Assembly (NCBI GenBank): GCA_003024785.1
Contig: PUQB01000652.1
Span: 62,001-126,000, forward strand
Direction of reading: 5' to 3'
Source of the DNA: Selaginella tamariscina
Lineage: Eukaryota; Streptophyta; Lycopodiopsida; Selaginellales; Selaginellaceae
DNA length: 64,000 nt
Part shown: piece after piece, positions 1 through 64,000 of the stretch
Layout: every line of letters begins with the position of its first letter
How positions within the stretch are numbered: position 1 is the first letter of the stretch
Notes under the pieces: generated by a model
What the model saw: the letters and a program-made list of their open reading frames with translations, nothing else
The model's database searches: none
What the model was told of the DNA's origin: nothing
Made by a program: the position numbers and the translations under genes

Positions 1-66
1 CAATCTAAGTAAGTTACCCAATATTGAGCTTCTGCATATTTAGATTAATAATAAGCCAAACCAACT

Positions 67-320
67 TCAGAAAGCATTCATGGGTCTCGCCCATACAATG
101 TTTTGAATGGAAACATACCAATGGAATTTTGAATGCCAATGTTGTATGCAAATTCTAAATACCAATGTTGTATGCAAACTCTGAATGCTGATGTTGTATG
201 CAAACTCTAGATAGTGTAGATACCAATCCCAATCATCATAAGTAGGATTAACATACTTAGAAAACATACATTTAAAAGTCTAGTTCAACCACTCCATCAA
301 GCCATCTATTTAAGGATGAA
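67..320 (-). mobile_element. Ty3/gypsy integrase fragment
   Basis: The minus-strand translation carries an integrase-core signature: a stretch of the form DDWDWYLHYLEFAYN, close to the usual gypsy 'DDWD..L...EFAYN'. Just upstream on the same strand (about 280-320) a degraded FHP..DGLMEWLN corresponds to the family's 'YHPQTDGQTERVN' block. Frame changes separate the two and no flanking LTR or protease/RT is visible, so this is a short decayed remnant. In an intact element this enzyme would insert the cDNA into host chromatin. Confidence 0.6.
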
Positions 321-3300
321 AGGGAAATGTGAAAGATTGTATGACTTTTCTTTTAATGTTTTTATTAAAATTTCTTAGATAAAACTAACAAAGCTTGTTA
401 AAATCTCTGAATATTGCTGGTGGAACGCAACCTCGTTCCAAGACTTTGAAGGGGACCAGGGAGAGATACCCATTTTGATAGTTCCAAAGGATATGAAGCA
501 TAGTAGCAGTGCTAAGAATATCACCATGAGATGATGATGATGATATGTGTGTGTGTAGATTAAATGTTATTATAATAAACCACAATATGTAAAGTTTCAA
601 TGGGTTTCAAATGTGTTGTATATGGAAGATGATCTCTCTCTCTCACACACACACACACCATATGCATTTCCATGCTTTTGAATGGCAGTGAGAGTATAAG
701 AAGAATCATGATAATCCGGGAATGTATATTTTTGATATGTAAGAATATGAGCATGTCTTTCATCAAAGCTCGCTAAGATCATTGCCTGGATTTCAATTAC
801 AGCAGTGAGTGTTGCTATTGCAAATACAGGAAAAAAATGGATCTGTAATATATATATATATATAACAAATTAACTTTAAACTAATTTAATTTATTAATTA
901 TATTACATTTATATTTATGGTGTTTATTCCAACTAGACTATTGCGTTCATCATCATGGTGTTTTTTATGTATTCATGCAATACTCATCTACAATAATTAT
1001 AGACATGTATTACATAGTTGTTTTTTATCGAAGGCAAATATTGTGTAATCTTTTATTCTTACTAAGATTGGTGTTTAAATTTTGGAAAGGTAAACCAAGT
1101 GCTATGGATGCAACGTTTGAATGAACTTTCATAAGATAAATATAATATATTAAATTTACATTAAAATTTAATTTTTTTAATATTATTAATATTTTACAAT
1201 TTAACTTTGATAACCATTATAACGGCTTGTCAGTGGTGTGAAGTATAACTTCTAATTAGACTTACGATATTGTACAAGAAATGTTTATTTATAATAAAAT
1301 CTAAACTTCCTATAAAGAAATGGATTGGTCTTCATCATTAATATGCTGATAAAGAGATTAATGTAATTAGGTATATGTATTAAATAAACATAAGCAATAA
1401 TTTCTTTTTAATTATAGTGTTACAATTAAAATGTAAAGTCAAAACAACATCATAAGGCATTAAATTTTCAGGAACTTACTTAAGTGATGTATACGCTAGG
1501 ATTAAAGAATATTTTAGATTAGTACATGGTCATAATTGTAAAGACTATATATGTAACATGAATTCACTTGGAACATTTTATAAGTTTATAAATTCAGAGA
1601 TGAAGTGGGCAACTTGTAAGTTTATTATTGTGATTTATAAGGAATTTTATAAACATTGTTTATTTTATTTCAAATGTAGATTTAAGTGTTCAGTTTGATA
1701 TTTTAAGTATGGCTTTTATAAATTATTTGATAATTCGAGTTTAATAAGAGCAGAAGTTAAAAAAAGCATATTTGTAAGTATGTGTGTGTTTATATTATTA
1801 ATAATCTTTTATATATAGAGAGAATGATGACATACATATTTCATCAAAATGTAACTTCAAAGCAAAGAAGATACAAATATGCTAAACCTTTATTAGTTAT
1901 ATAAGGTTTGAAAAACAATTTTTCTTTAAGTGCTTTATTATTGCATTTAAACAAGTTGTTATTAAATGACCAAAACACTTTAAGGAATTATATTATGTTA
2001 GTAGTTAAGTTTTCAATAGTTAATGATGGTTTTAATTTCTATTATGAGATTTAAAAGTGCATTTGAGAATGACATAAGAAGAGAAAACATAAATGAATAT
2101 AATTTAATTATCTCCTTCTCTCTACATGTTTTCTCATAATAAAATTAATTAAAAATAAGACCTTCATGTGTAGTATTGTGTGAGAGAGAGAGAGGGAGGA
2201 GAAGGGAGTGTGCATGCACATATTAATATTTATTGCATTATAATCAAATTTTTATGACAAAAATAGCTTTTAAAATGAAATCATGTGTTGAAATTTTGTG
2301 TTGCATGTGTATGTGGGGTGCATAAGTTAAATAATCTTTGCATTCTTCATTTCCACATTATTTTCTCCTTTTTAAACTATTATTGAGCTCTTGATTATTC
2401 ATTTAATAATCCATAGATATACAACAAACTTATAATATAATTTTATTGAAATTCATAAGTTAATAAATATATTATTTTAAAATTATAAATTAATTATAAT
2501 ATACACCATTCTTTAAGCAAAAGAGCATTAGAGTTAACTTTTGTTTAGCTTTATCTATTTATAAGATTATTTGAATAAGCGATTATCTTATTCCTTTAAT
2601 AAAATCTTTTGATTTAAAATTTAAAATATGTATGTTTTTACAAAAAATGTTTAATTTGCATATCAATGATATAAAAAGGGTCATCATTAACATATTAAAA
2701 ACTTTTATATTAACCACATAGTTAACCATTATATTAATGAAATTGCATATGTGGTAGTATGCTAAATGATAATATCTTATTTTATAATTAATTAATATAT
2801 TTAATTAGTAATTTAATAAAGAAAAGATGTTAAGTAAGAAAGGAAAAAATATGAATATTTTTATTTTTTGAAAAGGGACTAGCTTAGTACAATAAAAACA
2901 TTTATAAAGCAAAGGGCACTTAATTTTTTATTTAATGGAATTACATTTCTAAAAAAAGTACTTTTTATTTTATTTATATATATATTTAAAAGATTCTTTT
3001 TTGGAAGAGTCTATGCAAAATTGTTAAATAATTTTATTATATGCATGTGTTTTTAATAATTTTCTTAATATTTTACTTTTAGGTAAAAATACGACTTATC
3101 ATTAAAAATTTTACCATATTGATTTAAAAATCTCTGTCTCTCTCTCTCTCAGCCTATACATTATACATTACAATTATTTAACTTTGTTATAATTATATTA
3201 AAATATGTATATTTAATGTGCATATAACTTAATTAAAAAATATATTTTGTGTATATAACTTGGTTACACAAGTTTTATAACTAATATGTTCTTGTAAATA

Positions 3301-3860
3301 ATAATTAAAATAATTGTGCTAATTAAATTAATATAAAATCATCAATCCAAAAATTACTTTTTTTAAATTTTGCTATAAGTTTTTTATTTACAATTTTAAC
3401 AATTTTTCAATTTGATAATACATTCTATTTTAATTCTACACTATAAACTTATCAATGTTTGAATATATCTTATTTTATCTTAATTATTATAAAATGTTTG
3501 ACCAATTAAATTACGAACTTAAAAAATAGTGTTCAAAGTTTTTTTAATTAATAAATAAAAAGTTAATTAATATTTATATAATATTATCATGTACATATTC
3601 ACAAATTATTCAAAAAATAACAATTTTAATAATGTAATCACCATTAAAATTCATTATATTTGGGTTTTTTCTTTTACATATTTCATAATACCATTTATAC
3701 ACATTTAAAAAGAAAAGCACCAAACTTTTCACTACCTCAATACATCATTTATTATAAATAGCCCATGTTACTTTAAAATTTAATATGTTTATATCATGTT
3801 TATTCAATGTGTTTACTTAATAAATTAATTATGTGAGGTATGTTACCTTATTTACTTAAT
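321..3860. other. AT-rich intergenic DNA, no gene seen
   Basis: This stretch is very AT-rich with stop codons in all frames and only short spurious ORFs. It holds small simple repeats (GT/CT tracts near 545-660, a TA run near 848-864, a GA run near 2,180-2,200, a CT run near 3,133-3,152). I see no recognisable coding exon, RNA gene or intact element. The ORFs near 385-780 lie over microsatellites and show no family motif. Confidence 0.6.
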
Positions 3861-4072
3861 ATAATATACAAACATGCCAAGTACCCCAATATATGCTCCA
3901 CAATATATTAATAATTAATTTTAATTTATTCATTTTATAAGATCCACGTGTACGATTGCATAATATAATATATACAAACATGCCAAGTACCCCAATATAT
4001 GCTCCACAATATATATAATAATTAATTTTAATTTATTTCATTTTATAAGATCCACGTGTACGATTGCATGTG
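3861..4072. repeat. 106-bp tandem duplication
   Basis: Two near-identical copies lie head to tail: the block starting 'aacatgccaagtacccc' at 3,871 recurs at 3,977, and the closing block 'gatccacgtgtacgattgca' at 3,941 recurs at 4,049. The offset is 106-108 bp with only small indels, so the duplication looks recent. Each copy contains a CACGTG palindrome (G-box). No gene is seen immediately downstream that would use it. Confidence 0.8.
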
Positions 4073-4149
4073 CATATATTATTATTAGTGTAGTGGATTT
4101 GATAATCGTCGAATTGGATTCAATATGGATCACTCGTTCTTGTATATAA

Positions 4150-5320
4150 GTTAAAGTTTCTGATGGATATACACATTTTTATATTCCGAGCTCTCACATT
4201 GGTGGAGGTGAGGGGCACCTCTAATTGTCCTTACGAAGTGCTCAGATTTGTGTCTTTTTATCAATTTTCTTTATCTTCTTAAGTCTAGCTTTTCCATTGT
4301 TTAAATCTATTCCTTTCTTGTAGATTTTGTCTTTTCTTCGTCCATAGATCCACAACAGGCAAATCCCTTGTTTGTGGAGCAGTTACTCATGCAGTTGTTA
4401 AATGCCATGCATATGCAGCTGAACAATCATTCTCAACTGATGGTAGAATATACGTAGGAGAGCTCCTGGGTTCATGATTGAGTTCGTTGCTCTTCTGCCA
4501 GTGCAAGCTTCAGCTTGTGTCGTTAAAGTACAACCCTCTGTTGTACCGCCCTAACTTCCAGATGCTAGGGGTACGTCCTACCTTTGGGGTACCCTTACCC
4601 TTAACATTGGTGAATCTATGCCTGGGAGGTCTTGTCGGAATGCACGTTTCAAGAGGCAGAGGTTGAGGCTTGTCTCCAGCCTCCTCCTCCACGTCAAGCT
4701 AGGTGTAGCACTCACGGCCAAGCAAGGCACATCCATGTCTTTGTCCAACTGTGAGCGTGGGATCTTGTTTGATAGGTTCATGTTACTTGGTTAGAGTATT
4801 GGCGTCATTATCTTCCAAGTCATGGCACTGTGGTTGGACAGATAGTGTAACTCTAAGGTATTTTGAAATGCAGCCGAAGCTATCGCCAAAGTATGCTAGA
4901 TGGTAGCAGAAGTTGGCACAGTTCCAGCCTGAAATCAGACATAAGGCGGGAAAGGACAATGTGGTAGCCGATGCACTCAGTAGGAAGGGTCATCTTCGTG
5001 TTATGTCGGCACCCATGTCAACTTTGATGGATGAATTTGTGACGGCGTATCTCATGACAAGTTTGCTAAGGAGGTTTTGAGCCTGGTGGTAAAGAGGAAC
5101 AAGTTCATCAGTTACGAAAAGATGGTAATATTCCAGTAGAAATAGAAAGTCGAATGGATGCACTCAAACATGCGCATTTTGCAGTATGAGATGGAGTTCT
5201 TTATTATAAGAAAAGAGATTCTATGTTTCAGAACTCTCCAGGGTACTCCTCCTACTCATGTTGCAAACCCTATGTCTGGCCGGATTTCTTTCGCGAAAAT
5301 CCTGGAGATGATGTATACCA
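4150..5320 (+). mobile_element. Decayed Ty3/gypsy retrotransposon (gag, RNase H, H2C2 region)
   Basis: The plus strand reads fragments in gypsy order. Near 4,370-4,440 there is a gag-like run (PLFVEQLLMQLLNAMHMQ). At about 4,865-4,990 a degraded RNase H end reads KYARW.QKLAQFQPEIRH followed by KAGKDNVVADALSRK; the GKDNVVADALSR block is diagnostic of Ty3/gypsy RNase H. At about 5,150-5,215 a stretch of the form V.DGVLYYKKR matches the linker before the integrase HHCC finger. Stops and frame changes interrupt all parts, and the reverse transcriptase core is missing, so the copy is dead. The sequence near 4,180-4,260 resembles a terminal region, but I could not pair two LTRs. Confidence 0.65.
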
Positions 5321-5465
5321 TTGGTTTGACCACTTTACTGTGGTTGTTATATATCATTCGTGGAACGGTGCTTAGTGTTTGCGCGAGTTTCCTACTTGTC
5401 TTCAAGGGACGACGTTGCAGTGATACAATGATCTGGATGTTGCAACTCGTGAAGATTGAAATATT

Positions 5466-7560
5466 CTTTTAAAGATCTTCAAACGTGCATTTGGGCATGC
5501 GGACGACTGTGATGATGCTGCTCAGCGTGTTTGTAAGAAACTCTCTTATTGAAACGTATGGTAGATGTAGGAGTATGGGAGAGGCCAAGAGTGTATTTGA
5601 CCGTATGAAGCATCGAAATGTTTGTTCCTGGAACTTCTTGATGATCGGATATGTCAAGAATGAAGATTACCACTCTGCTCTAAACACTTTCAGTACTATG
5701 AAGTTTGAAGAATGTGCTCCGGACAGGAGGACGTTTCTCACAGCTTCTAAGGCATGTATAATTACGGCACTGAAGGAAGACGCACCGGTGAAGTTCAAAG
5801 GTTACAAATAGCCAAAGAAGTGGAGCAGAAAGCTTCAGACATGTACGTGGCCAACACACTTATTGACTGCATGTCAAATGTGGGAGTATGGGAAATGCTC
5901 AAAGAAATGCAAAAGAGGATGTCATTTCTTAGTCCACGTTGATTCAGGGATACATAAAGAATTATGAAGCTTGTGTCTTTTGAGATGTTTCAACTTATGT
6001 TGATCCTCCGTAGAACCAAATACATTTACTTATATTGTAACGGCGAGGGCTTGTTCAGTTTTAACATACTTGAGAAATGTATGGCTATTCACTCACACGC
6101 ACGTGTACATGGTTATGACCGTGATGATTTTCTGGCTTGTACACTTGTGGATGTGTATGCAAAATGTGGGAGCATTGTTGATGCACAGAGAGTCTTTGAT
6201 GGAATGAAGAAATATAACGTTGTGCAGTGGATATGCTGAGAATGGCGCGCACAATGGAGCGCTTGAGTTGTTTGCTTACATGCAAGACAAAGAAGGTTGT
6301 ATCAACGGTCTTACATTTGTTGCAGCTCTTAAGGCATGTAGTCAGCTAGCTGAGAAAGAACAAGGCATCAAAGTTGGTGAGAAACTATTAAAGATGAAAA
6401 CACTTGAGAAGGGCTACCTCATTCATGCACAAGCTAGTCGAAAGCTGGTGGATTTGGATGAAATGGTTTGTAACACGTTGATCGACATGTATGCAAACTG
6501 TGGAAGCATGATGGATGCTCAAGCTGTGTTTGATCATATGCCTGTGAATACAGTGGTCTCGGACGATGCATTGATATGTTGAGAACGGAGAGCCAGAAAG
6601 AGCTTTAAATCTCTTCTTGTGCATATCAGAGATAGCAAACTCAAGGACGTTTGTGGCAGCACTGAAGGCATGTATACTTCTGGCAGGCAGAAGAGGAAGA
6701 AGGGAAGAAATTGATGGAAAAACTTTAAAAGTGGTAGCGATGGAGAAGGGAATGGCTTTGCACTCTAGAGCCTTGGAGAAGAACTTTGTTTCAGATATGT
6801 TTGTAGCAAACACGCTGGTGGATATGTATGTAAAATGCGGGTGTATGGTGAGTGCTCGAAGAGTGTTTGATGGTATGAAGCATAAAGATGCTATATCATG
6901 GAACGCTTTGATATATGGATATGCAGAAAATGAGGAGAATGCCTCGCTTGTTTGTTATGGAGAAATCTCGAACGTTTCTACTTGCTGCACTTAAGACATG
7001 CGCGTGTGTTGGAGCATTACAGCAGGGCAGAGAAGTTCATGAAGAGATTAAGAAGCATGACTTACACAAGGATGACCTGTCATTTTGGATTTCTATGCAA
7101 AGTGCGGTAGTATGGTGAAGCTAGAGAGGTGTTTGATTCTATTGGAAAGAAAGATGTGATTGCCTGGAATGCGTTGTTAGCAGGATATGCTCGTCAAGGG
7201 GAATCGAAAGATGTGTTGGATTGTTTCCATACAATGGTTGATATGCAGTTACAAAGTGAAGACGCTGTGTTACCAGATGGTACCACCTTTGTTGTGCATG
7301 TAGTCATGGCGGTCTGTTAGAGGAAGGTATGAAATACTTGCGGGAGATGAAATCTAAGTACAAAATTGAACCAGAGATTGAGCACTACCATTGTATAATT
7401 GATCTCCTGGGGAGATCCAATAGGTTGCAAGAAGCAGTGGATATGGTGCAGAGGATGCCCTTTACAGCGACTAGCGTTTCGTGGATGACTGTTTTGAGTG
7501 CTTGTCATAAGTGGAAGAATGTATTGTGGCAAGGGTTGCTTTTGATAAACTATTAAAGGA
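5466..7560 (+). pseudogene. PLS-type PPR gene, broken by frameshifts
   Basis: Successive plus-strand frames carry PPR repeats in order: NSLIETYGRC with VFDRMKHRNVCSWN (about 5,530-5,660); ACTLVDVYAKCGSIVDAQ (6,135-6,190); LTFVAALKACSQLAE and NTLIDMYANCGSM; NTLVDMYVKCGCM with KHKDAISWNALI (6,800-6,920); GKKDVIAWNALLAGYAR (7,147-7,200); and a terminal IEHYHCIIDLLGRSNRLQEA with an E-type end (…LSACHKWKN). The repeat pattern is that of organelle-targeted RNA-binding PLS-class PPR proteins used in RNA editing or processing. At least six frame changes interrupt it, and the 3' end stops in the E motif with no DYW domain. Some breaks may be assembly indels, but the losses inside repeats near 5,810-6,060 look like real decay. 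Confidence 0.75.
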
Positions 7561-7685
7561 CTGCAGCTCGTGTTCTCTTGGCTAACATTATGGCAGCGTT
7601 GGCATGTGGGACGAGAAGCCAAGTTCGCAATAGTGTACAATAACAAGTTGCGCGTGTGTGGAGGGATACTCCGTGAATATATAGT

Positions 7686-8900
7686 GAGTCGACACGTGTT
7701 CTGAATCCAGTTATCCCACACGCAAAAGCGTAGGTAGCTATGGACCCTTAAATAAAGAGGGAAAGGTTTTTTTTTTCCATTTGAGACGTGTGTATGTGTA
7801 TATGTGTGTACATATATGGGTGTGCACCAAGTGGGCACTCCATGCTTGGATAATTTTAATTTGTTCGTTAAAGGACTAGAACGGACATTAAAGAGTTCAT
7901 TATTTTAAATAATTTATTATATTAGTATCAAAATTTATTTTTATTTATATTTTATGTTGCTTTTGGACTATTAATTTTCTGAACACAACCAGATTAAAAA
8001 CTAGCTCATTTTCAATGTGAACACTTCCATAAATATTTTATTTATATAATTTGGCAGTTCGATAAAAATTTAATATGCATATTGTTATATATTAGTTTTA
8101 AATAATCATTCTAATTAAAATTTATTTTATTTTATATATTATGTTGCTCTTGTAATGATGGAGACCTTGAAGGGCAATATAAATTTTTTAGTACCCTTTT
8201 ATTGCATATATATTATATTATATATTATTATATATATTATATATATTCACTGTTGCCTTTTTAATGCATAGTAAATTTTATTATTCTTATTTGAAAGGCA
8301 AAATAGTTTTTTAAAAGACATTACAACTGCAAAATTAAAATTTGATGAAAACTATTATTTAATTGTTTTTCTGAACACAACCAAAACTATTCACGTAAGC
8401 TATTCACATTTATATTTAACTACACATTAGAAAACTAGTTAATTTAGTTTACTCAATGTATAAATATTTTGATTTATTAATTTGGTAGTTCGCATAAGGT
8501 GCAAATCATACACCAATTGCGCATGTACGTGTATGTGTGTGAGAGAGAGAGGAGAATAAGTGATTGACACGTGTCCGGAGTCCAATTATCCCTCAAGCAA
8601 AAGCCTAGGTAGCTATGGTCCGTTAAATAGAGAGGGAAAGCTTGTCTCATTTAAGAGACGTGCATATGTGTGTATGTATATACATATATATGGGTGCGTA
8701 CAACGAGCGGGCACACCATGCATGAAATTTTTTAATAGTTAAACAGTTCATTCATTTGTTATATAATAATTTTTAAATGTTTATTATATTAGTACAGCTT
8801 TCACTAATTAATTAAATTTTTTATATATTATGTTGCTCTTGACTGTATTCATTTTCTGAACAAACCAAAAACTTCTGCATAAGCTTGAAAGCCCTTGACA
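7686..8900. repeat. Diverged direct repeat of ~350 bp, two to three copies
   Basis: A block at about 7,690-7,840 (motifs 'gacacgtgt', 'ccaattatcc'-like, 'gtaggtagctatgg', 'taaatagagagggaaag'-like, 'gcacaccatgc'-like) recurs at about 8,565-8,725 with roughly 875 bp offset. The downstream parts ('ttatgttgct..tg', 'tttctgaacacaacca', 'tttggcagttcg') also recur near 7,950-8,070, 8,365-8,500 and 8,850. The copies are diverged and carry no coding motif, so a non-autonomous element or old local duplication is possible. Family unknown. Confidence 0.55.
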
Positions 8901-10345
8901 ATACATTATATAAACATATATGTATTACAAACATACATATATACATTTACATATACATGAGTTTATATTTATATTATTTATTTACATTTTTATTTTTAAT
9001 AAACAATATCTTAATTCTTTTAATATATAATTCATGAATATATATAACAATTAACCAGGCTTGTTTTTATTATACATAAAGTTTAAAGTGCAATCTAAGT
9101 CACTAAATTAAGGTATCATTGTGAAATTTATAAATATATTCTAAATTTTCATTTATTAAGTTCTATACAAACTTTAAAATTAAATTATTATTAACATATT
9201 TCGTTCTAAATAAGTAGTACTTGTTAAATAAAGTTTTATACACATAACAAGAGTTTAAATTTTAATATACACTGAAAAATATTAACAAAGCACATGCAAG
9301 GATATTCTTATTTAAGCATACATTGTGAAATATACATGTTTTAATTTACTCATGTGAGAATATTGACAAATTTTTAAGTAAATACTAATAAACTTAAATT
9401 ATTCAATTAAAATATGTCATAAACTTCTTTTTTCTTTATTTGTCAGTAAAATTTAATTTTTATAATAATTTAATTTTGGGTTTAGTCTTGATAAAGAAAA
9501 CCTAATCAATCTCATTTAGATATCACACATTAAAAAGATTAATTTAAATATTGATACTAAAATATAAATTATTAGATTTTTAATTTTTAAATGTAGAGGA
9601 ACTGATTAAAAAGAAACCGAGTTAATAAAAAAAATCAAATAAATAGAGTCGAAAGACTAAGAAATAATTTTACAAATTATAATTAATAATCAAATAACTA
9701 AGATAAAGAAAAAAATTGCAAATTAAAAACTTTTTAAATAAAATTATTATAAAAATTGTTATTAATTACTTATATTAAAAATCATACTTATATATTTAAA
9801 GTTTAACCACAAAAGAAGTTTTTATTTTGTATTCATTATAAAACACTTACATAAATTTTCAAGTTCTTAAATAAACCAAGAATAAAATTTATGAATATTT
9901 ACTTTATAATAATTTTTAAAATGTTATTCTTCTTATTAATATGCTATATTATTCAAGTTTTACTTCTTTAATTTATTATTTCAATTAAGATAATACTTTT
10001 TAATGTGCTTTATTCCTTACTCGTGTCAAGGCCGTGAGGTGTCAAGGCCGTGACCAATAACAGAACATGAATCGGAAAATCAAATCTTATTATGAAAATG
10101 AAAGAAAGAAGAAATGAAAGAAAATTAGTTAAGTCGGATTACAACTACTGTTGAACCCGAATATTAAAAACTTAACCCTAATTTTTTTTATATATGAGAT
10201 CTGGCATCCATGGACCACTAGTGTAGATCTAGGCAGTCTCCCCACAATTCTGCATCTTCCAGCTCTCTCAGTCTCTCTTGCTACCCCCCAAAAGCCCTTC
10301 TACTATATTATATATATTATAATAATGCGTTATTATGGGCATACA
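8900..10345. other. AT-rich intergenic DNA, no gene seen
   Basis: This is very AT-rich with frequent stops in all frames. The only distinct feature is a short duplicated 'gtcaaggccgtga' near 10,026-10,053. The single longer ORF (10,151-10,384) shows no family signature and low codon coherence. I see no gene here. Confidence 0.55.
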
Positions 10346-10355
10346 TCTCTCACAT

Positions 10356-11155
10356 TGGTGCAGTTTGTAAATGGAAGAATGTGAAAGTTGGAAGGGTCAC
10401 ATTCGAGCACTTAGTGAAGATAACAAACCTGATGTCGAGGCACTGTGAAATATTCATAACAACGTGAATAGTTAAAGCACCCCCCTCTCTCTCTAACTAT
10501 TTAGCTCCAATCTTGCCAAATACTCAAGCTCTCGTATATATCACTCATCAATGTGTATGCACCTCCATCCTTTGTATTCTCAGCCAGTAATGCATCGAAA
10601 GCAGCCTTCCCCATTTGAAAGTTCTTCCACTTTCTACACGACCCGAGCAAGCTCGTCCACGTGTAACTGTTCGGCTTTCACAATGGACAAGGCCTCTTTC
10701 AACCCGTTGGCTCTCCCAAGCATGTCCATACAGTTATAATACATATAATTGAAAGTACATCTGGGCCTCGTGTATAAACCCTGCAAGACTGCAAACCATA
10801 AGAACACATAAACACGACACGATCCATTTGTAAGCCAGTCTCTTGTATCTTCTCCACCAAGGAAAACACACAAGAGGACTCTCCAAGTGAAGTGTACCCC
10901 GATAACAAGGCAGTGAACGAAACGATATCTGGAAAATGCATGCCATTATACGCCCATTCGGCTCTCGCCATGCTCCCACACATTCCATATACATCCACCA
11001 ATACATTTGCAACAACTCGATCTTCTTCTCTCTCTAAATGAATCCATCTTCCGGTTTGTAACAGTGCCAGATTTCCGCATGCCTTGAGAGCAGCAATATA
11101 TGTGACACAGTCCGGCTCACAGTCCCTGGTGGTGAACAAGTCCAGAGCAACTCGT
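10356..11155 (-). pseudogene. Decayed duplicate of the PPR 3' end found at 29.5-30.4 kb
   Basis: This segment matches 29,540-30,390 base for base over long runs, starting with 'gtttgtaaatggaagaatgtg', through 'cactgtgaaatattcataac' and the CT tract, and then through the minus-strand PPR 3' end. Minus-strand translation gives NLALLQTGRWIH, VALDLFTTRDCEPDCVTY and ALLSGYTSLGESSCVF, matching the paralogue. Compared with that copy it has lost short pieces (for example about 15 bp near 10,677 and more near 10,730), giving frameshifts. The similarity stops abruptly near 11,155, inside the repeat that reads on in the parent. It cannot encode a full protein. Confidence 0.85.
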
Positions 11156-11159
11156 ATAT

Positions 11160-11690
11160 TCAATAATATTTAATATAAATTCTTCTTTAAATATTTTTAT
11201 TTAAAATTTAATAACATATTCTTATTATTATTTTATTTATTTATGTTGAATTTGAAATGAAACAAATGATATTAATTAAATATATATATTTAACTTATAA
11301 AAAAGTAATGAAATAGAATGAAATAAATATAATACAATCTAATTAATAATTAATTAAAATAATAAAATGAAAGAAAAATAATAGTCAATGCCATAATCTT
11401 GTAAATAACTCTATTATATTGTATATATTTAACTAATTATTTTTGGAATTAAATACTATAAATTATAATATATATTTAAAAAATTATAAGTAATAGATAT
11501 TAAAATTTATTTTGTTTATTATTCTTTTAATCTGAAAGTTTCATAAGAATAATTGTTAAGACAATCTTCTGCACACGATTTTCTATCGTTCTACAATATC
11601 ATCGTCGACTTCTTATTTACAAATGTGTAAGTAATTTCTTATTACAAGTGTGTGTATACGTGAACGTTTATTACTGTGTATAAATGAATG
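11160..11690. other. AT-rich intergenic DNA, no gene seen
   Basis: The sequence is AT-rich with dense stops. It lies between the duplicated PPR tail and the minisatellite. I see no coding motif or structured repeat. Confidence 0.5.
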
Positions 11691-12090
11691 TGTTGATTGT
11701 ATATGTGATTGTTTTATTATGTGTGTGACACATATATGTGTTTATGAATATTTTAATGTGTATGTGTGAGTATTTTATTACTTGTGAATATACATATATG
11801 TGTTTATGAATATTTTGATGTATATGTGTCGTTGTTTTATTGTGTATGTGTATACACAATATGTATTTATGAATGTTTTGATGTGTATGGGTGAATGTTT
11901 TATTAAGTGTGTGTGTGTTTGGGTATGTATTTATGAATGTTTTAGTATGTGTGCACATATACATGTTTGTGTGTGTACATACATGTGTATAAACATTTTT
12001 TGATATATGTGTGTAAATGCTTTATTTTGTGTGTATGTATAGTTATGTGTTTCATTGCATGTATATGTAGGGGTAAATGTTTTTTGTGTA
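11691..12090. repeat. ~63-bp TG-rich minisatellite
   Basis: Units contain 'tttatgaat' followed by 'gttttgatgtgtatgtgtga'-like sequence. The anchor occurs at 11,741, 11,803, 11,866 and 11,930, giving spacings of 62-64 bp, with more diverged units on both sides. The array yields long open frames on both strands (for example 11,671-11,964) that are translation of repeats and not genes. Confidence 0.75.
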
Positions 12091-14605
12091 TGTGCATAGA
12101 GAAAGAGTTATGCATAAATAATAAATATAAAAATAAATACTTATATTTATTATTTATATTCTAACACGCATACACACACAATGTAATATTCACAACAAGT
12201 AGCACAAATTGTTTACCATTGAACTTCAATTTTTGTCCTCTTATATATGCATCTAGACGTTTCTAATTTAAATATATACCGTTGAACTTCAATTTTTAAA
12301 CTTCATACACATCATAATTATGTCTTGAGGGGCAGAAAAGACGTAAAACAATCGACAAAATATATAGTAAATTAAAAAATTGACATGTATTTTTAAAACT
12401 TTTATGTTTAATTTTAAAACACTACTAATTAAACATATATATTATATAACATTTTAATTTTAAAAATTATCATAAATATTATAAATAAGTAAGTATTAGT
12501 AAATGTTATATTTTTTAATATAACTATGTCGTATATGTTTAATTGTAATGTTTTAAAGTTAAATACTATGAATTATGAATTAATCCTACAATTTTATTGA
12601 TTTGTAATTTTTAATTATTGAAGTTGACAAAGTGTATGAAGTTTACAAATTAACGTTTTAGAGGAGTATTATTAATTTAGAAATTTTGAGGGTACGTGTT
12701 TAAATATGCAAAGTTCAAGGCGTTAATGTTAAAATCAAAATAAAATTTATGATTAATTCATAATTCATGATATTTAACTCTAAAACATGCACACATATTG
12801 TTAATAATTATAAAATTAAGACATTTATTAATGTTTGCTTCTTTGTAATATTTATGATAATTTTTTAAATATTAAAATATATATTGTAAATTTAAAGTTA
12901 GTATTGAACATGTATTTTACAAAAAAAATAAAGATGGCCTAGGGTAAAACTGATTTAGGATATGTGTATATATATCTCAAACTCTTCAATTAGTATGCAT
13001 ATTCTCTTTCTTATTATTATTCTTTTATTGCTAACATGACGAATTGTTTTTGTATTAGTTCACTCTAATTTATATGCTTATTATACCATTTTACAATGTT
13101 TATAAAGAGTTTGAAGAGTGACATGCACAGTAAGCTAATCTAAGTTGAGTGCATTATAGTTATATTTTTTGTAATTCATGATTTAATTTTATGAAGTTTA
13201 AAACTTAAAATTATAGATGTGTATATTTAAACAAAACTTTTATTTAAAATACTAGTACACATGCCCACCAATACACTAAATTAATTATTAATAATAATTA
13301 ATTATTTAATAGATTCTTAATTTAATGTGAATTTATTTTTAAATTCTTAAGTTATCCATTGCCATCTCTAATACATGTGGGAGCATGTATGTACGTTATT
13401 GTGAAGTGTGATACATTCTATTCTCTCTCACACATACGCAATTGTTTAATCTTTCTATAAACATTATTATGTAATGTTATATACACACTCTCTCTCACAC
13501 ACACATTATTGTACAATGTTATTTGTTCTCTCTCACACACATACCCAATTATTTACATCTTGATTCTCCTATCAACGTTGTTGTGTTGCTCCTTCCCTCT
13601 CCCTCTCTTTCTCTCTTACACACACATACACACATGTTTAATCGTCCTAATTATCATGAACCTTCTCTCTCTCTTCTACACACAAACACACACCTTAAGA
13701 TCATAGAAGGAAATAAAGATTAAGGCCTTGATATTAGCACTTTTAAAAAGAAATGATATAAAAATCAAGTGGATAAAACAACAAAGTTAAGAAAGAAAAC
13801 TTTTAAGAAAATTACACCCTTAACTTAATTATTATTTTAACCTAATAAGTTTATATTTAAGTTTTTAAATTTACTTATTTCATACATAACTTTTAATGAC
13901 TTTTTATTTTTTTAAATGAGTTTAAAATAACTGTTAAATTATTTTCTTGAGTGAGATTAGGAATGAGGCATTCATAACACAAATACAGGTATAACCCACA
14001 GAGGTAAGTGGTAGATTTAGTATAAGAAATCAAATTCACAACCCGACTTTACTTTTCAACCTATTGTGTTAACACGGGATTAACTATTTAAATTAATTAT
14101 TTAATAGACCCTTCTTTAATTGATCTAATCTTAAACTGAACCTTTAATATAATTATTATTTTTTACTTAGTGAGTTTATTCTTATTAACTCAATTATTAT
14201 TTTGGTTTAACTAGGTGAGTTTATTCTTAATTATTTAATACCAAATTTATAAATTTAAAATAATCATTAGATGTGAGATTTTGGTGGCCCGTATGATGCT
14301 CCACCCTAATTTACAAAAGGGACAATCCTGATCTTCGTTATTCGAACACAGACATGAAGCTTTTTATGCTTATCTATTTGTTTAGAATTTTGCATCCCTA
14401 TAAACTTTCTAGTAGTTTATATCTCGATTACCTTAAGATTAAATTTGAACCCTTGATTCAGAATTAAACTAGTGATATATTTTCAAATATTCAGGAGTAT
14501 TTACATAACGGTTCTATGTAGAAATAGTTCTAAATTGAATAATGAGATTATATATGTGATTACCATAAACCAATTTAGTCTAGACTAAAAGATGATTTAT
14601 TCCGC
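12091..14605. other. AT-rich intergenic DNA with CA/CT microsatellites, no gene seen
   Basis: The stretch is AT-rich without coding motifs. CA and CT tracts at about 13,420-13,700 generate the only longer ORFs, which are low-complexity. No RNA gene or intact mobile element was recognised. Confidence 0.55.
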
Positions 14606-14609
14606 TTGT

Positions 14610-15712
14610 TTAAGATCCAAGGGACCTGATCCCAAGATCCCATACATTCTCATATTTAACTGGTTCACCAGTTGATCCAAGGGACCTGATCCCAAGAGTT
14701 CCTACAAACCACACCAAGCGCATTTGTATTTGTAGACTGATGCGAAATTTTAAGTTGGTGAGGTCTTCAGGGAACTTCCAAAGTATATCAGGAAACAATT
14801 CGGGATTAATACTAGCTGAACATGGGAAAGGTAGCTGTGGATTGAAGAGTCGGAGTCCAGAGTGTGGCTTCTTCATACGGTACTTCTCCTTATTGTTCCA
14901 TCGCTTAATGCTCCATTCAAATATTACTGCATTAGCACCATCAGCTTCTTCAATGTGTATAAGCTCCACTTTAAGGGGAGAAGGCCGGACTTCCCTCTCA
15001 GTTGCCCAGGAGCGCTCTACGTTTATATTAGCAGGACCATATCCTAGTTGTCCTCTAGCCATGGTTGTAGAAGTCTTCTTAACAGTAGAAGATGGCAAGC
15101 TCTGGAGGTCGCTAGGGCGCTGTTCTAAGATAGGGATGGCACGTCCATCAAATACTGGTTCAATCTTTATTTGCACAAAGTCTGGGTAAAACCCGAGATA
15201 TTGTTCTTGCTTAAGGCCAAAGAACTGGTTCTTAGGAACCCCTATCACTAATTTCTCAATGCGGAGCCTAGTATTTAGATGAGCATCAACCATGACAAAC
15301 GGTTGTATCATCATCATGATCATAACTTTCTGATCTACAGAAAGATTCAGTCTAGGAATTTGTGAATATATTCGCAATTGTTGCGACTCTGGAAGATTGC
15401 TTGTGTAATGTTGAAAGGCAACATATTTTCTCCACTCTGACAAGGAGGAGTGGAGGGACCTCTTTGTTCTGGATGATCATATTGGGGTTTGGGGATTTGC
15501 TTGGGGAATATGTAACATATAGAGAACCCATCAGAAGAGGTTTCTCTTTTTATGAAGGAAATACCAGAATCATCATCATCATCATCTTCTTCTTCTTCTT
15601 GCTGGACATATCCATATGAAGCAAGTATATGAAGATCATTACCTGAATAGTCTCTTGCCATAGTGATGCTTGGTAGTCCCAATTTGCAAAGCTGCTCAAG
15701 CTCCATACTCAA
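14610..15712 (-). CDS. Unrecognised protein, two overlapping frames
   Basis: Two minus-strand frames probably form one gene. The upstream frame (15,712 to about 15,430) starts MSMELEQLCKLG and has an acidic run of Glu/Asp, then a segment with YIFPKQIPKPQYDHPEQ. The downstream frame (about 15,443-14,610, 277 codons) continues with NLPESQQLRIYSQIPRLNL and ends in a duplicated LGIRSLGS motif. The frames overlap by about 95 bp, so a single-base indel or an unseen intron joins them. No signal peptide, membrane segment or known domain is visible to me. It ends next to a CHAT gene on the other strand. Function unknown; it could be a transposon-borne or lineage-specific gene. Confidence 0.4.
14613..14698. 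repeat. 60-bp in-frame duplication
   Basis: The block 'gatccaagggacctgatccc' occurs at 14,614 and again at 14,674, exactly 60 bp apart. On the minus strand it encodes LGIRSLGS twice near the C-terminus of the unknown protein, so the duplication keeps the frame. Confidence 0.8.
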
Positions 15713-15764
15713 ACCTCGAGAAAAGAATTGAGAGATGAATGAATTAAGTTTGTTTTAAAAAGGC

Positions 15765-16055
15765 TAACGTGTAAATCAAAGAAAGAATATTACCAGCGCA
15801 CTCACAGTCTCACACCAATAGTTAAAACTGAATCAAAGAAAGAATATTACCAATAAATCAAAGAAAGAATATTCTCAGCGCATAAATCAAAGAAAGAATA
15901 TTCTCAGCGCACTCACACCAATAAATCAAAGAAAGAATATTCTCAGCGCACTCACACCAATAAATCAAAGAAAGAATATTCTCAGCCCACTCACATCAAT
16001 AATTAAAACTAAATCAAAGAAAGAATATTCTCAGCGCACTCACATCAATAGTTAA
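15765..16055. repeat. 39-bp tandem array (aatcaaagaaagaatattct units)
   Basis: Seven or eight units share 'aaatcaaagaaagaatatt' followed by 'ctcagcgcactcacaccaat'. The central units repeat at 39 bp; outer units are longer because of inserted 'agttaaaact'-type sequence. The array lies directly upstream of the CHAT gene exon and downstream of the unknown gene start, so it may sit in the shared intergenic promoter region. Confidence 0.85.
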
Positions 16056-16222
16056 GGTATTGTGCATTTGGAGATTAGTACCGTGGAACTCTGGTCATTT
16101 GTGAATCCAGTGATAATTTAAACATGGCACCAGGAAGTTTTAGTGTAGCCAAGTAATAATATATATATATTTTTGTAATAAATTGAACAACATTTAAGCA
16201 GTAGAATATAAATTTTGTACAG

Positions 16223-17468
16223 GAGGAGTATTCCAGTGCAGCTTCTTTACCAATGGGATGAATATAATGCTGGTATGTCATTCATGAAGCAAAAGCTTAC
16301 TCTTCATGCAATAATAGCTTTTGCAAAATGGCACCATAAATTAATAGTAAAAGAGAAAAAAGTAGGATGCTACTGGGCTCTTTGGCAGTTGCAAGTCACA
16401 ATAGCTGAATATTGCGATGGATTATGGGAGGCAAGCTCCTCTTCATCAGTTCATTCATCTTCCTTACCTTCTCATGATCGAAAGGAGCAGCTCTTAGCAT
16501 TCTTAGTTCGTCACAAGGATCTTTGGTTTGACAAAGCTGAAAGTGATGGTGAACGAGATCCAAAAGGCTGGGCAATGTTTTACTTAGGCGTGACGACATG
16601 GGTCTCCATATCTAACTCCAATAGTGATGCTGTCTTAGTTTGGCTATACAACGCACTGGACAATGCAGACGGACCGGATCTAGTAGAACAAGCACTTACC
16701 ATCTTGGCAGATGTTTTCCTCAAGCTAGGTAACTACGAGAAAGCTATTGAATTTTTAACTGCCATTCAAGAGAGTCCTTGTGTGGATGCTGGAAATCAAT
16801 TCGATGCAATGGCGAAGCTCTCTGTGACTCTTGCGATGAATGACAACTTGGGAGGTGCTGACCAAGTAATCGAGAGAATGGAGAGGCTTGCATCAGATGC
16901 TTTTGGTAATGACAAAGTTTATATAGAGGCTGTTGTCTCTAAGCTGCGTGCTACTATCAGTTACATGGCTTGTGAGTATGCTAAGTGTGAGAGAGAAAAT
17001 AGGAGAGCAGTTGAGTTGTTTGCAAGACTGCCAACCAGCATGCAAGATTGCTACCTTGAGTACATGGATAATGCAGATGAAGAGGCTTTTCCACCACATA
17101 GGCGTATTCGGGTTGTGGAGTTCAGTTTGTGCGCATGGAAGGAGATTGTGACATGTGATGAAAGACTTGTGGGAAACGATCGAGGTCCGAGGCTAGACAA
17201 GGAAAATCTTGTGAAAGCGTTGGCACAACTCGGAATGGATGTGGAAGAAGTATTTCTAAGTGATGATGAACATGGGACCAATCAACAGTCGAGCATCACA
17301 AGGGTAGATACGGAAAAACTGTGGGAACTGCTGATAGAATATGAAGCTGATGAGGTTTTACAAACTACATACATGGGGATAACCATTGCTCTTCACAAGC
17401 GTTACCTTCAAGCAAAACAGCATCTCAAGGCGAAGGAGTTGGATAGAGCGGTTTCTGTAGCAAGGGAG
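16223..17468 (+). CDS. TPR-CHAT protein, 5' part (split by transposon)
   Basis: An open frame of about 415 codons follows a plausible splice acceptor (ttttgtacag) at 16,222, so earlier exons may be missing or unrecognised; the first Met in frame is near 16,272. It is helical with TPR-like units, for example QALTILADVFLKLGNYEKA and the following VDAGNQFDAMAKLSVTLA segment. It ends at VSVARE, exactly where the 12-bp target duplication begins; the same reading resumes at 25,823. In the intact gene this part would be the repeat scaffold ahead of a caspase-fold CHAT domain. As assembled, translation runs 21 codons into the transposon and stops at 17,531. Start uncertain, TPR-CHAT identity supported by the 3' half. 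Confidence 0.7.
17457..17468. repeat. Left copy of 12-bp target site duplication
   Basis: The word gtagcaagggag occurs here and at 25,823-25,834, on either side of the transposon. Joining the flanks at one copy restores the host reading V-A-R-E-I-L-E-L. Mutator-like elements typically duplicate 8-11 bp, so 1-3 bp may match by chance. Confidence 0.8.
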
Positions 17469-17510
17469 TGTCGCCATTTTGGAGGCTTGGGGCCCAGGAG
17501 GCCTGGGCTC

Positions 17511-17548
17511 GAATATTCAAGAATATTCTAGAATATTTTGGAATATTC
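17511..17548. promoter_or_regulatory. Array of heat-shock-element-like palindromes at the left terminus
   Basis: GAATATTC or a one-base variant starts at 17,511, 17,521, 17,531 and 17,541, exactly 10 bp apart. This gives alternating GAA/TTC pentamers, the pattern of a heat shock element. It lies 42 bp inside the transposon end. It could bind HSF, or be a subterminal transposase site that resembles an HSE. Confidence 0.5.
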
Positions 17549-17552
17549 TTTC

Positions 17553-17582
17553 TGGTCGGCAGTATTGGCCTCAGTCGGCAAA
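17553..17582. promoter_or_regulatory. Subterminal TGCCGAC-type motifs
   Basis: Two copies of GTCGGCA occur here ('ggtcggcagt' and 'cagtcggcaa'). The second is the same TCAGTCGGCA arm that forms the hairpins in the internal 137-bp array. Sharing between the terminus and the internal array suggests a binding site for an element-encoded protein; that is inference. Confidence 0.5.
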
Positions 17583-17659
17583 AAAGAATTCTATTAAAAC
17601 TGTTGTATTTCTTTTTATTTTTTTTATATTAGCTTAATTTATTACTCAATATACATTAG

Positions 17660-20600
17660 CTAAAGTTTCTTCTTCATCTTAAGTAAAGCTGCAGTTCTCG
17701 AACCACCAGTTACGCTTGGACGTGGAGGTGTTTGAGTAGGTAACTCTTCTGGTCTAATGTTCTCTGCAAGCTTGTTTGTTGCCAACCTAGAGAGTTCGAA
17801 ACTCTTCTCGGTTCCTATAATATTCCTTCCGAGCTCGACGGCAGCTAACAATGATGACCCGGTTCCGGAACCAATATCCCAGACTAGGTCGCCAGGTCTA
17901 CTGAGACGCTCGATCAAAAGCTGCATGAGTCGAACACTCTTCGGTTGAATCATAATCCTGCACAACTTCCATTAGGATAAACATAGCAAAGTACTTCCTT
18001 ACCAAGCCTCCTGATAACGGTCGGCAGTGTCGACGAGGATCGTGTTCGTCAACGCCAGAGGGTTTGGCCTCTTCGACTTCTTCTCAGAGCTTTGCAGCAC
18101 CAAGAGAACTAACAAGTTATCCTGCCACATAGACCAAGTTAAACTTGAACTTGAATAGCTAGCTTACCTTAATTTTGTCACGGTATCCCCAGCCTCGTGC
18201 ACGGTAGACGCTGTAAGTCCCTGCAACCTCCAAGTTGATTACTGCAGCCGCCTGAATCACCGCCGAAACAGAAGGAGAACTCGCGAAGACGACCATGAAA
18301 CCACTCGCTGCCAAGTGCATTCCACTGAACTGCAAGGCCTCCTCAAACTTCACCGGATCTAGCTGCACAATGTCCTTGTTGATGCTAGCACCTCCATATA
18401 CAAGCTCATTGGGCAAGTCGAGGATGATGAGGTTGAAGCCGTATTCACCTACCACTTCCTGGAACAACGTTTGTGACTCAACCGTATGTAGTCTGTCAAC
18501 CTGTTCTCGGAGCTTGGTGTACACCTCTGTCTGGGAAGCACCTGGCTCGAAGAAAGACCTGCTCATCTCCTCCATGTCGCACACAGCTAGGTCGTAGGAT
18601 CCACGGGATGCAGCCAGGGTCGGGATGAAGGTCATCAGGTCGTCCTTGATGTCCAAACTAGCTACAAGTGGCTGTACCTCATTGATTGTAAAGTCGAATG
18701 CCGGCGGAGGTGCTGTAGAAGAGCTTGGTCCCGCTCCCGATCCCTTTGCAGGTGTAGTTGTCTTCCGCACCGTCTTCTTCATCTTGCTCTTCTTGATAGC
18801 CTCTACTTCTTCTGGCTCCCAAACAATCGCTGGTAGATCATTGGCGTGCATGTCGAATAGTGTGCTCTCCCAAGCTGGTGGCTGTTGCGACGGACAGTCG
18901 AGCCAGAATGGAACATGCTCCCGTTCGAACGGTGTTAGAGCTCCTCTGCTCTTCGACCACATGTGAGGCTCGCTTGTATGATCTGTCCACAGCTTCATCG
19001 TATGGGACGGTGTCATTTGCTTCGCCAGTATGAACCTGCAACACAAAGTCAGACAGTAGCAATGCTGGATTGAAAGCTTACCTCCATATCATCCGACGCG
19101 CAGATTCCTCACGCTCCAGAAACTCATTCGGCTCCATCGAATAAGTGAACCGTATGCAGTCATGGAAGGGCTGAAAGACCAGGCACTTGCTCCGATTCTC
19201 ATCTCGTCAAACCAGCTCATGAAGTCGACATCCGTTCCAACTTCTTCACCATCCTCTCGCAACCCCTTAAGGATCTGAATGGCTTCCTCGCGCACAGCCT
19301 TCCAATATAAGTCCAAGGTGAACCACTTGATCCACTCTTTGTCCTGCATGCCCGGTAGCCCAAGTGTCTGTTGTTCTGCCTTGGATTCGAGACGGGTGAG
19401 CTTGTTGAGGTATCGGAGTCGCAGCATGTTTGGAATCTTCGCCCTTGACATCGCATACAGCTTCTCAATGCCCATCCAGCGACACTGCTTATGAGAGATT
19501 GTCACCTTCTGGAACCACTCCTCCCCCAAGTCTGGGTCTATGATGGAGAGGAACTTGTGCATACGCTTGTCATGCTTCTTGTACACTAGCTGCTTCAGGT
19601 TCACCTCAACCTGTGGATTGCCCTTAGCACTGGTGACTGCTCTGTCGAGATCATCGTCGATCTCGTTCTGCACATAGAATAAGTTAAAAATTTCTTTCCT
19701 ATAAATTAAATCGGAGGTTACCTTGAAAAGATCTTTGCGCAGATCAGGTTCGGAAGAGGATGCCAAGCCGTCTTTCCTGATGAACTCTCCTTCCACTTCC
19801 GCACCTCAAGACGATCAACCTCCGTGAGTGACTCGAGGATTTTCTGAGTTCCTTCTGTACTAGTGCAGACCGCCTTTACAGCGAGGAGAATATGTGGTAG
19901 CGTTGTTTCCACAGATGTTGCTGAAGATCTGTTCAACGAAACTGTAAGTCTAAACTCTTAACAAAAAGAAAAGAAAATACTCACATGTTAATCGATTGGA
20001 ACATCGAAACCAGTTGAAGAATGTCGAGGTTCTCCGTGGAGATGAAACTCGATCGAACGCGAATAGCCCATCGCTGGTTGTCCTCTGCATCCTCTCGGTA
20101 CAGCTTCTGCAAAGCCTGTAGCCTATGGTTCCCGTCCCAGCAGCTAAACTTCCTGTTTGAGAGCCTTGAAGCCCACTGTTTGTACTCCGGCTGAGTAAGA
20201 GCTTGCTCGAAAGACCGGTGCTGCTCGTACTGAATCGTGTCCTTCGACAGCTCCGATAGCTCCTCAGCAGTGAGTCGATCTCCGATGGACAGAATGAACA
20301 AGGCCGTGTTGCGTAGATAACCAGCCTTCTTCAACGATGACACCAGCCTGTCCAAGTCCCCTAGGTTACTCGTCGAACCACCTCGTTGGAATGTATTCTG
20401 CAGATGGGCACATCAGGAGGATCACCAAGTCCCTTGATAGTAATTTTGTCGAGCAGGTTTGCTGAGCTCTCCAAATGCAGGCTCGCCGGTATGCTGTATA
20501 ACTCCTTCGGCTCCTTATCGCTCTTCGCCTTCTTGCCTTTTGAATCAGCTTTCCCGCGGCCTCTCTTTTTGCTGACTGCCTCCTCCAAGTCGTCCTCGCT

Positions 20601-20879
20601 AGCTTCAGCTGCCTCTGTCATCTGCACTTGCTCGTTCAGGACTGCAACCTCAGCGGATGAAGGAGGCAACTGCGACGAGCTCTCCGGGAAATCTGTGATT
20701 GTTGGTGGAGGCTGTTCTTGCTCAACTGCTACTACTCCAGACTGAGTCACTGGAGGATCCTCCTTTGCTACATTAGATGGTTCTCCTCTCTTGCCTCGCT
20801 TCTGCTTCGATATCCTCTTCTCTTCCCGTGGCTCTTCATCAGGCGCAGTCTCTAGTAGACGTTTTGAAGCTCTCACCAT
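17660..20879 (-). CDS. ParB-like domain / DNA amino-methyltransferase fusion protein
   Basis: Read from ATG at 20,879 after a 5'-UTR acceptor. The N-terminus is a basic, NLS-like and acidic linker (KRISKQKRGKRGE; KKRGRGKADSKGKKAK). A ParB/Srx-like domain follows: VPICRIHSNEVVRR, DLDRLVSSLKKAGYL, then CWDGNHRLQALQKLY. A helical middle region leads to the methyltransferase: motif IV position NLIILDLPNELVYGG, AASGFMVVFASSPSV, then IQPKSVRLMQLLIERLS-PGDLVWDIGSGTGSSLLAAVELGRNIIGTE (motifs X/I). Motif IV before motif I is the beta arrangement of N6A/N4C enzymes. Introns of 43-54 bp join the frames at 19,942-19,984, 19,668-19,721, 19,036-19,081, 18,123-18,168 and 17,958-18,002, all GT-AG. Frame changes remain near 20,360, 19,790 and 19,200. 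The usual DPPY is DLPN here, so catalysis is doubtful. Stop at 17,660. Confidence 0.75.
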
Positions 20880-20949
20880 TTTGGGAACTCTGGAAAGTAA
20901 ACACACAAGTCAATTGATGAGGAGTCAAAATAAAAAAAAAACAAAGATG

Positions 20950-21960
20950 ACTAACCTTGTGGCTGCCGACTCAAGCTAGATGCTGCCGACCCTCTCAGTC
21001 GGCAGAGAGATGTAGAAGAAAAAACCTGCCGACTGAGATAGTTTGTGCCGACTCTGTCAGACGGCACAGAAGAGATAATGGTGCCGACTGAGATAGGATG
21101 GTGCCGTCCCTCTCAGACGGCACAAATGGGAAGACCCATTAACTGTTTTAAAAGAAATACTTGAGACGCAAAGAAAAAAAAAACTAATTCAAAATACCTT
21201 GTGGCTGCCGACTGAAGAAGGATGGTGCCGTCACTCTCAGTCGGCACAAATGGGAAGACACTATAACTCTGAAAAAAAACATTGTTATACGGATACTTGA
21301 GCCGCAGAGCAAAATATAAACAAATTCAAAATACCTTGTGGCTGCCGACTGAAGAAGGATGGTGCCGTCACTCTCAGTCGGCACAAATGAGAAGACACAT
21401 TAACTCTGAAAAAAAACAATGTGATACGAATACATGATCCAGAAAGCAAAAAATAAATATATCGAACATACCTTGTGGCTGCCGACTGAACTAGGATGGT
21501 GCCGTCACTCTCAGTCGGCACAAATGGGAAGACCCATTAACTCTGAAAATAAAAACCTTGTGATACGAATACTTGAGCCAGAAAGCAAAAAAAAACAAAT
21601 CGAAAATACCTTGTTTTTGCCGACTGAACCAGGATGGTGCCGTCACTCTCAGTCGGCACAAATGGAAAGACCCATTAACTCTGAAAAAAAAACATTGTGA
21701 CACGTATACTTGAGCCGCAAGGAAAAAAATAAATAAATCGACGATACCTTGTGTTTGCCGACTGAACCAGGATGGTGCCGTTGCTCTCAGTCGGCACAAA
21801 TAAGAAGACCCTATATCTCTGGAAAAAGAAATACTTTGAGCAGCAAATCATAAAATACAGAAATTACACATACCTTGTGGCCGCCGGCTGAGCAGGATGG
21901 TGCCGAGAATCTAAATCGGCACAGAAATCTCCATTGTTATACTTGGGCGCTGCACGAATC
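20950..21960. repeat. 137-bp tandem array with TGCCGACTGA inverted repeats
   Basis: Units start with 'ccttgtgg' or a variant at 21,197, 21,334, 21,471, 21,609, 21,747 and 21,873 (spacing 126-138, mostly 137), with an earlier unit at 20,955 and two shortened ones near 21,025 and 21,078. Each carries TGCCGACTGA, then a central GTGCCG, then TCAGTCGGCA: 10-bp arms about 22 bp apart that could form a hairpin. Between cores is an A-rich spacer. The array lies between the divergent starts of the methyltransferase and transposase genes, so it is placed as a bidirectional promoter or a protein-binding array. Confidence 0.9.
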
Positions 21961-21964
21961 GAGT

Positions 21965-22145
21965 CGAAATGGATGGCGCCGCAGTGGAAACCGTAACTCT
22001 GAGATCTGAGATTAAAGAAACCCTCTGGATCTGCCGCAGTGGAAACAGATCTGAGATTGAAAGAACCCTAGCCGCAATGGAAACAGTAAACCCTATCTAC
22101 CAAAAAACCCTAGCCGCAATGAAAACAGTGAACCCTACGGAATAA
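21965..22145. promoter_or_regulatory. Leader with repeated ccgcaGTGGAAAC words and AAACCCTA boxes
   Basis: Four short words related to 'gccgcagtggaaac' occur at about 21,978, 22,032, 22,071 and 22,110, interleaved with 'aaccctagccgcaatgg' and AAACCCTA telo-box-like words. They lie upstream of the transposase ATG at 22,419. Telo-boxes in plants mark promoters of growth and translation genes; a promoter or leader role here is inference. Confidence 0.45.
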
Positions 22146-22418
22146 ATGTGACATTAATATTTAGGGTTTATTTTAAAATATGTGAATAATTGGTAAATGT
22201 GAAGATATTTCAAATCATAAAAGGTAGAAATTAAATTAAATCGGTGATACTAGAGAGGACATCATTAAGAACACTGTGAACTGGGCAGCATAGAATTAAT
22301 TATATACAAACGTGTATTCACGTTTATTGTTAACGATTGTAATTTTTTTTTGGTAAGAGAAAGTGTGTTTAATCTTTTGCTTTGCTTTCCTAAACCACCG
22401 AGCTTTCTCCTTGTTGTC

Positions 22419-25084
22419 ATGGCCAGAGTTACCTATGAAGGCATTGACAAAGATTTCCCAGTCGATGAAGATGGAAATGCTTTTGTGTTTGAACATGATC
22501 TTCACATTGCTTTCAACATTCCTTGTTGGTTCAGTATACATGTGGTTCAATTGATGTCAGTTTCTGCGAGTTCTGGAGAAGATGTGGAGTTGTTACCAGA
22601 AGGCAATGCATCAAACCAGTTTGTCTTTTACACATTGTGCCCGGCAAAGGGCCCGTTGTTCAGGTTGCGGACAGAGGAGCGTGAGGAATCCATGCTGGTG
22701 TGTCTTCTAAGAGCAGACAAATGTAGGATAGGGAAGGATCTCATTGGTTCGTCTGAAGTTAAACGAGTCTCTGAACTACCGCAGATATACAATGGAAATG
22801 TCATTTTCGAACTTCCCCCTAAGACAGAAAGCACAGAGAAGTACTCGGGGATGAATCGCAAGGATGGCTGCTACCATTGGACACACCCGAGCACAACACA
22901 CTGGCATGTTCCGGCGCGAGTCAGTCGAAGTTCATGTGTCGGACATCTCCAATGCATCAATCCTACCTGCCCCTACTTGGCTTTTGAGAAGAAAGCAAAT
23001 GAATGTCACTTCAAGGGTGCTGTGGAGAAGGCAAAGACAACTGAGACAGGCAAAGTAATAGGCATAAAATGTAAGCATTGTGGAGAGGAGCCATTGCTGG
23101 TGCACACTTGTCCGGCTTATGTGTACTACATTCTGCCAGACGACATTTCTTTTACAAGGTTGTTCATTCACAGAGGTGTTCATCAGCATCCAGTCAGCCC
23201 CTCAGTGTCAGCTTCAAACGTTCAGCGAGCCAGATCTAGTGTCAGCAACGTGGTAAAGAGCAGTCCGCGAACCAATCAACGAGTGATTGAGTTTCAAGCC
23301 GCGCGTGAGCTCATCTTTGAAGAACTTTTCAAGGAAGAAGGAGAAGTCTCGTACACTGGTTTACTCTCAAAACTTGAACCTCTAACAAACCATCGAAGGT
23401 ATTTTTTTTAGATCTCTACACACTGACGTGACCTTTTCTTTAGGACTCGGGACTGGCATTACACAATCAAGACAGAAGGAGACACACTTTAGAGAGGGTT
23501 ACGAGGGTCTTCTGGAGCTGAAGACAAAGCTGCCAATACCTTTCATTCACGTCATACATGTTCCAGGGATGGAACTGCATGGTGCTGAGGAGCAGCCTCT
23601 GATCTTCAAAATGACAGTTGAGGGACCGGGTTCAGGAGTTGAGTACATCAGAAGGTGTCAAAGTGGAGGAGACCTTCATGATCAATGGGTTGTTCTGGAC
23701 CACACGCACCGCATACCAGACTGGGCGACAATTGGAATACACCTTTATGACCCATTGTAAGTTGTAAAACTCTTCATAACACTTTCTAATCTTCGTTATC
23801 TAACGCTCTCTTGCAGTGTCAGATCCATGGTGACTATAGCTTACGCAGATATGTGCCGCGAAGATAATGTTGCAGTGCTGAAGTTCTTGAACACAATGCT
23901 AGAGGTTTGTAAGAAGCAGGGTTTGGAGAATGTCAACTTTGCTGGTTTCATGTCGGATGAGGCTGGAGCGATATGGATAGCCTTGCGCCAAGTATTCAAC
24001 AACGGAGCAAAGATGAAAGGGAGGGAAAGAAGCTGTCTGTTTCACTTTATGCAATCCGTGCGTCAGGTGACAAAGAAATGGATCGCAGAAGAACATCGCG
24101 AAGAACACATGAAGCTTGCTCGTGCCTGGCCTGCAGCACTGAATGAACAATCTAAGAAAGAACAACTGGCAATTCTCGAGTCTTTTGGGAAGGACGAGCG
24201 TCAAACATTCGAGCTTTGAAGACATGGCTGTCTTGGTGGATCAGGCATGAGGACCACATCTCCATGGCGGAACTGGGAGACATGACAGAAGAAGGACTCG
24301 CGAGCGTTCCAACTACAAACAATGCTGAAGTGATTCACGCGAGAGCAAGAAGAGCAAGATTGGCCAAAAGAGTACCACTGCTGGAGGCGACAATGTTAGA
24401 CCTCACCGATGCAGTTATGCAGAGTGCGAAGGTGAAAGCGGCAATAGAAGGGAGGTATACAGGGTCAGGGCCTTCGAAGGAAACTCTGTTGAAACGAGTG
24501 CAACGCAAACTCTCTGAGGGGAAAAGTGTATCTCCATCAACAATTATTAATCTGGTGGAAGGCGAGGAACACTTGACCAGCCCGGAGTTCACGAGTACCA
24601 CTAACGTTCGAGTGCAAACTGTTAGGAGAACAGTCACAGGAACAGAACAGTCTGATGCTCGACGTTCACACAGACATGATGTAGAGTACACAGAGCGGGT
24701 GGTCCAAAACAACAGGAGAAAGAGGTTAAGGTTCGAAGAGGTTTCGGAGAGAGAGATTGCTCAAACAGAGTGGGCCATCAGACGAATCGGAGCATCCAGT
24801 AAGGTTAAGTGTTTGGGGATGAATCAGGAAGGAACTGCTCTGTGTGGAAAACCAATCGGTTATCCAAGCAGAGTGCCAGCACCAGGATTCTATGGAAAAC
24901 GAATGTACATTGATGCCTTGGGGAATGAGGAGTATGTACAACAGATGATGTGGTTCTGCCCAAAAGATTCAGGGTGTTTCACGCGGCCAAACGGCAAAAT
25001 TCTTCGGTCACGAATTCCAACACCACCAACGGTTTGGCCTGTGCTCAAGGAAACGAAGCTGACAAGTGAGGAGGTCAGAGAACT
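22419..25084 (+). CDS. MULE-like DDE transposase with GCM/WRKY-like zinc finger (3' end in gap)
   Basis: ATG at 22,419. The N-terminal half holds a cysteine/histidine module: CVGHLQCINPTCPY, then IKCKHCGEE..LLVHTCPAYVYYILP and LFIHRGVHQHP, like the WRKY-GCM1-type fingers found in some Mutator-family transposases. Exon 1 ends at 23,398; introns at 23,399-23,443 and 23,757-23,816 have GT-AG borders. The catalytic core follows: WVVLDHTHRIPDW (first Asp), FMSDEAGAIWIALRQVF (second Asp), SCLFHFMQSV (the C..H motif) and VPTTNNAEVIHARAR (the TTN..E motif). A C-terminal zinc ribbon is suggested by VKCLGMNQEGTALCGKP and WFCPKDSGC. Single-base frame breaks occur near 23,489 and 24,217. The 3' end is lost in the N gap. 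The enzyme would excise and insert the element. Confidence 0.75.
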
Positions 25085-25779
25085 NNNNNNNNNNNNNNNN
25101 NNNNNNNNNNNNNNNNNNNNNNNNNNNNNNNNNNNNNNNNNNNNNNNNNNNNNNNNNNNNNNNNNNNNNNNNNNNNNNNNNNNNNNNNNNNNNNNNNNNN
25201 NNNNNNNNNNNNNNNNNNNNNNNNNNNNNNNNNNNNNNNNNNNNNNNNNNNNNNNNNNNNNNNNNNNNNNNNNNNNNNNNNNNNNNNNNNNNNNNNNNNN
25301 NNNNNNNNNNNNNNNNNNNNNNNNNNNNNNNNNNNNNNNNNNNNNNNNNNNNNNNNNNNNNNNNNNNNNNNNNNNNNNNNNNNNNNNNNNNNNNNNNNNN
25401 NNNNNNNNNNNNNNNNNNNNNNNNNNNNNNNNNNNNNNNNNNNNNNNNNNNNNNNNNNNNNNNNNNNNNNNNNNNNNNNNNNNNNNNNNNNNNNNNNNNN
25501 NNNNNNNNNNNNNNNNNNNNNNNNNNNNNNNNNNNNNNNNNNNNNNNNNNNNNNNNNNNNNNNNNNNNNNNNNNNNNNNNNNNNNNNNNNNNNNNNNNNN
25601 NNNNNNNNNNNNNNNNNNNNNNNNNNNNNNNNNNNNNNNNNNNNNNNNNNNNNNNNNNNNNNNNNNNNNNNNNNNNNNNNNNNNNNNNNNNNNNNNNNNN
25701 NNNNNNNNNNNNNNNNNNNNNNNNNNNNNNNNNNNNNNNNNNNNNNNNNNNNNNNNNNNNNNNNNNNNNNNNNNNNNNN
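25085..25779. other. Assembly gap (N run)
   Basis: A run of Ns hides the transposase 3' end and the right subterminal region of the transposon. Open frames spanning the gap are artefacts. The true length is unknown. Confidence 0.99.
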
Positions 25780-25822
25780 ATATGAAGCCTCCTGAGCCGG
25801 AGCCTCCTTTTCGCCGAGACCC

Positions 25823-25834
25823 GTAGCAAGGGAG
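25823..25834. repeat. Right copy of 12-bp target site duplication
   Basis: gtagcaagggag, identical to 17,457-17,468. It directly follows the right inverted-repeat end of the transposon. Confidence 0.8.
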
Positions 25835-27546
25835 ATCTTGGAGCTATCTAGTGAGAGGGGTAGCATATCTGATGACGCACAGGCACTCATACTTCTGTCA
25901 GATATTCTGATGGAAGCTGGATCAACATACAGGAGATGATTGAAAGCTTGTTGTTAAGGGCAGAAGTTCTGATGCGGTCCAAGCCAAGAAACCACAGGGT
26001 TGTTCTCAACGAGCTTGGTGGCTACTATTTTCGAACATCACAATGGAGAAATGCAGTTTGCATACTCGAGCAATATGGAAACGAGTTCGTGACTTGGGAG
26101 TGCTCCCATGGAAGCTCTAGCTCGAGGAGACTAGAGTATGCTGACAGTGCAAAGGAAGTCTTTCATTGCTTGCAAGTAGCTTTGTTAGCATTGGAGAGAC
26201 CAGATGTACGAAAAGCTCTCGTGTGGACTGAGCGAGAACGAGCCAGAGACCTGATTTACTCATTGAGCAGTCGAAGGGAGGTTTCACCATCTACATTCGA
26301 CACCCATTACGATGTTGCATGGGAAGAAATCGGTTCCATATGTGAATCTGCTGGAGAACACACAGTGTTTCTTATATACACAGTTCAGTGGCTTGGGAAC
26401 TTTGTGAACGACGACTACAACTTACTCAGCTACTTAGTTCATGCAAAGCATGAACCAAGGTATTTCATGCGAGAAGCCATCTCCATCCAATCGTATCTAT
26501 ATGGCTTAGGCCGCCTGATGGATGAAAGAGAAGGAGTAGACACCCAGACCATTCATGATTTCCTACACGAGCTGTATAAAATACTGGTGGAGCCATGGTG
26601 GGATGCACTCCAGGAAATTGCTCCACAGAGATTGGTTATTATCCCTAGTGATGTAAGTGCATGTACTGTGTGTGTGTGTAAGAGAGAGAGAGAGAGAGAG
26701 AGTTAACTTAAGCTAATACCTTCAATTAAACAGGTGGTGTCACTAGTCCCTTTTGCTGCATTAGTGACAAGGAGAGGTCAGGACAGTGTCCCAGATGAGT
26801 ATCTTATCCAAAAGTACATGGTTTCAACTGCTCCATCACTGCGGATGTTCAAGCAGTGCCAAGAACGCAAGAAACAGTTGAGTTCAAGGATTTGCAAGGC
26901 AGTGGTGGTGGGCAATCCGGATAACTCACTGGTGTCTGCAACAGAGGAGGCTGAAGATGTCATGCACGAGTTGACTCAGGCAGGTGCTTCCGTGGTCTAT
27001 CTTGGTAACCACAGTAACAACCAGTCAGCAGTAACTGCCACTCCACAGAAGCTGTTGGAAGAACTTAAGGGAAGTGATTGGGGTCATGTAGCGAGCCATG
27101 TGGTGATCGATGATGCAGTTCCACAAGGAGGGATTGTACTATGGGATGATAAGACTCTCACAGAAGACGATCATGAGAAAAGAAGGGTGGTTTTGAGTGC
27201 ACAGGAGATTGAAGAAGCCAGAGTCATACTTCCAACAAAGGCAGTGATACTCAGTGGTTGCAGCTCAGGACTCGGGATAAATAAGAGCGAGGGAACATTG
27301 GGACTTCCCAGGTCTCTGCATTTGAGTGGCGTTCCAACTGTGGTGGCTTCGCTGTGGAATGTGAACAGTAAGTATACAAAGGAACTTATGAAGAGGTTTT
27401 ATAAAGAGCTACTTGACAATCCTTCGGAGGTGGCCCGGGCTCTGCATCTGGCCGTGAAGAGCATGGCTGAGCAAATGGATGATTTTGAAGAAGACCGGGA
27501 ATACAAGGTGTACCATTGGGCACCGTTCTTTTGCTCTGGTTATTAA
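25823..27546 (+). CDS. TPR-CHAT protein, 3' part with caspase-like CHAT domain
   Basis: The host gene resumes at the right target-site copy: VAREILELSSERGS then ALILLSDILMEAGS, followed by a frame change near 25,930 (consistent with a 2-base insertion) into QEMIESLLLRAEVLM and further TPR-like helices. One intron, 26,653-26,733 (GT-AG, containing a GA microsatellite), joins RLVIIPSD to VVSLVPFAALVTRRG, the typical entry of CHAT domains. The CHAT core has WGHVASHVVID with the candidate catalytic His, and AVILSGCSSGLGINKSEGTL with the candidate catalytic Cys, then PTVVASLWNVNSKYTKELM. CHAT is a clan CD caspase/separase-like fold. The stop is at 27,546. With the transposon in place the gene is split; both halves are otherwise well kept, so the insertion is probably young. 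Confidence 0.8.
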
Positions 27547-27689
27547 CTATCAGTAACAAGAGCACAGGGTTGTTAAACATGTCTTCAGAAGAGCTATGAG
27601 AAGTTCACTTACGCTTACGCATATATGTATGTATAAAAGCATTTGCACTTCCAACACTCCCAAACTCCATTCATCACTAGCCACATTGT

Positions 27690-29078
27690 AAGCACATGGC
27701 ATAAGCCTGCACTTGCTTTCCTAGCTGAGACACACACGGTCGTGTCGTGGAATTCATTGCTTCAAAGTTACGTGGTTTTCTAAGGTTCAGTATATATGTA
27801 TACACTATGTGAATGTGTGTATAGAAAATCGTGAAGAGGAGGTGGCTGTGGAGCTTTTTAAACACAAAGATTATATACGGAACTCTGGAACGTACACAGC
27901 AGTACTGAAGGCTTGTTAAGTCTGGTAGCTAAAGAGCAAGAGAGAGAGAGAGATGTGTATGTGTGTGTGTGTACTATTATCTATTTTTAAACGGTGAAGG
28001 CTGGTGCTATGGAGAAGTAATGGAAATACATAAAGAGGCCAGGAAGGCCGAATTTATTCAGTCAGATGTCTTCCTGGTTGCATGCATAATCTTTGACAAA
28101 ATGAAGGTACACGTCCATGCATATATGTGTACATATGTTTATGTATATGGATAAGTATAGATATATACATTGGCTGATGATATGTACACAGCCTATATTG
28201 TATATTGATCTCTCTCTCTCTCTCTCGGCGTGCTAAAACTGTTATAAAACTCCAACGCCGGCCACACAGATGTATGCATACTAGGCATATATACATGTTT
28301 TCTTCATCATATATGAAGTACATGTGTATGACTCCATACGTAACTATGATTATATGTGACTATTCATCAGCTATACATAGGTACATGACGTCGTTGCATG
28401 GACCTCTATTGTTCCGGGATATGCAGATTATATTCTGAAAGAGAGACAGCTTTGGAAATGTATGAGAAAATGAAGGAAAAAGGCTGCAAACCAAATGCTC
28501 GTGCACTCGTTGCCTTAGTTAAGGCATAGCAGATGAACAGCTAACGTTAATGGAGATAATGAGAACACATTTAACCGGAACTTTAACGGTAAAGTTAAGA
28601 AGAGTTTAGAGAAGTGCAGGTGAAGCAGTGAAATACGGCTGCCAATACGATGTATAAGTAGTGGACACGTACGCTAAGTGTGGGAGCTTCAGTGAGGCAT
28701 ACGGTGTTTTCCAGAGTATGCTTAGACGGTGGTCTCTTGTACAGCACTAATCGCGTGTTTTGCGAATAATCCGTGTTTAACAGAAGATGTGTTTGAGCTG
28801 TTTGTTCAAAGAAGAGGAGGGAATTAGTGGGAATGATGTGACTTATGCGGGTGTTTTGAAGGCCTGTGGGAATCTAGGAGATGTTCGAATTGGAAAGGGG
28901 ATTCATGGGGTGATTTGCCACGGATGGAAATGGATGGGCATTGTGGTGAATGGACTCGTGAATTTCTTGGCAAACTTGTTCATTCTCAGCAGGTAATTGC
29001 ATGCATGCATGCATGTTGTTTTGTGTAACCTTGTTCATGACGTAAGTGGTATCATAAGTATATATACATCAAAGCTAC

Positions 29079-29120
<42 letters not shown>

Positions 29121-29644
29121 CACACACTTCTCATGCAGGTATTCGATTGTATTGCAGAGCCTACCCTGGTAAGCTGGACTTCCCTTCTAGCTGCAACAAG
29201 TCGTAAAGGAGAGTTGAACTCGACCATATAAACATTCCGTGGATTGTTGGAGGAGAATATCCGTTAACTTTCGTGTGTAGTCTCACAGAATGTAGCCATG
29301 CAGGAATGGTGGGGCGTGGTAAAACATATTTTGAACGTATGACGGTATTACACCACCAAACCGAGAACATTAGTCGATGTGCTTAGCCGGGCAAACATGT
29401 AAGTATTTTGTTTTAATAATTTTTGTTACATAATTAACACGCGCGCGCACACATTTATAGATTGGATGAGGCAGTAAGAGTGGTGAAGAACATGCCATTT
29501 GATGCAAACACCGTGACGTGGACAACAACGCTTGGTGCAGCTTGTAAATGGAAGAATGTGAATGTTCGAAGGGTCGCATTCGAGCACTTAGTGAAGATAA
29601 CAAACCTGATGTCGAGGCACTGTGAAATATTCATAACAACGTGA
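27690..29644 (+). pseudogene. PPR gene, intron-containing and broken
   Basis: Plus-strand PPR pieces in order: HTVVSWNSLLQSYVVF (about 27,735-27,785), VAVELFKHKDYIRNSGTYTAVLKAC (27,842-27,915), EVMEIHKEARKAEFIQSDVFLVAC (28,015-28,085), YAKCGSFSEAYGVFQSM (28,670-28,720), GNDVTYAGVLKACGNLGDVRIGKGIHG (28,830-28,910), EPTLVSWTSLLAA (29,160-29,195), and a final ANMLDEAVRVVKNMPFDANTVTWTTTLGAACKWKN exon. GT-AG introns with microsatellites separate several pieces (for example 29,399-29,460). Stops and frame changes occur in the repeats. Its 3' end is the left part of the segment copied to 10.36 kb. Likely an organelle RNA-binding protein in origin. Confidence 0.65.
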
Positions 29645-29668
29645 ATAGTTAAAGCACCCCCCCTCTCT

Positions 29669-32171
29669 CTAACTATTTAGCTCCCAATCTTGCCAGATAC
29701 TCAAGCTCTCATATATATCACTCATCAATGTGTATGCACCTCCATCCTTTGTATTTTCAGCCAGTAATGCATCGAAAGCAGCCTTCCCCACTTGCAAGTT
29801 CTTCCACTTTCTACATGAACCGAGCAAACTCGTCCACGTATAACTGTTGGGCTTACAAGGCATGCTCCTCACAATGGACAAGGCCTCTTCCAACCGGTTA
29901 GCTCTCCCAACATGTCCACCATACAGTTATAGTGTTCCACACTGGGAACAATACCATATCTACACATGGATTCGAAGTACATCTCTGCCTCGTGTATAAG
30001 CCCTGCATGACTGCAGACCATAAGAACACATATAAACACGACACGATCCATTTGTAAGCCAGTCTCCTCTATCCTCTCTACCAAGGAAAACACACTAGAG
30101 GACTCACTGAGCGAAGTGTACCCCGATAACAAGGCAGTAAACGAAACTATATCTGGAGAATGCATGCCATTAAACGTCCCTTCGGCTCTCGCCATGCTCC
30201 CACACTTCCCATATACATCCAACAATGCGTTTGCAACAACTCGATCTTCGTCGAGTCCATGCTTACAAACTCTAGAATGAATCCATCTTCCGGTTGGTAA
30301 TAGTGCCAGATTTCCGCATGCCTTGAGAGCTGCAATATATGTGACACAGTCTGGCTTACAGTCCATGGTGGTGAACAAGTCCAAAGCAACTGAGCACTTA
30401 CCATTTTCGACGTATCCAAGAATGAGAGAGCTCCAAGTAACAACGTCCTTCTCTGACATGCTTACAAACACTTCCATTGCATGCTCCATGCTACTACATT
30501 TTGCATACATGTCCAATAAGGTGTTCCCCAAAACTAAGGTAGATATAGAACCAATTTTTCTGTGTATGGAAATCCCTCTCTGAAGACCTGTCTCGCCACC
30601 CAGACTTGCACATGCCTTCAGTGCTGCAAGATATGTAACATGGTCAGGTGCACAGTCCATGGAGTCGAGCAACTCCAGAGCTAATGAGTATTTCTCATTC
30701 TCTACATATCCCAGCATGAGGATATTCCATGTTACAACGTCCCTTTGAGCCATGCTCTCGAACACTTCCCTGGCAAGATGCATAGTCTTACATTTACTGT
30801 ACATGTTCATTAAGACGTTCCCTACAGCTGTGGTGGAATCAAATCCGCGGCATTTCACTTGCGTGTGAATAGAAACACCTTTCTCGAGACAGAACTGCTT
30901 TCCTGGCTCTCTCTGTGTGGCCAAACGAGTACACGCCTTGAGTGCACCGATATACGTGACCATGTCCGGTTCACAGTCCATACTAGCAAACAAATCGAGA
31001 GCTACAAAGCTCTCTTCATTCTCAACGTATCCGTGAATGAGTGAGTTCCACATGACCACGTCCTTGTGAGTCATGGAGTCAAAAACCACCTTTGCAAAAC
31101 GCATGCTCGAGCACTCACCATACATCTCAATGAGACTGCTTGCCAAGACACGGTCAAGAGCAAATCCGCGAGCTTTCACTTGTGTGTGGATGGCAATGGC
31201 TTTCTCGAGACAGAACTGTTTGTTGCGTGCCAACTTTGCACACGCCTTAAGTGCAGCAATGTATGTAGTGTGGTCCGGTTCACAGTCCATGCTAGCAAAC
31301 AAGTTGAGAGCCATCGAGCTTTCACCATTCTCAACAAATCCCAAGATAAGGCAGTTCCAGCTAACAACATCCTTGTGAGTCATCCTCTGAAAAACCTCCA
31401 TGGCATTCTCTGTGCTTCCGCATTTCCCATACATATGCAGAAGAGTGTTCCCCACGTTTACATGCTTGTCGAACCCACGCTCCTTGACTTGTTTATGAAT
31501 GTCTATCCCCTTCTCTAGCTCCTTCAGTCTTGCACAAGCTTTGAGTGCAGCAATGTAGCTGAAATGATCCGGTTCACAGTCCATGGTAGAAAACAACTCG
31601 AGAGCCTTGATACTCTCTTCGTTCTCAACGAATCCCAACATAAGAGAGTTCCAGGCGACTACGTCTTTGTTTACCATCCTCTCGAACACCTCCATAGCAC
31701 GCTGCATGCTACCGCATTTCCCGTACATGTCTAGCAAAGTGTTCGCCAGAATCACAGTGTGCTCAAGCCCGCGTCTCTGACTTGCTCGTGGATGGCAACT
31801 CCTTTCTGTAAGTACAACTCCCTCTCCGAGTCTCTCTCCGCAGCCAAGCGGCCACACGCTTTGAGTGCAGCTACATATGTGACATGGTCCTTCTCACAGT
31901 CCATGGTGCTGAACAACTCCAGAGCTACGGAGCTTTCGTCATTCTCCACGTATCCTAGCATGAGAGAAGTCCACATAACTGCATCCTTAGAAGGTGCCCG
32001 GTCGAACACCTCCCTTGCGCTCTGCATGATCCTGCATTTCATGTACATGTTGATGAGTGCAGAAACTACGTATCTGTCTACATGGCAGCCAGCTTTGACA
32101 GCGTCCTGGTGTAGCTTCTTGCCGGCTTCTAAGTCTTTTGTCTTGCCACATTGTTTGATTGCAGAAAACAA
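29669..32171 (-). CDS. PLS-type PPR protein with E/E+ end
   Basis: The longest PPR in the window: a 662-codon frame (31,857-29,869) carries about nine PLS modules, with recurring NTLLDMYGKCGSM, THKDVVSWNCLILGFVENGES and MDCEPDHVTYIAALKAC units. The upstream frame (32,171-31,752) adds LHQDAVKAGCHVDRYVVSALINMYMKC; the downstream frame (29,893-29,669) adds LEEALSIVRSMPCKPNSYTW and an E/E+ end (AYTLMSDIYESLSIW). Single-base breaks near 31,770 and 29,905 separate the three, each fixable by one base, so assembly error is likely. PLS proteins with E domains act in organelle C-to-U RNA editing. No DYW deaminase follows. The start is unclear; a Met-led frame begins at 32,244. It is tail-to-tail with the PPR pseudogene at 27.7-29.6 kb. 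Confidence 0.8.
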
Positions 32172-32429
32172 TATCCAGGGCTATCTTCCGTTGTGAAGCA
32201 TGAGCTCCCTGTGGCCGAAACTTCCATAGATTCGTGACTTTCATACGAGTTGTTCATGTTTTAAGATCATCTATTATGTGTACATGTGTACCGTGTACGT
32301 CACACCACGTACATATATATCTACAGTGATTGTCATCAACTTTTGTAGACATTTCTTATTTCAATTGATAAAGCTGGTTTAGGGTGTACATCGCTAGAAT
32401 CCTGTGTTTTCTTCTTTTCTAACTATATT

Positions 32430-32692
32430 CCGGGAGAGCATTAGTGATTATGGTTTAACACTTGAAATTGACCATTATAACTGTATGGTTGATTTACTTT
32501 GGGAGAGCTGCAAAGCTTACTGAAGCGTACGATCTCATCAACTGTATGCCTGTTGAGCCATACCAGGTTCCTTGGATGTCCTTGCTTAGTGCTTGTAAGC
32601 AGCATAAGAACGAGGAGACAGGGTCACTGGCTGCAAAGAAGCTGGTGGAGATCGACCCGCATGGTTCTCCTTCTTATGTGGGTTTGGAAGTA
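32430..32692 (+). pseudogene. PPR 3'-end fragment
   Basis: The plus strand reads a last PPR repeat and E motif: DYGLTLEIDHYNCMVDLL, GRAAKLTEAYDLINCMPVEP, WMSLLSACKQHKNEETG and AAKKLVEIDPHGSPSYV. There is a frame slip at about 32,505. No upstream repeats are present on this strand, so it is an isolated tail, probably left by a rearrangement. Confidence 0.65.
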
Positions 32693-32699
32693 AGAAATG

Positions 32700-34025
32700 C
32701 CGCCATCCAGAAGCCCTGCATGGCTACAGACAGTGAGGACAGCTAAAAAACTTAATGCGTCTGTCTCATTCCTGTCGAGATCATCTTCCCAAACAAGTCG
32801 AGGGCTTCTCCACCTTGTCCCTTCTGGCTGTAGGCAATCATCAGTGCATTCCATGGAACGTTGTCGCGGTATGTCATGCTGTCAAATATCCTTCGAGCGT
32901 CACCCAGTCCCGTACATGTTCACAAGAGAGCTCTGTACCATGTGGTCAAGCTCTAACTTATCCCCACTTAAGCACGAGTGGAGAAGTCGCCCGTCCAGGA
33001 GAGAGTGTGTACACGCACACGCTGATCGCGTCTCTCCCACGTCCGTTGTGATTCAAAACCGCAATCATGGCATTCCACGACACAATGCTGCATACGGTCA
33101 TTGAGTCGAACATCTCTTTAGCTTCCTGCAGTCGTTCATTGAATCCTAGAGCAGCCATCATCGATGTTACAGAGACAATGTCCTTGGCAGGGATCTTCTC
33201 GTACAGAGTCATTGCTTCCTCCAGAAGACCTGCATTCGTGTATGCCAATAGCATCGAGTTCCACGAAGTAATGTCCCTCTCTGCCATCTTCTCAAAGAGT
33301 AACTTGACGCCTCTTACCTCTCCATAGTGAGCGTATGCAGTGATCATTGTGTTCCACGACACAACGTCCTTGTCCTTCATACGCTCGAATGTTGCTTCTA
33401 AATGTATATGCTGTTACTATTGTGTTCCATGACACTAAATCTCTCTGTGGCATGGTATCAAACATCTCCTTGGCTTCCGTGATCTCCCCGTACTGTGCCT
33501 ACCCTGCAAGCATTGCATTGTATGATGCAACGTCCTTCTGTGCCATTGACAAGAAGAGTTTCCTAGCCGCTTATTTGTACGTAACCAGCAATTAATGAGA
33601 TTAAGGGATCTTATCAACTTCCTGCAGCAGATGTCCACACTCGCATATCCATGTCCAGGACACCACGTTTCTGTGGCATCTCATCAAAGATTTCTCTTGC
33701 GTCATATATGTGCCCTGCATGGATATACGCAGTGATCATTGCATTACCGGATACAACATCATGTCGTCCGGTCATATATAACTCTTGCCTCTTTGAGAAG
33801 ACCGGCATGGGAATACGCCCCGGTCATCGCGTTCATGAGACGGCAATTTTGTAAGGCATAAGCAGCTTTGCCTCACGTATATGACCATTCTGGGCGTGTG
33901 CTGCTAGCATTGTATTCCATGAAACTGCGTCTCCGTCTGCCATCGATTGCGGTTTCCTTTCTTTGCATATGCAGCCATCAAACAGTTCCATAATATAGTG
34001 TCCTTCTGCGGCATCTTATCAGTTT
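32700..34025 (-). pseudogene. PPR gene, fragmented
   Basis: Minus-strand PPR repeats of the S type occur in several frames: KDTILWNCLMAAYAKKG (about 34,010-33,960), HDVVSGNAMITAYIHAGHIYDAREIFDEMPQ (33,770-33,660), KDVVSWNTMITAYAHYGEV, ERDITSWNSMLLAYTNAGLLEEA, KDIVSVTSMMAALGFNERLQEA and CSIVSWNAMIAVLNHNGRG (33,375-33,020), then LSFLAVLTVCSHAGLLDGG (about 32,760). Frame breaks occur near 33,400, 33,600, 33,800 and 33,000-32,860. It is related in repeat style to the plus-strand PPR gene at 36.1 kb, and the two point towards different sides of an AT-rich spacer. Confidence 0.7.
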
Positions 34026-35393
34026 GTATTATAAAATTATATTAAGATGTGTATATAGACTATTTATCACTAAGAAGAGTTAAGAATTTAAATGTAGGAT
34101 GCCTTTAAAGTAAATATACTATTAGAATGTAACGTTTAATTTAACTTCATATCATTAATTTGAAATTTTTATATAAATTTTGACATCTTATTAATTATTC
34201 TTTTAGTAGTGTTTAAATTAAAAATATAATTTTTTAAATTTTTTTTCCTATAGAATAGATATAATTAATGTGAATTATTAGAATATGCTCGATATCTATT
34301 TAAAACATTATTAATATTTATTATATTATAAATATTTTATTAATAAATATGAAATTGTGGAAAGTATCAAATTAATGAATATATAATAATCATTTATATT
34401 CTATAATTTTTAATGTTTAAAATTTATTTTTCTTCTATATGAAAGATACAATTAATGTGAATGGTTGGAATATACTTGATATCTATTTAAAATATTTATT
34501 AAGTATTATTTATTATTTATTTAATAAATATGAAATCGTAAAATGTGTCAATTAATGAATATATAATAATCATTTAATTCCAAGGTAATTTTAAAGGATG
34601 ACATAGAATAACTATATCATTAATTTGGGCCACTTTTCACTAACAAATGCTTAATTACTTAATTAATAGAATTAAAATAAATTATTTATTTTGTCATAGG
34701 TTTGTTTTTCCATTTGTTAATTATTTATTATTTATAACACTTACATAACTTTTTCTATGATAACCAAATAATTGAGTGGTTATATGGTTATTAAGCATAA
34801 TTAAATAACATGTGTATCAAAATTAATTAATTAAATTTTATATTTTTAATTTGTAATGAAAAGCGAATATAAATGGGGCGTGCAGAGCTGTTAATTTTTT
34901 AAAAAAAACATTAACCAAATATGCAATCTTCATTTGTATATAACACATACACACAGACATGTGTGTCTCTCTTTATATATATTAGTATTGTTTTATAACT
35001 TACCATGTATTTAAAAATGACATAAATTTTATAAAAGATTAATAAAAAGCATGCACAATGTTATATATATATATATATATATAATATATATATATATATA
35101 CATTAGTTTACATATGTTATAAAAATCTATATTATATATATATATAGAGAGAAAAGATCTCCTTATAAATATAATTAATAAACAATTCTTATTTATAAAT
35201 AAACATACATATATGTATACACAACTTTATAACTATATAATATATATATTAATATATATATATATATAATATATGTATGTATGATATGTAGAGTATGTAA
35301 ATAACTAAAAGATCTTTCTTTCTCTTTACACTTCACATGTTTGTGTGTAATATATATGTTATGTGTATATTACACACACACACACACACACAC

Positions 35394-35448
<55 letters not shown>

Positions 35449-36060
35449 AGAGGGAGACTAGTAAATTATAATTAAAATTATGTAAGAAAATAATAATGGA
35501 ATTGCTAAAAAGTTAGAGATTTAACATATCTTTTGAATTAAACATATTAAGTAGGTGCACCTTCATTAGATACATTATATCTAACATATAATGTAAAAAC
35601 CTTTTCTAATAACTGGTTAAATAAAAATTGTGCATTATTAATTATTTTTTAAATTTAATTAACTACTCTAGTGGAAAAACACAATGATAATAATAATTAA
35701 TTACGTGACATTATTTTAATTTACCGGGTAAATAACCACTTGCTAATGGAAAGTGTGCCTAAACAAAATTATATGGAAGAATTATTATTAAAACATTTAA
35801 GATACATATATATTAATAATATAATAACATTTAGTTATCTCAATACTGTACTCTGTTCACATATTCAAATCAAATTAAAGATCTACATATAGAGAAAAAG
35901 ATTGTATATAATATAATTTGAGAAAGATGTAAATGTTATTTCAAAAGTTTGACTTATGTTACTATTTAATTTTAACAGAAGATTTCTTGTACATGTATAC
36001 CACACACACGCATATATGTGGTAACGTTACATGCATGCATGTTTGGATATGCATGTATGA
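34026..36060. other. AT-rich spacer with TA/CA microsatellites
   Basis: Very AT-rich. TA runs lie at about 35,063-35,100, 35,225-35,275 and 35,399-35,445, with a CA run near 35,373-35,398. No coding motif is visible between the divergent PPR loci. Confidence 0.6.
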
Positions 36061-36070
36061 CATATATAAC

Positions 36071-37800
36071 ATGAATGGAGTTACGAAAGAGATTGCGGCC
36101 TTTGCTGCTCAGATAAGACAGTGTGGGAACTCCCAGAACATTGTGGAGGCAAAGCAAGTCCACTCAAGAATCCTTGGAAGCCAATACAGAAACGACAGGT
36201 ACTTAGCAAACTTAACAGTGGAAATGTACGGCAAATGCCGTTGTCTAGAGGATGCCAGGAGCGCGTTCTACTCTATTCAGAGGCCAAATGTGTTCTCATT
36301 TGGTGCCATGATGAATGCATATGCCCAGAACGGGCATCTGGAAGAAGCAAAGACTGTATTCGAGTTAGCACCGGAGAGAAGCTTGCATCTCTGGACCGTG
36401 CTTGTCAAGCGTATGCCCGACATATGCACCTGGAAGAAGCCAAGAGGACGTTTGACAGAATGCCGGAGCTTGATCTCGTGAGTCAGACTGCAATCCTGTC
36501 CGCGTTTCTTGACACGGCCACCTGGATGCAGCAAAGAGGATCTTCGAGAGTATGTCTGAGATTGACATGGTTGGCTGGACAATCATGTTGAAGGCATATG
36601 CCCAGAATGGGCATCTGCAAGAAGCAAAGCGGCTCTTCGAACTCATGCCGGAACAAGACGTCGTCTCGTCTACTGCCATGCTGGTTGCATATTCTGACAA
36701 CGGTCACCTCAGGGAGGCACAGGAACTGTTTACTGGAATGCATCAGAAGAACTCCGTCTCCTATACTGCAATGCTCAAGGGATACTCCGAAGGGCAGGAC
36801 TTCAGTGCAGCAAAGAGTCTGTTTCTAAAGATGCCCGAGCACAATCTTGTGGCTTCCACTGCTATACTCCAGGCTTACTCGGATAACGGGGAGCTTCAAG
36901 AAGCAAAGTCTGTTTTCGACTCGATGCCGGAACGCGATATCGTCTCCTGGAACGCAATGGTACAGGCGTATACCCAAAGAGGGTGTCTTGAGGAGGCGAG
37001 GATCGCCTTAGACAGGATGCCGCAATGGAACACAATTACCTGGAGTGCTATGGTTGAAGGATATGCCCAGAATGGGTATATGGAGCTTGCTAAAGACGCA
37101 TTCGATAACATGCCTGGGAAAGATATAATGGCATGGAACGGAATGCTGATGACATATGCCCAGTTTGGTACATTGACGAAGCCAAGGAACTCTTCTGCAT
37201 TCTCCCTGACGAAACATGTACTCGTGGACAGGGATGATTTCTGTACACTCAAAAGACGGTGGCATTGCAAAGTCCAAAGAAGTGTTTGACACAATGCCGG
37301 AGCGAAACATGGTTTCATGGAATGCAATGATTGGTTCCTGTGCTCATTACACTGGATATGCAAGAATGGCTGTCGAGTTATTCAAGTTAATGGAGCAAGA
37401 AGGTGTCCACCCCACGGATGTATCTTTTATCAGTGTTCTTACTGCATGTACCCGTATCGGACTGCTCGAAGAGGGGCATACTTACTTCCTGCGGATGATA
37501 TCCGATTACCGGATTACTCCATTGAAGGAGCACTACTGTTCTATGTTGGATCTTCTGGGACGGGCAGGAAGACTTAGAGATGCCGACGAGCTTATACGGA
37601 CAATGCCGTTTGTTCCCGACCACATCATGTGGTCCACGTTTCTGGGAGCTTGTAAACTCCATCCGACACGCAGCGTGGGGGTAAGGCCGCAAAGCAGCTT
37701 ATGAAGATGGACACTACCAAACTGCCTGTCTTATGTCATGCTGGGAAACATATGTGTTGATAAAAACCAAAGTGTACCAAGTATAATTCACACTCACATC
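36071..37800 (+). CDS. PPR protein (S-type repeats, E-type end), with frame breaks
   Basis: Starts MNGVTKEIAAFAAQIRQCG at 36,071 and continues VHSRILGSQYRNDRYLANL. Repeats then follow in order: NVFSFGAMMNAYAQNGHLEEA; ELDLVSQTAILSAF; DMVGWTIMLKAYAQNGHLQEA; DVVSSTAMLVAYSDNGHLREA; NSVSYTAMLKGYSEGQDFSAA; DIVSWNAMVQAYTQRGCLEEA; NTITWSAMVEGYAQNGYMELA; NMVSWNAMIGSCAHYTGY; then VHPTDVSFISVLTACTRIGLLEEG and EHYCSMLDLLGRAGRLRDA with an E motif; YVMLGNICVD in a shifted frame extends it to about 37,800. Frame breaks lie near 36,410, 36,530, 37,170 and 37,680. Many consecutive 31-residue S units suggest an RNA-binding organelle factor. Breaks may be assembly errors. Confidence 0.7.
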
Positions 37801-38077
37801 AAGCAGATGTCATAATAAGTTGGTTTATATCTAATAATTATAATAAGAGGAGCTACTGTAGAGAGAGATTACTGTTTACAGTGAAAATAGTGAAACCATC
37901 TTAGTACAAATGAATAAATCTATATAGGACAAAAGATAAATAAAACAAACATCAAATAAAGGACAGTGTACAGAAGATTGAAGCACATATTCTTATAAGT
38001 GCTAATAGATTAGTCATGCTTTACAATGCTTAAAAATCAGACTCCCTAACCTATACACATATATACGTTAAATTACC

Positions 38078-39866
38078 TCACGAAGAGAGCCTGTTGATCT
38101 CCCGCTTCAAAGCAACGTATTCATCTCGATACTTAACAATGACGTCCCTCTCCATCAAGTTCCCGTTCTTGTTCTTCCGTAATTCCTCGAGAATCCCCAA
38201 GAAATCCGTCAAATCCCGACATTCCCTCTGTCTCTCCACACAAATCCTATCGAGCTCTTTCTATCTCCTTCTCGAGCTTCTCCATTTCGGCTATCCTTGC
38301 CTTCATATCGTCCACTTCTCTCTGTTCACGCTCCTAAGGGAGCAAAGCTTCGGTTAAATTCCATTTATACATACGTATGCACACACATGTATATGAATAT
38401 AAACGAACCAGCTCTTTCTTCATCTCGGCAATATTCTCCAACTGACGGTTCTCATCTTCAATGTCTTCTCGATGTTGTGCATCTTCGACGTCCATTGGAT
38501 CATGATCTTCCGAAATATCCATTGCTTCTCCTGCCTCCAATTCGTCTACATAAATAAATAGTAAATTTTCTATTTATTATGTCCACACACACACAGTGGA
38601 CGTCCATATGTGTCTCTAGCGCCATGTACACAAATATATACATACACAGTGTGACTAAGATATACATTATACAGAGTATATGTTGTGGATAGTATACATT
38701 CATAATAAGCAATCTTACGGGTAGTGGGTGCTGCGTCCTTGGGCTCTAATCGGGTTTGAACCTCGGACTCAGCACTGCAAAAAACACATCTGTCATTAGA
38801 CATAGATATAAAATTCAATAATAAGAATTAAAAAACAGAAGAACGAAAAAAATAGTGTAAGTGTGTGTTAAGAATGTTAAGATTATGTACCATAATCCGA
38901 GATGCGAAGTGCAGAGAGAGAGAAAGAGAGACGACCTGAGTTGAAAACGGATGATCCCAGAGAGCCATTCCCCAAAAAGAAAGGCAATACCCCGCTCCTT
39001 AGTCGAAAATATAGCATCAATCATGGTCCTGGCCATAAACCCTGCCCATGGGAACAACACGGTCACGGCGGAAATGTACATACCAAGGAGGACTGATCCG
39101 TCTGCAAAATCGGAGTTTCCATCAGCCCTGCACATTAGCTTCCCCATAAGAGCCACGGCAATGGCCACAAACTCGTCCAAATGCTCTATGAGCCTCCTGC
39201 TCAACCTGAAGAACATACAAGTTTAAAACAAACACAATATCGGTGCATAAACACACAGCAAGAGATACACATACAATATCGGTGCATAAAATACTAGAGA
39301 GAGAGTACTGCTCTTCAGTGGCTGGTCAAGGGATTTTCCATGGCTCCCTGCGTTTTAGCCAAAGTTTCACATTTTAGTGCGGTAAAGAAACCTACTATTG
39401 ATATACATTGGATTTCTCTCTATTGTATGCAAGAAACACAGGGAAAAGATCATCGAACCTGGGCAAATAGTAGCCGTCGCCATTCCGCTTCAAGCTCGGG
39501 GCAAGCTCCCTCAAGAGAGTGCAATTTTTGGGATCCGACACATCGAGATTGTATCCGCGATCTCCAGCGGCAAGGCCGTCACCGATCGGACAGTATGAGC
39601 GCAGATTTGGATGCTCCGACCACGGACAATTCCTATGCCGCCATCGCTGTGCGGCTTCCTGGTGAACGACCTAATGAACTCCGTGCACAGATCGGTGTCC
39701 AAGGCCGGAATCGGAGCCTGTATGAACTCTTCCAGCTCAAGGTCGGACAGCATTGAACGGTTCTCAAATTCCTGAGCATCCGCGAGTCCGAGAAGGTACA
39801 TTTCAGAAACCGCAACTGCTGCCGCCTGCAAATCGCCGTGTAATCCTCCTCCGACTCCCGATCCAT
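38078..39866 (-). CDS. Unrecognised multi-exon protein with membrane segment and coiled coil
   Basis: Candidate ATG at 39,866 (MDRESEEDYTAI), then after a one-base slip VAVSEMYLLGLADAQEFENR. The next exon (about 39,216-38,935) reads RLIEHLDEFVAIAVALMGK and a hydrophobic DGSVLLGMYISAVTVLFPWA, a likely membrane helix. Exons at 38,778-38,720 (SAESEVQTRLEPKD) and 38,548-38,409 (EAMDISEDHDPMDVEDAQ, then a heptad-like run) follow, and the last exon (38,335-38,078) is a coiled coil ending KREINRLSS. The last exon has a one-base slip near 38,250. Exon borders are GT-AG. I do not recognise the family; the layout suggests a membrane-anchored coiled-coil protein. It is divergent from the gene at 40,231. 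Confidence 0.45.
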
Positions 39867-39904
39867 CTCTTCCCTTGTTCTCTCAATAGAATGCCTATTC
39901 TGTT

Positions 39905-40000
39905 CAACAAAGAATATTCTGCCATACAATACAGCGTACATATGAAATACATTGTTAATGGGTAAGATTCTGGAATATTCATTAGCAATATTATAAATAT
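39905..40000. promoter_or_regulatory. Heat shock element in a bidirectional promoter
   Basis: TTC-tg-GAA-ta-TTC at 39,968-39,980 is a perfect three-pentamer heat shock element. A further GAATATTC lies at 39,912-39,919. Both lie between two divergent genes (minus start 39,866, plus start 40,231), so either could be heat responsive. Confidence 0.45.
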
Positions 40001-40230
40001 TTAATAATCATATGATTATTGCTGACTAGGAGAATCTTAACGGTCTAAAGATCGACGGTAGGAGATAGATGTGCAAAACGACAAACAACATCGAACCGTC
40101 AATCTGCACACTTGTAAAATCAACGGCTACGAGTTCCCGCGTCGCGTAAGCATGTAAGTTCAAATCATTTGTACATTCGTACTAGTGTCGTGAGAGCAGG
40201 ATCGTGATTCCGAGCCCTAATGTCTAGGGC

Positions 40231-40976
40231 ATGAAGAGGCCGGTGGAGTCCGAGGAGCAGAGCTCCGCCTTGACGATCCGAAAGGCGATCATTGCTCTTC
40301 CGGCTCCTCAAGCGAGCTCGCTTCAATCTTGTCCGAATGCGCTTCCGGCTTTTCGTCACAGTCCGAAGCGTCGGGTAAAAGCGCTTCCTTTCGAACCTCG
40401 GCAAGATGCACGGGCTCTCGGATCCGGACGAGGTAAGAATCGAACCGATCTTGCAAAAGATACAATCGCTCTCTCTCCCGCTACTCGAAAAGTCCGAGCC
40501 GCCAAAGCTCTCGCTTTTAGCAGAATCCTGGGTATGGACCGAGACGACAATGCTCAATTCGAGGAGTCCGAGCTAAATAGGGAGCTTGGAGCGCGGAAAG
40601 CATACACTCCTCGTGGAGAGCCGGGCAAATCGCCGGTTGAATCCAAGGTTCAGGTGGAAATAAAACGGAGGAATGTTATGCTGCTAATCGGGCGGTTTCT
40701 GTGCTGACGAAGAAGTTGCAGAGGGAGCGGGAACAAAAGCGGAGATCAGGCAGATTCTGATACAAATCTGGAGCTCTTTGGATGAGCCGATAAAGAACAA
40801 GCTCATGGGGGAGATGGATCACCTCCAAGAGAAGATTCATGTGCAGCAGGAGCTGCACAAGCAGTATGAGATGGGTCAGGAGCTGCTTCGAAATTTTGCT
40901 TTGCAGAAGAAACTGCAGCAGGACCTGGCAGCGAGGTTGGATGCATACGAAGCCAGGAGAAGCAATTGTGTCTGAG
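40231..40976 (+). CDS. Unrecognised coiled-coil protein, with frame breaks
   Basis: ATG at 40,231 opens 158 codons, rich in Arg, Ala and Pro (MKRPVESEEQSSALTIRKAI). The reading then slips twice: EECYAANRAVSVLTKKLQRE near 40,670-40,740, and a C-terminal coiled coil from about 40,750, IRQILIQIWSSLDEP and MDHLQEKIHVQQELHKQYEM, ending ARRSNCV at 40,976. An alternative frame at 40,408 (MHGLSDPDEVRIEPILQKI) also looks coherent, so the 5' reading is uncertain. The Gln/Glu/Leu-rich C-terminus is clearly coding-like. No known family recognised. Confidence 0.45.
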
Positions 40977-41494
40977 TTACCTATACACGCTAGAGGTACA
41001 TGCGAGCTAGCCATAACTAGGATATATACAGCTTTTGTTCTCTGTTATATCGTCAGTAAATGTCATTTTTTGGGTACATATAATCTATAATCTATACAAT
41101 CCGTATACATGTCTATACCTGTGAGACGGCTGTATGCAAATACACATATATGTATGTGTATTAACGGACATACATGTATAGAGTGACGTCTATCTAGTGT
41201 AACTAGGAGGTGTCGCTTTTTGGATGGTTTCATGCTCTAAGAGGAAAATGTAGGTATCCACATGTATGTCTATGTGTATCAACGAATAAGCATGCATAGT
41301 GTGATTATGAGATACTCTTTAGCATATGTTAGGTCTTCTCATAGTCTATTAACAATAAAACTGATTAAAGTCGGAACAGTTTCAATTAAGTCTTGTCTTA
41401 TGGTTTACTCATAACATTTATTCTTTATTTTTATATACTACAAGTAATTAGGACAATAGACATTGGTAGTTACGAAGCCTGTTTTGTCTGGTCA

Positions 41495-41537
41495 CGCTTT
41501 AGCCAGCGCTTTAGCCAGAGCTTTAGCCAGAGCTTTT
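41495..41537. repeat. 12-bp direct repeats upstream of fumarylacetoacetase
   Basis: The word gctttagccag(a/c) repeats three to four times at exact 12-bp spacing, about 85-125 bp upstream of the FAH start codon at 41,620. It may be a promoter element array or part of the leader. Confidence 0.6.
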
Positions 41538-41619
41538 GGGCATTTGCCGTTCAGCTATTCTACAGAGTTTCACTAAAGTTTAGTAGGTTTAAGAATTAAT
41601 TTAGTAGTGTCATTCGGGA

Positions 41620-42526
41620 ATGGAGTCTTTTGTGCCTGTTTCGGCAGATTCACATTTCCCGATTCAGAATCTGCCGTATGGAGTGTTCCGTCCTCGAGCG
41701 GATGCCAAGCCAAGACCGGGAGTGGCTATTGGAGATCAAGTGCTCGATCTCAGCGTTCTGACCGAAGCGGGATTGTTCCATGGACCTTTGCTGCGGGATT
41801 CAGATTGCTTCCAACAGGCATGTTCAATATTTTTAACTTTATCCTTTTGTGTGTGTGTTTGTGTTTAAGCACTCAAATGCGTTGACATTAACTCTTAATG
41901 CATTTGAACATAGGATTACACACAAACACACACAGAGATATGTGTATGTATTTTTACTGCAGAGCTCCTTGAACAGCTTCATGGCATTAGGAAGGCCGGC
42001 TTGGAAAGAAGCACGAGCAACTATTCAAAAGCTTCTTTCAGGTAATGTCCCGATACATGAAAAGCTAATAATAAACAATAATAATAGTAATAACACAATT
42101 TGCCTGTTTTATATGCATAGCTGGCGAACCAACTTTGCGCGACAATGCGGAGCTGAGAGACAAGGCGTTCTTCTCCTCGGTACGTATACTAGGCATTTCT
42201 TCAAATATAATTCCTCATACGCACATACGCAATGTGTATACGCGTGCACATATAGACTATAGTCTGCACACAGACACATTCACACACATATCATCAAATT
42301 ACATGAATGTATTGTTAATTGTATTAAGTTGTGAACTAAACGAACGTATGCAGAGCGAAGTTATAATGGAGCTACCTGCTGTGATTGGAGATTACACGGA
42401 CTTTTTCTCATCAAGATACCACGCCAGGAACTGCGGAAAGATATTTCGTGGAGTTGATGAGCTTCCTAAAAATTGGTAATGTTTCGCTTAAACAAAAAGC
42501 TATCTTACTGTTACATACTTGTATGT

Positions 42527-42557
<31 letters not shown>

Positions 42558-44051
42558 TATATGTATGTATGTGTATATATATATGTGTGTGTGTGTGGTG
42601 ATAAAACTTTTCTGATAGATATAACTTTTATTGGGCAGGCTCCACGTACCCATAGCTTATCATGGAAGAGCTTCTTCAGTTGTACCATCGGGACACGAAA
42701 TAATTAGACCAAGGTAAGCTTAAGCAAATTTTTAAACTCATTTAACGAACTTAACCTTATGTAACTACGTAAGAGGCCAAGTGGCACCGGCAAATAATTC
42801 ATCTTCGCCAGAATATAAACTTTCAAGTCACCTCGATTACGAGCTTGAAATGGTAATGTTTCTGTATGTGTAAAACTTATTATAAAACTTTTTATTTATT
42901 TTTTTGCAGGCATTTTTGGTTGGTCCAGGAAACGAACTAGGCACTCCAATCTCTATACAAAGCGCTTACGACCACATATTTGGATTGGTTCTGATGAACG
43001 ACTGGAGTGGTACGTATACACATGCACACACGTCCAGACGTGTGGATGCGTGTCTGTGTGTGTGGTGTATGAATGTATGTGGGATGACAAGCTTTCTGAT
43101 TAAACAGCCAGAGATATACAAAAGTGGGAGTCCATGCCTCTTGGTCCATTTCTTGGCAAAAGCTTCGGTACGTTACTCATAAGTTACTTTCTATTTAATA
43201 TTGCTATGATTGTCTCTCGCGTATCACATATGAGGATGTCTACTACTTTTTATTTACTTTACTTTTACATTACTTGGGTCAATTTTCTATTTAGCAACGA
43301 CAATTTCGCCTTGGATTGTGACTCTGGAGGCGCTGGAACCATTTATTTGCGATGCACCAACACAAGTAAGTGTTCCTTGGTTTTTCATGTGTGTGTGTGG
43401 TGTGTGTCTATATATATATATATATATTATATATAGCCAGAGAGAGAGAGAGAGAGTCGTGCGTGCGTGTGTGACAGACATCGTTTATCAGCGGTTGGTT
43501 TAACAGGATTTCTTCCATTGCAATATCTCAAGGAGGCACAGAGGAAAACTTACGATATTACAGTTCAGGTAGGTATGATGAGTATCTGATATTAAGGTCA
43601 CATTCAACATACTTTCATATTCAGGTCACAATAAGACCAGAAGGGGAAACAAAGGGATCAATTGTATGCGAGAGTAACTTCAAGCACTTGTAAGATTATA
43701 ATTTTATTATATTTTGAGATTAATTAACGATCATAGTATTAGTTACTGAAATAGTGATATCTCTTAGGTACTGGACAGTGGAACAGCAGCTTGCTCACAC
43801 ACAGTTAATGGTTGCAACCTTCGTACGGGTGATTTACTCGCATCTGGGACATAAGTGCCCGGTAATAACCAGATATGTGCTTTGTGTGTTTTACTTTTGC
43901 TTAATTGATTATTAAAACAGGAAGAGGAAGTGTTGGTTGCCTTTTGGAGCGGTCATGGGAGGACAAAAAGAAGTGATGCTCCAACATGGTGGACTCGCAA
44001 GTTTTTGGAAGATGGTGATGAAGTGACAATAACAGGCTTTGCAAGGTACTG

Positions 44052-44087
<36 letters not shown>

Positions 44088-44160
44088 ACTGTAACTACAT
44101 TTGTATCCGGTTTTAATGCAGGGTGATGGATTCCTTGTTGGGTTTGGTAATGCTTTGTAA
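41620..44160 (+). CDS. FAH: Fumarylacetoacetase
   Basis: Cleaves fumarylacetoacetate to fumarate and acetoacetate, the last step of tyrosine breakdown in the cytosol. Fourteen exons: 41,620-41,817; 41,963-42,041; 42,121-42,179; 42,354-42,475; 42,639-42,713; 42,774-42,852; 42,910-43,009; 43,108-43,167; 43,295-43,365; 43,507-43,568; 43,625-43,689; 43,768-about 43,861; 43,921-44,045; 44,122-44,160. Family blocks: [16 protein letters not shown] (metal Asp and catalytic His), [25 protein letters not shown] (metal Glu pair), [19 protein letters not shown] (metal Asp), [23 protein letters not shown], and the end [17 protein letters not shown] replaces the usual NCGxMFRG. Exon 1 uses a GC donor (CAG|GCATGT). 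Exons 10 and 12 need single-base fixes ([20 protein letters not shown] is visible across frames), so assembly indels are likely. Confidence 0.93.
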
Positions 44161-44445
44161 AATAAAGCTGCCAAATAAATCCGTGATATATCACACAATA
44201 TTAGACTCATTTACAACCTTTTTTTAAAATTATTTTATAGTGCGTCTTATACGCTGTTTACGTATGGAACAGTACAATGCATACACACACTGACAATTCT
44301 TAAATTTAAATATGACGGGTCGCTATTACTACAATATAATTATAGTCAGGATATATGTAACAATGCCTGTGTGTACGTATATACGGTGCAAATCTGTGGA
44401 TTTTCCGGGGAGAAACAGAGGGGTTCCGAGGGCGGGCTGGGCTAT

Positions 44446-45562
44446 ATGTGGGTGAAGCTTAGGGCAACAGATGAGCAGGGCACCGAGTACAAGAGGAAGC
44501 CGACGCCGCAGAGCATAAAGGATATGGTGGCCAAAGCAAAAGCCTCGTCCGCTTCTTCGTGCATCTCCACAAGTAAGGATGATCTGGTGCGCAGGGAGAT
44601 GGAACACATCCAGGCTGCCCTCGATTCTGTTAGGGCCCAGAAATCTGCCCTCTTTGGTATGTTCCCTCTCTCTTCTGTATGAGATTAGATTAGTTTGAGA
44701 CTTTGCTGCTTTACATAGATTTCTGTAGATTTTCTATGTTTAGAAATGCTCGATTTTTGATCCGGCAATGTAGGTTTGTCCAGAAAATTGCAATGAATCC
44801 CAATATCATACTTATGAGTGTGTTTGTTGTATGACTCTTTTAAATTCAAATCCGCTTCATGCCTCCAAGTGCTAGCGACTCATCTAGATAACCCATTGTG
44901 TGTGTGTATATGTGTGAAGTTTGAATCACTGATACGCAACAAAACTCGTTATATATATATGAATTATGTATAACCCTTGCCATCCTTAATACATACGTAT
45001 ATACTATGGTGTGTGTGTGTATTTTAAGTTGTGGAGCAGGACGAGAAAGATTTGATTCATAAGAGGCTGGAGAAGGAAAGGCTGGAAAAGGAGCGTGCTG
45101 AACTTGAACATGGTATTCGAAAGGCCCGCAAGACAGCGGAAGGTACGATGTACACACGCGTGTGTAGAGAGATGCTTTACAGACACTGTTTTCCAGCAGA
45201 CGAAATATAGATCATCTGTGATACTTTCTTTAGTGCATATTTCTAAGTTTGTGGTATAATAAATATCTGTTTTACTACGATAGCACACACACACACACAC
45301 AGAGTAGTATATCATACATAACTGATTTGTATTGTATATCAAACATATTATATCGTATGTATGTGTGTACTATGATAGTTAGCAGCAATCATCACCAATG
45401 TATATGACACACACACACACACATAATGGATGTTTCTTGGGCGTAGATTTGAAGAAGAGTGTGCTTGCTTCGGAGGAGGGGACTGAGAAGGAATTTGACA
45501 AGTTGTTCATGGATCTCTACAAGGCGATCACCACAAGAGGAGAGAGAGAGACCAGCTTTTGA
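44446..45562 (+). CDS. Small coiled-coil protein, three exons, intact
   Basis: Exons 44,446-44,656, 45,029-45,142 and 45,447-45,562 join in frame with GT-AG introns to give 146 residues and a clean stop, making this one of the few unbroken genes here. It begins MWVKLRATDEQGTEYKRKPT, continues with a Ser-rich stretch and DDLVRREMEHIQAALDSVRA, then a charged coiled coil (KRLEKERLEKERAELEHGIR) and ends DKLFMDLYKAITTRGERE. No catalytic motif or membrane segment. Introns hold CA and GT microsatellites. It starts about 290 bp after the FAH stop on the same strand. Family not recognised; a structural or complex-assembly role is plausible from the coiled coil only. Confidence 0.6.
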
Positions 45563-45860
45563 CCTTCAAGTTAAGTAAAATAACCTCTTCAAGTTAAGTA
45601 AAATTTTAATTATCTTTCTATATCCATAATAACAATATTATTAGACACGCATACATAATAAGATAATTAGTCACAGTCAGCACTCTCTTTCTACGCAAGA
45701 AATACACATGTAAGGAGTGCTTCTATGGATAACGTGTGTATATGTGTGTGCTGCTCATCTCTCTCTTTCTTTCTCTAAATAAATTAACCATTAGTTACTT
45801 TATTAAGATATGAAATTGATTGATATTAACAATCAAGATATAAATTATAGTACTCACATC

Positions 45861-58872
<13,012 letters not shown>

Positions 58873-58874
58873 GA

Positions 58875-58912
58875 CAAAGAACCCTAGCCCTAAACCCTAA
58901 ACCCAAATCCCG
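58875..58912. promoter_or_regulatory. Telo-box (CCCTAAACCCTAAACCC) in the RRP5 leader/promoter
   Basis: A short interstitial run of plant telomere-type repeats lies 10-40 bp upstream of the RRP5 start codon. Telo-boxes are common in plant promoters of ribosomal protein and ribosome biogenesis genes, which agrees with the RRP5 call. Confidence 0.7.
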
Positions 58913-59075
58913 CGTTTTAAATTAATACCTAATCTTTTTATTTAAATACATATTTAAATGCGATCTGTTTCACCTGAGCTCCTTACTTTAGAATAAGAAC
59001 GACTCCCAGATCTGTGCAGAAAATGACATGAAATTGAGAAAAGAAGAAGATTAAACCATTGAATTATACACGAAA

Positions 59076-59532
59076 TTACACAGGAACAGGAGTATCAAAG
59101 CTATGGCGGCAGATCGGGCAATTGGAGTGGGAAAAGCCACATTTCGATGCATGGCCGGTGGAATCCATGCCCACATTCCGGTAGCAGCCCAATCTTCTCG
59201 CTACCCTTGAATTCTCCGAGACAAATAGTGCATTCAGTACCTACTCTATCCGAATTCGACACAGCCTTGCTGCATCTCACCATATGGATCTTTGGGCAGC
59301 TCAATTCTTCATCGAGTATCCGCTCATTCATCGAATTATTGATCCTGTACTTGCGGATTAACTGAATTATCAATCTAAGAGCTGAGTTCCAGTGAGCCAC
59401 CAACACTACTGCAGCTAATAAGCATGCTACTACCACCATTGTCTTCTTAAACATGAATCTCTTGTATGTGTCCTCTCCCGGTGCGGAATTCGGTACATTA
59501 TATAATCCGGTCGGTGCAATGCTCCCTGCCAT
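59076..59532 (-). CDS. RING-H2 membrane protein (ATL-like E3 ubiquitin ligase)
   Basis: Single exon from ATG at 59,532 (MAGSIAPTGLYNVPNSAPG). One membrane helix (TMVVVACLLAAVVLVAHW) is followed by a basic linker and a RING-H2: CTICLGEF, then LPECGHGFHRPCIEMW. As assembled the frame ends FPLQLPDLPP, but removing one T in the tttt run near 59,125 reads WLSHSNCPICRHSFDTPVPV and a stop at 59,076, completing the C3H2C3 zinc ligands. This break is almost surely an assembly indel. ATL proteins are membrane-anchored ubiquitin ligases acting with E2 enzymes, often in defence. The GLD box typical of ATLs is not clear. The start lies about 600 bp from the RRP5 start, same strand. Confidence 0.8.
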
Positions 59533-59539
59533 TCTACAC

Positions 59540-60905
<1,366 letters not shown>

Positions 60906-60910
60906 AAGAC

Positions 60911-63344
60911 ATGTTTAGGAAGATGCAGCTTACTATTGCATTTGCCATTTGGTTTGTAGGATTCTCATCCTCGGTACGAGAAGATATTCAGCTTGGCGAC
61001 TCCATTGGCGACTCGGTAGTTCTTGGAAATCCCCGGTGACACTTTCGCGTTCGGCTTTTACAAAGTAAGCAACTTATCTTCGATGTACAGGATCGGAATC
61101 TGGTACGAGTGCGAGAGGACTGAAGGAGAACTGAAGACAGTGGTATGGACTGCAACTGGGAGTGATGGGTTCCCAGTACAGCTCCGTTCTACTGCGAGTT
61201 TGCAGCTCACAGAAAAAGGGCTTGCAGGGTCCTGGCAGTCACTGTTGCAGCAAATAGAAAGCGCTTGCATGACAGAGTCTGGGAATTTCATACTCTTTGA
61301 CATAAGAAAGAACGTACTGTGGGAGAGTTTTGACTTCCCCACCAATACTTTGCTACCAGATCAGCAGCTTATGTCGAATCAGAGCCTTTCTTCTTCTTCA
61401 GGTACTCTCTTAAGGTAAATATAGGTCAAATATTCCTAGCTCCCACCAGCCAGATCAACAACAGGAAGTACTGGAGTATTTATAACCCTGGGGTGAATTC
61501 TTCACTGACCTGCCTAGACGATGACACTGGCGAGACGGTGTCAGCAACGCTCTCGTGCAACATCTCTCCTACTTTGAAAGTGACAGAACCGCTACTCAAC
61601 TTGTCTTCTCAGGGAGCGCTGAAGTTCTACGATGGCAGCGGGAAATCCTGGTGGGTATCCGCTACAGATAACTTTCAGAGGTATGCACTTGACTATGGTG
61701 ACACAAACCTGGTGCGAAGGAGGCTCACGCTGGGAGACGATGGTAACTTGAGAATGTTCAGCATGAACACTAAGAACGATTCTTGGAGTATCGTCTGGCA
61801 AGCTCTCGTCAAGGAATGGGACAATTCGCAATGTGCAGTTATAGGCCGTATAAGACTTGCACTTGTCCACCAGGGTTTGAGAAGATCGATGTACATGATG
61901 ACAGCAAAGGTTGTGATTACAGGGTACCGATTGGGAACTGTGGTGGTAACAGCGGCCCAACCAAGTTCGTTAGAGTGAACCGAGCAGACTACTATTACAA
62001 TGATGAAAATAGAGAGTTTTCTCTAGCTGATTGTGAACAGAGGACTGTAAGTGCCTTGCATTCGCATATAAGTATGCAACAAGACCCACTTGTTTTCTCA
62101 AAGGTGGCACTCCTGATCAAGTCCTTCGTAATGGCAAGAGATACTTTGACCTAGATAATGTGGTTTACATGAAAGATTCAGCTCGAGACACACTAGCAGT
62201 TGACGAGGCCGATGAATACCTATTTATATCCGATGCAAACGCAACGATTGCTCCCCAGTATGCTAGAGACAATTCCCACAAAGGCTACTTCATTACGCAT
62301 ATGAATTCCATAGTTTTAGCAGTCGCTATAGCGTAGCTGATCTTGTTTCTAGCAGTTGCTACCGTGCTATCCTTTCATCTGCGTGGTAAGAGACAGCGGG
62401 TTCTCAGAGAGCTGACGGAGGAGATGGAAGGAGCTCCAGTAAGATTCTCGTACGAGGAGCTTCAACTGGCCACTAACGGCTTCAAAGAACGACTGGGATC
62501 TGGAGCATTCGGTGCCGTGTACAAAGGAGAGATACCTGAGGTTGGAGGTACCGTAGCCATCAAAGTGATAAAAGGCGGAGAACCAGTTCAAAGCCGAGGT
62601 GAACACTCTGGGGAAGGTCCACCACGTAAACTTGGTGCGGTTGCTAGGGTACTGTGCTCAGGGAAGCCACAGACTGCTCGTTTACGAGTACATGTCCAAG
62701 AGCTAACTGCTCGCAGGTAAGCCTTATTACTAAAAACCAACACTCTGCTCATTCTTTGGATTCTCAGACTGCACAGATTGGGACACAAGGTTCTCAGTAA
62801 CACTAGGCATTGCCAAGGGGCTAGCTTATTTACATGAACAGTGTCACGAGTGCATCATACACTGTGACATAAAGCCAGAGAACATACTGCTGGACGAGGA
62901 CTTAGTTCCAAAGATCGGGGACTTTGGGTTGGCAAAGCTTGTCCACAAAGAAAACGCGCTGAGTGTCACGACGATCCGAAGGACGCGAGGGTACGGCGAA
63001 GGTGGATGTGTACAGCTTCGGAATGCTTCTCTTTAACATTCTCACTGGGAGAGATACATGGGAGCTAACTCCGTCGCAGCTGGAGTTTGGTAATTGGTAT
63101 TTACCTTCGTGGGCATTCAACAAGTACAGACTTTGCAGATCCTAACACATGCAACGATGTCGAATGGGGACAGTTTGAGTTGCTTCTCAAAGTTGCGTTT
63201 TGGTGTACTCAGAATGAAGCTCAACATAGACCGTCCATGAGTAAGGTTATAAAGATGCTTGAAGAAGAAGACGCTGCACAAGTTACGCTCTCTCCACCTC
63301 CTACTATAGAATATAATCAGAAAAACATATCAAAATATCATTGA
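60911..63344 (+). pseudogene. G-type lectin S-receptor-like serine/threonine kinase, damaged
   Basis: ATG at 60,911 starts a signal peptide (MQLTIAFAIWFVGFSSS, inner Met). The B-lectin follows with TFAFGFYKV, then ESGNFILFD and NVLWESFDFPTNTLLPDQQL. A Cys-rich CTCPPGFEKIDVHDDSKGC leads to a membrane helix near 62,310-62,385. The kinase has [76 protein letters not shown] and an end at SPPPTIEYNQKN. HCD makes it a non-RD kinase. Indels occur near 61,025, 61,415, 61,835, 62,040, 62,590, 62,980 and 63,130. In-frame nonsense codons (TAG near 62,335 in the membrane helix, TAA near 62,703) are substitutions, which favours real pseudogenisation. Such receptors sense extracellular cues at the plasma membrane. 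Confidence 0.75.
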
Positions 63345-63597
63345 ATTAGAAAATAAAATAGTATTTTAAGTTATTTAAAATCACCAATCAATACCATTTA
63401 TTTTATATTAATAAAATAAAAAAACATCTTATCTTAACGTATTTAACTAATAATATGAATGTACTTATATACTTAATGATGTCATTTTTATGACTAGGGC
63501 ATCTTTTCATTTGATAAAATGGATATTCTAGCAACTATTCCACGTAATCGCATGTCTTACACGTGGATTAGTTTAATCCTGCCACTTGTTAAGAGAG

Positions 63598-63640
63598 AGT
63601 TCTAGAAGAGACGAGAGATCTCTCCTTCCTCTTTATAAAT
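63598..63640 (+). promoter_or_regulatory. Heat shock element and TATA box of the small HSP gene
   Basis: TTC-ta-GAA at 63,600-63,607 inside 'gagagttctagaagagac' is a heat shock element core. A TATAAAT box follows at 63,634, about 75-100 bp before the candidate start codons. This is the expected layout for a heat-induced gene. Confidence 0.6.
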
Positions 63641-63732
63641 CCTCTCTCTTTTGATAATTTCTACATCCTTGGATTTGTTATCAGTTATAACTTATCACTG
63701 TTTAATCTCTATGGCTCTCTCTCTCTCCATTC

Positions 63733-64000
63733 ATGCGCGGCAGCAGCAGCAGCGTATTTGATCCCTTCCCGGATTTCTTTGTTCTTGGTAATCATCTCGG
63801 TGACAATGAACACTCCGTCAATTCGCCAAGGTATGTGTGTGTATATGCGTATGGTGTTGTTTCATATGTGCGTGAACAGGATGCAAGTGCGGTGGCAAAT
63901 ACACGTGTAGACTGGGTGGAGACACCGGAAGCCCACGTGTTCAAATCCGATTTGCCTGGGCTGAGCAAGGAGGAGATCAAGATCCAGGTGGAAGATGGAC
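63733..64000 (+). CDS. Class I small heat shock protein (HSP20), 5' part
   Basis: The window ends inside the gene. From ATG at 63,733 the reading is [19 protein letters not shown], like the class I N-terminus (SSVFDPF). After a probable 49-bp intron (63,831-63,879, GT-AG) it continues [20 protein letters not shown] then [17 protein letters not shown], the start of the alpha-crystallin domain. The exon junction does not keep frame as assembled (phase 2 into phase 0), so one base is probably missing, or the start differs; an ATG at 63,711 is out of frame. Class I sHSPs are cytosolic ATP-independent chaperones that hold unfolding proteins during heat stress. An intron in a class I sHSP is unusual, as most are intronless. 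Confidence 0.85.

Follow-up and report, generated by a model that had tools for sequence, protein, structure and literature searches.

The closest described counterparts of the gene examined here, in design, are encoded by algal transposons. The Ectocarpus transposon Sola1-1_Ec32, reported in 2025, carries on the strand opposite its transposase a gene for a protein of 1104 aa in which a ParB-like part is followed by an N4/N6 methyltransferase; the element is 21.5 kb long, and green and red algal cases are mentioned in the passages cited here, which name Pack-MULEs in passing (PMC12477816). Fusions of ParB-CTPase domains to N6_N4 methyltransferases are enriched in phages according to the cited passages of a second paper, which give sulfiredoxin as the commonest eukaryotic member (PMC12704722), in agreement with an earlier sequence-only reading of this DNA that had called such fusions typical of phages and bacterial mobile elements. 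These phage and metagenomic fusions, among them one from the Microcystis phage Mel-JY34 (L005:1941-3236) and the 120 relatives of our comparison set (P0001-P0120, the 120 listed of 918 found, with PF02195 in 115 of the 120), likewise have a ParB-like part followed by a beta-type methyltransferase. They are about 430 aa long, and their consensus has ungapped ParB boxes and a DPPY motif IV.

We identified a gene of what is probably this design in the window, by which we mean the whole stretch of 64,000 nucleotides that was analysed. Our main reading, which we consider about 65% probable, is that it belongs to a plant DNA transposon, now dead, of some 8.35 kb with two genes, in which a transposase-like gene is accompanied on the opposite strand by an accessory gene for a protein with a probable ParB-like domain and an N4/N6-methyltransferase domain, of the kind reported in algae. 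As a more tentative part of this reading, intact elements would bind and methylate their own DNA. As in the algal kind, an N4/N6 methyltransferase domain is present and the gene lies within a transposon, opposite a transposase-like gene. The accessory gene looks like a further case of a design already reported in algal transposons, here apparently in a land plant, in an element of 8.35 kb and not 21.5 kb and with a protein of about 990 aa and not 1104 aa; the likeness to the algal proteins is one of architecture, as described. A plant case of a ParB-methyltransferase transposon gene was not found in the literature searched, which comprised open-licence papers. The earlier remark, that its author was not aware of a described plant MULE with such cargo, stands to that extent, although the architecture itself was already known from the algal transposons in the cited passages of PMC12477816.

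The accessory gene occupies positions 17660 to 20879 on the minus strand. Translation and splicing confirmed the proposal of a single minus-strand gene with GT-AG introns, of which there are five, all phase-compatible (introns 1 to 5: 19929-19984, 19668-19721, 19036-19081, 18122-18167, and 17958-18002, with lengths of 56, 54, 46, 46, and 45 bp). From the end of exon 3, a single frame runs across introns 3, 4, and 5 to the stop codon. There are at least three frame breaks, within exons 1, 2, and 3, and every reading by eye of the surroundings of intron 2 keeps a break. The proposal that the frames are mostly joined by introns of 43 to 54 bp is correct insofar as five introns of 45 to 56 bp are present, but the breaks inside exons 1 to 3 are not explained by introns. 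Because of these breaks the copy is dead and cannot make the protein, which we reconstructed with an X at each frame break and which, unlike the phage fusions, is interrupted by introns at the gene level and about 990 aa in length.

By its family matches, the GDLVWDIGSGTGSS block is the end of an N4/N6 DNA-methyltransferase of the beta type. The methyltransferase domain (17660 to 18698, minus strand) has the beta order and contains the SAM-binding block WDIGSGTGSS (17852-17881, minus strand). The last exon matched PF01555 with an E-value of 9.7e-10, and the spliced domain matched it with an E-value of 4.3e-9 (37.1 bits, against a Pfam cut-off of 26.7). In PHROGs, the match was to phrog_67, a DNA methyltransferase, with an E-value of 3.9e-11, and among solved structures in the PDB the matches were to the adenine methyltransferases MboIIA (5.8e-4), CcrM (0.0047), and DpnA (0.0097). 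The last 68 residues of the protein aligned with the 120 ParB-methyltransferase relatives with an hhalign P of 1.6e-8. The half preceding this end scored 21.7 against the same family, a value reached by 1 of 200 shuffles, with an hhalign probability of just 3%.

Active beta-class N4/N6 methyltransferases have a canonical motif IV of the form [DNS]PP[YFW]. This form, like the DPPY of the phage fusions, is absent at both of our candidate positions: global alignment placed the motif, at what is its likeliest position, at 18408 to 18419 (minus strand), where it reads DLPN (FNLIILDLPN), and local alignment placed it earlier, at DMEE (SYDLAVCDMEE). One phage relative has DIPY at this motif, which indicates that the second position can vary and that the aromatic residue is what is lacking here. 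The earlier description of a beta-ordered methyltransferase with a motif IV region therefore applies well to the end of the domain, but its motif IV is non-canonical and disputed in position. The two non-canonical candidates could mean that the accessory protein acts purely as a DNA-binding regulator, its methyltransferase fold being non-catalytic, and controls the divergent gene pair by repressing or licensing it; the location of a palindromic array between those genes would suit such a role. We consider this possible although fairly unlikely, since in a frame-broken copy motif IV may merely have decayed, and since the SAM-binding end is well preserved.

The N-terminal block of the accessory protein is probably a ParB-like domain. 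We built a two-block ParB profile from the 120 relatives, which, together with hhalign, delimited a ParB-like region at 19985 to 20414 (minus strand). Box I was placed at DVPICRIHSNEVVRRV...KKAGYLRNTALF, with a frame break inside it, and box II at FSCWDGNHRLQAL, which is the DGNHRL block (20119-20136, minus strand). The best joint placement of the boxes is where the sequence-only reading saw ParB, ahead of the methyltransferase, with the boxes ordered and in register. Shuffling the region 400 times gave 4 scores at least as high as the joint one, shuffling the whole protein 60 times gave 2, and the reversed region scored lower (-8.3, versus -0.5 for the forward one). The source of the score is the DGNHRL block, whose 8.0 bits were reached on their own by 4 of the 400 shuffles; box I scored -8.5 bits, and a slightly better placement for it exists elsewhere in the protein. 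The gap between the boxes is 49 residues, versus about 5 in the family consensus. Compared with the 120-relative family by hhalign, the ParB-like part gave a P of 0.06, and Pfam, PHROGs, and PDB searches of the accessory protein returned no ParB match. Single-sequence AlphaFold models of two pieces of the window had mean pLDDT values of 32.5 and 44.9, too low for use. The claim of a DGNHRL-type ParB block thus gains from its ordered placement before the methyltransferase and is weakened by the shuffles, the negative box I, and the searches.

The DGNHRL match could also have arisen by chance, or could belong to another DGxHR-type domain, leaving only a methyltransferase. About 1% of shuffles score equally, and the family searches and the long gap between the boxes point the same way. 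This explanation seems unlikely to us, given that the best placement in the whole protein is the expected ParB site, with the blocks in order, and that ParB occupies that place in the algal transposon proteins in the cited passages of PMC12477816.

Both genes lie within one insert. The sequence GTAGCAAGGGAG occurs in the window only at 17457 to 17468 and at 25823 to 25834, with no occurrence on the minus strand, and these two copies form a direct repeat bracketing a transposon of 8,354 bases (17469 to 25822), of which 695 are N. As 12 bases are common to both copies, the target-site duplication is 9-12 bp long. Local alignment of 17481 to 17502 (plus strand) with the reverse complement of 25787-25807 (the right part, minus strand) gave an imperfect terminal inverted repeat of 22 columns; it is weak, its local score of 26 being reached by 3 of 500 shuffles. 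Close to the left end, still within the element, GAATATTCTA forms a short tandem repeat of 3.9 copies (17511-17549).

When the flanks are joined at the duplication, they give an open frame, KELDRAVSVAREILELSSERGSISDDAQALILLSDILMEAGSTYRR, which continues for 34 codons beyond the junction before a stop, so that either a different frame carries the host gene onward or the host gene has been damaged as well. The open reading frame to the left of the insert has weak TPR matches, under the Pfam cut-offs, and the one at 26707-27546 is a CHAT domain (Pfam, E 7.1e-44). From these, the gene interrupted by the transposon (16212-17468 plus 25823-27546) is a probable TPR-CHAT, separase-like gene. We rejected a host gene without a transposon as an account of the locus, given the 12-bp duplication that brackets the insert and the open frame restored by joining the flanks. 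The window also contains PPR-repeat genes, at 29869-31893 (PF13041, E 4.6e-72) and 36513-37289 (PF01535, E 2.3e-45). Together with the short introns, they are what points to a plant origin of the DNA.

Searches for relatives covered proteins, viral contigs, phages, and prokaryote genomes. Against the protein collection, the spliced gene had no match at E-values up to 0.001 among the 7,992 best word-sharing candidates, and none at E-values up to 0.01 among 4,398 candidates. Scans of viral contigs with pieces of the element and with the phage fusion gave no confirmed relative. In tblastn searches of phages, the methyltransferase matched 387 records, none covering more than 80% of the query; a ParB domain was absent from all four phage proteins examined, which were taken from the 15 listed of the 387. 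The ParB part had zero matches in phages at E-values up to 10. Scanning prokaryote genomes with the last exon yielded 34 loci, of which 32 carry Streptomyces titles; in every one the match lies around the SAM-binding block. We rejected these loci as kin: the two of the 34 that were examined, both Streptomyces ORFs (L009 4266-5543 and L012 4092-5561), have only this block in common with the last exon and look by eye like precorrin methyltransferases of the cobalamin pathway, and we take the matches as a SAM motif in common and not as kinship.

In the cited passages of PMC12704722, prokaryotes and phages are where this pair of domains typically occurs, as would be expected had the gene come from bacterial or viral contamination. 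We rejected that explanation, which is almost certainly wrong, on the strength of the five introns in the accessory gene and the insertion site within a eukaryotic-type gene; the PPR genes in the same window and the lack of a close relative in the protein-collection and viral-contig scans also argue against it. The earlier suggestion that a eukaryotic MULE took up a prokaryotic-type module is supported in part: the introns, the PF01555 match, the hhalign alignment with the ParB-methyltransferase relatives, and the duplication indicate that a methyltransferase gene of prokaryotic type, with a ParB-like domain as a probable component, lies next to a transposase-like gene in a DNA transposon of eukaryotic type.

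The second gene of the insert (22419 to 25084, plus strand) is divergent from the accessory gene, on the opposite strand. It has a 60-bp intron (23757-23816) and at least two frame breaks, and it enters a gap of N at 25085-25779. Blocks recognized by eye as DDE-like and CxxH suggest that it encodes a transposase, and we call it transposase-like. No transposase family in Pfam matched it at E-values up to 10, which would still allow for a very divergent one; the sole Pfam match of the joined protein was DUF951, under its cut-off. A tblastn search of phages with a piece of the transposase-like gene gave one match, with an E-value of 0.6, which we took as chance.

Sola1 elements make target-site duplications of 4 bp, and those of MULEs are 8-11 bp long. 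The 9-12 bp duplication sets the element apart from Sola1 and, with the DDE-like and CxxH blocks, resembles the MULEs, whereas the missing Pfam match to a MULE transposase and the short, weak terminal repeats do not. The element had earlier been called a MULE; the duplication length and the blocks seen by eye fit that name, but Pfam returned no transposase family to confirm it.

Capture of cargo is common among plant transposons, and the accessory gene, which is broken, might be no more than a captured fragment, carried as a passenger in the manner of Pack-MULEs without a role in the element. This seems quite unlikely for a nearly full-length, multi-exon gene with a leader array of its own, whose architecture recurs in algal transposons in the cited passages of PMC12477816.

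Between the two start codons lie eight inverted pairs of TCAGTCGGCA (20964 to 21796), with the starts in a pair 31 bp apart in seven cases and 30 bp apart in one. Exact TCAGTCGGCA occurs 14 times in the window, versus 0.06 expected, always within the element, and with up to one mismatch it occurs 17 times, versus 2.17 expected, again always inside the element; the array stems largely from tandem duplication, so that shuffles overstate the surprise and the number of sites is not independent evidence. Sixteen of the 17 near-exact sites make up the eight pairs, and the remaining one lies close to the left end, at 17571. Five of the pairs lie inside a tandem array of 4.9 copies of 137 bp (21156 to 21827), whose units, on the minus strand, consist of 71 nt that are exon-like and 66-67 nt that are intron-like (GT...CAG). 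Such units are repeated through the leader of the accessory gene (20889-21880), a pattern that looks like the amplification of one exon-intron pair. Of eight donor matches in the leader, five have an acceptor at 66-67 nt, one forms a spurious 14-nt pair, and two have no acceptor by pattern. The last unit ends 10 bases ahead of the accessory-gene ATG, and the exon-like unit forms a hairpin (z -2.81), as expected of a palindrome.

The array of inverted pairs is plausibly a candidate binding array, whose user may be the ParB-like protein, the transposase, or RNA. In intact copies of the transposon proposed in our main reading, the inverted sites that the element carries in the leader separating its genes would most likely be bound by the ParB-like part, and the methyltransferase part would methylate adenine or cytosine there, with the purpose of regulating the divergent genes or of shielding the element from silencing. 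Taken alone, this mechanism of binding, methylation, and regulation or protection is tentative, and we would sooner bet against it than for it. A more specific version, in which the ParB-like part loads on the eightfold array, possibly in the way that ParB loads at parS, as a nucleotide-gated clamp, and the methyltransferase writes a bacterial-type mark by which the transposon escapes or tunes silencing, is a long shot.

The TCAGTCGGCA array between the genes is a concrete candidate for a binding target, none being named in the cited passages of the Ectocarpus paper (PMC12477816). If our main reading is true, the ParB-methyltransferase transposon gene would extend from algae to what is apparently a land plant. 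Given the misfit of the duplication to Sola1, it would also suggest movement of this cargo from one transposon superfamily to another.
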